IMG/VR virus record: IMGVR_UViG_3300035698_025492
Coordinates: 1-41,541 of that record
DNA from: a virus
DNA: 41,541 bases
Strand: one strand, 5' to 3'
The translations under genes and the position numbers were made by a program. Positions 1-41,541 of this stretch are shown here, piece by piece; position 1 is the stretch's first letter, and every line of letters starts with the position of its first letter. Under the pieces are notes generated by a model. It saw only the letters and a program-made list of their open reading frames with translations, was not told where the DNA came from and did no database searches.

Positions 1-686
1 ATTATCAAAGTGTCAATTTTATCAAACCAAAATTTATCAATATTAGGCAAAGATTGGTAAGTAGCAATAGTAATAGGTTTTTTGAGATCCCTTTTAGAAC
101 CTGTTATAATCCCAATTCTTTTTCTGCCATACACATTAACTAAAATTTCGTAGAATTGATTTAAAATAGTTGAAGAAGGAACCACGATTAAAGTATTATT
201 TTTAAGACGATAACAAAGCTCTATTATTATATTTGTTTTTCCAGTTCCAGTTGCCAATTCAGCAATACCTCTATGTTTATCTAAACATTCTTCTACTACT
301 TCTTGTTGATAGGGTCTTAATGGAGGAGGTTTATTGACTTTTCTATATATATATTTTTCTTCTGGTTTCTGTCTTAAATCTTTGATTTTAAAGGGAAAAT
401 CTTTTTCTTTTAAAAAATTAATTACAGTATTTAAAAGTCCAGTTGGGAAGGTTTCTGTTTTAGAATTATAAAAATTAGTAGTAGTTATTTTTTTAATCAT
501 TTCATATACTTGTTCTTGGGATAGATTTTTGTACATAAATCCCATTCTCCATTTTCTTAATATATTGTTTTGAAGGAAGATATAGTTCTTATCCCTATGA
601 GATAACAGCTTATTTATTTGTTTCTTTATCTCAAGTTTACAATCTTTTAATTTTGTTAAACTGTTGTTTATTAATAAGGTTATCAT
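1..686 (-). CDS. UvsW-like SF2 DNA helicase, N-terminal part (runs off the window)
   Basis: I translated this from the reverse complement; it is cut by the window edge, so only the first 228 or so residues are visible. They show an N-terminal domain of about 130 residues, then LRPYQQEVVEE (Q-motif-like), the Walker A motif ATGTGKTN near residue 152, and motif Ia-like VVPSSTILNQF, followed by the ITGSK and IATYQSL stretch typical of SF2 helicases. An accessory N-terminal domain before the ATPase core is what T4 UvsW-type branch-migration helicases have, and the window also carries UvsX-, gp46-, gp47- and RuvC-like genes. ATG at 684-686 is the start: an in-frame TAA lies just upstream and a GGAGAGGG-like site about 12 nt before it. 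It is the only minus-strand gene here and is served by the divergent promoter at 872-899. The helicase class is clear; the UvsW assignment is inferred. Confidence 0.8.
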   Translation of the reverse strand, partial: MITLLINNSLTKLKDCKLEIKKQINKLLSHRDKNYIFLQNNILRKWRMGFMYKNLSQEQVYEMIKKITTTNFYNSKTETFPTGLLNTVINFLKEKDFPFKIKDLRQKPEEKYIYRKVNKPPPLRPYQQEVVEECLDKHRGIAELATGTGKTNIIIELCYRLKNNTLIVVPSSTILNQFYEILVNVYGRKRIGIITGSKRDLKKPITIATYQSLPNIDKFWFDKIDTLI

Positions 687-838
687 ATTTTAAACGAACC
701 CTCTCCAATGATTATTAATATATTTAATACTTAATATTTAATAAATAATAATATATAATAATTTTTATATTTATTTTTATATATAATTAATAACTAATAA
801 TTAATAACAAATATATAAAAAAAACTAAATGACCTTAA

Positions 839-868
839 ATGGCATTAATACTATTAATGGCATTAATA
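839..868. repeat. Two 12-bp direct repeats (ATGGCATTAATA), 18-bp period
   Basis: Identical 12-mers at 839-850 and 857-868, separated by 6 bp. They overlap the palindrome at 853-867 and sit between the AT-rich tract and the leftward -10 box. Spaced direct repeats beside an AT-rich tract resemble iterons or tandem operators. Confidence 0.55.
853..867. promoter_or_regulatory. Operator-like palindrome ATTAAT-GGC-ATTAAT
   Basis: A perfect 6-3-6 inverted repeat. It lies just downstream of the -10 box of the leftward promoter (872-877), over the expected leftward transcription start. A second, imperfect copy at 835-849 shares the 3' half. Position and symmetry suggest a dimeric repressor site, but no cognate regulator is identified. 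Confidence 0.4.
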
Positions 869-871
869 TAT

Positions 872-899
872 ATTATATGAATTTTTAAACATAAATCAA
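872..899 (-). promoter_or_regulatory. Leftward promoter (AAACC-TTGATT-16-TATAAT)
   Basis: Read on the minus strand: -35 TTGATT (894-899) preceded by AAAACC, a 16-bp spacer, and a consensus -10 TATAAT (872-877). It would transcribe the helicase gene starting at 686, leaving a leader of about 180 nt. It shares the extended -35 element with the rightward promoters. Confidence 0.75.
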
Positions 900-935
900 G
901 GTTTTTTTTTATTTTTTTTTAAAAAAGTCATAACC

Positions 936-964
936 TTGATTTTTGTATTTATTTTTTATATATG
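936..964 (+). promoter_or_regulatory. Rightward promoter (AACC-TTGATT-17-TATATG)
   Basis: -35 TTGATT at 936-941 preceded by ATAACC, 17-bp spacer, -10 TATATG at 959-964. It lies about 40 nt upstream of the first rightward gene and mirrors the leftward promoter. The T/A tract at 901-926 between the two -35 boxes could act as an UP element for both. Confidence 0.75.
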
Positions 965-1003
965 TTTATAGTAAGTTTTAAAATTGAATAAAGGGGAAGA
1001 TTA

Positions 1004-1264
1004 ATGATAAATACTAAAAATAATACTAATAATAAAGACGAAGATTTGTCTAATATTGAGTTTCAAATTCAAATGCACAATCTGATGAAAGAATATGAAT
1101 ATGAGGATTTTACACTAAAAACATTACATGAATCTCAAACATATTTACTTTCATCTAAAGTTCGGACACTTGACGATATGACAGAAGAAGAAATTAAAAA
1201 TATTGAAAAAACATATAATGCAAAGGTTATAAGGAGAGAAAAATGCCGTATTACAAAGAAATAA
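1004..1264 (+). CDS. Hypothetical protein (86 aa)
   Basis: Not recognised. It is the first gene after the rightward promoter and has a good ribosome binding site (AAAGGGGAAG, about 5 nt before ATG). The product is hydrophilic, Asn/Asp/Glu-rich at the N-terminus and probably helical, with no Cys, no signal peptide and no membrane segment. Its last 22 nt overlap the start of the chaperonin gene, so the two are probably translationally coupled. A role with the chaperonin is possible from the coupling alone; it does not resemble GroES, which is a beta-rich protein of about 95 residues. Confidence 0.7.
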   Translation: MINTKNNTNNKDEDLSNIEFQIQMHNLMKEYEYEDFTLKTLHESQTYLLSSKVRTLDDMTEEEIKNIEKTYNAKVIRREKCRITKK

Positions 1265-2895
1265 GTATTAATAAAGAAAAATCAAGGAATATTATAAGGG
1301 AAGCAATTTCATGTATAGCAGAACCAGTTAAGAGAACGTTGGGTCCAGAAGGGCTACCAATATTATTACAACGAGAAAATAAAGTTCCACTAAACACTAA
1401 GGATGGAGTAACCGTTGCAGATAGTATCATAAGTGAAAACCAGCAATTAGATTGTGTTGTCCAAACATTAAAAGAATCTGCCAAGAAGACAAATGAACAA
1501 GCCGGAGATGGAACGACAACAGCAATTGTTTTGATGGAAGCCTTTATTTTAGAGGGATTTAAATTAATAGAAATGGATGTTATCAAACCTCAAGAATTGG
1601 TCGGTCAAATCAAAAAAATGTTTTTGGATATTGTTATAGAATTAGAAAGTATTTCTAAACCAATTGAAAGCGAAAAGGAACAAGAATATGTGGCTTTAAT
1701 TTCCTCCAATAATGATCAAGAGGTTGCTAACGCAGTAGTTGAAGCGATAGGAAGAGCCGGACAGGATGGATTTGTCACAATTAACGATGGAACAACTAAT
1801 AAAATTGAAATAAAGCACCTCGATGGATATAGATGTGATGGCGGTTTCCATAAATTTGGTACAATTGGTCCTAGTTTCATAACACACCCAGACCAACAGG
1901 CTGCAATTTTAAGTCATGCGCATGTTCTTTTTTACGATGGTGAACTCTCTGATTTTAATGATTTTGCAAAGTTTTTAAAGGCTTACACCAAGGACGCTCA
2001 AGAATGGCCTCCAGCTTTATTAGTTATGGCACATGATTTTAGTGGTGACTTTATTAATTTTGTTCGAGTCAATAGAACCTATGGAGCACCATTATTTATA
2101 GTTAAGACACCAATTTTAGCTTCTCCAAGTTCGAGCAAACCTTTATTAATAAAGGATTTGGCTTGTTATTGTGGAGGCAAAACCATAGATCAAGGAGCGC
2201 ATAGTTTTTCTAAAATTATAGATTCGGGTGACGCTGAAGAATATGTTGGGATGGTCAAAAGGGTTATTATAAAAGAATACGAGACAACCTTTTATGATGG
2301 TCAAGGATCTGAAGAAGATAAAATGGAATATTTAAAGGTTCTTAAAACGCAAATGGAAAATGCAGAGAACGAATTTGATAAAGATTTTGTTAGAACGAGA
2401 ATTGGTAAAATAACAGGAGGAGTTGTCAGTATCGATGTTGGTGCAAAGACAGAATTGGAATTGCAGGAAAAGAAAGCTAGAGTTGAAGATGCATACAATG
2501 CTACAAGATCAGCAATTGAAGATGGTATTGTCTCTGGAGGAGGTTGCGCATTTTATTACATTTCGAATCTCTTAAAAAACGAGAGTATTGTATCTGAATA
2601 TTTCAAAAAAGTATTAAAGTATCCAATTAAACAAATTCTGACAAATGCTGGAGATAGCGTGGATGTTATTTTAAATTCTTTAGATAAAAAAATGCAAGAT
2701 AATCCTAATTATGGATATAACGTAAAAGAAAAGATTTTTGTAAAGGATATGTTGAAGGGTGGTATTGTGGATCCGTTGAAGGTTACAAGGTCGGCCCTAA
2801 CAAATGCAATTTCTATTGCCACTCAAATGTTGATTTGTGGTGGGATCATAAGCCATAAAAAAGTTTCAGATCAAAAGGATTCGGTGATTATATGA
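1243..2895 (+). CDS. groEL: Phage-encoded group I chaperonin (GroEL-like)
   Basis: Full-length chaperonin of 550 residues (family about 545). The ATP site is intact: TLGPEG at 32-37, TKDGVTVA with Asp54 (equivalent to E. coli Asp52), NEQAGDGTTTA with Asp89 (equivalent to Asp87), and late in the protein RVEDAYNATRSAIEDG plus SGGG, which supply the Asp398-type residue and the ATP-pocket glycines. The C-terminus ends in a charged tail without the Gly-Gly-Met repeats of bacterial GroEL. The apical domain is divergent. ATG at 1243 has AAGGAGAG about 5 nt upstream. No groES-like gene is seen in the window. Phage GroEL homologues are known (Pseudomonas phages EL and OBP) and are thought to fold phage proteins without a dedicated GroES. 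It is probably an ATP-driven foldase for virion or replication proteins. Confidence 0.95.
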   Translation: MPYYKEISINKEKSRNIIREAISCIAEPVKRTLGPEGLPILLQRENKVPLNTKDGVTVADSIISENQQLDCVVQTLKESAKKTNEQAGDGTTTAIVLMEAFILEGFKLIEMDVIKPQELVGQIKKMFLDIVIELESISKPIESEKEQEYVALISSNNDQEVANAVVEAIGRAGQDGFVTINDGTTNKIEIKHLDGYRCDGGFHKFGTIGPSFITHPDQQAAILSHAHVLFYDGELSDFNDFAKFLKAYTKDAQEWPPALLVMAHDFSGDFINFVRVNRTYGAPLFIVKTPILASPSSSKPLLIKDLACYCGGKTIDQGAHSFSKIIDSGDAEEYVGMVKRVIIKEYETTFYDGQGSEEDKMEYLKVLKTQMENAENEFDKDFVRTRIGKITGGVVSIDVGAKTELELQEKKARVEDAYNATRSAIEDGIVSGGGCAFYYISNLLKNESIVSEYFKKVLKYPIKQILTNAGDSVDVILNSLDKKMQDNPNYGYNVKEKIFVKDMLKGGIVDPLKVTRSALTNAISIATQMLICGGIISHKKVSDQKDSVII

Positions 2896-3203
2896 GTAGA
2901 TTTGTTTATGAAGCTAAAAATGTTGTTGAAGAAAGAGAAAACAAGATGTGGGAAGATAATGATAAGTTTATGAAAGGTATGATGAAAGATACTCTTGTTG
3001 AGATTAATGCGGGTAATATAGATGGTAAACAGGTTGTTGAAAAAATGTCTTTATCGCAACTGCATATTTTGGAACAACTAGCGATAAAAATGATAACTGA
3101 CGAAGCGATTTTTGAATCTCTTCCATTAAGTTTCTATAAAAAAATTATAAAAATTTATCTTATAAAATTATGGTATAAAATTACGAGGAGAAAAGATGTT
3201 TGA
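2892..3203 (+). CDS. Hypothetical protein (103 aa)
   Basis: Not recognised. The start ATG overlaps the chaperonin stop codon (ATGA), and the 3' end overlaps the reductase start by 8 nt, so it sits in a tightly coupled chaperonin / unknown / reductase operon. The product is charged and probably all-helical with a basic C-terminus (YKITRRK), and lacks Cys and a signal peptide. It is not a GroES, which would be beta-rich with a mobile loop, and not an RNR small subunit, which would be over 300 residues with Glu/His metal ligands. Confidence 0.7.
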   Translation: MSRFVYEAKNVVEERENKMWEDNDKFMKGMMKDTLVEINAGNIDGKQVVEKMSLSQLHILEQLAIKMITDEAIFESLPLSFYKKIIKIYLIKLWYKITRRKDV

Positions 3204-4902
3204 GCCTAAAGGACCGGGTTCTGTTTTATTTAAAAAACGATATGCCCTTACGCCTGAGGAAACTTGGGAAAAGGCTTCTAAAAGGGTTGCGAGACAAGTT
3301 GCCTTGGCTGAAGCGCCAGAACTAATAGAAAAGTGGAAAAATAGATTTTATGATGAATTGGTAAGCAATCGATTTATGCCAGCAGGTAGAATTTGGTATG
3401 GTGCTGGTAGACCTAAGGCGGCTCTTTTCAACTGTTTTGTTATTCCAACGGAAGATTCACGAGAAGGTTGGGGCGATGCAGTTAAGAATATGATTATTAT
3501 TTCTGGAATGGGCGGTGGTGTCGGTCTTAATTTTAGCCCTATTCGTCCAAGAGGTTCTCCTATTCATGGAACTGGTGGTATTGCCACGGGAAGTGTTTCT
3601 TTAATGGAGATTATCAATGCAGCAGGAAATGTAATAAAAGCGGGGGGTGGAAGACGAGCTGCTTTGATGTTTGATTTGAATTTAGATCATCCTGACATTG
3701 AAGAATTTTTAGATAAAAAATTAGATTTAGATCAATTGAATAATGCGAATGTTTCTATAATGATTCCACAAGGAAAACAGGATTCTTTTATAGAAGCAGT
3801 TCGAGAAGATAAAGATTGGGATTTAGTTTGGCAAGGTAAAGTTGTTAAAAAAGTTAAAGCTAAAAAACTTTGGGATCGTTTAATAACAAATATGTTAAAT
3901 AGTGCGGAACCGGGAATCCTTAATAGCCATTTAGCAAACGAGATGAACACTGTTTATTATTGTCGAGAGTTAATAAGCACGAATCCATGTGGCGAACTCC
4001 ATCTGTCTGCAAATGAAGCTTGCGACTTGGGATCTATTGTTTTGCCAAGATTTGTAACATCTAAGGGAGAAATAGACAAACAAGCGTTAGCGGAAACGAT
4101 TACAATTGCAGTAAGATTTTTAGATAATGTTTTAGATATTACAACTTATCCAAATGCTGAGATTAAACAAAATTGCCAACAACTAAGAAGAATTGGCCTT
4201 GGTATTATGGGTTTGCATGATATGCTTTTAAAAATGGGACTTAAATATGATAGCGAAGAAGCTATTGAAGTCGTTGAAAAGCTTATGAAATTCATAAGAA
4301 ACAAAACCTATGAGGCTTCTTGCTTTTTAGCTGTTGAGAAAAGCAGTTTTCCTTTATTTGATCCTGATTTATTTTGTAAATCTGGGTTTATTAAAACTCT
4401 TACTGCTGGAATTAAGCAGAATATACAGGAATATGGAATTCGTAACTGTGCATTGCTATCAATAGCACCAACAGGAACTATTAGTATTATTTCTGGTGTT
4501 AGTTCTGGCATTGAGCCATTATTTGCTTTGGCTTATAAACGAAGGTTTCAAGATGGCGATGAAACTGTTGAGGAAATTTGGACACATCCTCTTTATGAGC
4601 AATTTATGAAAGAGAAGAAAGACGTTTCACATTTTCAAAACGCTCATGATATTTCTGTTGAGGCCCATTTTAATATGCAAATTGTTTGTCAACGTTATAT
4701 TTGCAATGCGGTTTCAAAAACAATTAATGTTCCTAAAAAACACAACAAAAAACAAATAAGTGATTTAATCTTAAACCATTTGCATGAAATAAAAGGAGTA
4801 ACAATGTATGTTGATGGAAGTCGAGGAGAGTCACCATTACAAGCTGTTTCCGAAGATGAAGTCATGAAAAATTTATGTCCTAAAGGTGTTTGTGATATCT
4901 AA
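3196..4902 (+). CDS. nrdJ: Ribonucleoside-diphosphate/triphosphate reductase, class II (adenosylcobalamin-dependent)
   Basis: Makes deoxyribonucleotides for phage DNA synthesis. Visible features are NRFMPAGRIWYGAG then LFNCFV, whose Cys80 is the first redox cysteine; a Gly-rich loop GMGGGVGLNFSPIRPRGS; the catalytic motif STNPCGELHLS, which carries the thiyl-radical Cys plus the conserved Asn and Glu; the PTGTISI motif; and a C-terminal CPKGVC pair typical of the tail that re-reduces the active site. At 568 residues it is short, lacks an ATP cone and has no small-subunit gene beside it, which with the NrdJ-type N-terminal motifs indicates class II. It therefore needs host vitamin B12. The start ATG has AGGAG 7 nt upstream. 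It ends the first operon; the next promoter lies immediately after its stop. Confidence 0.92.
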   Translation: MFEPKGPGSVLFKKRYALTPEETWEKASKRVARQVALAEAPELIEKWKNRFYDELVSNRFMPAGRIWYGAGRPKAALFNCFVIPTEDSREGWGDAVKNMIIISGMGGGVGLNFSPIRPRGSPIHGTGGIATGSVSLMEIINAAGNVIKAGGGRRAALMFDLNLDHPDIEEFLDKKLDLDQLNNANVSIMIPQGKQDSFIEAVREDKDWDLVWQGKVVKKVKAKKLWDRLITNMLNSAEPGILNSHLANEMNTVYYCRELISTNPCGELHLSANEACDLGSIVLPRFVTSKGEIDKQALAETITIAVRFLDNVLDITTYPNAEIKQNCQQLRRIGLGIMGLHDMLLKMGLKYDSEEAIEVVEKLMKFIRNKTYEASCFLAVEKSSFPLFDPDLFCKSGFIKTLTAGIKQNIQEYGIRNCALLSIAPTGTISIISGVSSGIEPLFALAYKRRFQDGDETVEEIWTHPLYEQFMKEKKDVSHFQNAHDISVEAHFNMQIVCQRYICNAVSKTINVPKKHNKKQISDLILNHLHEIKGVTMYVDGSRGESPLQAVSEDEVMKNLCPKGVCDI

Positions 4903-4905
4903 ACC

Positions 4906-4934
4906 TTGATTTTATATTAATTCTTATTTATAAC
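4906..4934 (+). promoter_or_regulatory. Promoter of the helicase/replisome operon (AAACC-TTGATT-17-TATAAC)
   Basis: -35 TTGATT 4906-4911 preceded by TAAACC, 17-bp spacer, -10 TATAAC 4929-4934. It fits into the 62-nt gap between the reductase stop and the DnaB-like helicase start. Confidence 0.8.
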
Positions 4935-4964
4935 ATCTTTTGAAAATAAAAAAGGGGAGAACGG

Positions 4965-6371
4965 ATGGATAAAAATTTACAAAAATTACCTTTTGAGGAC
5001 GAGTTACAGATAGCTACCTTAAAAACGTGTATGCAGGATCTTAATTTCCTTCATAATTGTACCAATCTTTTAAAAGATGTTTATTTTGATAATACCTACG
5101 CGGGTTGGTTGTTTTCTTTTATTGCTAAATTTTATGAAGAATATCATGTAGCTCCAGATTTTGAGACGGTTCGTAATGAATTTTTAAAATTTGCCCCTAA
5201 AGAGCGTGTTCCTTATGAAATCATTCTACAAAAGGTTCAAGACTCTGTTTTTAAGGACATGATTTATTTAAAGAAAGAATTGACGATTTGGGCACAACAA
5301 AAGTATTTTTATGAAAATATGAACACTTTTGCGGATAAGTTTAGTACGAATAAAAACAATAAAGAAGCTTTTTCCTTTATGCATCAATTTGCGACTGAAT
5401 TATTAGAAATTACTTTTGAAAAAAATGACTTTTTTGATTGGAGTACAACATGGGATATAATTAAGTATAACCAACATAGTTATAAAAATAGATTTAAAAT
5501 GGGGATAGATGTTTTTGATGATTTGCTTATGGGAGGCTTAGCCAGACAAGAAGTTTGTTTGTTTATAGGTCCTATGCATGGCGCAAAGTCGTTTATTTTA
5601 TCCAATATTGCAAGAATTTTCGTACAACAAGGGCGAAAAGTATTATATGTGGATCTTGAAAACAACATCAATCAATTAATTAATAGGTTTGTTGCTGCTC
5701 GAACGTGTATCCCTTATAGTAGGTTCTTTCAAATACCGGATTTTACTGCAGAAGAAAAACAAAAAATTGAGGAGGCAATAGCTTTATTTGATGCAAATAT
5801 GCCTACGCGTAGCATTACTGATTTTAATGTTTATATAGAAGAAATGATTAGGGAAACAGAACAGGCACATTTACAGCATAATTTTGATGCTATGATAATT
5901 GATTACAGTCAGATTTTTAAGATTAAAAAATTCAAAGGTACTGAAAAGTATGAATATTTACAAGAGGTTATGAGAGGGCTTCAGTGTTTGGCCAGAAAAC
6001 TAAACATCGTTGTAGTGACGGCCGCTCAGATTAATAAAGAGGGTCAGGTAAAAAGTAAAAAAGTAAAAGGCAAGGATACTGTAGAGTTAACCGATATTGC
6101 TCAGAGTTTTGGTATGACAAGGGTTGCCAATCCTATTATAACGATTACAAAATCTAAAGATGATGATGAGAAGCACCGTATTCGCTTAAAATTAGCTAAA
6201 AATAGAGATAATGTGTGTGATCAAGTTGTTTCTTGCGAAACGGATTTCCCTTGTTCGAGACTTTTTGACCCAGATCTTATGTGTAAAATAATTAACGAGG
6301 ATGATGATGATGGTGGAGATACTTTTCAAAAAGACATTAAAAAGAGGAATTTTATGAAAGATTTAGATTAA
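4965..6371 (+). CDS. Replicative DNA helicase, DnaB / T4 gp41-like
   Basis: Hexameric 5'-3' helicase expected to unwind the fork and bind the primase. Residues 1-150 form a helical N-terminal domain. The RecA-like core follows: GIDVFDDLLMGGLARQEVCL, then P-loop GPMHGAKS at 202-209, the Walker B strand AMIIDYSQIF, an ITKSKDDD stretch, and LKLAKNRDNVCDQV near the C-terminus, as in DnaB-family proteins. The P-loop has Ala where Gly normally precedes the catalytic Lys. The C-terminal tail is acidic (NEDDDDGG). The start ATG has AAAGGGGAG upstream. It lies just before the clamp, primase and polymerase genes, so the replisome is co-localised. At 468 residues it matches the DnaB family length. Confidence 0.9.
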   Translation: MDKNLQKLPFEDELQIATLKTCMQDLNFLHNCTNLLKDVYFDNTYAGWLFSFIAKFYEEYHVAPDFETVRNEFLKFAPKERVPYEIILQKVQDSVFKDMIYLKKELTIWAQQKYFYENMNTFADKFSTNKNNKEAFSFMHQFATELLEITFEKNDFFDWSTTWDIIKYNQHSYKNRFKMGIDVFDDLLMGGLARQEVCLFIGPMHGAKSFILSNIARIFVQQGRKVLYVDLENNINQLINRFVAARTCIPYSRFFQIPDFTAEEKQKIEEAIALFDANMPTRSITDFNVYIEEMIRETEQAHLQHNFDAMIIDYSQIFKIKKFKGTEKYEYLQEVMRGLQCLARKLNIVVVTAAQINKEGQVKSKKVKGKDTVELTDIAQSFGMTRVANPIITITKSKDDDEKHRIRLKLAKNRDNVCDQVVSCETDFPCSRLFDPDLMCKIINEDDDDGGDTFQKDIKKRNFMKDLD

Positions 6372-6374
6372 ACC

Positions 6375-6403
6375 TTGATTTTTAGACTTATATCTTTTAT
6401 TAC
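6375..6403 (+). promoter_or_regulatory. Promoter of the sliding-clamp gene (AAACC-TTGATT-17-TATTAC)
   Basis: -35 TTGATT 6375-6380 preceded by TTAAACC, which overlaps the helicase stop codon. Spacer 17 bp, -10 TATTAC 6398-6403. About 20 nt upstream of the clamp gene start. Confidence 0.78.
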
Positions 6404-6424
6404 TATTTTTAAAGGGGGGATTAG

Positions 6425-7591
6425 ATGATTAAATTAAATCTTGTTAATTTTTTGGCTATTCTTAAAAAAAGTAAGGCCATAACAAATAGTAGTTCTATAA
6501 TACCTATTTTAAGTCATTTTTTGATTAAACCATTAAATGATAATAAATTAGAAATTATTAGTTCTGATTTAGAAATTATTAGTAAAAACATTATTTCTTA
6601 TGAAGGAGATTTAAAAGAGTCTATTTGTCTTCCTTGCAAGTTGTTTATTGATATACTACAAAATTGTTCTGAGAAAGAAGTTTCTATTGATGTCCAAGAC
6701 TTACAGGCAAAAGTAAAAGTAGGAAAAACCGAAATGCGAATTCCTTGCTTAAATGCTAAAGAATTTCCAGACATTTTAGATAAATATATCCAAGAAGAGG
6801 CTGTTGTTAATTTTAAAATTCAATTTAAAGATATAGCAGACGGATTGAGAAGAACAAGATTTGCAGCAAGCAAAAGATTATCTCAACCTCATTTGTGTTC
6901 TATTTTAGTTGATTTTGGTCACAATAAGATGACTTCTATTGCTTTAGATGCACAAAGAATGGCGCTATATAGTTTTCCAATAACAGATAATAATGAAGCC
7001 AAATTATTAATACCAATTGATAGTGTTGATTTTGTTATTGCTAATTTTGAAGATGAAGAAGAAGTTGAGTTGGTTTTATATGAGAATATTTGTTTAATTA
7101 AAAATATTAAAACAGGGAATGAAGTAGGTTTAAGATTATTGGATGTTGCTAGTTATGTAAATTATAAATCACCACTTCCAGTTTTTGAAGATTGTGTTGT
7201 TTTTGAAATTGATAAATCTAATTTTTTAAATCTTTTAACTAAAATGTTAATTTTTTATAAAGGTGATGCAGTTAATGATATTAAGTTTATCTTTGGTGAG
7301 CAACAACTATTGGTATCTATTGAGAATAGTATTTTGGGTTGTTTTGATGATAGCTTGTCTATTTTAAAAAGTGTTAATTTCCAAGAAAATATGAAAATAT
7401 CTTTTAATCCATTAAGTCTTATGGAAGCAGTTAAAAATATAAATACAAAAAATGTTAAAATTGGATTGATAGATTCTGGTTCTATTATTTCTATATTAGA
7501 AGATACGGCAGATTTTAATAAGATTAATTTAAACGATGGTTATTTCGCATTTGTAATGCCGATGAAAATACAAAGGGAAGATTATGGCTAA
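6425..7591 (+). CDS. dnaN: DNA polymerase III beta subunit-like sliding clamp
   Basis: Ring-shaped processivity factor for the DnaE-type polymerase encoded downstream. At 388 residues it is near the bacterial beta-clamp length (about 366-378). Clamp hallmarks are an N-terminal helix with the SSSIIPILSHFLI segment, LEIISSDLEI (like the TATDLEI strand of DnaN), the domain-2 segment LRRTRFAASKRLSQPHLCSILV (split here only by length, from near residue 140), DAQRMAL, and a C-terminal FAFVMPMKIQ resembling the VMPMRL end of beta clamps. It has its own promoter and a strong AAAGGGGGG ribosome binding site. A clamp-loader gene was not seen, so the host loader may be used. Confidence 0.85.
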   Translation: MIKLNLVNFLAILKKSKAITNSSSIIPILSHFLIKPLNDNKLEIISSDLEIISKNIISYEGDLKESICLPCKLFIDILQNCSEKEVSIDVQDLQAKVKVGKTEMRIPCLNAKEFPDILDKYIQEEAVVNFKIQFKDIADGLRRTRFAASKRLSQPHLCSILVDFGHNKMTSIALDAQRMALYSFPITDNNEAKLLIPIDSVDFVIANFEDEEEVELVLYENICLIKNIKTGNEVGLRLLDVASYVNYKSPLPVFEDCVVFEIDKSNFLNLLTKMLIFYKGDAVNDIKFIFGEQQLLVSIENSILGCFDDSLSILKSVNFQENMKISFNPLSLMEAVKNINTKNVKIGLIDSGSIISILEDTADFNKINLNDGYFAFVMPMKIQREDYG

Positions 7592-7634
7592 AGACATAGA
7601 AAGTTTAATTGTAGGTAAAAAAATAGAGGATTAA
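7584..7634 (+). CDS. Possible 16-residue leader peptide
   Basis: A 17-codon ORF whose ATG overlaps the clamp stop (ATGGCTAA) and which has AGGGAAG upstream. It ends 1-4 nt before the primase start and could couple clamp and primase translation. It is too short for any sequence-based support and may be chance. Confidence 0.25.
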   Translation: MAKDIESLIVGKKIED

Positions 7635-7635
7635 T

Positions 7636-8604
7636 TTGGTGTTTATTGCAAAAAATAATAAAATTAAAAAGGCTTTAGAAGAATATGGATTTGTAGATCA
7701 AAATAAAACCCATTATATTCTTAAATGTCCAGATTGTGGAAGGGAAAAGCTTTATGTAGATAGAGGCAGTTTTTTGTTTATTTGTTTTAGATGTGGCATA
7801 AAGGGAGATAAGATAAAATTACTTTCTTATCTTAAGAATATCACATATGAAGAGGCCAAAAAGCAATTATTTGGTGGTAAGATTAGGGTAGATAAACAGC
7901 TAGAGGGCTCTATTTTAAAACTTTTTATAAAAAGGGGTGAAGAAACAACCAAGAAAACAAAATCTATTTTTCTCCCAGATGATTATAGATCAATTTCTTT
8001 TTATGATATTAATGATGATTGTGTTAAATATTTGAAGGAACGTAAAATAAGCGAAGAAGTAATAGAAAAATTTGACATTGGATATTCTGAAAGAAGAAAA
8101 AGAATAATCTTTCCAATATATAATAAGTATGAATTGGTCGGTTGGCAAGGGAGAGACATAACGGGCACAAATAAAGTAAAGGCTTTGAATTCAGAAGGGT
8201 TTGATAAGAAAAAATACTTATATAATTATGATAAGGTAAAAGAATCAAGTTCAGAAAATTTAGTTATTTGTGAAGGGCCTGTCGATTGCATAAAATCTCG
8301 TAACTTTAATTCTGTTGCATTATTTGGTAAAACCTTGTCTTTAGAGCAATTTAATCTTATAATTAGTCTTAAGAACATTAAAAGGTTATTCTTTGGTTTA
8401 GATTATGATGCAAAGAAATATACATTTCAAATGGCACAACAATTTAGAGGGTTTGTTCCACAAATATTTATTTTAAACATTCCTGAACATAGGGATTTGG
8501 GAGATTCTTCTGAAGATGAAATCCAACAATATATAGAAGATTCTGTATTCTATTTAGATTATTACAAAAAGCAAAAAATACAGGAGTTGAGAAATGTCAG
8601 ATAA
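7636..8604 (+). CDS. dnaG: DnaG-like DNA primase
   Basis: Makes RNA primers for the phage fork. Two domains are visible. The first is an N-terminal zinc-binding domain of CHC2 type with CPDCG and CFRCG pairs in the first 55 residues. The second is a Toprim catalytic domain with LVICEGPVDCIKS (catalytic Glu) and LFFGLDYDAKK (the DxD metal pair). At 322 residues it lacks most of the long C-terminal helicase-interaction region of bacterial DnaG, as is usual in phage. The start could be TTG at 7636 or GTG at 7639; GAGG at 7626-7629 gives spacings of 6 and 9 nt, so both are possible. The 3' end overlaps the polymerase start by 11 nt. An internal promoter at 8335-8363 may boost polymerase expression. 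Confidence 0.9.
   Translation: MVFIAKNNKIKKALEEYGFVDQNKTHYILKCPDCGREKLYVDRGSFLFICFRCGIKGDKIKLLSYLKNITYEEAKKQLFGGKIRVDKQLEGSILKLFIKRGEETTKKTKSIFLPDDYRSISFYDINDDCVKYLKERKISEEVIEKFDIGYSERRKRIIFPIYNKYELVGWQGRDITGTNKVKALNSEGFDKKKYLYNYDKVKESSSENLVICEGPVDCIKSRNFNSVALFGKTLSLEQFNLIISLKNIKRLFFGLDYDAKKYTFQMAQQFRGFVPQIFILNIPEHRDLGDSSEDEIQQYIEDSVFYLDYYKKQKIQELRNVR
8335..8363 (+). promoter_or_regulatory. Intragenic promoter within primase gene (AAAACC-TTGTCT-17-TATAAT)
   Basis: -35 TTGTCT 8335-8340 preceded by AAAACC, 17-bp spacer, perfect -10 TATAAT 8358-8363. It lies about 230 nt before the polymerase gene. The shared AAACCTTG core and exact spacing match the intergenic promoters, but the -35 deviates (TCT instead of ATT). 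Confidence 0.5.
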
Positions 8605-11600
8605 AAGTTATTGCTCATTACATAATCACTCGATGTACAGTTTCCAAGATGGATTAGGTAACGCAAAACAATGGGTTAAGAGTGCTAAAAAGAAGGGCTT
8701 AGCAGGATTGGCAATAACAAATCATGGAAGTGCGGGTGATTTAGTAGAGTTTTATAGAGAGAGTAAAAAAGAAAATTTTCCGGTTATTTTAGGAACAGAA
8801 TTTTATTTTATAAGCGATAGATTAAATAGAGATAATAAAAATAGATATAGTCATTTAAATTTGTGGGCAAAGAATGCTGTTGGATATAAGAATCTTTGTA
8901 TTTTAAATTCTATCTCTTGGGAAAAGGATCGGTTTTATTATAAGCCAAGAATAGATTTAAAAGATTTAAAACAATATTCTGAGGGCTTAATTTGTGGTAG
9001 TGCTTGTTGTGGTGGTATGATTAGCAAAACGCTTAACGTTCAAGAAGGCTTATACACTTTAGAAACTAATTTAATGGTTGAAACATTTATTGAGATTTTT
9101 GGAAAAGATTTTTATTTAGAAATACAACCAGCAGATATTTCTTGGAATTGGGACCGAGACAGTCAACAGTTTATTCAAAAAGAAGCTATTAATTCTCAAG
9201 AAATAATTAATAGAATGTTAATTAAATTGGGTGAACAATATGATATTAAAATAATTGCAACACCTGATGCTCATATGACGGAGAAAAAACACAAAAAGAT
9301 TCAAGATATTCAAATTATTAATTCTGGGCTTGCTAAAAACAGTGGTTGGCATTTTTATGAAACGTATTATCTCCCAACGTATCAAGAGTTTTTGGACTTA
9401 TGGGAAGAAAAACATTCCTATGTATTCAATGATAATAAAATATATGAATATTTAGACAATACCTTTGAGGTTTTAGATAAGTGTAAGGATCTAAAACTAC
9501 AATTTGATCCTTGCCTTCCTAATGTTGTTGAAAACGCTTCTTACGACGATTTATTAGAAGCTTTAAACAAAGAAAAAATTATAGACCTTGATGATGCAAC
9601 AGTTGCTTATAGAATCAGTAAGGAATTAAAGGTTTTATGCAAAAATGGGAAGATTAATTTAGCAAATTATTTCTTGTTGCTTTATGATGTTGTAAAATAT
9701 TGTGAACAAAATGAGATTATTGTCGGCCCTGGTCGTGGATCAGCAGCGGGATCTCTTTTAGCGTATGGTTTGGGTATTACTAAAATTGATCCTTTAAAAT
9801 ATGGATTGTCATTTGAAAGATTTATAAACAAAGTTAGAATAGAAGAAAACACTTTGCCTGATATTGATTTGGATTTTTCAAATCCTTTAAAAGTAAAGCA
9901 ATATTTATTCAGTAAGTATGGTGAGGATAAAGTTGCCTCTGTTGGGACGGTTCAAACTTTACAGTTAAAAATGGCCATTAAAGATACTTTAAGGGTTTTA
10001 GAACCAGATTTAACTTCTGCTGATTTAAATCGGTTAACTAGAGGTATAGAGGCTAATTACGCGAAAAAGGATAGCAAAGAGTATTTTGCAACAGAAGTTG
10101 TAAAAAACGATGAGTTAAGCGATATTATTAGCAATAACAAACCAGTAGGACGCTGTATTTTACAATTGATAGGTCAAGTGAGACAAAGAGGAACTCATGC
10201 GGCTGCAGTTGTAGTTTCCCCTATTCCTTTAAGAGAAATTATCCCTTTAGCAAAGAATAAAGAGGATTGGGTAACTCAATATACTATGCATGATATTGAG
10301 TACTGCGGCCTTATTAAATATGATATTTTGGGTCTTAATACCCTTAATGATATTGGGTTTTGCTTAGATTTAATTAAAGAACGCCATAACAAAAAATTAA
10401 GTATGAGGGACATAATTGATAATCATAATGATGATAAAGAGGTTTTTGAGCAATTTATGAAAGGAAATACTTATTCTGTATTTCAGTATAATACTGATAT
10501 TGCTAAAAGCATTTCTACAAAAATTCCCATAAATAGTATTGAAGATTTGGCTATAATAACTGCGCTCGGAAGACCTGGAACTTTAGATGTGGGTATGCAT
10601 AAAGTTTATATTAATAGGGTTAATAAAAAGGAGCCCGTAACATATTTTCATGATTCCGTTAAAGAGGTATTGGAAGAAACCCAAGGCATTATGTTATATC
10701 AAGAACAGGTCATGAAGGTTTTCCAAATTTTAGGTGGTTTTGATGAAGTTGACGCCGATAAAATTAGACGTGGAATGGGTAAGAAAAAATACGACTTAAT
10801 AATGGAATATAAGAAAAAGTTTATTGAGAACGCTCAAGAAAAATATGAGGATATAGATAAAAGAAAAGCAGAAAATATTTGGGGGTTAATTGAAGCTAAT
10901 TCGGGATATAGTTTTAATAAGAGCCACGCGGTAAGTTATGCCTTTATCGGATATATATGTCAGTATCTAAAAACTCACTATCCACTTGAATGGTGGTGTT
11001 CGGTTTTAAAGAACGAAACAAATAATGATAAATTGGGTGAAATGTATAATATGTTAAAAGATATTTTAATTATGCCTGATATTAATTTAAGTAAAGAGCA
11101 TTTTTATATTAAAGGCGATAAAATTGTTATTCCACTTAATTATATTATGAGGCTGGGAGATAAAGCTGTTAAGGAAATAGTAGCGAGACAGCCTTATGAC
11201 CATCTCGAAGATTTTGCTAAGAGAATTGATAAAAGAGTAGTTAGGAAAGATATTGTTGTTAATCTAATTTTTGCAGGGGTTTTTAGAAGCATAGATAATA
11301 CTGAAGTTCAAAAAGAATTGGTAGAAAAATATTTTAGATATCTTGCCGATTATACTACAAAAACGAGAGCGCAAGGGAAAAAGCTTTTAGATGAGTATCG
11401 TGAAAAATACGAACATATGACGCGATTTGAATTAATTAAAATGCAGAATGGAATTTTCCCTGGTGCCACATATAACTATGTAGACTTTTTCAAAGATAGA
11501 TTGCCAAAGGATATTTTTAAAATATCTAAATTGTTGGGTATTCGTAAAAATGGTGCTGATATTCATACTGCTGGATTAATTAAAAGTATTAAAAATATTA

Positions 11601-11803
11601 CAACAAAAAAGGGAGACAACATGGCTTTTGTGACCATTGAAGATGGAGAATCCGAGATTTCATTAACTTATTTTCCCAAAACATATGATCAATATTGGGG
11701 AGATTTAATGGAAGAATCAATGATTGTAATTAAAGGGAAAAGCAATATGTATAACGGTAGATTGTCGGTTATTGTAGATAAAATGCAAGTTATTGATATT
11801 TAA
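8594..11803 (+). CDS. dnaE: DNA polymerase III alpha subunit (DnaE-type, family C)
   Basis: Replicative polymerase, 1069 residues (bacterial DnaE about 1160). The N-terminal PHP domain has SLHNHSMYSFQDG (His10, His12, Asp19), ITNHG (His44), GTEFYF (Glu69), SHLNL (His87) and a TPDAHM motif, a near-complete metal-ligand set. The palm has GPGRGSAAGSLLAY, PDIDLDF (Asp423 and Asp425) and KYDILGL (Asp577), the three catalytic aspartates. SFNKSHAVSYA marks the helix-hairpin-helix-side motif. A C-terminal OB-fold-like segment (AFVTIEDGESEISLTYF) ends the protein. AGGAG precedes ATG 8594. No separate DnaQ exonuclease gene is seen in the window, so the PHP domain could proofread. It lies directly downstream of helicase, clamp and primase. 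Confidence 0.95.
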   Translation: MSDKSYCSLHNHSMYSFQDGLGNAKQWVKSAKKKGLAGLAITNHGSAGDLVEFYRESKKENFPVILGTEFYFISDRLNRDNKNRYSHLNLWAKNAVGYKNLCILNSISWEKDRFYYKPRIDLKDLKQYSEGLICGSACCGGMISKTLNVQEGLYTLETNLMVETFIEIFGKDFYLEIQPADISWNWDRDSQQFIQKEAINSQEIINRMLIKLGEQYDIKIIATPDAHMTEKKHKKIQDIQIINSGLAKNSGWHFYETYYLPTYQEFLDLWEEKHSYVFNDNKIYEYLDNTFEVLDKCKDLKLQFDPCLPNVVENASYDDLLEALNKEKIIDLDDATVAYRISKELKVLCKNGKINLANYFLLLYDVVKYCEQNEIIVGPGRGSAAGSLLAYGLGITKIDPLKYGLSFERFINKVRIEENTLPDIDLDFSNPLKVKQYLFSKYGEDKVASVGTVQTLQLKMAIKDTLRVLEPDLTSADLNRLTRGIEANYAKKDSKEYFATEVVKNDELSDIISNNKPVGRCILQLIGQVRQRGTHAAAVVVSPIPLREIIPLAKNKEDWVTQYTMHDIEYCGLIKYDILGLNTLNDIGFCLDLIKERHNKKLSMRDIIDNHNDDKEVFEQFMKGNTYSVFQYNTDIAKSISTKIPINSIEDLAIITALGRPGTLDVGMHKVYINRVNKKEPVTYFHDSVKEVLEETQGIMLYQEQVMKVFQILGGFDEVDADKIRRGMGKKKYDLIMEYKKKFIENAQEKYEDIDKRKAENIWGLIEANSGYSFNKSHAVSYAFIGYICQYLKTHYPLEWWCSVLKNETNNDKLGEMYNMLKDILIMPDINLSKEHFYIKGDKIVIPLNYIMRLGDKAVKEIVARQPYDHLEDFAKRIDKRVVRKDIVVNLIFAGVFRSIDNTEVQKELVEKYFRYLADYTTKTRAQGKKLLDEYREKYEHMTRFELIKMQNGIFPGATYNYVDFFKDRLPKDIFKISKLLGIRKNGADIHTAGLIKSIKNITTKKGDNMAFVTIEDGESEISLTYFPKTYDQYWGDLMEESMIVIKGKSNMYNGRLSVIVDKMQVIDI

Positions 11804-11813
11804 GGGAGGGAAC

Positions 11814-12824
11814 ATGAACATAGAATTCAAAGATAAACAGGTTGTCTTGCTCATTATTGGAGGCAAACAAAAAGATAAAGATAAAATTGGAAAATATTTA
11901 TTAAATGAATATAAACATTTAAATAATGTTTTTAGTATTATAAGTCCATTAAGAGAGCTTATGGTTAAGACATTTGATCTTGATTATAAAATGTTTACCG
12001 AAAATAATCGCGAGAAGGCCTTTAAAACGCCTCTTTTATTGAATAACAAAAAGGTATTAGGGGCTTTGTTAACTAATTTAAAAAGAATGCTTCCTCGTAG
12101 TCTTGCGTTTAATCCTCATACTATTGGCGCTAGTAAATTAAAATGTGCGCCTTTGGTTAGTCCGAAACAAGGATTATTAGAGTTGGGGAATAAAGTTATT
12201 AATAAAATATTGCCTACATTTTGTTCTTCACTGATTTTTTCTGAGATTCAAGGTCGAGTGGGTTTGTATTTAATAACAGGCGTTAGAACCCCACAAGAAA
12301 TAACATTGGCAGAAAAAACGCTACAACATGTTTATACTATTGGAATTCCCTTCAAGGTCAAAAAGGATTATTTAAAATATCCAACGGAAGCGGCATTAGC
12401 AAATATTAAGACTGATTTCGTTATTAAGAAGATTACAGATAAGAAGATGGGAGAAATTTTAAGCGAGATTGAAAAAAAGGTTTCTAAAAGTGAAAAGCAA
12501 CTACCAGAAGTTAGTAGAATATCTCAGGATTTTCAAGATAATAAAAAACAATTGCTTGAAGACGCTCAAAAGAAAGGAGAAGCCATTGGTGGTGACAATC
12601 AATCTTTTGTTTATTTAGGTAAAGATCACGTGTTAAATCATATGGATATTGTTAATTGGATGGACGATCCAGCAGAGTTTTCTGGCAGTAAAATCGGGCG
12701 ACAAAATGCAGCCGATCAAATAAAAGCCAATATGACGCCAGAAGAATTGCAACAATTAGAAAAGAGTGCGCAAGGAGGAGCAAATGCCGGATTCCTTAAT
12801 TGGATCAAAGACAAAGATTGGTAA
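11814..12824 (+). CDS. Deoxynucleoside monophosphate kinase-like protein with degenerate P-loop
   Basis: The ORF is open from 11793, but ATG 11814 follows AAGGGAGGG at the right spacing and gives 336 residues. The N-terminus VLLIIGGKQKDKDKIGKYLL aligns in pattern with the P-loop of phage dNMP kinases (T4 gp1: GVKRSGKDT), but the Gly before the Lys is Asp and the following Thr is Lys. Near residue 155, LYLITGVRTPQEITLAEK resembles the DVRFPNE segment of that family. The C-terminal 110 or so residues, rich in Lys/Gln/Glu and ending WIKDKDW, are an extension I do not recognise. The fold is therefore likely kinase-like but may be catalytically dead. It follows the polymerase and overlaps the next gene by about 41 nt. 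Family assignment is moderate. Confidence 0.45.
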   Translation: MNIEFKDKQVVLLIIGGKQKDKDKIGKYLLNEYKHLNNVFSIISPLRELMVKTFDLDYKMFTENNREKAFKTPLLLNNKKVLGALLTNLKRMLPRSLAFNPHTIGASKLKCAPLVSPKQGLLELGNKVINKILPTFCSSLIFSEIQGRVGLYLITGVRTPQEITLAEKTLQHVYTIGIPFKVKKDYLKYPTEAALANIKTDFVIKKITDKKMGEILSEIEKKVSKSEKQLPEVSRISQDFQDNKKQLLEDAQKKGEAIGGDNQSFVYLGKDHVLNHMDIVNWMDDPAEFSGSKIGRQNAADQIKANMTPEELQQLEKSAQGGANAGFLNWIKDKDW

Positions 12825-13707
12825 GTGGTGGCCCTATATAATTGTTTTTATTGTGGGTTTTATTGGAGGATTTTTATTGCTCGGCTTTTTAAAAGGTCAA
12901 AGTCAAGCAATTTTGGAATCTAAATATAAACAAGTATCCAATACTGTTGCTCAGTTAGAAATTCAGCTTAAGAAAGAAAAGGAACTACAAAAGATTATTG
13001 AAGAATCTTGGGCCAAAGAAAAGAATGCTTTATTACCAAAGGTAGAAAGGTTATCTGAAGTAGAATTTGGGATAAAATCCAAAGAGATTAAGTTTAAGGT
13101 TGATTATTCTAAAGATAATAGAATAGAGATTCCGTATGTAGATAAAAAATCACCACCAATAGCATATGTTCTGTTCTACAAAGATGGCAATATAGTTGCC
13201 AAAACCTATGATCATTCTTTTATAGTAAAACAAATTGTTAGCAAAGATGGCAACGGTAATTATGTTGTTTTGGCAAAAGCGAGTATTAAAATTACAGATG
13301 ATTTAATTGAAAACAAAGAATGGTTAGCAAAAGAATATGATTTGGATATAGTTGGTGGCAAGGTTATTATTGATCCAGATCAACAACATGGATACTTAAA
13401 ACAAAACCTTGATTTTAGTCCTGCAATTATATTAAATGGTAATGTATTATTTGATGATAAAATTTATTTTGCACCTGGAATTGGAGTTGGGTTTTTTACA
13501 TATACGAATAAAAGGGGGATACTATTGATGTTTCCAGAAATACAGTTCGCAACAACGTCTTTAAAAGATTATAATTTTTTATTTAGTCCAGTAGCAATTA
13601 ATATTGGAAATTTTATACCTATTATAAAAAATACATATGTAAAACCAATAGTGGGGATACATAAAAAGAATCTAACCTATGGGATAGGGATTGGATTACA
13701 TTTTTAA
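12784..13707 (+). CDS. Membrane-anchored protein with coiled coil and beta-rich C-terminal domain
   Basis: Not recognised. ATG 12784 has a perfect AAGGAGGAG 3 nt upstream; a GTG at 12766 would add only six residues. The product (307 aa) starts with a Lys-containing segment, then a single membrane helix (WWPYIIVFIVGFIGGFLLLG, residues about 15-34), then a Gln/Glu/Lys-rich coiled coil (about 45-80). A central domain follows, and then alternating hydrophobic strands (YFAPGIGVGFFTY, VKPIVGIH) ending YGIGIGLHF. The alternating pattern and terminal Phe recall outer-membrane beta strands. With an N-terminal anchor and long coiled coil it could span an envelope, as spanins do, but it is embedded among replication and recombination genes. 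Function unknown. Confidence 0.75.
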   Translation: MPDSLIGSKTKIGKWWPYIIVFIVGFIGGFLLLGFLKGQSQAILESKYKQVSNTVAQLEIQLKKEKELQKIIEESWAKEKNALLPKVERLSEVEFGIKSKEIKFKVDYSKDNRIEIPYVDKKSPPIAYVLFYKDGNIVAKTYDHSFIVKQIVSKDGNGNYVVLAKASIKITDDLIENKEWLAKEYDLDIVGGKVIIDPDQQHGYLKQNLDFSPAIILNGNVLFDDKIYFAPGIGVGFFTYTNKRGILLMFPEIQFATTSLKDYNFLFSPVAINIGNFIPIIKNTYVKPIVGIHKKNLTYGIGIGLHF

Positions 13708-13716
13708 AAGGAGGAG

Positions 13717-14559
13717 ATGATGGAAGATTACGTGAAGAAGTTGTTTAAACGAGGTGAAAAGTTGGAAAAAGAAGTAAAAGAGAATGGGAATAGTGAGTTT
13801 AAGAACATGAAGTTTTTCAACTTAGAAACTGGTAAAAATAAATTTAGATTTTTGCCATACAAAGACAATATTGGTTTTAAAATTGTGAAACATTTTGGCA
13901 AAAACTTTGGTATACAATTGCCTAATAACCCAGATAAAGGTGGCGTTTGGCATTGTAGCACTGATAAATATGAAAGCTGTCCATTATGTGAAGAATACAT
14001 CAGAGCGAAAGAATCAGATCCAGATCATGCATGGTCTAAGGCACCAAATACTTTTTATTGGTTATATGTTAAAGATGAAGAAGGAAATCCTGGTCTTTTA
14101 GAAATGAAGGCAAATGCTTACCTTAAATGGTATAACTTCTTCAAAAAATATTTTACAGATGAAGATTATGGTGAAGTTAATATCATGAGTTTAGATGAAG
14201 GATCCTACATTCTTATAGATGTTACTAAACCTAAGAAAACTTATGAATACAATTTTGTTAAATCACCAAAGATTGATAAAATGACTGAAGATCAAATGGA
14301 AGCAATGTTCGGAGAATATCCTGAATTAGAAAAGATTGCAAAAGTTTACAAACCAGAAGAACTTAAAAAAGTTATGGTTAACGACTTCAGTTTCATGAAA
14401 ACATATGATAAAGAGGACAAAGCTGAAAGTACTGCTAAAGATGCTGATGCAGATTTTGATCCTAAGAAGATTGAGAGTGAGGATTCTAAGGAAAAATCTA
14501 GTAAATCTAAAAAGAGTGATAAAATTAGAGCTCTTTTAGAGGAAGATGACGAGGACTAA
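13717..14559 (+). CDS. Single-stranded DNA-binding protein, T4 gp32-like
   Basis: Coats single-stranded DNA at forks and recombination intermediates. The layout matches gp32: a basic N-terminal segment (VKKLFKRGEKLEKEVKE), which in gp32 mediates cooperative binding; a core OB-fold with a zinc site WHCSTDKYESCPLC (His-Cys...Cys-x2-Cys, near residues 70-85); and a Ser/Lys-rich linker ending in an acidic tail, LLEEDDED, which in SSBs binds partner proteins. Length is 280 (gp32 about 301). Two tandem ATGs occur at 13717 and 13720; the second has the better spacing from AAGGAGG (13708-13714). It is followed by a small helical protein and a UvsX/RecA-like gene, so an SSB-mediator-recombinase module is likely. 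Confidence 0.85.
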   Translation: MMEDYVKKLFKRGEKLEKEVKENGNSEFKNMKFFNLETGKNKFRFLPYKDNIGFKIVKHFGKNFGIQLPNNPDKGGVWHCSTDKYESCPLCEEYIRAKESDPDHAWSKAPNTFYWLYVKDEEGNPGLLEMKANAYLKWYNFFKKYFTDEDYGEVNIMSLDEGSYILIDVTKPKKTYEYNFVKSPKIDKMTEDQMEAMFGEYPELEKIAKVYKPEELKKVMVNDFSFMKTYDKEDKAESTAKDADADFDPKKIESEDSKEKSSKSKKSDKIRALLEEDDED

Positions 14560-14560
14560 G

Positions 14561-15091
14561 ATGGCTGATAAAATACAATTAAAGGTGGGTATGATTAAAA
14601 AAGTTAGGGAGCTTTATAGTGAGCTAGACCCTGGCATGATAGACCTTTCGGATTTTACCTCTTTTGAAAAAGAAACCCTTCAGATAGGGAATGTTTTGGA
14701 TTCGATTCAGATTGAGCGTTTTGGCCAAGAGTCGAAGAAAATTATGACTATTTGTAAAAATTATTCAGCAGTTGTATTTGCTTTTTTGCAACAATCCAAA
14801 GCCGTATTAGACCATACCAAAGCCAAATTGTCGTTTAATGAAGCAGATGGTATTTGGTCTAAACGTCAGGAAGAATTGGCTGACCAAGACGAAAAGTATA
14901 AACCCAAAAATTTAACCGAAGCAATGCGCGAAACCATTATAATTATGAATGAAGATTATCAAAAAATGTTAGAAACTCATATTAAATGGAAAGCGCTAGA
15001 CAAGTGGTTTGGTGATACAATGAGGGATTTGGAAAATAGTCATAATTGGTATAAAAAATTATTTGATAAAGTTATTCAAAATAAGGATTAA
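14561..15091 (+). CDS. Hypothetical helical protein between SSB and recombinase; possible recombination mediator
   Basis: Not recognised by motif. ATG 14561 (MADKIQLK) is preferred, with GAGG at 14550-14553 about 7 nt upstream; an ATG at 14546 is also open but poorly spaced. The product (176 aa) appears nearly all-helical, with FTSFEKETLQIGNVLDS and a long amphipathic middle, and no Cys cluster or membrane helix. It lies between a gp32-like SSB and a RecA/UvsX-like recombinase, where T4-related phages need a UvsY-type loader (137 aa, helical). That role is inferred from position and fold only. Confidence 0.65.
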   Translation: MADKIQLKVGMIKKVRELYSELDPGMIDLSDFTSFEKETLQIGNVLDSIQIERFGQESKKIMTICKNYSAVVFAFLQQSKAVLDHTKAKLSFNEADGIWSKRQEELADQDEKYKPKNLTEAMRETIIIMNEDYQKMLETHIKWKALDKWFGDTMRDLENSHNWYKKLFDKVIQNKD

Positions 15092-15093
15092 AA

Positions 15094-16182
15094 ATGGCAG
15101 ATATTAAAAAGTTTCTTGACGAGATTTACAAGGACACCAAAAATGTTTCTGCTTTTATAGAGAACGTTGAACGCATTGAGACTCCATCACCCTCCCTCAA
15201 TTGGGCACTTAGTGGGGGCATAGTACCTGGTAGGTTCTATGTCCTTACTGGTCCCGAGGGTTCTGGTAAGAGTATGTTTACTGTAAGTTTAGTTCATGCT
15301 TTGCAAAAAAAGAATCCAGAAGGAATTAGTATTTGGTTTGATACAGAAAGGTCCTTTAGTAATCATTGGATAAATATCTTTTTTAAAGGGGAAGATTTTG
15401 AATTGGCTAAGCATGTAATAGTTAAAGAAACACAACGACCAAAAGATATTTTTGATTATTTTGCTAACGACTTAATGGATATGGTAGATAGAGGTTTAAC
15501 CATTAATTCGTGTGTTATTGATTCTATTCAACAAATGATAGGGCCAAAAGAAGAAAATAAAGAATCAACAGAGAAGGCGGTTATGGGCGATTTAGCTTCT
15601 TATCTACCAGGAGCTATTCGCTTAATCGTTGGTCCATCTAGACAACATCACATTCCTTGGTTTTTTATTGCTCAAGTCAGGGATAATTTTGACAATGCCG
15701 GGCAGAAATATGTTTTAAAAGAGGATAAATATGCTCTAACAGGCGGTAGGGCGTTTAAGCATGGCATTGACGTAATCATTTTATTAGAAGGGGCTAAGGG
15801 CAAGAAAAACGCCATCTATCATGATGATCTTAAAAATATGGATGATAAAGAAATGAAAATTGGCCATCTTATTAGAGCAATGATTCTTAAAAATAGATTA
15901 GGCCCTATTGGATTAAAAGCAGAATTCTTTTTTGAATATAAAAAAGGAGTAGTTAATATAGGTAAGGAAACTGCAAAATTAGCATTGAATCAAAACATAG
16001 TTACTTTAGATGGTCGCAAATATATGTTTAAGGGTGAATCCTTGGCAGTTGGCAGAGATAAATTTGATGCAAAATTAGAAGAAGATTTATATACAAGAGG
16101 AAGGGTTTTAACCGAGATTCGTAAATTATATGCTAAAAACCAGGGGGGAGAATTAGATGAAACAGGAGAAGATAAAGAATAG
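15094..16182 (+). CDS. RecA/UvsX-like recombinase
   Basis: ATP-dependent strand-exchange protein. The RecA core begins at IETPSPSLNWALSGGIVPG, followed by Walker A GPEGSGKS at residues 53-60, the IWFDTERSFS segment (like the DAE motif of RecA), the Walker B strand SCVIDSIQQM, and a FIAQVRDNFDN stretch matching the loop after the L1 region. At 362 residues it is close to RecA (about 350) and UvsX (391). ATG 15094 has AAGGA upstream and follows the previous stop by two nt. Its 3' end overlaps the nuclease gene by 26 nt. It sits with SSB, gp46/gp47 and RuvC homologues in a double-strand-break repair and recombination-dependent replication block. Confidence 0.88.
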   Translation: MADIKKFLDEIYKDTKNVSAFIENVERIETPSPSLNWALSGGIVPGRFYVLTGPEGSGKSMFTVSLVHALQKKNPEGISIWFDTERSFSNHWINIFFKGEDFELAKHVIVKETQRPKDIFDYFANDLMDMVDRGLTINSCVIDSIQQMIGPKEENKESTEKAVMGDLASYLPGAIRLIVGPSRQHHIPWFFIAQVRDNFDNAGQKYVLKEDKYALTGGRAFKHGIDVIILLEGAKGKKNAIYHDDLKNMDDKEMKIGHLIRAMILKNRLGPIGLKAEFFFEYKKGVVNIGKETAKLALNQNIVTLDGRKYMFKGESLAVGRDKFDAKLEEDLYTRGRVLTEIRKLYAKNQGGELDETGEDKE

Positions 16183-17179
16183 AATTATAATTGGTGACCT
16201 TCATCTTAAGTTGGAGACAAAAGAATACTTAAATGTTTTGTTTGATCAGATTGTAGAAGCTGTACCATCTGGTCGTTATGATGTAGTCTTTTTGGGTGAT
16301 ATATATGATGGCAAGGCCATTATAAGAAGTGAAATTCAAAACTATTTGGTTAATTTCCTTCAAACAAGAGTTTTAAACAATCCGTTATTTGATAACCTCA
16401 TTTTTTTAGTTGGTAATCATGATTTAGAGAATTTATCTAAAACTGAAAATTCTTTAAAAATATTAAAAAATCTTTCTGATGTAGATAAGATAAAGATTGT
16501 TGATAAACCTATTTTAATTGATAAATCTCTATATGTTCCATATTTAAAGGATCAATCAAAATTCAAAAAAATCATAGATTCTTTCCAACCTTACGAATAT
16601 CTCTTTTGCCATCAAGCGATAAGCGGCTTTAAATATAATAATTTTGGAACCTGTACTGATGGAGCGGATCCGGTTATTAAGGCAAAGAAAGTATTTGCTG
16701 GGCATTTTCATAAGCCTCAAGAAAGCGATAATATTATTTATGTTGGATCTACTTGGTCAAATACTTTTAACGAAGCTAATGAACAAAAAAGGTTTTTTGT
16801 TTTTAAAGATTCTAAATTACAAGAATATCAAATAGATGGGTTACCTCAACATAGAATCTTTGAATTTAACATGCCCGAAGATGAAACAAAACCAATTGAT
16901 TTTAAACCAGATGATAAGGTTAAAATTATTATAAAAGGTAAGAAATCATGTTTAAAAACATTATCAGAGGGAAAATTTGGCAAAGAGTGTTTTCCTACTG
17001 CTCAGTTCCAATATATTTATGACACAGAGCGACCCTCTTTTACAATAGATGAATCATTAACACCAACAGATATGTTTGATAAATATATAGATTATAATAA
17101 AGAAACCTTTGGAGATATAGATATTAAAACCTTGAAAAAAGCTGGTAAAAAATATATAAAGAATTTCATGGGGGATTAA
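16157..17179 (+). CDS. Recombination endonuclease subunit, T4 gp47 / SbcD / Mre11-like
   Basis: Calcineurin-like phosphoesterase that, with the SbcC/gp46 homologue at 17717, should process DNA ends. Motifs in order are IIIGDLHLK (Asp14, His16), VVFLGDIYDG, FLVGNHDLEN (the GNHD motif), LFCHQAI and AGHFHKPQ, giving the usual set of dinuclear-metal ligands. Length 340 equals T4 gp47 (339). ATG 16157 has a GGGGGGAG-like site upstream. The stop overlaps the next start by 1 nt. An AAACCTTGAAA-17-TATAAA promoter lies in its last 50 nt. Confidence 0.9.
   Translation: MKQEKIKNRIIIGDLHLKLETKEYLNVLFDQIVEAVPSGRYDVVFLGDIYDGKAIIRSEIQNYLVNFLQTRVLNNPLFDNLIFLVGNHDLENLSKTENSLKILKNLSDVDKIKIVDKPILIDKSLYVPYLKDQSKFKKIIDSFQPYEYLFCHQAISGFKYNNFGTCTDGADPVIKAKKVFAGHFHKPQESDNIIYVGSTWSNTFNEANEQKRFFVFKDSKLQEYQIDGLPQHRIFEFNMPEDETKPIDFKPDDKVKIIIKGKKSCLKTLSEGKFGKECFPTAQFQYIYDTERPSFTIDESLTPTDMFDKYIDYNKETFGDIDIKTLKKAGKKYIKNFMGD
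17132..17160 (+). promoter_or_regulatory. Intragenic promoter at the end of the gp47-like gene (AAAACC-TTGAAA-17-TATAAA)
   Basis: -35 TTGAAA 17132-17137 preceded by AAAACC, 17-bp spacer, -10 TATAAA 17155-17160. It would start transcription near the next gene (17179), in the gp46-like operon. Confidence 0.5.
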
Positions 17180-17487
17180 TGCCACAATATTCTTATATTT
17201 GTAAAAAATGTGGAAAGTTTTCAAAACTAGTTAAATACGAACAAAGGCTTGATGTTAGGTGCCCTAATTGTGATGCTTGTGTTGAGATATTCTTTGGCAA
17301 ACCTCTTGATTGTATGGTTACAGAGACACCTGATAAATATAGAAATAAGAGGATAAAAAAAGATGTTCAAAGAATAATAAAAGAACGAAATATAAATCAT
17401 ACTAAAAAACATGAGCTTGGAGAGCTTATTGAAAAGCATGGTATAGAAAATATTAAAAAGACAAGTTTTTGGGAGGATAAAAAATGA
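17179..17487 (+). CDS. FmdB-type zinc-ribbon protein
   Basis: Small protein (102 aa) with an N-terminal zinc ribbon: MPQYSYICKKCG and RCPNCDAC give two CxxC knuckles, the arrangement of the FmdB/regulatory-protein zinc ribbon family (MPxYxYxCxxCG start). The C-terminal half is basic and helical (KNKRIKKDVQRIIKER) and may bind nucleic acid. The start overlaps the end of the gp47-like gene by one base, with GGGGGA upstream. It lies between the two subunits of the repair nuclease. The function of phage FmdB-like ribbons is not established. Confidence 0.75.
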   Translation: MPQYSYICKKCGKFSKLVKYEQRLDVRCPNCDACVEIFFGKPLDCMVTETPDKYRNKRIKKDVQRIIKERNINHTKKHELGELIEKHGIENIKKTSFWEDKK

Positions 17488-17693
17488 ACTACACGAATAG
17501 CGAAAAACAGCTTATCAATAATTTATTAGAGCGGATAGAGTTAAAAAAGAAGCAGAAGCTTGTAATTGATAAAGAGAATGCAATTAGTCTTTGGCATCAT
17601 AATTTACAAGGGTCTTTTGATGGCTATAATATAGCTGTTAGAGACTTAAATTGTATTAAACAACAGATTCTTGAAGAGATGAACAATTCTTAA
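17484..17693 (+). CDS. Hypothetical protein (69 aa)
   Basis: Not recognised. ATG 17484 overlaps the zinc-ribbon stop by 4 nt and has GGGAGG upstream. The product is helical and charged, with an N-terminal Leu/Lys/Glu heptad-like stretch (LLERIELKKKQK), and has no Cys motif or membrane helix. It is probably cotranscribed with the gp46-like gene that starts 24 nt after its stop. Confidence 0.65.
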   Translation: MNYTNSEKQLINNLLERIELKKKQKLVIDKENAISLWHHNLQGSFDGYNIAVRDLNCIKQQILEEMNNS

Positions 17694-17716
17694 GCCTGGG
17701 TTTGGGAGGATAAAAA

Positions 17717-19591
17717 GTGAGATTAAAAAAAATAATAGCAAGAAATTTTTTGTCATTTGAAGAATTAGATTTAGACTTTTCAGATGTGTTATATTTAATA
17801 GATGGATATAATTATGATAACAACACCTCTAATGGAGCGGGTAAGTCAACCATATTGGATGCTTTAGTTTATGCGGTTTATGGCAAGACCCCACGAAACT
17901 GTCGTTTAGATGATTTTATTAAAAGAGAAAGCAGTTCTGGATTGTATGTTTGTGTAGAATTTGAACAGGGAGAAAACATTTATAAAATAGAAAGAAGCCG
18001 GCATCCAGATGATTTGGTTTTGTCTATAAACGATTCTATTTTTACAGACTATAAGGATAACACAGAATTGGGTGCAAAGATAGAGTCAGTTTTAGGTATA
18101 TGTTTTAACACCTTTATTAATTGTGTATACTTCCCTCAAAATAGACATGAGAGTTTTTTAACTATTGCTGATGATCGTAAGAAAAAGATTTTAACAGAGT
18201 TGTTGGGATTGGATTTTTTCGATGATATTCAAGCAATTATTAAGAAGGATTATAGTAAATTAGAACAATTATTTGTTGTGAATAAAGATAAGGAAGAACT
18301 ATTTAGGGGCAAGATTTTGTCTATTAAAGAAGATATTGTTAATTATGAGGTGTTATTAAAATCAAAGCAGGAACAAAAAGAAAAAGATATTGTTTATTTA
18401 AAAAACAAAATAGAGGGTTGTAAAAATGATGAACAAAAACAACAAAAAAAGATTGTTTTAATTGAAAGGGAATTTAAAAAATTAGATTCTTATATCGCAA
18501 AACGGGATAGATTTTATAAGAAAAGAGATATTTTAGAAGAATTAAAACATGATATCTCAAATTATGAGTCAGATATTCGTTCTATAAATTTTAAGGCTAA
18601 AGTTTTAGAGTTAGAAAATCAAAAACATAAGGATTTCCTTCGTAAGAAGCTTTGTTTTACTTGTGGACAAAAAATATATGAAACAAGCAGAATGGAAGAA
18701 AGAGTCAAAGAAACCTCTAAGCAGTTAGTTAGCCTGGATGTTAAAAAGAAACAATATGAACAAGAGAAAAATGAATCCTCAGTAACATACAATGAGCATA
18801 AGCAAAAGGTGGATAAACAATTAACATGGTTAGATACTGTTATTGCGGAATGTAAAGGAACGGAATATTTATTAAAAGAAACAAATCTTTTGGTTAAAAA
18901 ATTAAAAGAGGATATAAAAGATCATAAAAGCAAACTATCTAATTTGGATGACATATACTCCCAAGAGGATCTTTTTAAGCAAACTAAAGAAAAAGAATTG
19001 GTAGAAGCTAAAAGTAATTTAAAAGAACTTGAAGATCAAATAGATAATGATAAGTATCAGATAGAACTTTTGTCTGTTCTAAAAAATGCGTTCGGTCGGA
19101 AAGGCATTAGGGCATTGGTATTTAATCAAATAATTTTTGAATTAAATGAGTTCATCAAGACTTATTTGGTTGATTTGTTTGAGCAACAAGTAGGTCTTTG
19201 GTTTGATATAGAGGCATCATCTAAAAAAGATCTTTTAGAAGATAAGATTAATATGAAGCTGGAAATTAATGGAGAGGAAATTGCGTTTGGTTTATTGTCT
19301 GGTGGCGAAAAGAAACGATTGGTATTAGCGGTAGACTTCGCCTTATCAGAGATCATTAGCAGAAGGAATAAAAACAATTTTAGCTTTATAATGCTTGATG
19401 AAATCTTTGATGGTTTGGATGTATTATCTAAGTCTAAAATTATGGATTTTTTGAAGGGACTAATGGAAAAAGATATTAAAAAACAAGTGTTCGTTATTGA
19501 TCATGCAACTGAAACCAAGAATGTTTTTGAGAATACATTGTTTATAGAAAAGAGGAATGATACTTCTAAAATAATTAGTGGTGGTATTTAA
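17717..19591 (+). CDS. Recombination endonuclease subunit, T4 gp46 / SbcC / Rad50-like ATPase
   Basis: SMC-like ATPase partner of the gp47-like nuclease. The N-terminal half of the head has Walker A NGAGKST at residues 39-45. Long coiled coils (about 180-300 and 340-460) flank a zinc-hook CFTCGQ. The C-terminal half has LLSGGEKKR (ABC signature), FIMLDEIFDGLD (Walker B and D-loop) and VIDH. At 624 residues it is close to T4 gp46 (560). The start is GTG at 17717, preceded by GGGAGG about 7 nt upstream. It completes the gp46/gp47 pair. Confidence 0.92.
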   Translation: MRLKKIIARNFLSFEELDLDFSDVLYLIDGYNYDNNTSNGAGKSTILDALVYAVYGKTPRNCRLDDFIKRESSSGLYVCVEFEQGENIYKIERSRHPDDLVLSINDSIFTDYKDNTELGAKIESVLGICFNTFINCVYFPQNRHESFLTIADDRKKKILTELLGLDFFDDIQAIIKKDYSKLEQLFVVNKDKEELFRGKILSIKEDIVNYEVLLKSKQEQKEKDIVYLKNKIEGCKNDEQKQQKKIVLIEREFKKLDSYIAKRDRFYKKRDILEELKHDISNYESDIRSINFKAKVLELENQKHKDFLRKKLCFTCGQKIYETSRMEERVKETSKQLVSLDVKKKQYEQEKNESSVTYNEHKQKVDKQLTWLDTVIAECKGTEYLLKETNLLVKKLKEDIKDHKSKLSNLDDIYSQEDLFKQTKEKELVEAKSNLKELEDQIDNDKYQIELLSVLKNAFGRKGIRALVFNQIIFELNEFIKTYLVDLFEQQVGLWFDIEASSKKDLLEDKINMKLEINGEEIAFGLLSGGEKKRLVLAVDFALSEIISRRNKNNFSFIMLDEIFDGLDVLSKSKIMDFLKGLMEKDIKKQVFVIDHATETKNVFENTLFIEKRNDTSKIISGGI

Positions 19592-19615
19592 GTATTTTAA
19601 TTTATAACGTATAAT
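19587..19615 (+). promoter_or_regulatory. Possible promoter before the zinc-ribbon / GIY-YIG genes (TTTAAG-17-TATAAT)
   Basis: A perfect TATAAT (19610-19615) in an AT-rich 55-nt gap, but the -35 (TTTAAG, 19587-19592) is weak and lacks the AAACC extension seen elsewhere. The TATAAC at 19622-19627 is an alternative -10. Confidence 0.3.
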
Positions 19616-19646
19616 ATATAATATAACATAGAGTGAGGGATATAGT

Positions 19647-19802
19647 ATGGAACTAACAATACAAAAATTAAAATGCAAGCGTTGTGGACATCAGTGGTAT
19701 CCTAGAATGCCAGAAGTGAGGAAGTGTCCCAAATGTCAAACGGTGTGGTGGGATAAAGAAAAAAAGAGGGAAGAAAGTAAGGGAGAAAATGGTGATTTAT
19801 AA
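19647..19802 (+). CDS. Small zinc-ribbon protein (51 aa)
   Basis: ATG 19647 with GAGTGAGGG about 7 nt upstream encodes a 51-residue protein with CKRCG and CPKC, two CxxC pairs forming a zinc ribbon, and Trp-rich linkers (HQWYP, VWWDK). The C-terminus is Lys/Glu-rich. It overlaps the GIY-YIG gene by 14 nt. It resembles the compact rubredoxin-like/transcription-factor-type ribbons common in phages, but the precise role is unknown. Confidence 0.7.
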   Translation: MELTIQKLKCKRCGHQWYPRMPEVRKCPKCQTVWWDKEKKREESKGENGDL

Positions 19803-20469
19803 AACTACAAATTTGGTTAATGGCAAGATATATGTTGGGAAAAGTACTTATAATAATCCAAAATATTTGGGTTCAGGAAAAGTAATTTCTTTGGCTATTA
19901 AAAAATATGGTAAAGAAAATTTTAAAAAAGAAATATTGGAACAATGCGATTCTATTGATAAAATGAATGAAAAAGAAATATATTGGATTGCTTTTTATAA
20001 ATCTAACAATATTGATGTTGGTTATAATCTTTCTACTGGAGGTGAGGGTGGAGCGACAGGGATAAAAAGGGCGTATCATCCTTCTTGGAATAAGGGATTA
20101 ACTAAAAATACCGATGTTCGTATTGGAAAATATGCACAACTTTTGCGTGGGAAAAAAGGACAAATTCCATGGAATAAAGGTAAAAAAATGTCTAAAGAAT
20201 ATTGTGAAAAGTGCAGCGAAGTTTTTAAAGGAAGGAAACAAAGGAAAGAAACAATAGAGAAACGAAGATTAAAATTGATAGGTCAAAAAAGGTCAGAAGA
20301 TTTTAGAAAAAAAATGACTGGGGTGAATAACCCTTTTTATGGGGAACACCATACCGAAGAGACTAAAAAACAATTAAGTATATCTCATATGGGCCATAAA
20401 AGATCAAGAGAATCTATACAAAAAGGAATTGAGACTTGTAAAAGGAAGTTAAAACAAAATGAAAAATAA
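19789..20469 (+). CDS. GIY-YIG homing endonuclease (free-standing)
   Basis: The N-terminal GIY-YIG nuclease domain starts VIYKTTNLVNGKIYVGKS and continues PKYLGSG, with the catalytic Tyr and Lys/Arg pattern and Glu in EKEIYWI. It is followed by GYNLSTGGEGG. The C-terminal half is a series of NUMOD3-like DNA-binding repeats (PWNKGK, GRKQRKETIEKRR, HTEETKKQLS, RSRESIQKGIETC), as in phage homing endonucleases such as SegA-type proteins. It is wedged between a zinc-ribbon gene and the RuvC-like gene with overlaps at both ends (14 and 11 nt). No intron or split neighbour is apparent, so it is probably a free-standing mobile gene that spreads among related phages. Confidence 0.85.
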   Translation: MVIYKTTNLVNGKIYVGKSTYNNPKYLGSGKVISLAIKKYGKENFKKEILEQCDSIDKMNEKEIYWIAFYKSNNIDVGYNLSTGGEGGATGIKRAYHPSWNKGLTKNTDVRIGKYAQLLRGKKGQIPWNKGKKMSKEYCEKCSEVFKGRKQRKETIEKRRLKLIGQKRSEDFRKKMTGVNNPFYGEHHTEETKKQLSISHMGHKRSRESIQKGIETCKRKLKQNEK

Positions 20470-21010
20470 TATTGATAATAAAATAATTGGTATTGATTTG
20501 GGGTTTTCTACTTCTCCAACTTGTGTTTCGGTGTTAGATAATTTGTTGGATTCTAATTGGGGGGATAGACAACATATAAAAAATATTTTTTTATTAGGCC
20601 CGTTTTTAAATTATGTAGATAATTGTAGTAACAAAATTTTGTCTAGAAAAATAATTTCAACGGCCATAAGACATTTAATTGATATTGAACGCCCTCATTT
20701 GGTAGTTGTAGAAAGACCCTTTTTGCAAGGGGTGGGGAATGTTGATTTTAATAAATTTTTGGGTATTTTTGAAAATGAAATAGTGAATTGCCCATATGTT
20801 TATTTGGCACCGACATCAATTAAAAAATGTTTAGGAAGTGGTAAGTTAGAAAAAAAAGACATGGCCAATATTCTATTAGATATTTTTAAACATAAGGTTG
20901 ATAAAAAAATTATACGAAGGGCCATCAAAAAAGAAGATTGGGATGTAACGGATTCCGTAGCGATAGGGCTTGCTGGATTAATGGCAATTGGGAGTTTGGT
21001 AAAATTATGA
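20459..21010 (+). CDS. RuvC-like Holliday junction resolvase
   Basis: RNase H-fold nuclease that would cut branched recombination intermediates before packaging. Motifs are KIIGIDLGFST (first Asp), LVVVERPFLQG (Glu), YLAPTSIKKCLG, and DVTDSVAIGLAG (final Asp pair), matching the RuvC acidic tetrad. Length 183 (RuvC about 173). AAAGGAAG lies 11 nt before ATG 20459. The stop overlaps the next start as ATGA. It sits directly before the packaging genes, where T4-type phages also need a resolvase (gp49). Confidence 0.85.
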   Translation: MKNNIDNKIIGIDLGFSTSPTCVSVLDNLLDSNWGDRQHIKNIFLLGPFLNYVDNCSNKILSRKIISTAIRHLIDIERPHLVVVERPFLQGVGNVDFNKFLGIFENEIVNCPYVYLAPTSIKKCLGSGKLEKKDMANILLDIFKHKVDKKIIRRAIKKEDWDVTDSVAIGLAGLMAIGSLVKL

Positions 21011-21312
21011 AAAATGATTATGTATTAATGTTTAACAGATGGTTTATTGAAAATGGGATTATTAATGATCATGTTATAAATAATCTTATTGTATTTATTC
21101 TGAGCTCAAATAAAGCCATTAAAGATGTTAAAATTTTTATTCCTAAGGGAGAAAAATCGATTGGTTTTTTGGTTTTTTTATCTCGTTGGGATTACTTTTT
21201 TAAATCTAAGGAAATATATGATAATTTAAAAGAGTCTTTAATGGAATATCTATGGCGATATAAATCTGATATTTCTTTTCAAATTTATAAAAAAGGTAAA
21301 AATGGCCGATAA
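21007..21312 (+). CDS. Hypothetical protein (101 aa)
   Basis: Not recognised. ATG 21007 overlaps the RuvC stop (ATGA). A longer frame is open from 20938 but would run through the RuvC C-terminus, so 21007 is chosen. The product has alternating hydrophobic segments and a basic C-terminal tail (YKKGKNGR), and no Cys cluster. The 3' end overlaps the small terminase start by 11 nt. It could be a terminase accessory protein, but only context supports this. Confidence 0.6.
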   Translation: MKNDYVLMFNRWFIENGIINDHVINNLIVFILSSNKAIKDVKIFIPKGEKSIGFLVFLSRWDYFFKSKEIYDNLKESLMEYLWRYKSDISFQIYKKGKNGR

Positions 21313-21913
21313 AGTTCCTAAAAAATACAAGAAACACGTGAGAGCTTTAACGGTTTTTAACAAGGATCTTACCGAAGAAATTTTTGCTCTTTGGATAGGG
21401 GGGATGACTCTTGCGGAAATTTGTAATAAATTTAAAGGCACTGAAAAACAATTTAGTATACAAGGTATTCATCGCATAAAACGGCTTCATAATTGGGATG
21501 CAAGGCGGTTAAAACTAGAAGAACAAATAGAAAAAGACAATAATATCTGTATTAAAAAAACAAATAAGGAAAAAGTGAATACTGTTAATAGGATGCTTTC
21601 TGCAACTATTAAAATTCTTAAAACAGAGTTAAATAAATTTGAAAAGAATCCAGATGCTTTTTTGGCAGAAGTAGAAAAAACCCAAAAAACACCGATGTGG
21701 CTAACGACAGGACTTTCTCAGCTTAAAGAGATTTTTGATTTTCATGATGAAATTGTTAACGGTAAGAAAACCAATGATACGGTGCCTACCGGTAATATTG
21801 GGATTGTTAATATAACCACAGAAGCTAAAAAGCAAGAATTAAATGAAAACGAACATACCAAAGCACTAGAAGCTCTCGCTACTATCGATGTGGAGATCGA
21901 AGAAAATGAATGA
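21302..21913 (+). CDS. Terminase small subunit (candidate)
   Basis: 203 aa. The N-terminal 70 residues contain helix-turn-helix patterns (LTEEIFALWIGGMTLAEIC, IHRIKRLHNWDARR), as in DNA-recognising small terminases. The middle is a coiled or helical oligomerisation region and the C-terminal tail is acidic (DVEIEENE), suited to binding the large subunit. It lies immediately before the large terminase with a 3' overlap, the usual TerS position. There is no diagnostic motif beyond HTH-like architecture, so the assignment rests on position and fold. ATG 21302 has a weak AAAGG ribosome site. Confidence 0.6.
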   Translation: MADKVPKKYKKHVRALTVFNKDLTEEIFALWIGGMTLAEICNKFKGTEKQFSIQGIHRIKRLHNWDARRLKLEEQIEKDNNICIKKTNKEKVNTVNRMLSATIKILKTELNKFEKNPDAFLAEVEKTQKTPMWLTTGLSQLKEIFDFHDEIVNGKKTNDTVPTGNIGIVNITTEAKKQELNENEHTKALEALATIDVEIEENE

Positions 21914-23750
21914 GATGGAACAAACACAAGAAGATAAATATCGCCAAATTAGGGATGCTCCACTTACAAATAAAAATCAATTAGATAATTATCTTAAGCA
22001 TTTTTACGGAGTTCATTTGGCTGGAGTTCCTATTGAGGAGGGTAATTCCACTCCTTTAGATTTCGTTTGGAGTATTTATAACGTTGCTATGAATGGCAAT
22101 GAGAAGGATCTCTATAATTTTTTAGGTGTTGCGGGTAGAGGGGCACAAAAGAGTTTGAGCTGTGGTTGTATTGAGACGTTACTTTTAACTCACGATAAAT
22201 ATCGAGATTATTTTCATATGGCTTCAATTAAACAACAATCAAAAGTTACTTATAATTATGTGCAAAGCTTTTTCCGCAAACCTATATTAAAAGAAACTAT
22301 TGAAAAATGTATTATGTCAGAAACTCGTAGCAGATATGATAAGCAGTTAATTATTGGTACAGGTACATTGGATTCGGTTAATGCTTTCCATGGATCTGTC
22401 TTACAGGATGAGGTTGATTTAACTCCTCCTGTTGTTTTTAAAGAATCAAAAGGAATGTTAACGGCCCAAAAAGGTAAAATGGCGCTTAATATTCATATTA
22501 GTTCTAGGAAGTTTGCTTTTGGTAACGTTCAAGAATTATTAGAAAAGGCTAAAAACAAGGCTTTCCAATTAGACATTAATAAATGGACAATTTTAGAGGT
22601 AACAGAAAAATGTACAGATAAACGATCTGGACAATATGGAAGTATTTATTATATAGATGAAGATAATTTAGAGGTAATTTCTCAAAAGGAATATAATCTT
22701 ATAGGGAATAATTTTAAAAGAGATAAATATGCAGAATGTATTGCCTATAAGAATTGCGGCAAGTGTGGTATTTTGTCTTTTTGTAAAGGTCGATTAAAAA
22801 AACAAGAAGAAGGGAATCCCTATTTACAACCAATAGAACAGGTTCGTAATTTGTTCTTTACAGATGATCTATATTTCTTTTTAGCTCAAAGACTTAATAG
22901 AAAGCCTTCTACAAAGGGCGTAGTACTGCCAACATGGGATGAAGATATACATGTTAAGGATTATGTCGGGATGTATAAGGTTTTAACTGGAGAAGATTAT
23001 AGGGGTAAAGAGTTGGGTCTTAGAGAAATGATACAATTTTTTGAAAAATATAATTGTTCTGCTTATATCGGAGTAGATTTTGGGTTTAATTGCGCGGTAG
23101 CCGAGCTTGCTTTTGTTGATGGTTCTGATCGGGTTTATTTTGTAGACGAATATGTGGCCATTGGACAAAGTGATGCTGATTTCGCGTATAATTGTCATAG
23201 AGAATGGGGAGAATTTAGAAAGCATATAGAAAAAGGATTCCCGGATATTGCTAGCCCACAAGGCACTAAAGAGTTTTCTAAATATTTTCCAATGATTAAG
23301 AACAATAAGGAATACAACAAGTTAAGTAAAATTCCTGAATATAGGGCTGGGCATATAAGAAAAATGCTTAAAGGGCCTGGTTCTGGGGTTGTTAGAATGT
23401 ATGTTCATTATGGTTGTGCTAAACTAAGAGAAGAAATCCCCTTTTATCATTATAAGATAGATCCAAAATCAGAAGATCCAACAGATCAAATTCAAAAGAA
23501 AAACGATCATGCTATAGATGGTGCTGGTAATATTATGGTTGGTTTGTTTGGTGGGGTAGTTGCTATGGCGACTGTTGCAGAAGATAATCAAAGCGATTTT
23601 TTAAAAGCGAATTCGCCATTATCTCAAGCACCTACTGCTGTTGAACTGGCGGGGCTTGTGGGGAGAGATAAGGAATTTAGAGATAATTCGGATTCTAAAG
23701 AGGAAGACTTAGGCGAAGAATCCGATGAGGTTAATTTCGATTTTGCCTAA
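21906..23750 (+). CDS. Terminase large subunit (ATPase and nuclease)
   Basis: Packaging motor. The start chosen is ATG 21906 (GGAGA 9 nt upstream); 21888 is also open. The ATPase domain has GVAGRGAQKSLSCG as a P-loop-like segment (Gln where Gly normally precedes Lys) and SVLQDEVD as Walker B with catalytic Glu. A four-Cys cluster (CGKCG, CKG, with an earlier Cys) near residues 275-295 suggests a zinc site inside the ATPase or linker. The C-terminal RNase H-like nuclease domain has YIGVDFGFNCAV (first Asp) and KNDHAIDGAGN (last Asp pair). At 614 residues it is within the TerL range. It follows TerS and precedes the portal after one small gene. Confidence 0.88.
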   Translation: MNEMEQTQEDKYRQIRDAPLTNKNQLDNYLKHFYGVHLAGVPIEEGNSTPLDFVWSIYNVAMNGNEKDLYNFLGVAGRGAQKSLSCGCIETLLLTHDKYRDYFHMASIKQQSKVTYNYVQSFFRKPILKETIEKCIMSETRSRYDKQLIIGTGTLDSVNAFHGSVLQDEVDLTPPVVFKESKGMLTAQKGKMALNIHISSRKFAFGNVQELLEKAKNKAFQLDINKWTILEVTEKCTDKRSGQYGSIYYIDEDNLEVISQKEYNLIGNNFKRDKYAECIAYKNCGKCGILSFCKGRLKKQEEGNPYLQPIEQVRNLFFTDDLYFFLAQRLNRKPSTKGVVLPTWDEDIHVKDYVGMYKVLTGEDYRGKELGLREMIQFFEKYNCSAYIGVDFGFNCAVAELAFVDGSDRVYFVDEYVAIGQSDADFAYNCHREWGEFRKHIEKGFPDIASPQGTKEFSKYFPMIKNNKEYNKLSKIPEYRAGHIRKMLKGPGSGVVRMYVHYGCAKLREEIPFYHYKIDPKSEDPTDQIQKKNDHAIDGAGNIMVGLFGGVVAMATVAEDNQSDFLKANSPLSQAPTAVELAGLVGRDKEFRDNSDSKEEDLGEESDEVNFDFA

Positions 23751-23804
23751 AAGTTTATTAAAAATTAGATAGTTCTAATATATAATATAGATGGAGGTTT
23801 TATA

Positions 23805-24188
23805 ATGGCTAAGTTAAATTTTTATTTAAAACTGTTTGGTTATAGTGATTCTGCTTTATCAACAACCGAACCTATCGAGCAAGATATTGATTGGGTTAAG
23901 GAAATCGATGAAATTATTGATGGTAATCTGGATACTTTAACAAGAACTTTAATCCCTGGAGACACGACAATACCAATGCCAGCAACTTCGGTTGAATTTG
24001 TTTATATAGAGGCTGATGGGCGTTTATTCTTAAGATTAGATGGTGGTGCTGGTAATACTGTTGAAATTGATACTCCGGTTTCAGGAGAAAGAAAAGGTGT
24101 ATATCTCAAATATGGTACTGTTACAAATATCGTAATTAATAATCCAGGCACAGAAAACGTGCAAGCAAAAATAGTATTGGGAGCATAG
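23805..24188 (+). CDS. Hypothetical virion-type protein between terminase and portal (127 aa)
   Basis: Not recognised. ATG 23805 has GGAGG about 9 nt upstream. The first 50 residues are acidic and helical; residues 55-127 read as short beta strands with Gly/Pro turns (VEFVYIEADGRLFLRLDG, GTVTNIVINNPG), ending AKIVLGA. Such small beta-rich proteins between terminase and portal are often head-associated or decoration proteins, but no motif confirms it. A TATAAT upstream is too close to the ribosome site to be a convincing promoter. Confidence 0.65.
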   Translation: MAKLNFYLKLFGYSDSALSTTEPIEQDIDWVKEIDEIIDGNLDTLTRTLIPGDTTIPMPATSVEFVYIEADGRLFLRLDGGAGNTVEIDTPVSGERKGVYLKYGTVTNIVINNPGTENVQAKIVLGA

Positions 24189-24189
24189 A

Positions 24190-25902
24190 ATGCTAGAAAA
24201 AGTCAAAGGTTTAATTAATAAGACCTATACTATTATTAATAACAGGTTAGATGGTATTATTTTAAAAGCTAGAATGGCTGAATTCGATGATTTAGAAAAA
24301 TATGCTGTTGATTATGTGGAAGAAGACGAAAATCAGGGTGGGCCAGGATGGTTAGATAAAAAGGGTCCCATTGGCTTTGATTTTCTTTATGATTTATCTA
24401 GTAGCAGTATTTTTACAGCTATTTCTTTGAGACGTGTTAATGAAATTGCGTCTTTTGCTCATCCTCAAAAAAACAAATACGATGCTGGTTTTATTATTTG
24501 TAAAAGAGATGAAAAGGCTGAGGCTTCCGAAAAAGAACAAAAGGAAATGAACGAATTAGTGGAGTTTGTTTATAATACTGGAATTGAGCAGGGCAGAGAA
24601 AAAATAACCAAGCATCCTCGTAATTTTGAAGAATGGATTCGTTTATCCGCTAGAGATCGCTTAAATTATAATCAAGTTGGATTAGAAAGGGTTTTTACAG
24701 AATATCAAGAAAAGGATAAAGACCCAGTGCTTCATTCTTTTTATCATGTTCCTTCTCATAGCTTAAGATATGCCATGGAAACAGACAACAAGAAGAAACA
24801 GAAGGAGATAAAAGAGGCGTTAAAGGATAATATTCAATATAAAGACAATGCTGATGCGGTAGCTTTACAGAAGAAGATAAAAAAAGACGATGTTTATTGC
24901 GTTCAGGTTTATAAAGAAAGAATTATAAATGTTTTTGACGATAAAGAGCTTCTTTTAAAGCAAGGTAATCTAAATGCTGAGTTGGATAATAATGGTTATG
25001 CCAGGGGGGAGTTAGAATTATCGGTTAATTTAATTAGTTCCCATGTTTTTAGTGAGACGCATAATAAATTGTTTTTTACTCAAGGATTTAGCAACAAGGG
25101 TATTTTAGTTATCAAGAACGCTATGAATCGTAAAGTCATGAATAAATTCAAACAACAATTTAGACAGCAAATGCAAGGAACAGCAAATGCCTTTAGGGTG
25201 CCGATTCTTTCTGGAACGGAAATTCAATGGGTTCCACTTCAAGCTAATTTGAAAGATATGGAGTGGGAAAAGTGGATGAATTATTTGATTAAGTTAATTT
25301 GTGCTATTTTCCAAATGTCCCCTCAAGAAATTAATTTTGATATTTCAAGAGAAGGCGGAGCTGGTCTTGGAGATGGTGGTAATCGTCAAAATGTTATTTT
25401 ATCTCATTTTAAAGAAACGGGTATTCGTCCTTTACTAAGATGGTTTGAAGGAATTGTTAATAGAGGAATTATTCGTTATTATAATGAGGAATTTTATCAA
25501 AAATACATGTTTAGGTTTGTTGGTTTTGATATTGAAGAGGAAAAAGAAGAGGTCGATAGATTAATTAAAGAAGTTGGGACTTACAAAACAGTTAATGAAG
25601 TCAGAAAAGAAAGAGATTTAGAGGAATTGGATCCAGATATGGGAAATGTAATTCTTAATCAGGTTTGGTTACAAGCTCAACAAATGAGTCAGATGGAAGG
25701 ATCAGAGGGCGGTGGTCAGAATAATAATTCTGGTTATGATTCTTCATCTTTTGCTGATGAGAAAAAAGAACCCAAGAGCGGATCTGATGGTGAGCAAAAT
25801 AAAGAAACCAAAGACGTTTTATCTCAAGATAAAAACAAAGCTGAAAAGACTGTTAAGAAAGCAATAAAATTACATAAAATTGAATGGTATGGGGAAGAAT
25901 AA
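24190..25902 (+). CDS. Portal protein
   Basis: Ring at the capsid vertex through which DNA passes. The protein is 570 aa. Portal-like features include an N-terminal FLYDLSSSSIFTAISLRRVNEIA segment, a middle wing of alternating strands, the stem/clip segment FFTQGFSNKGILVIKNAMN, and a C-terminal helical region FQMSPQEINFD then GGAGLGDGGNRQN, which resembles the crown-proximal motif of HK97/SPO1-type portals (QINF, followed by a flexible Gly-rich loop). The tail is Gln/Asn/Ser/Lys-rich. It follows TerL and precedes the MuF-type protein, the standard order. Two nt separate its ATG from the previous stop. Confidence 0.85.
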   Translation: MLEKVKGLINKTYTIINNRLDGIILKARMAEFDDLEKYAVDYVEEDENQGGPGWLDKKGPIGFDFLYDLSSSSIFTAISLRRVNEIASFAHPQKNKYDAGFIICKRDEKAEASEKEQKEMNELVEFVYNTGIEQGREKITKHPRNFEEWIRLSARDRLNYNQVGLERVFTEYQEKDKDPVLHSFYHVPSHSLRYAMETDNKKKQKEIKEALKDNIQYKDNADAVALQKKIKKDDVYCVQVYKERIINVFDDKELLLKQGNLNAELDNNGYARGELELSVNLISSHVFSETHNKLFFTQGFSNKGILVIKNAMNRKVMNKFKQQFRQQMQGTANAFRVPILSGTEIQWVPLQANLKDMEWEKWMNYLIKLICAIFQMSPQEINFDISREGGAGLGDGGNRQNVILSHFKETGIRPLLRWFEGIVNRGIIRYYNEEFYQKYMFRFVGFDIEEEKEEVDRLIKEVGTYKTVNEVRKERDLEELDPDMGNVILNQVWLQAQQMSQMEGSEGGGQNNNSGYDSSSFADEKKEPKSGSDGEQNKETKDVLSQDKNKAEKTVKKAIKLHKIEWYGEE

Positions 25903-26030
25903 TGCCAACAGGGGTTTATACAAGAACGAAAGAACATAAGGAAAAGATTAGAGAATTCCAATTTTTATACTCAAATATAAAATTTGAAATATTGCAAAAA
26001 AAAGAATTAAAAGGCTTGGGGGTATTGTGA
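25902..26030 (+). CDS. Small basic protein (42 aa), NUMOD-like start
   Basis: ATG 25902 overlaps the portal stop (TAATG) and the stop overlaps the next GTG start (GTGA), a compact arrangement typical of real phage genes. It begins MPTGVYTRTKEHKEKIREFQ, a pattern resembling the TGxYxRTxEH repeats of homing-endonuclease DNA-binding regions. It may be a remnant of a mobile gene or just a small basic peptide. Confidence 0.4.
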   Translation: MPTGVYTRTKEHKEKIREFQFLYSNIKFEILQKKELKGLGVL

Positions 26031-26905
26031 GTAGGATTCAGATTCTTTTAGAAAAACATGAGCATATTGAAGACATCAAAGAGTTCATTTGTAAAGCGTT
26101 CCAATCTCAGATTGATGAGCGTGACCACTTCGCAGATCCGGTCATGGAGGAATTGCTGAAGGAAGGCGATTCTTGGTTCAATTATTTTTCACATGAAATG
26201 ATGAAGGAAATTGTTGAAGTTGTTGTTGGGGAGCCAATTGTTAAGTCGTTAGAAAAAGGCAGGAAACCTTTTCCAATCGGGACTGTTCGTAATGGTTTAA
26301 AGAAAATTAAAGATGGTAAGTGGGTTCCTGTCAAGGGAACGAAGAAGCCCCATAAGATGGAGCTAGAAGAAGAAGCGAAGAAGTATAAGACGGCGGAAGA
26401 GTTTAAAGCACAAGCAGATGATGAGCCAATAGTTTTTAAAAGAGTTAAGCTTGATGGTTATATTGAAGAGCGTGGTAAATCAAAACGACCTGAATTTTTA
26501 ACCCCTTATACCTCAAAACAATTAAAGGATATGGGTGCAAAAGCGCATACGAATAATAAGGCTGGCTATGTCTTAACAAAAGACAATGATATTATTGGGG
26601 TATTTAACAATAGTGGTATTAAGGGTGCATGGCAAGGGGCTCTTATAGACGCTATTCAGCGTGGTGGAGAAACTTTAGACTGCATTGATGGTCATTTAGA
26701 CACATATTATAGCCGATTTGGTTTTAAATTAATAGAGCGACTTCCGTGGGACGATGAGAAGGCGCCTGAAGGGTGGAATTATGAAAAATATGGAAAACCA
26801 ACAGTCTCGTTCTGGGAGTACCCAAAAGGACTCTCCAGAAAAGCAACTGACATACGAAGACGTTTTGAAGTTGCTAAACGTGAAGGAACTGCCGTTTCTG
26901 GATGA
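26027..26905 (+). CDS. GNAT-like protein in the head gene cluster
   Basis: 292 aa with a GTG start (GGGGG upstream). Residues about 185-270 contain AGYVLTKDNDIIGVFNNSGIKG, LDCIDGHLDTYYSRFGF and EKAPEGWNYEKYGKPTVSFW (shown here as separate pieces). Together these match the GNAT-like N-acyltransferase fold found in phage proteins whose pattern is FNN-G-KG ... LDCFDGxL-xYY-xxGF ... PxxWNYxxxGxPDVxFW. The N-terminal half is Lys/Glu-rich and helical and includes a DGKWVPV segment seen in head-associated proteins. Substrate and function are unknown; it could modify virion or host proteins. It overlaps the next small gene. Confidence 0.5.
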   Translation: MSRIQILLEKHEHIEDIKEFICKAFQSQIDERDHFADPVMEELLKEGDSWFNYFSHEMMKEIVEVVVGEPIVKSLEKGRKPFPIGTVRNGLKKIKDGKWVPVKGTKKPHKMELEEEAKKYKTAEEFKAQADDEPIVFKRVKLDGYIEERGKSKRPEFLTPYTSKQLKDMGAKAHTNNKAGYVLTKDNDIIGVFNNSGIKGAWQGALIDAIQRGGETLDCIDGHLDTYYSRFGFKLIERLPWDDEKAPEGWNYEKYGKPTVSFWEYPKGLSRKATDIRRRFEVAKREGTAVSG

Positions 26906-27029
26906 ACCGTGGTTAAAGAGGCTCGCAATAGAGAGTACGCAAGACTTATTAGCGCGTTATTCGCGGGAGTGGTTTAAACAAAACCGAGTGAGATTAATAG
27001 AGGAGCTGGAGTTGATAGCGGGAATGTAG
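26781..27029 (+). CDS. Hypothetical protein (82 aa)
   Basis: Not recognised. ATG 26781 (MKNMENQQ) with GAAGGGTGG upstream is chosen over ATG 26754, which lies deeper in the GNAT-like gene. The first 125 nt overlap that gene in another frame, an unusually long overlap. The product has an N-terminal Gln/Ser-rich stretch and a C-terminal helical, Leu/Arg/Glu-rich half (LKRLAIESTQDLLARYSREW). The 3' part is free of overlap, which supports it being real. Confidence 0.5.
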   Translation: MKNMENQQSRSGSTQKDSPEKQLTYEDVLKLLNVKELPFLDEPWLKRLAIESTQDLLARYSREWFKQNRVRLIEELELIAGM

Positions 27030-27074
27030 ATAAAAGTTTAAAGCACACAAGAATGAATAAACAAGAGGGAAATA

Positions 27075-29015
27075 ATGCTAATAAATAAGAGTAAAAGAAG
27101 AAGGATCGGAAAGATCATCGAGAAATATTATAATGCTATAATCTTCAAAATTGCTGGTCCTGGTGAATTATCAGCTTCGCAAATTAACACATTACAAGAA
27201 GAAGGGATTATCACTCTTCCATATGAATTAGATACGCCTGTTGTAGAGGAAGCTTATGCAATTGGTAGAGTTCGTAATACCCCCATGGGAAAATTCCCTG
27301 ACAGTGATTTGAACAAATTTCGTGTTTTTGAAAAAAGACATTTTGCTCCATATACTACAAAAGAAAAATTTACCATAGAGCATGTCCGAGAAAGTATGGG
27401 CATTTATTTAACTAAGGCTAAAGAAATGGCCAAGGCGTCAATGTTGGGTGCAATTGGTGATGTTAACCAAGAAGTAGCTCAACAGGTGTTAATGGGCAAG
27501 TTGAAAGATGTTACAGAAGACGCAATTGTTCAGCGTACAGGTAGAAGAAAATTAGCAAGTCAATTAAGAGATTTAACAAAAGATATGCATAGAGATTGGT
27601 CTAGGGTTGCAGATACGGAATTAAGTCGTGCTTTTAATCAGGGTGCTGCTGATGCAATAGCAATGAACAATAAAGGTAAAGAGGATAAAGACGTTAATGT
27701 GTATGCGATAGTTAGCAAGGATGCGGCCTTATGTTTGCCTAAAGAGACTTTGGTTGATTTGGCTTCTGGAGAAAAAGTAGAAATTTGCGATTTAAGGATC
27801 GGGGATAAAGTAAAGACTCATAGGTCAGCTAATTATGGTTCTCCAACTAAAGGGGTTTTGTCTATTTCTAAAAGAAAGATTGATGAGGAAATATACTCTT
27901 TTGATTTGGGGGATGATGGAAGAATTGAATGCACTGAGGAGCATCCTTTATTAGTTAAAATAAAAAATAGATTTGTTTTTTTAGAGGCTAAATATATTAC
28001 AAAAAAAATGGAAATAATGACTTTAAAAGAATTAAAAACTATAAATGGTAGGCGTTATCGCTATTGTGCAAGACAATATGATTGGTATTTAGATAATAAG
28101 GATGAGCTGTTGAGGAAATATTATGTGGAGGGTTTGTCCTTTCTTGAATTAAGAAAATATTTTGATTTAAAGGTTTATTGGGGATGGTTATTAAACATTT
28201 TCAAGGATAGAGGCTTAAAAATTTATAAAGGGGGTCAACTTGATTGTATTAAAGCAAAATTTAGACTTGAAAATATTGAGATAAAAAAGAAAATTGTTGA
28301 GGATTATACTAAGGGGGTTTCAGGATCTCAAATAAGAAAAAAATACGGGATACCAGAAAAAATATGGTATAGAGACAAAGAATGGTATAATTCATTAGGG
28401 ATATTCCCTAGAGAGGCCAATCAAACAAGAAAAATTAATGGTTCTAGTAAGATGTCCGAACAACAGAAGAAAAAATTGAGTAAATTTCGCAAGCAATATT
28501 ATCAAAATATTTCTAAAGAAGATTATAAAAAAATGTGCATAAACAATAAAAGAGCAAGAAGGATTTTGGAAGAAAATATGACGGAGGGTCAAAAAGAAAA
28601 AAGAAAATTAAAAATGTCTATTATATCTAAGAAGAATTGGGAGAAGGATACGTTTAGGGCGAAAATTACTGAAAGAATGATTAATGGAGGAGCGAAAATG
28701 GCTTGTGGTCATAATTGTAATCCCTCTAAGCCGCAAAAACAATTGTATGATATGGTTAAATCTAAATATTCAGATGCTATATTAAATAAGGGAGTAAAAT
28801 TAAGTAATATTAAGGCATGTTTTATTGATATTGCTATTCCATCATTAAATATTGCTATTGAATATGATGGTTCTTATTGGCATCAAGATGCAAAGGTGGA
28901 CGATATAAGACAAAAGCAACTAGAAAAGTTAGGCTGGAGGATTGTTCGTTATAGAGATTATGTTCCTAGTTTAAGCGAAATTGATTTTGATATAAAAGGG
29001 GCGTTAGATGGCTAA
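27075..29015 (+). CDS. MuF-type head morphogenesis protein N-extein + split intein N-half + Vsr-like homing endonuclease
   Basis: 646 aa in three parts. Residues 1-219 are the N-terminal part of a phage Mu F-like minor head protein, ending IVSKDAAL. At Cys220 (27732) an intein begins: CLPKETLVDLASGEKVEI (block A) and GRIECTEEHPLL (block B, with the TxxH motif), to about residue 318. The remainder is an endonuclease: a basic region with Trp/Tyr- and Lys-rich DNA-binding segments, then from about 550 a Vsr/DUF559-like nuclease (FIDIAIP, NIAIEYDGSYWH, GWRIVRYRD), with Asp585, Glu596, Asp598 and His603 as likely active-site residues. The frame stops at 29015, inside the next gene's start. The C-intein and C-extein are encoded separately at 29008, so the head protein must form by protein trans-splicing. 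Confidence 0.88.
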   Translation: MLINKSKRRRIGKIIEKYYNAIIFKIAGPGELSASQINTLQEEGIITLPYELDTPVVEEAYAIGRVRNTPMGKFPDSDLNKFRVFEKRHFAPYTTKEKFTIEHVRESMGIYLTKAKEMAKASMLGAIGDVNQEVAQQVLMGKLKDVTEDAIVQRTGRRKLASQLRDLTKDMHRDWSRVADTELSRAFNQGAADAIAMNNKGKEDKDVNVYAIVSKDAALCLPKETLVDLASGEKVEICDLRIGDKVKTHRSANYGSPTKGVLSISKRKIDEEIYSFDLGDDGRIECTEEHPLLVKIKNRFVFLEAKYITKKMEIMTLKELKTINGRRYRYCARQYDWYLDNKDELLRKYYVEGLSFLELRKYFDLKVYWGWLLNIFKDRGLKIYKGGQLDCIKAKFRLENIEIKKKIVEDYTKGVSGSQIRKKYGIPEKIWYRDKEWYNSLGIFPREANQTRKINGSSKMSEQQKKKLSKFRKQYYQNISKEDYKKMCINNKRARRILEENMTEGQKEKRKLKMSIISKKNWEKDTFRAKITERMINGGAKMACGHNCNPSKPQKQLYDMVKSKYSDAILNKGVKLSNIKACFIDIAIPSLNIAIEYDGSYWHQDAKVDDIRQKQLEKLGWRIVRYRDYVPSLSEIDFDIKGALDG

Positions 29016-29115
29016 GATTAAATTAATTAGTAAAAAATATTATAAGGGGGATGTTTATAATTTAGAAATTGAGGATGACCATACATTTATCGCAAATGGT
29101 GTTGTTACTCATAAT
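27732..29115 (+). mobile_element. Split (fractured) intein with embedded endonuclease in the MuF-type head gene
   Basis: The element runs from Cys1 (codon 27732-27734) to the terminal Asn (29113-29115) and is divided between two genes by an 8-nt overlap (29008-29015). IntN is about 27732-28031, the endonuclease domain about 28032-29012 and IntC 29008-29115. The IntC is 36 residues, the size of natural C-inteins such as Npu DnaE, and ends VVTHN followed by Cys+1. The exteins join as DAAL-CPHCRKFY, restoring the conserved CPHC region of MuF-family proteins. Split inteins with Vsr-like homing endonucleases are known as fractured genes; here the nuclease is fused to IntN rather than free-standing. 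Confidence 0.85.
28994..29001 (+). promoter_or_regulatory. Ribosome binding site for the C-intein gene (AAAAGGGG)
   Basis: Lies 6 nt before ATG 29008, inside the last codons of the upstream gene. It supports independent initiation of the IntC/C-extein protein. Confidence 0.75.
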
Positions 29116-29373
29116 TGTCCTCATTGCAGAAAATTTTACCTTATGCCTAATGGCGAACCAAGAATTTATACGATGAAGCAACTTAAGGGCAATGGTACAA
29201 ACTATGGATTAAAGACATCGCAATGGAAAGCAATAATCCCACCAATGCACCCCTCGTGCAGATGTACTTTAGTTCAGCTTCCAAAAGGAATGGGATTTAA
29301 AGAAGGGACTCAACGCACGACATATAAAGGACAAGATTATAATATATTAAAAGAACAAAATAAGAAAAAATAA
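29008..29373 (+). CDS. Split intein C-half + C-extein of the MuF-type head protein
   Basis: 121 aa. Residues 1-36 are an IntC: KKYYKGDVYNLEIEDDHTF (block F), then ANGVVTHN (block G), ending in Asn36. Cys37 is the +1 nucleophile and starts the C-extein CPHCRKFYLMPNGEP, which ends with PPMHPSCRCTLVQLP, the classic zinc-binding C-terminal motif of Mu F-like head proteins. After splicing the head protein would be 304 residues (219 + 85). Start ATG 29008 is supported by AAAAGGGG 6 nt upstream. An in-frame TAG sits directly before the ATG, so this frame cannot extend upstream and the split does not depend on a frameshift. Translation is probably coupled to the upstream stop. Confidence 0.88.
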   Translation: MAKIKLISKKYYKGDVYNLEIEDDHTFIANGVVTHNCPHCRKFYLMPNGEPRIYTMKQLKGNGTNYGLKTSQWKAIIPPMHPSCRCTLVQLPKGMGFKEGTQRTTYKGQDYNILKEQNKKK

Positions 29374-29398
29374 AAATTAAAAATTTAAAGGAGGGGAA

Positions 29399-29959
29399 AT
29401 GAAACAAAAGAAGATTAAAAAGGGAAAAGATACTCTATCTGAAATCTTTTCTAAAAAGAAGGAAAATCTTACCTATCAATTAGACAAAATTGAGGTTTCT
29501 AACAAATTGTTAGAAGCAGAGAATCCCTTTAGTGTAGAGATTCCTAACAAATTATTTAAACAGGAATTAATAAAAGATTTAAAGGCTCTTTTATCTAAGA
29601 AGGTATTGGGAGGAGAAGAAGAAGAAGAAGGGAATACCTTTGATAAAGAGGAGGTTAAAACCTTAAAAACTATTGTTGATAGGGTCAATCAACAGGAACA
29701 AACACCTACAAAACCTCAATTAAAATCTAAACCTAAAGAAAAGGTCGAAAAAATAGAAACAAACCTTGATTTTATCGATGGAGATACGTTATTAATAAAA
29801 AGCAATACGGTATTTGAAAGTGCAGAAGGGAAGAGTTTTTTAAAGCCAGGGGATCAGGTTATGTTTATGGGGATATCAGATACTAATAACAAGATAATAG
29901 TTCTTAACGAGGACGGTCAAGAGGGGCTGGTTGCTTTGAACTCTATTGAAAGGATTTAA
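29399..29959 (+). CDS. Hypothetical protein, Lys-rich N-terminus and beta-rich C-terminus (186 aa)
   Basis: Not recognised. AAAGGAGGGG precedes ATG 29399. The first 110 residues are Lys/Glu-rich and helical with an acidic patch (GGEEEEEGN). The last 60 (DGDTLLIKSNTVF, KPGDQVMFMGI, KIIVLNED) look like an SH3-like or beta-barrel domain. It overlaps the next gene start slightly only if that gene's longer frame is used. A promoter-like element (29766-29794) lies inside its 3' third. It is near head genes, so a structural or assembly role is possible. Confidence 0.65.
   Translation: MKQKKIKKGKDTLSEIFSKKKENLTYQLDKIEVSNKLLEAENPFSVEIPNKLFKQELIKDLKALLSKKVLGGEEEEEGNTFDKEEVKTLKTIVDRVNQQEQTPTKPQLKSKPKEKVEKIETNLDFIDGDTLLIKSNTVFESAEGKSFLKPGDQVMFMGISDTNNKIIVLNEDGQEGLVALNSIERI
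29766..29794 (+). promoter_or_regulatory. Intragenic promoter (AAACC-TTGATT-17-TTATTA)
   Basis: -35 TTGATT 29766-29771 preceded by AAACC, 17-bp spacer, -10 TTATTA 29789-29794 (TATTAA at 18 bp). It would serve the genes from 29961 onward, including the FKBP-domain protein. The -10 is weaker than at other sites. Confidence 0.4.
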
Positions 29960-29960
29960 A

Positions 29961-30308
29961 ATGCAAATTGACAAAACTAAAATAGGGGAAAGAATTTTTT
30001 ATGTTAAAAAGGCAGACAAAAGAGGTGAGAATTATTGGTTTGGTCATGGTTTAATCAAAGCTATTGTGGCAGAGGATATACACTATGCATTTAATGATAA
30101 TTTTTTTCCACTAAAAGATATAGATCAAATATACATACATGTTGATGAGGATGATAATGGGGAAAAGGATTATGATTTAGAGTTGTTTCAAGGAGAATTC
30201 TTTTATACGATAGAAGAATATGTATTAAAATTAAATTTAATAACGCAACATTTAAAAGACGAACCTAATAATGGTGGCGCAAAAGTAAATAAAGAGAATT
30301 GTATTTAA
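29961..30308 (+). CDS. Hypothetical protein (115 aa)
   Basis: Not recognised. ATG 29961 (MQIDKTKIG) has AAGGA about 7 nt upstream; a TTG at 29946 adds five residues and is less likely. The product is mixed alpha/beta with aromatic residues (IFYVKK, YWFGHG, FFPLKDIDQIYIHVDEDD) and an acidic middle. It has no Cys motif or membrane helix. It sits between an unknown gene and the FKBP-like gene, all on the same strand, so a shared transcript is likely. Confidence 0.6.
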   Translation: MQIDKTKIGERIFYVKKADKRGENYWFGHGLIKAIVAEDIHYAFNDNFFPLKDIDQIYIHVDEDDNGEKDYDLELFQGEFFYTIEEYVLKLNLITQHLKDEPNNGGAKVNKENCI

Positions 30309-30333
30309 CCCCCAAACAAAAAGGAGGAGTAAA

Positions 30334-30990
30334 ATGGCAGATGGTAAAATTATTACACCAGGATTTAGACAAAAAAAGGTAGAGACCAAGAAACAATTAA
30401 ACACAGCAATTGAAACAAAAATCGAAGGATTACAACAGCAAAATCAAGGTATGCAAAGAGCTTTTGGTAATGTTATTAATAAGCTAACTGAGATGGAAGC
30501 CAGTATTACAACGGCATTTGGTTATCATGATTTAATTTCTTTAAGCATCAAAAGAATTCTAACCAAAGAGCTTGGTATCACTGAAGAAAAATGGAATAAA
30601 AACGTAGAAATCGTTTCAAAAGAATTAAATGACAAAAAAGAAGCACAGTTTGATCTTCAAGAAGGATTCAAGACGATTGCGAGAGAAGCAAAAGTTGGCG
30701 ATTTTTGTGCTTTTGCATTTGAAGGAACTGTTGATGGTAAGCCTTTTGAAGGTGGCAAAAGTAATTGGGTAATTATTGAACTTGGCAAACAACAAGTTTT
30801 GAAAGAAATGGACGATAGTTTAATCGGTAAAAAAGCTGGGGACATATATGATACGGATGTAACCTTTCCAAAAGAATATCCTTCGCAGAAAAAATTGGAA
30901 GGCAAGACAGCTTCTTTCAAAATTAAAATTATTTCTGTTAAAGAAAAAATAGAAAAGAAAAAAGAGGAAACAATTTCTGAGAAAAAATAA
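30334..30990 (+). CDS. Trigger factor-like FKBP-type peptidyl-prolyl isomerase domain protein
   Basis: 218 aa. Residues 1-115 are Gln/Lys-rich and helical or coiled. Residues about 120-205 match the FKBP domain of bacterial trigger factor: VGDFCAFAFEGTVDGKPFEGG, then IIELGKQQVL, GKKAGDIYDTDVTFPKEYP and a final TASFKIKIISVKE strand, with the same order and spacing as E. coli TF (DFTGSVDGEEFEGG ... DVTFPEEYH). The IPGFE loop of TF is replaced by LKEMDDSL, so isomerase activity may be lowered. The ribosome-binding and C-terminal chaperone domains of TF are absent. It is placed among head genes and may act as a phage chaperone or assembly factor. AAGGAGGAG precedes ATG 30334. Confidence 0.75.
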   Translation: MADGKIITPGFRQKKVETKKQLNTAIETKIEGLQQQNQGMQRAFGNVINKLTEMEASITTAFGYHDLISLSIKRILTKELGITEEKWNKNVEIVSKELNDKKEAQFDLQEGFKTIAREAKVGDFCAFAFEGTVDGKPFEGGKSNWVIIELGKQQVLKEMDDSLIGKKAGDIYDTDVTFPKEYPSQKKLEGKTASFKIKIISVKEKIEKKKEETISEKK

Positions 30991-31002
30991 AGGAGTTCTT
31001 TT

Positions 31003-32208
31003 ATGATATGTTCTATTTGTGGTAGTGACAATATTATTAAAAAGGGATTTTCTCGTAATGATGAACAAAGATATAAATGTAATAATTGTCAAAGCAGGGC
31101 TAAACCCATCATGGCTTCTGATATAGAGATTGTTCGTGCAAATGTTAAGTTTAAAAAACAAACGCAAAAGCAACAAGATATAAATAGAATAGAGCGTAAA
31201 TCCTTTAGAGAACATGCCAGAGTTGAAAACGCGATAGCTTCATATATAGAGGCCTTGAAACAAACTCTTGATAACAATAAACTTGGTCAAGTAGTTAAAA
31301 TACATAATAACTTAAACAACGAGGCTGTCGCGGTTGTGCAGGTATCAGATGCTCATTTTAATGAATTGGTGGACCTAAAAAATAATAAATATGATTTAAA
31401 AATAGCTTCTAAAAGACTTGCTAAGTTTGCTGAGAGGATTAAGGTTTATCTGCAGCCACTGCAAATTAAGGATGTTTTGGTTGTTTTCACGGGTGATTTA
31501 ATGAATAGTGATAGGCGCATGGATGAATTGCTCAATATGGCTACCAATAGAAGTAGGGCTACCTTTTTTGCGGTTAATATTCTTAAGCATTTTTTATTAG
31601 ACTTAAATGAACATTTTAATATCTCTGTTGCTTGTGTTACTGGTAATGAAAGTAGACTTCGCAAAGAAGAAGGATATACCAATATGCTTGCTTCGGATAA
31701 TTATGATTTTACTATTTTTAATTTTTTAAAATATATATTTTCTGAATCTGGTGTTGGTATTAAATTCTTTGTGGGAGAAGATCCAGTAGAACAAATAATA
31801 AATGTAGCTGGTCAAAATGTCTTATTTCTGCATGGTACGAATATTTCAAGCAACATAGAAAAGCAAGTGCAAGGCATTGTCGGTAGATATGCGGCTAGAG
31901 GAATTGTGGTTGATTATGTTATCTTTGGGCATTTACATAGCTGTAGGATTGGTGATAACTATGCCAGATCTTCAAGCCTTGTAGGGGCAAATGCTTATTC
32001 AGAGCATGGTTTAAATGTAACTGGAAGGGCTAGTCAAAATCTTTATACTTTTTATAAAGATGGTAGCAGGGATGGTATCAAAATAGATTTGCAACATATA
32101 GATGGTGTTATTGGATATCCAATTGGGGAAGAAGATTACGATTGTTATAATCCCAAATCGGTATCTAAAATCTTAAAGAAGAAAGTTATAATGGAAATAA
32201 TTATTTGA
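31003..32208 (+). CDS. Zinc-finger plus calcineurin-like phosphoesterase fusion
   Basis: 401 aa. The N-terminus has CSICGSDNIIKKG ... RYKCNNC, a transposase/IS1 InsA-like zinc finger (CxxC...CxxC). After a helical linker (residues about 45-100), the metallophosphoesterase domain shows VSDAHFNEL (DxH), VVFTGDLMNSD (GD), VTGNESRL (in place of GNHD), LFLHGTN and FGHLHSC. GNES for GNHD is the notable change, replacing the His and Asp. The fusion would target the phosphoesterase to DNA or another partner. It lies in the head/assembly section, with AAGGAG before ATG. The substrate is unknown. Confidence 0.8.
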   Translation: MICSICGSDNIIKKGFSRNDEQRYKCNNCQSRAKPIMASDIEIVRANVKFKKQTQKQQDINRIERKSFREHARVENAIASYIEALKQTLDNNKLGQVVKIHNNLNNEAVAVVQVSDAHFNELVDLKNNKYDLKIASKRLAKFAERIKVYLQPLQIKDVLVVFTGDLMNSDRRMDELLNMATNRSRATFFAVNILKHFLLDLNEHFNISVACVTGNESRLRKEEGYTNMLASDNYDFTIFNFLKYIFSESGVGIKFFVGEDPVEQIINVAGQNVLFLHGTNISSNIEKQVQGIVGRYAARGIVVDYVIFGHLHSCRIGDNYARSSSLVGANAYSEHGLNVTGRASQNLYTFYKDGSRDGIKIDLQHIDGVIGYPIGEEDYDCYNPKSVSKILKKKVIMEIII

Positions 32209-32224
32209 TTTAAGGGGAGAAATT

Positions 32225-32827
32225 ATGATTAAAGACAATATTATCTTAAATGATCGTTTAGAAATCTTGTTCTCTTATCATATGGATCCAAAAGCCCGTA
32301 TAATTTATTTACAGGATAATGAAGATAAAGATAATGTATTTAATGCCAAGATGGTAATTAAATCACTATTGTTCTTTGCATCACAAAGTAAAGATCCCAT
32401 TATTTTAATCATTAATAGTTTTGGTGGTTGTGTTTATGACACTTTGTCAGTTGCAGATGTTATTAAAACTATTCCAAATAAAGTTATTGGTCTTTTATAT
32501 GGCACTGCTCAGTCAGGTGCCAGTTTAATTTATGTGAGTTGTGACAAAAGGTATATAAGCGAAAACTCTTATTTGATGTTGCATGGTGTACAGGATGAAT
32601 TAGAAGGGTCCTATACTAATATTAAGTATGAAATGGAACAAAATAAAATGCTCATAAAACGATATTGTGATATTTATGCTAAAAACTCTAATCATTCTAG
32701 TGTGTTCTGGCGTAATAAACTTAAAAAAGATTTTTATGTAGATGCAAAAAAATCCTTGATTTTTGGTTTAAGTCATCATATTATCCATTCTAAGTTGTTA
32801 GGTGATTTGCTGGGGGGCAATAAATGA
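32225..32827 (+). CDS. ClpP-like serine protease (possible prohead protease)
   Basis: 200 aa, close to ClpP (193-207). It has IINSFGGCVYD (ClpP IINSPGG), GTAQSGASLI with nucleophile Ser (like GQAASMG), YLMLHGV with catalytic His (like RMLHQP) and KKDFYVDAKKSLIFGL with the third Asp (like DRDNFMSAxEAxxYGL). The Ser/His/Asp triad is retained. In phages such proteases often cleave scaffold or capsid during head maturation, and the position after portal/MuF fits, but it could also act as a host-directed ClpP mimic. The start has AAGGGGAG upstream. A promoter lies in its last 70 nt. Confidence 0.8.
   Translation: MIKDNIILNDRLEILFSYHMDPKARIIYLQDNEDKDNVFNAKMVIKSLLFFASQSKDPIILIINSFGGCVYDTLSVADVIKTIPNKVIGLLYGTAQSGASLIYVSCDKRYISENSYLMLHGVQDELEGSYTNIKYEMEQNKMLIKRYCDIYAKNSNHSSVFWRNKLKKDFYVDAKKSLIFGLSHHIIHSKLLGDLLGGNK
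32756..32784 (+). promoter_or_regulatory. Intragenic promoter at the end of the ClpP-like gene (TCC-TTGATT-17-TATTAT)
   Basis: -35 TTGATT 32756-32761 preceded by AAATCC, 17-bp spacer, -10 TATTAT 32779-32784. About 40 nt before the amidase-like gene start. Confidence 0.55.
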
Positions 32828-33474
32828 AATATCGAACTAAAATCTACACGGGCTGGTATAAAACTCGACAGTTAAGCGCCAACAAGGATGGTGCGTGCCT
32901 GTACATAGAACATCATTTGAACTCTGTTGGTAATTCAAAACCTAATTATGCTATGGTTATCGTTAAGAGCAAGTGTAGCGATAAAACGAAGATGATAGCG
33001 GCAAAATATTGTAATTATATCAATAAGTTCTTTGGTTTTCCTGTATATGATAAAACAGGAGTTAATATAGCAGGGTTTAACAATAGGGGGCTTGGTAACA
33101 TAGCTTATTGTAAAATGCCAGCTATCTTGGTAGAGCCCTTTTTCCTTAGCTCTAAAACAATACAGGATCTTATTATAGATGATTGGAAGTTTATTAAAAT
33201 TAAATTGGTTGAAGCTTTATATAAAACTATTGTTGATTTCTTCCCAGATGGTGGATTAATTGGCTTAAGCGTGGGTCATAAATATAAACCAAAACCTAAG
33301 AATATGGATAGAGGTGCTGTAGTAAAGATAGAAACAAAGAAGCGGAATTCATGGTGGAGAAGGTTCTTTTATAGATGGCCTAAATATCAAATTATTATTA
33401 ATACTTTTACAGAAGCAGATTTATGTGAACAAGTTATCGTAATGCTCCAGGAAAAACTGGAGAATTGTATTTAA
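32824..33474 (+). CDS. N-acetylmuramoyl-L-alanine amidase-like protein lacking the first metal motif
   Basis: 216 aa. After RQLSANKDG, CLYIEHHLNS matches the second His region of amidase_3 enzymes (xxISIHANA) and CKMPAILVEPFFLSS matches the catalytic Glu segment (xMPAVLVExGFISN). The usual first 50-60 residues with the DxGHGG His and the first Glu are absent; the protein starts just before the second motif, and the upstream sequence belongs to the ClpP-like gene in another frame. It is therefore a truncated or divergent amidase that may not cleave peptidoglycan alone. The C-terminal part is basic and aromatic (WWRRFFYRWPK) and could bind cell wall or membrane. ATG 32824 overlaps the ClpP-like stop. 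Confidence 0.5.
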   Translation: MKYRTKIYTGWYKTRQLSANKDGACLYIEHHLNSVGNSKPNYAMVIVKSKCSDKTKMIAAKYCNYINKFFGFPVYDKTGVNIAGFNNRGLGNIAYCKMPAILVEPFFLSSKTIQDLIIDDWKFIKIKLVEALYKTIVDFFPDGGLIGLSVGHKYKPKPKNMDRGAVVKIETKKRNSWWRRFFYRWPKYQIIINTFTEADLCEQVIVMLQEKLENCI

Positions 33475-33502
33475 TGTTGGCCTATTAACAAAAGGGGGAA
33501 TT

Positions 33503-33751
33503 ATGAAAACAGATTTAAATCCGTATTATGTAGGGATTAAAAGACAAATGTTTATAATGTTCAAAAGACGTCCGTCAAAGGGTTGGACAACAGACGAATT
33601 AGGTTATGCACTTGAAGAATACGCTTCAAAAACAATTTCTAATGGTGTTCGGGAAATGAAAAAAGAAGGAACAATTAATAAAACAGATTTAACTCGTTTT
33701 AATAATGATACGAATCGCAAATACTCTATTTATCAAATCAATCAAGGTTAA
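33503..33751 (+). CDS. Small winged-helix-like protein (82 aa)
   Basis: AAAAGGGGG precedes ATG 33503. The sequence pattern (WTTDELGYAL, then TISNGVREMKKEG, then a short hairpin RFNNDTNRKYSIY) fits a winged-helix DNA-binding fold, with the recognition helix in the SNGVREM segment. It could be a phage transcriptional regulator. No family assignment is possible from sequence alone. Confidence 0.55.
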   Translation: MKTDLNPYYVGIKRQMFIMFKRRPSKGWTTDELGYALEEYASKTISNGVREMKKEGTINKTDLTRFNNDTNRKYSIYQINQG

Positions 33752-33762
33752 CTAATAATATA

Positions 33763-34614
33763 ATGGCCAACATTAAATACAGTTATATTTACGATAATAA
33801 TTCCTTGGTGTTTTCTTTTAAGAAATTATTACTTTTACAAACTTATCCTGGTATTAATATAAAAATTCATAAGGCAGAAGACGATATTATTTATGTTAAT
33901 GATATTAATATTGAAGAAAGCTATTCCACTTATGATGAATATATTTTAGAGATTTTCAATAATGATGCTCTATACAATATAGAATTTTTTGGTATTGTTA
34001 CAGGAACCTCTGTTTTAAAAACAGATTTTTGTAAGGAGGAATTTACATTTTATATTTTTTCTGCTTATAATAGAAGTTTGAATACTTGGTTAAAATATGA
34101 TGATTTAAAACAATTAAAAATTCCCAATCTAAAAACACTACCTGAAGTCCTAATTGTAGAGAATAGGTATAGCTATTTAAAAGAAACATTTGAAGCCCAT
34201 AAGGAATTTTATGGGCTATTAATAAAAGCTAATCCAGATGTCTTTGTAGATAAAGAAATACAAGATTTTGTTTGTTTATATTTGAATCCGTTACATCAAG
34301 AGCTAGGGATTGATTACAAAAAATTACCAACGTATGTTTTTAAAGATCTTGAAAATCAATTAGATCTCGTTGTTACCAAAAGATTGGCTAGGGATTGTTT
34401 GGTCTTATTTTGTTTAGATAAAGATTTTTCTGGCTTGGACAATTTGGAATGGGGAGATCTTAAAGATTTACAAGAATTTATTCTTCTTTATATTTATAAG
34501 CAGAAACAACCTATGAACGAGAGGGTTTTGCAACATGAAGAAATTTTTAAAACCATGGTTAGGTTGAAGCTTAGGTGTTGGTATCTAGATTTTTTGAAAG
34601 AGAAGATAATCTAA
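33763..34614 (+). CDS. Hypothetical protein (283 aa)
   Basis: Not recognised. The first 120 residues are beta-rich with many Tyr/Ile/Asn; the rest is helical with Leu and Lys (ENRYSYLKETFEAHKEFYGLL). The start ATG 33763 has no clear Shine-Dalgarno; only a distant AAGG is present, unusual in this genome, so the gene may be translated by coupling from the gene before it or its start may be elsewhere. It has no Cys cluster, signal peptide or membrane helix. Confidence 0.65.
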   Translation: MANIKYSYIYDNNSLVFSFKKLLLLQTYPGINIKIHKAEDDIIYVNDINIEESYSTYDEYILEIFNNDALYNIEFFGIVTGTSVLKTDFCKEEFTFYIFSAYNRSLNTWLKYDDLKQLKIPNLKTLPEVLIVENRYSYLKETFEAHKEFYGLLIKANPDVFVDKEIQDFVCLYLNPLHQELGIDYKKLPTYVFKDLENQLDLVVTKRLARDCLVLFCLDKDFSGLDNLEWGDLKDLQEFILLYIYKQKQPMNERVLQHEEIFKTMVRLKLRCWYLDFLKEKII

Positions 34615-34625
34615 TGGAGATAAAA

Positions 34626-34751
34626 ATGGAACAAAAAAGAATGGTAAAAAAGGGGGATTATGAGAAGTATATTTTGGAGTTGGAGAGAAAAATCAAGAAA
34701 TTACTTCTTGAAAAAAAGAGGATTGTGGATGAACTTAAAAAAGTAAGATAA
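34626..34751 (+). CDS. Small coiled-coil protein (41 aa)
   Basis: ATG 34626 has GGAGAT 4-5 nt upstream; an ATG at 34614 is also in frame. The product is Lys/Glu-rich with a heptad-like helix (ILELERKIKKLLLEKKRIVDEL is the region, residues about 16-37). Probably a short coiled coil. No function assigned. Confidence 0.45.
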   Translation: MEQKRMVKKGDYEKYILELERKIKKLLLEKKRIVDELKKVR

Positions 34752-34765
34752 TTAAGGGGGTTGAA

Positions 34766-35140
34766 ATGAATGAGGTTAATACTAATTTGGGGCGAATCAA
34801 TTTTATACAAGGTGAAACTATTAAACAAAGCGCCGCGTCTTATGATTGGGTTCCGGTTGTTAAATTCTTAGATCCTAGTTTTAAGTGTACAGATACTAAT
34901 CAATTTTTAGAGCTTCAGTCACAACAACAAAACAAATCTTTTAAATTTTGGTTAGATCGCTTGGTTTATTTAGAGGTTCCTTATGTTTTGGCAAAAGGAA
35001 TGATGAAACAGACCAAGATCGATTTTCTTAAACTTCAAAAAATTAAGGATAAATCTACCAATTTTTTAAATGATGGTAGAATCAAGAGGTACACACTTCC
35101 AAGGCAAACAGCTTTTGGTTTATTTGTGAAGCCATTTTAA
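34766..35140 (+). CDS. Hypothetical protein (124 aa)
   Basis: Not recognised. AAGGGGG lies about 5 nt before ATG 34766. The product is alpha/beta with Gln/Ser/Lys in the middle (LQSQQQNKSFKFW) and a basic, aromatic C-terminus (RYTLPRQTAFGLFVKPF). No Cys cluster, no membrane helix. It is the last gene before the DUF932 promoter at 35179, so it probably ends the previous transcript; no strong terminator hairpin was seen after it. Confidence 0.6.
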   Translation: MNEVNTNLGRINFIQGETIKQSAASYDWVPVVKFLDPSFKCTDTNQFLELQSQQQNKSFKFWLDRLVYLEVPYVLAKGMMKQTKIDFLKLQKIKDKSTNFLNDGRIKRYTLPRQTAFGLFVKPF

Positions 35141-35178
35141 CTTATTGATTTTATTAGAGTTTATTTTTAAAATAATGC

Positions 35179-35207
35179 TTGATTTATGATTAAATAACCT
35201 TTATAAA
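35179..35207 (+). promoter_or_regulatory. Promoter of the DUF932 gene (TTGATT-17-TATAAA)
   Basis: -35 TTGATT 35179-35184 (preceded by ATGC rather than AACC), 17-bp spacer, -10 TATAAA 35202-35207, about 40 nt before ATG 35245. It lies in a 104-nt AT-rich gap with no ORF. Confidence 0.7.
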
Positions 35208-35244
35208 CGTTATATAAACTAATAACAAATAAAGGAGGAGTAAA

Positions 35245-36120
35245 ATGGAGAAGAACGTATTGGACAAAGAAGAAGTGTATAAGAGAATATCCTTTCCAGT
35301 TGAAAAAATGGATATACAAGCTTATAGAGCCCAAAAAATGGACATGCCAACCCATATGGGGGGCGTTGATGAAGTTCTTATTCCCAATCGTAAAGCAATT
35401 GTTAGAACGGATACTCGTGAGGCTCTTGGGGTTATGTCGTCTAATTATACCCTTTTACCTCATAAGGAAATGTTAGAAGAGGCTGAGCATCATTTAGAGG
35501 CGGCAGGTTTCAATTATCATTTTAGTAAATGTGAGGTATTAAAAGGAGGGAGTAAGGTGGTTGTGGGTATAACACTACCGGATTTAACTCATCAATTCCC
35601 AGATGGTGATATTTTAGATTATCAATTATATTTTAAAAATAGTTATGATGGTAGTTGGGCGTTTGATTTCATGGCTGGGTTTTTTAGGGTTGTATGTTCA
35701 AATGGATTGGTTGCAGGCGAGATTGTTAATCGTATTAAAAAGAAACATTCTTTTAATTTTAATATTAATCCATACGTTCAGCAAATTATGGAATATGTTA
35801 ATAGGTCAAAAGGACTGGGTATCGATACTTTCTTAAAAATGAAAGAGCAAAGAATTACAATACCTCAAGGAATAGAGATAATTAATGCAAGCATAGAAAA
35901 GAAAATATGGCCCAAAAAATATAAGGAATCATTACAAAATAATTTTGTTAATAAAAAAGACGCTATTAGTAATGATAATTTGTTTGATATATATAATGCT
36001 TATACAAGACAATTAAGAGATTTAGGCCAAGAAGGATCTAAAGATAAGTTGAGTTATGGAAGAATTGAAAAGCTGAATAATAAAGCATTTAATTATTGTA
36101 AGCAGCAAATGGTTGCGTAG
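35245..36120 (+). CDS. DUF932 family protein
   Basis: 291 aa. The core matches the DUF932/phage-plasmid-like protein family: RKAIVRTDTREALGVMSSNY, LPHKEMLEEAEHHLEAAGF, VVVGITLPD, YQLYFKNSYDGSWAFDFMAG and RVVCSNGLVAGE (separate pieces in order). Members are widespread in phages and plasmids; a role in DNA metabolism has been proposed but is not established. It has its own promoter and a strong AAGGAGGAG. It leads the accessory block at 35-41 kb. Confidence 0.8.
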   Translation: MEKNVLDKEEVYKRISFPVEKMDIQAYRAQKMDMPTHMGGVDEVLIPNRKAIVRTDTREALGVMSSNYTLLPHKEMLEEAEHHLEAAGFNYHFSKCEVLKGGSKVVVGITLPDLTHQFPDGDILDYQLYFKNSYDGSWAFDFMAGFFRVVCSNGLVAGEIVNRIKKKHSFNFNINPYVQQIMEYVNRSKGLGIDTFLKMKEQRITIPQGIEIINASIEKKIWPKKYKESLQNNFVNKKDAISNDNLFDIYNAYTRQLRDLGQEGSKDKLSYGRIEKLNNKAFNYCKQQMVA

Positions 36121-36142
36121 TTAAAAAGAAATTGGGGGCAAT

Positions 36143-36697
36143 TTGAGATATTTTTTTACGGCGGATCAACATTTTTTCCACCGGAACATTATTCGATATT
36201 GTAATCGTCCTTTTGCTTCGGTGCATGAAATGAATGCCTACATGGTTGCTTATTGGAATAATACAGTTACCAATGAAGATACTGTTTATCATTTGGGGGA
36301 TTTTGGTTTCGCTTCTAAGAATATTCTTAAACATACCTTAACCAAATTAAAAAGAAAAAGAATTATTTTAATTCGAGGAAATCATGATAAGTCTCATGAT
36401 GCTATGTTAGAAATGGGGTTTGATGAGGTTCATAAATATATGGAGTTTAAGAAAGATAAATTAAACTTTTTATTATCTCACGTTCCAATATATAGTATTT
36501 ATCATGATGCTTGTATTTGTGGACATAGTCATAATGCTTTTAAGGTTAATGGCAATATAATAAACGTGGGGGTAGATAATTTTTCGTTCAAGCCTGTTGC
36601 GCTTGAGGATATTTTAGAGATTATGAAAACGCCAGAATTTGGTAAAAAGAATTTTAAATCAATGTATATTCCGGCGGAGGAACAAAATGGGGCATAA
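36143..36697 (+). CDS. Calcineurin-like phosphoesterase (184 aa)
   Basis: Compact metallophosphoesterase starting at TTG 36143 (GGGGG upstream): MRYFFTADQHFFHRNII has the DxH motif, VYHLGDFGF the GD, ILIRGNHDKS the GNHD, FLLSHVP and CGHSHN the final His motifs, so all five ligand motifs are present. This resembles the small phage-encoded phosphoesterases of the YfcE/T4-type family. It is the third phosphoesterase in the window (with 16157 and 31003). Substrate unknown. Confidence 0.85.
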   Translation: MRYFFTADQHFFHRNIIRYCNRPFASVHEMNAYMVAYWNNTVTNEDTVYHLGDFGFASKNILKHTLTKLKRKRIILIRGNHDKSHDAMLEMGFDEVHKYMEFKKDKLNFLLSHVPIYSIYHDACICGHSHNAFKVNGNIINVGVDNFSFKPVALEDILEIMKTPEFGKKNFKSMYIPAEEQNGA

Positions 36698-37112
36698 GAA
36701 AAAGAAGTTGGAAAAAAGAGATAATTTATATATTGATATGGATGGTGTATTAGTATCTACTTCAAAAGATGAGACTTATCCATCATTAGTACTGGATGCT
36801 ATGACATTTGTAGAATGGGCTGTTAAAAAAGGATTTAGATGTCATTATCTAACATGTTGGAGTGAAGAAGAGATACATAAAGAGTTCCCACAATTACCTA
36901 AATTTAAATATTGTCATTGGAAAAGGAATAAGACAGAGGCTCTTAATTATCAAAGATCTTTCTATTGGTTAGAGGATGGTATTACTTCTAATGAAAGAAA
37001 GATATTAGAAAAACGTGGATGTATTAATGAGTATGTTTATATAGACCCCGAAGATGATGAGGCATTAACAAAATTTATGGGGCGATACGAGAGAGAGGTG
37101 GAGAATGTATAA
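36687..37112 (+). CDS. HAD-like hydrolase (candidate)
   Basis: 141 aa from ATG 36687 (GGAGG upstream; a frame opening at 36639 is an extension into the previous gene). LYIDMDGVLVS near the N-terminus is the HAD motif I (DxDG) with both aspartates. YLTCWSEE may hold motif II (Thr/Ser), and DPEDDEAL late in the protein may be motif III/IV acidic residues. A short cap-less HAD phosphatase is likely, but the missing obvious Lys motif leaves it open. It overlaps the phosphoesterase end and the next start by 8 nt. Confidence 0.6.
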   Translation: MGHKKKKLEKRDNLYIDMDGVLVSTSKDETYPSLVLDAMTFVEWAVKKGFRCHYLTCWSEEEIHKEFPQLPKFKYCHWKRNKTEALNYQRSFYWLEDGITSNERKILEKRGCINEYVYIDPEDDEALTKFMGRYEREVENV

Positions 37113-37326
37113 AGAACAATGCATACAATGCAAATTTTTTGATAAAAAAGCGCCACAGTGGTGGTGTTCTAACTTGGATGTAGGACCTATTAATCGAGAT
37201 AATAAATATATTAAGGCTTTGGGGGTTTTAAATTTAAATCCCCATAATAATTGTAAGTATTTTGAGGCCCAAAGGGTTCCAAAAGAGAAAAAGAATCCAT
37301 GGTGGAAGTTTTGGAAACGCAGTTAA
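37105..37326 (+). CDS. Small Cys-rich protein (73 aa)
   Basis: ATG 37105 with GAGGTGGAG upstream. It has CIQCKFF, WWCSNLD and NNCKYF, giving four Cys that could bind a metal, and ends with a Lys/Trp-rich tail (PWWKFWKRS) that may bind membrane or nucleic acid. It overlaps the HAD-like gene by 8 nt. Not recognised. Confidence 0.65.
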   Translation: MYKEQCIQCKFFDKKAPQWWCSNLDVGPINRDNKYIKALGVLNLNPHNNCKYFEAQRVPKEKKNPWWKFWKRS

Positions 37327-37340
37327 ACATGGGAGGCAAA

Positions 37341-37445
37341 ATGGAGTATTCTTTTAAAAAGAGTGAACAGTTGGATTTATTTGAAGGATTATGTTATACA
37401 TGTTGGAATCCGGCACATTGGGGAGAAGGGCCTTTTGTTCTATAG
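37341..37445 (+). CDS. Small protein (34 aa) with CxxC motif
   Basis: ATG 37341 preceded by GGGAGG with ideal spacing. The product MEYSFKKSEQ...LCYTCWNPAHWGEG has a CYTC pair plus His. The strong ribosome site and position 15 nt after the previous stop support a real gene. Confidence 0.5.
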   Translation: MEYSFKKSEQLDLFEGLCYTCWNPAHWGEGPFVL

Positions 37446-37487
37446 GATGTTTATTGGTATTTATTTTTCATCGTGGGGTTGCTTATT

Positions 37488-37826
37488 ATGACCTCTAACA
37501 ACAAGAAAAAAACGAAATGCCGTCAATGTGGGAACACCATATATTTAAATAAGGGTGATAACGAGAACGCTACAAGATTTTGTTCGATTGAGTGTGCATG
37601 CTATGCCGGTGAGTTTAATGTCAAAACGGGCTGGAACGATAGACAAAACAAAGAATTCGCTGAGGTCTATGATATGGGATTTAAAAAAGGACAAGAGAAC
37701 GCTTCTGATAAAATGGCTATGACCATTTTACAATTATTGCGGGAAAAGCTTGATTTAGAGTCTGAAAATGAAGAAATTAAGCAAAAAATAAAAGAAGCTG
37801 GTCTATTAATTAAAAATATGAAGTAA
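37488..37826 (+). CDS. Zinc-finger plus coiled-coil protein (112 aa)
   Basis: ATG 37488 is chosen (GGGG about 9 nt upstream); a GTG at 37473 adds five residues. KCRQCGNTIYL and FCSIEC give a four-Cys zinc finger in the first 40 residues, then a helical C-terminus with heptads (LLREKLDLESENEEIKQKI). The Cys arrangement resembles FCS/DUF2116-type fingers. Unknown function; it could be a DNA-binding dimer. Confidence 0.6.
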   Translation: MTSNNKKKTKCRQCGNTIYLNKGDNENATRFCSIECACYAGEFNVKTGWNDRQNKEFAEVYDMGFKKGQENASDKMAMTILQLLREKLDLESENEEIKQKIKEAGLLIKNMK

Positions 37827-37854
37827 TTATTATATAATAAAAGGAGGAGAATAT

Positions 37855-39021
37855 ATGTCTAATGTAGCTGTGATTATCATGGCAGGAGGAGAAGGGACTC
37901 GATTTTACCCCCTATCCACACCCGAACATCCAAAACAATTCATAGATTTTTTCGAAGACGCTCCTTGCTTGCTCAAACAAACTTATGAAAGAGCACAGAA
38001 AATTGCGCGTGATGAACAAATCTATTTTTGTACCAATGCAAAATATGGTGAAAAAATTCATAATATAATTCCTAATGCTAATTTGATTCTAGAGCAAAAA
38101 AAGAAAAATACGGGACCAGCCTTAGCAAACGCAATGCATAAGGTTTTCTTGCATTTAAAAGAAAAGGGGTTTACGGCAGTTTGTTTGCCCTCTGATCATT
38201 ATATTGCTAATGAAGAATATTATATTAAAAAAATAAAAGAAGGAATAGAAATTGCTGAACAGGGCAAAATTGTTACGCTTGGTATTACACCCACAGAACC
38301 ATCAACAGAATATGGATATATAAAACCGGCCAATTTTAGCTACAAGCCGTCAAAAATAGATGCTTTTGTAGAAAAACCAAATAAAGATACGGCGAAAACG
38401 TATGTGGCTGATGGCTATCTTTGGAACTCTGGAATGTTTATTTGGAGTTACCATACCTTTATGATTGAGTTAGAAACTCATGCACCTAATTTATTTAAAA
38501 ATATATATTCCATTAAAGATTATTTGGAAAAGATGGAACCAATCTCTATTGATTGTCTCTTAATGGAAAAAACTCGAAAAGGTGTAGTTATACCAACCCA
38601 TTTAGATTGGTCTGATTTGGGGAATTGGGGAGCATTAAAAGCAATATCAAAAAAAATTAAATTAAAACCAAATATTCAGGCCTATGTAGATAGAATGGTA
38701 GTTAAACCGTGGGGTTATGAGGATCGATGGGCAATCACTAGGGATTATGTGGGTAAGCTTCTTTATATTAAAAAAGGATGTAGATTATCGCTTCAATATC
38801 ATCAGATAAAAGATGAAACCATTATGTTAATAAAAGGGAAAATGAAATTAAAATTCAATACGGAAGATATCGTTATGGTGCCAGGTCAAACCCAAAAAAT
38901 AGCGCCAACCGATATACATAGGATGGAAGCCCTTGAAGATTGTGTTGTTGTAGAGGTTTCAACAATAGAGATTGATGATGTAGTAAGGGTTTCAGATGAT
39001 TATGGGAGGGAGTACAAATGA
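37855..39021 (+). CDS. Mannose-1-phosphate guanylyltransferase / phosphomannose isomerase-type bifunctional enzyme (ManC-like)
   Basis: 388 aa. The N-terminal nucleotidyltransferase has VIIMAGGEGTRFYPLST (nucleotide-binding loop) and PKQF, with CLPSDHYI as the metal-binding motif, TEYGYIKP, FVEKP and LWNSGMFIW, all typical of ManC/GMP. A cupin-like C-terminal domain follows: VVKPWGYEDRW, SLQYHQIKDE, IMLIKGK (cupin His/Glu motifs). Bacterial bifunctional ManC is about 470 aa, so this is a compact form. It would make GDP-mannose from mannose-1-phosphate, for glycosylating DNA or virion or for changing host surface sugars. AAGGAGGAG precedes ATG 37855. Confidence 0.88.
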   Translation: MSNVAVIIMAGGEGTRFYPLSTPEHPKQFIDFFEDAPCLLKQTYERAQKIARDEQIYFCTNAKYGEKIHNIIPNANLILEQKKKNTGPALANAMHKVFLHLKEKGFTAVCLPSDHYIANEEYYIKKIKEGIEIAEQGKIVTLGITPTEPSTEYGYIKPANFSYKPSKIDAFVEKPNKDTAKTYVADGYLWNSGMFIWSYHTFMIELETHAPNLFKNIYSIKDYLEKMEPISIDCLLMEKTRKGVVIPTHLDWSDLGNWGALKAISKKIKLKPNIQAYVDRMVVKPWGYEDRWAITRDYVGKLLYIKKGCRLSLQYHQIKDETIMLIKGKMKLKFNTEDIVMVPGQTQKIAPTDIHRMEALEDCVVVEVSTIEIDDVVRVSDDYGREYK

Positions 39022-39710
39022 AAATAAAAGAAATATTAGAAATAGTGCTAGGATATCAAGGTAATATTTGTTCCCATTCAAAATCTTGTGGCCCACCAAT
39101 GGCGGTTTATAATGCTGGGCTGGCAATATGGCCTAAAGGAAAAAATCCTAAAATAATTTGGTATGGGGATATTGATTGTGATTTGACTATTTTAAGATTA
39201 TTGAAAAGGATTTCTGTTCGCTATGATACTCGTATTTTGGCAATGCGGGAAGGTTTAAGGGATCTTAAGTCTCAAAAAATGGTTGCATATATTAAACAAG
39301 GAATTAAAAGTGCAGTATGGGATTCTGATTACCCAGAAAATTTTGCAGGTAAAAACTATTATGAAGCATTAGAAGTGAGACAAGCGAGTACACAGCGTAT
39401 GCGTAAAGATAGAAGGATTCGTTTGGGGTTTGTTACTCCTAGGGATACAAAATGGGCTTGGTATAATCGTTGGTTTTATAAGGGTCCTTATATAGTCGGT
39501 TCTTATATAAAGTCATGTTATATTACATTTTTATCTTTCCCTTGGAGCTGCTCTTTTGCAAAAGATGCATATATAGAAAATCAAACCTTGATTAATAAGA
39601 TAAGAAAATTTATAAGTGTATTTATGAAAGAGATTAACTATCAAAGATTTCCATCTGGGTTATTACATTTTGGGTTTTTAAAAAAGCTACAGGAGGGGGA
39701 AGATGAGTGA
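39018..39710 (+). CDS. Hypothetical protein (230 aa)
   Basis: Not recognised. ATG 39018 overlaps the ManC-like stop (ATGA), with GGGAGG upstream. The product is mixed, with N-terminal Cys (ICSHSKSC), an IIWYGDIDCDLTILRLLKRI segment, and a C-terminal aromatic-rich half (WAWYNRWFYKGPYIVG, FLSFPWSCSF) that might bind sugar or membrane. Coupling to the ManC-like gene suggests a sugar or surface role, but this is inferred. A promoter lies near its 3' end. Confidence 0.6.
   Translation: MKIKEILEIVLGYQGNICSHSKSCGPPMAVYNAGLAIWPKGKNPKIIWYGDIDCDLTILRLLKRISVRYDTRILAMREGLRDLKSQKMVAYIKQGIKSAVWDSDYPENFAGKNYYEALEVRQASTQRMRKDRRIRLGFVTPRDTKWAWYNRWFYKGPYIVGSYIKSCYITFLSFPWSCSFAKDAYIENQTLINKIRKFISVFMKEINYQRFPSGLLHFGFLKKLQEGEDE
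39588..39616 (+). promoter_or_regulatory. Intragenic promoter (CAAACC-TTGATT-17-TATAAG)
   Basis: -35 TTGATT 39588-39593 preceded by CAAACC, 17-bp spacer, -10 TATAAG 39611-39616. It would drive the small genes from 39703 onward. Confidence 0.6.
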
Positions 39711-39924
39711 ACCAATAATACATCCAATTTATACTGTTCCTGTAGATAATGAGCATACTTCATCTACGTTTTCAAGCCTTATATTTAGTTGCAGTATTTG
39801 TGGTACTAATAATAATGTGTCATATGTTAATGGGACCAAACAATATTGTTCAAAGTGTTGGGAAGGCATGATCGATTTACTGGCAAAAATGTACAAGAAA
39901 AAAATAGAGGGAGAAGATATATGA
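39703..39924 (+). CDS. Small zinc-finger protein (73 aa)
   Basis: ATG 39703 with AGGAGGGGG upstream. FSCSICGTNN and YCSKCWEG give two CxxC knuckles, a zinc finger. The C-terminus is a short basic-acidic helix. It overlaps the next gene as ATGA. Function unknown. Confidence 0.65.
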   Translation: MSEPIIHPIYTVPVDNEHTSSTFSSLIFSCSICGTNNNVSYVNGTKQYCSKCWEGMIDLLAKMYKKKIEGEDI

Positions 39925-40259
39925 GTGATTCTAAACAAGACGAATTCTTTTTAGAGAAGGAAGAATACAAGGCTCATCTTGCAAAAATTCTTGGTTATAC
40001 CGATGCTGAGATAGAAAAGCTTTTAGAAGAATTACATGGAAAAAGAAATGCTGTTTTTGATAGTTTAAAAGTTTTAATCGATAGTCAAACGATTCCAGTT
40101 GATTTAAGAATTGCTGCCTTGCAAGAATTTGTAGAAAATATATTAGAAATGTTGGCGGCAACGAGTCCAGATTCAATTGCGATTATTACAAATCATTTAA
40201 TAGAAAAGGGAGTATTTGCTACAGAACATTTACCATGGGAAAATGAGACAAAGCATTAA
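39921..40259 (+). CDS. Hypothetical helical protein (112 aa)
   Basis: Not recognised. ATG 39921 overlaps the zinc-finger stop (ATGA) with GAGGGAG upstream; an open frame from 39846 would run through the previous gene and is discounted. The protein is acidic and helical (FFLEKEEYKAHLAKIL, AEIEKLLEELHG), lacks Cys, and ends HLPWENETKH. Possibly a small adapter or regulator. Confidence 0.6.
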   Translation: MSDSKQDEFFLEKEEYKAHLAKILGYTDAEIEKLLEELHGKRNAVFDSLKVLIDSQTIPVDLRIAALQEFVENILEMLAATSPDSIAIITNHLIEKGVFATEHLPWENETKH

Positions 40260-40260
40260 G

Positions 40261-40545
40261 ATGAATAAATATAACTTTTATAACGAACTAATGAAACATG
40301 CAAACAAAAAACCATTTGTTAATCTAATACTCAACAAAATTGATAGTTTTAAGATTGAGAAAGATAGAAGACCCAAATGTATGGTGTTAGATGACGAAAT
40401 ATATGATATGCTTTGTAAAGAGATAGATTTTAAAAATCCAAAACAATTTAAAATAAATGGAATAAGAGTATATAAAGAATCAGAATGTATAGTGGGTAAA
40501 GTAATAACAAAAGGAGGAAGTTATGAAAACAATAGAAATGAGTGA
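40261..40545 (+). CDS. Hypothetical protein (94 aa)
   Basis: Not recognised. ATG 40261 lies directly after the previous stop but has no good ribosome site, so it may be read by coupling. The product is basic (YNELMKHANKKPF, KIEKDRRPKC) with a mixed alpha/beta C-terminal part (RVYKESECIVGKVITKGG). It overlaps the pentapeptide-repeat gene by 23 nt. Confidence 0.5.
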   Translation: MNKYNFYNELMKHANKKPFVNLILNKIDSFKIEKDRRPKCMVLDDEIYDMLCKEIDFKNPKQFKINGIRVYKESECIVGKVITKGGSYENNRNE

Positions 40546-41158
40546 TGAAACTTACAATAGGTTAAAGGATGAGTTTGAAAATGACAAGAAGAAGCAAGAA
40601 GAAAAGAAAAAGTTTGTAATTAAATCAAGATGGACAGATAAAGTAATATACGAGTCGACTAAAACAACTTACAAGGACGCTGTAGAAGAGGCTGTAAATA
40701 AAGGCGCAAACTTGAGAGACACAGACTTGGGAGACGCAGACTTGGTATGCGCATACTTGATAGGCGCAAACTTGGGAGGCGCAAACTTGGTATGCGCAAA
40801 CTTGGAAGGCGCATACTTGAAAGGCGCAAACTTGAAAGGCGCAAACTTGGAAGACGCAGACCTGGAAGGCGCAAACTTGAGAGGCGCAAACTTGGTATGC
40901 GCAGACTTGGAAGGCGCAAACTTGGAAGATGCATACTTGGGAGGCGCAAACTTGAGAGACGCAGACTTGGAAGGCGCAAACTTGGAAGATGCAAACTTGG
41001 AAGGCGCAAACTTGATAGGCGCAAACTTGAAAGGCGCAAACTTGGAAGGCGCAAAGTTACAAAATGCTAAATTCTACGGCAGGGATGGCACAACTAAAAT
41101 AAAGAAGTCGCAAGTCGATGATTTTTTTAAGGCGTTAGGCGTTGTTGTTGATCTTTAA
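40523..41158 (+). CDS. Pentapeptide-repeat protein
   Basis: 211 aa with AGGAGG before ATG 40523. Residues 1-60 are a charged helical N-terminus. Residues 62-181 are 24 consecutive five-residue units of the A(N/D)LxG type ([15 protein letters not shown] and so on) that would fold as a right-handed quadrilateral beta helix. The last 30 residues (FYGRDGTTK ... ALGVVVDL) are unique. Such proteins mimic DNA or act as scaffolds (MfpA and Qnr bind gyrase); whether this one binds a topoisomerase is unknown. The repeat DNA is 15-bp units with more GC than the rest of the window. Confidence 0.9.
40706..41065 (+). repeat. 15-bp tandem repeats encoding pentapeptide units
   Basis: About 24 units near GGCGCAAACTTGGAA. 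Their regular spacing also opens spurious long frames on the other strand and in other frames, which should be ignored. Unit number can change by replication slippage or recombination. Confidence 0.9.
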
Positions 41159-41189
41159 CAGTTTCGGGTGTGGGCAACCAAGCTGTTAA
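41155..41189 (+). promoter_or_regulatory. RNA hairpin between the pentapeptide gene and the last gene
   Basis: TTAACAG (41155-41161) pairs with CTGTTAA (41183-41189); three further pairs, including a G-U, and an inner GGT/ACC stem with a seven-base loop extend it. It overlaps the upstream stop codon and ends about 10 nt before the AAAGGAGGGG site of the next gene. There is no U-run, so it is more likely a leader or mRNA-processing element than a plain terminator. Confidence 0.5.
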
Positions 41190-41204
41190 TTTAAAGGAGG
41201 GGAA

Positions 41205-41541
41205 ATGAAGAGAGAAGATATATTAAAGATAATCAAAGGTCATATATGGGTAGAGGAAGAGCTAACAGACGCTATCATGGCTTTGGAAGAGAGAAAATAT
41301 CCCTGTGCTAAATGTGGATTAATGAGAACAAAAGCAGGGGGAGGAACAACTTTTACTGTATGTGATGAATGTTGGGATAAGAAAGAAGAACCTAAAGAGG
41401 TGGTTCCAATAGGATATAAGCATTATTGTCGAATAGAGGATGGGGAGTATAAAGAAATAACAAAAACACTAGATAAGGACCCAGGAGTGCTTAAAGGTTT
41501 AGAACTTATACAAGATATAATGAAAAAAAATAATATTACCC
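41205..41541 (+). CDS. Zinc-finger protein, N-terminal part (runs off the window)
   Basis: Open from ATG 41205 (AAAGGAGGGG 5 nt upstream) to the window edge, about 112 codons without a stop. CAKCGLM and CDECWDK give a zinc finger in residues 34-65, preceded by a helical segment (EEELTDAIMALEERK) and followed by an acidic helical part. It is one of several Cys-rich small proteins in this region. Function unknown. Confidence 0.65.
   Translation, partial: MKREDILKIIKGHIWVEEELTDAIMALEERKYPCAKCGLMRTKAGGGTTFTVCDECWDKKEEPKEVVPIGYKHYCRIEDGEYKEITKTLDKDPGVLKGLELIQDIMKKNNIT

What the first reader, a model, noticed from the sequence alone, without database searches (positions are those of the whole stretch)
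27075..29373. Head-morphogenesis gene broken into two genes by a split intein
The N-extein ends at residue 219 and IntN starts at Cys220; a separate gene supplies a 36-aa IntC ending Asn, followed by Cys+1. Splicing would join DAAL to CPHC and restore a MuF protein of 304 aa. In the IntC frame a TAG sits directly before ATG 29008, and the upstream frame stops at 29015. An indel that fuses the two would therefore have to fall in the 8 nt ATGGCTAA, which has no homopolymer, so a sequencing error is unlikely. AAAAGGGG precedes the ATG. A head protein made only by trans-splicing is rare.
Basis: partly seen in the sequence, partly recalled or inferred. Interest (0 to 1): 0.9.

Follow-up and report, generated by a model that had tools for sequence, protein, structure and literature searches.

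The report
Phage head gene rebuilt by protein splicing
A phage gene for a minor head protein is broken in two by a split intein whose DNA-cutting domain is fused to the first half, and the same broken arrangement occurs at the same position in two distantly related phages, so it is almost certainly real and not a sequencing error.

Summary
ORF2 (29008-29373) encodes a 36-aa intein C-half ending Asn36, then Cys+1 and the MuF C-extein. A 72%-identical relative without the intein reads ...DAAL|CPHC... unbroken, which fixes the splice junction. Two further phage contigs (L059, L077) have the same architecture at the same codon in far more distant MuF genes (ORF1 about 25% identical to the window's). 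In all three, ORF2 starts ATGGC inside the last 8-13 nt of ORF1. The relative frame differs (+1 against -1), and no slippery site was seen in the L059 and L077 overlaps. That argues strongly against sequencing error, pseudogene or frameshifting. The endonuclease resembles I-Bth0305I (EDxHD/Vsr-like). This is a variant of the known 'fractured gene' arrangement (Dassa 2009): split intein plus Vsr-like endonuclease in phage. It differs because the endonuclease is fused to IntN rather than free-standing, and because the host gene is a head protein. Most likely IntN and IntC associate, splice MuF in trans, and release IntN-endonuclease for homing.

The parts
27075..27731 (+). MuF (minor head protein) N-extein, residues 1-219 of ORF1
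   Evidence: 72% identical over 219 aa to the uninterrupted MuF of L001/L009; weak PF04233 Phage_Mu_F match to ORF1 (E=0.084), clearer for the intein-free relative (E=2.8e-5)
27732..28040 (+). IntN: intein N-terminal splicing half, Cys220 to about residue 322 (blocks A and B; CTEEHP = block B TxxH)
   Evidence: PF14890, Vint, Hint and TIGR01445 matches from residue 220 or shortly after it; C1, CT, HP, L, V columns conserved with L059 and L077; PDB matches gp41-1 and NrdJ-1; the 3' edge is approximate
28041..28724 (+). Mostly helical linker / probable DNA-binding region between IntN and the catalytic domain
   Evidence: AlphaFold2 model largely helical but of low confidence (pLDDT 25-50); the role is inferred
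28725..29012 (+). Vsr-like (EDxHD / DUF559 / MTES_1575) homing-endonuclease catalytic domain, C-terminal end of ORF1
   Evidence: PF18741 E=9.4e-7, PF04480 E=4.7e-5; nine-sequence profile finds I-Bth0305I (3R3P) first in PDB, E=0.0048; Foldseek rank 1 = I-Bth0305I, prob 1.00
28994..29001 (+). AAAAGGGG, ribosome-binding-site-like run 6 nt before the ORF2 ATG
   Evidence: sequence; function inferred
29008..29015 (+). Overlap of ORF2 start and ORF1 stop: ATGGCTAA
   Evidence: the counterparts are ATGGCAAAATTAA in L059 and ATGGCGCGTCTAG in L077
29008..29115 (+). IntC: intein C-terminal splicing half, 36 aa, ends His-Asn (block G)
   Evidence: TIGR01443 E=1.6e-9, PF14890 positions 121-155
29116..29373 (+). 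MuF C-extein (Cys+1 to the stop), with CPHC...HPSCRC motif
   Evidence: 73% identical to L001; TIGR01641 phageSPP1_gp7 E=1.1e-5; Cys+1 is an invariant MuF column

Best explanation
A mobile, naturally split intein sits in the MuF minor head-protein gene. ORF1 makes MuF-N + IntN + Vsr-like endonuclease; ORF2, whose start overlaps the end of ORF1 and is probably translationally coupled to it, makes IntC + MuF-C. IntN and IntC associate, splice in trans by the class 1 route (Cys1, block B TxxH, His-Asn, Cys+1), and join DAAL to CPHC to give a 304-aa MuF. Splicing also frees IntN-endonuclease, which (in this lineage or its ancestors) cuts intein-free MuF alleles at the conserved CxxC codons and so spreads the element by homing. 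Shown: gene anatomy, conserved catalytic residues, exact empty site, and the same arrangement in three diverged phages beside intein-free relatives. Inferred: splicing, translational coupling, cleavage and homing.
For: Anatomy exact. Intein halves recognised by family models and by solved split inteins. The empty-site relative L001/L009 reads SKDAALCPHCRKLYLMP. L059 and L077 have the same split, same site, same domain order and ATGGC overlap start. ORF1 identities are 25-35%, intein parts 27-40%. Both also carry DUF559 at the ORF1 C-terminus. MuF exteins of the three are not one clade (AU p 1.6e-60) and each nests among intein-free MuFs, as expected of a mobile element. The endonuclease is closest to I-Bth0305I by sequence profile and by fold. 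GC is lower in the intein parts (0.26-0.30) than in the exteins (0.36-0.37).
Against: No splicing, cleavage or expression data. IntN family matches are below curated cut-offs. In the window the conserved Glu of the SKPE motif in the endonuclease is Gln (SKPQ), so this copy may no longer cut. Multiple losses instead of horizontal gain cannot be excluded from the tree alone.
Confidence: 0.88

Rival explanations
1. An assembly or sequencing indel, or a recent frameshift mutation, broke a contiguous endonuclease-bearing intein; the real gene is one ORF or a pseudogene.
For: Metagenomic contig; reads not available; the break is only 8 nt wide in the window.
Against: The same break occurs at the same endonuclease/IntC border in two unrelated contigs, each with its own ATGGC start and stop, in a different relative frame (+1 against -1). 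No homopolymer in ATGGCTAA. All coding blocks on both sides are open and conserved.
Confidence: 0.04
2. A programmed ribosomal frameshift at the overlap makes a continuous precursor that splices in cis.
For: The frames overlap by 8-13 nt.
Against: The required shift differs (+1 in the window, -1 in L059 and L077), no slippery heptamer is seen in the L059 and L077 overlaps, and each ORF2 has its own ATG with a purine-rich stretch upstream.
Confidence: 0.03
3. The halves no longer splice: MuF works as two non-covalently associated chains and the intein is decaying.
For: Endonuclease Glu to Gln in the window; splicing cannot be tested here.
Against: All splicing residues are kept in three lineages 25-35% identical. 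The break falls exactly at an invariant Cys of MuF, and unspliced ORF1 would leave that motif disrupted and carry about 430 extra residues.
Confidence: 0.05

Closest known systems
'Fractured genes' of phages (Dassa et al. 2009, Nucleic Acids Res 37:2560, doi 10.1093/nar/gkp095; full text not held, content from own knowledge)
   Same: A conserved phage gene broken in two by a split intein, with a Vsr-like/EDxHD homing endonuclease encoded between the halves
   Different: Here the endonuclease is fused in frame to IntN instead of being a free-standing gene, IntC starts inside the ORF1 stop region, and the host gene is a head protein rather than a DNA synthesis or repair enzyme
MIJ3 jumbo-phage PolB split intein (PMC6892783)
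   Same: Phage split intein with an endonuclease gene between the halves
   Different: Three separate ORFs (153, 154, 155), HNH endonuclease, DNA polymerase host gene
gp41-1, NrdJ-1 and Npu DnaE split inteins
   Same: Same HINT fold halves and split at the canonical endonuclease site, giving an IntC of about 36 aa
   Different: Low sequence identity; no endonuclease domain in these solved proteins
I-Bth0305I (PDB 3R3P), EDxHD homing endonuclease
   Same: Best match of the endonuclease domain by sequence profile and fold
   Different: About 17% identity; I-Bth0305I is a group I intron endonuclease (PMC3943268)
Contiguous LAGLIDADG inteins at a second MuF site (HP[HW]|C) in L043, L057 and, cut off by its contig end, L054
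   Same: Intein in the same phage gene, before another conserved Cys
   Different: One continuous ORF where complete (L057; LAGLIDADG endonuclease found in L057), different insertion site

Membership tests
Naturally split intein (canonical split site) | Two separate ORFs carry the N-extein+IntN and IntC+C-extein | tested here: met
Naturally split intein (canonical split site) | Splicing residues: Cys1, block B TxxH, His-Asn at the IntC end, Cys+1 | tested here: met
   present in the window, L059 and L077
Naturally split intein (canonical split site) | Split at the endonuclease site (IntN about 100 aa, IntC about 35-40 aa) | tested here: met
   IntC 36 aa; matches PF14890 positions 121-155 and the Npu/gp41-1 C-halves; lengths as in PMC12707363
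Naturally split intein (canonical split site) | Intein-free homologue with an unbroken extein junction | tested here: met
   L001/L009
Naturally split intein (canonical split site) | Protein trans-splicing activity | not testable with these tools
   needs expression of both ORFs
Fractured gene (Dassa 2009) | Conserved gene broken by a split intein with an endonuclease encoded between the halves | tested here: met
Fractured gene (Dassa 2009) | Endonuclease is a free-standing gene | tested here: not met
   in all three loci it is fused to the C-terminus of IntN; therefore filed as a variant, not a member
Fractured gene (Dassa 2009) | Vsr-like/EDxHD endonuclease (found in about half of those loci, from own knowledge) | tested here: met
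   I-Bth0305I is the top match, at modest significance
Fractured gene (Dassa 2009) | Host gene is a DNA synthesis or repair enzyme | tested here: not met
   host gene is MuF / SPP1 gp7-like
MuF / SPP1 gp7 minor head protein | Homology to the MuF domain and position after the portal gene | tested here: met
   TIGR01641, PHROG minor head protein and head morphogenesis; portal at 24190-25902, two genes upstream
EDxHD homing endonuclease | Sequence-specific cleavage of intein-free alleles | not testable with these tools
   needs a cleavage assay

The most novel reading that the evidence does not exclude
The IntN-endonuclease fusion with a restart at the endonuclease/IntC border is the intermediate step by which a contiguous endonuclease-bearing intein becomes a split intein: a stop plus overlapping restart first, detachment of the endonuclease into its own gene later. 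It is a distinct, stable lineage of 'half-fractured' inteins in phage structural genes, in which synthesis of a head protein and release of the homing enzyme are coupled to one trans-splicing event.
Probability: 0.3. Interest if true: 0.7.

Novelty: new variant of a known kind. Interest (0 to 1): 0.55.

Why it matters
How contiguous inteins became split is an open question. This locus shows an arrangement between the two forms, with the endonuclease still fused to IntN and IntC already on its own overlapping ORF, held in three diverged phages. It also brings a virion structural gene under obligate protein trans-splicing (if splicing is confirmed) and supplies three new natural IntN/IntC pairs for protein ligation.

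Tried and rejected
Single-protein scans of viral contigs with ORF1 and with the N-extein found nothing beyond L001/L009; blastn of the intein against phage records gave no match. Bacteroides, Chryseobacterium, Myxococcus and Lysinibacillus phage matches to ORF2 that seemed to start within IntC or at Cys+1 were uninterrupted MuF proteins, as was an unannotated gut phage sequence. A THNCPHC DNA pattern gave 16 stretches; a tblastn search of them with the window's intein and MuF parts found no relative. The HNCxxCxxxxLMP[DN] pattern gave only L059 and L077 in viral contigs and none in genome contigs. A profile of the L059/L077 inteins found no further host gene in viral contigs and none in genome contigs. 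The phage intein matches in an Eggerthella portal gene and an Enterococcus RNR gene are contiguous LAGLIDADG inteins. The whole ORF1 intein model was of low confidence (mean pLDDT 49.9), so only its endonuclease domain was used. Promoter-like sites between the halves are no more frequent than in shuffles. The Dassa 2009 paper could not be read, so whether it contains an IntN-endonuclease fusion is unchecked.

Full report
What is there. The window is a 41.5-kb virus record with a phage replication and head-gene layout: GroEL, ribonucleotide reductase, DnaB, sliding clamp, DNA polymerase III alpha, terminase, portal, then the locus. ORF1 (27075-29015, 646 aa) and ORF2 (29008-29373, 121 aa) overlap by ATGGCTAA. 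ORF1 residues 1-219 are the N-terminal part of a MuF/SPP1 gp7-like minor head protein; from Cys220 intein models match, and residues 577-628 match the DUF559 and MTES_1575 nuclease families. ORF2 starts with a 36-aa intein C-half (TIGR01443 E=1.6e-9) and continues with the MuF C-terminal part. Joined, the two intein halves match solved split inteins, with Npu DnaE and gp41-1 among the best, and a three-row profile of ORF1-type inteins finds gp41-1 first and NrdJ-1 among the top five.

Empty site. The relative L001/L009 (IMG/VR 3300035698_019997) is 72% identical in the N-extein and 73% in the C-extein and reads SKDAALCPHCRKLYLMP without interruption. The junction DAAL|CPHC is therefore exact. 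Cys+1 is one of the few invariant residues across MuF relatives, in the CxxC...HPxCRC motif; inteins typically sit at such invariant positions (own knowledge).

Same break elsewhere. A profile scan for MuF relatives brought up L059 (IMG/VR 3300042090_002687), where the C-extein match starts exactly at Cys+1. Its ORF1 (4196-5908, 570 aa) has N-extein, IntN and a DUF559 domain; its ORF2 (ATG 5896) has a 35-aa IntC ending HHN followed by Cys. A DNA pattern for the IntC/C-extein junction gave L077 (IMG/VR 2140918008_000058) with the same order: ORF1 of 586 aa and ORF2 with a 35-aa IntC ending NHN. ORF1 identities are 25-35%, intein parts 27-40%, ORF2 32-47%. The overlaps are ATGGCTAA, ATGGCAAAATTAA and ATGGCGCGTCTAG; ORF2 lies in the +1 frame in the window and the -1 frame in the other two. 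One indel cannot explain all three, a conserved programmed frameshift does not fit two different shifts, and the L059 and L077 overlaps hold no slippery heptamer (read by eye; not computed).

Mobility. On a tree of 49 MuF exteins the three intein-bearing genes are not one clade (AU p 1.6e-60); each sits among intein-free neighbours (window with L009, L059 with L052/L049/L036, L077 with L005/L044). Scattered presence plus an endonuclease domain fits a homing element, though repeated loss is not excluded. The endonuclease is related to free-standing endonucleases in several of the same loci. Its nine-row profile finds I-Bth0305I first among PDB sequences (E=0.0048), and the AlphaFold2 model of the domain (mean pLDDT 72) finds I-Bth0305I first by fold (prob 1.00, E=0.009); the whole-ORF model, though poor overall, gives the same rank 1. 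In the window the otherwise conserved Glu of SKPE is Gln, so this copy may be impaired.

Contrast with neighbours. Other inteins met in these phages are contiguous, and those scanned with Pfam carry LAGLIDADG domains: a second MuF site in L057 and an L036 intein in a gene that the locus context suggests is terminase, an Eggerthella phage portal and an Enterococcus phage RNR. L043 has a contiguous intein at the same second MuF site and L054 the start of one, cut off by the contig end. In the loci examined here, only the split one carries the Vsr-like endonuclease.

Mechanism. ORF1 and ORF2 are probably co-translated (overlap, purine-rich stretch before each ATG). IntN and IntC would assemble, with Cys220 making the first acyl shift, Cys+1 taking over the chain and Asn36 cyclising, giving MuF of 304 aa and releasing IntN-endonuclease. 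These steps follow from the conserved residues and the known class 1 pathway; none was measured.

Placement. It works like, and is closely allied to, the fractured genes of Dassa et al. 2009 (cited; the paper itself is not held, and its content is from own knowledge). Two features differ: the endonuclease is fused to IntN in all three loci, and the host gene encodes a virion protein. No held paper pairs split inteins with head morphogenesis or head proteins. It is filed as a new variant of a known kind.

Noticed in passing
L057:2893-4830, L043:6046-7542, L054:4747-5661: A second intein insertion site in MuF, directly before the Cys of HP[HW]C, with a contiguous intein in L057 (LAGLIDADG endonuclease) and L043 and the start of one in L054 (cut by the contig end): MuF has at least two intein sites.
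   Followed up: partly
L036:95-2188, L056:246-1466: Contiguous inteins in genes upstream of the portal, probably the terminase large subunit (LAGLIDADG found in L036; L056 not scanned for it); their IntC is 48-57% identical to the window's. L059's contig also has an intein C-end in a 1003-aa open frame.
   Followed up: partly
window:28725-29012: The endonuclease has SKPQ where the other two split-intein copies have SKPE and most free-standing relatives also have Glu at that column; this copy may have lost activity.
   Followed up: partly
L046:1-30: This contig ends exactly at Cys+1 of MuF, although its sequence is nearly identical to intein-free L018; the assembly may have broken where intein-bearing and intein-free variants diverge.
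   Followed up: no
L001:3523-4350: The intein-free relative has a free-standing NUMOD3 protein directly upstream of MuF, where a 70-aa ORF matches only the start of the window's 292-aa gene at 26027-26905.
   Followed up: partly
window:1243-2895: Phage-encoded GroEL-like chaperonin (PHROG 5725, E=5e-106), with a small ORF directly upstream (1004-1264) that was not identified.
   Followed up: no
window:37855-39021: Nucleotidyl transferase fused to a mannose-6-phosphate isomerase C-terminal domain, a sugar-nucleotide enzyme in a phage.
   Followed up: no
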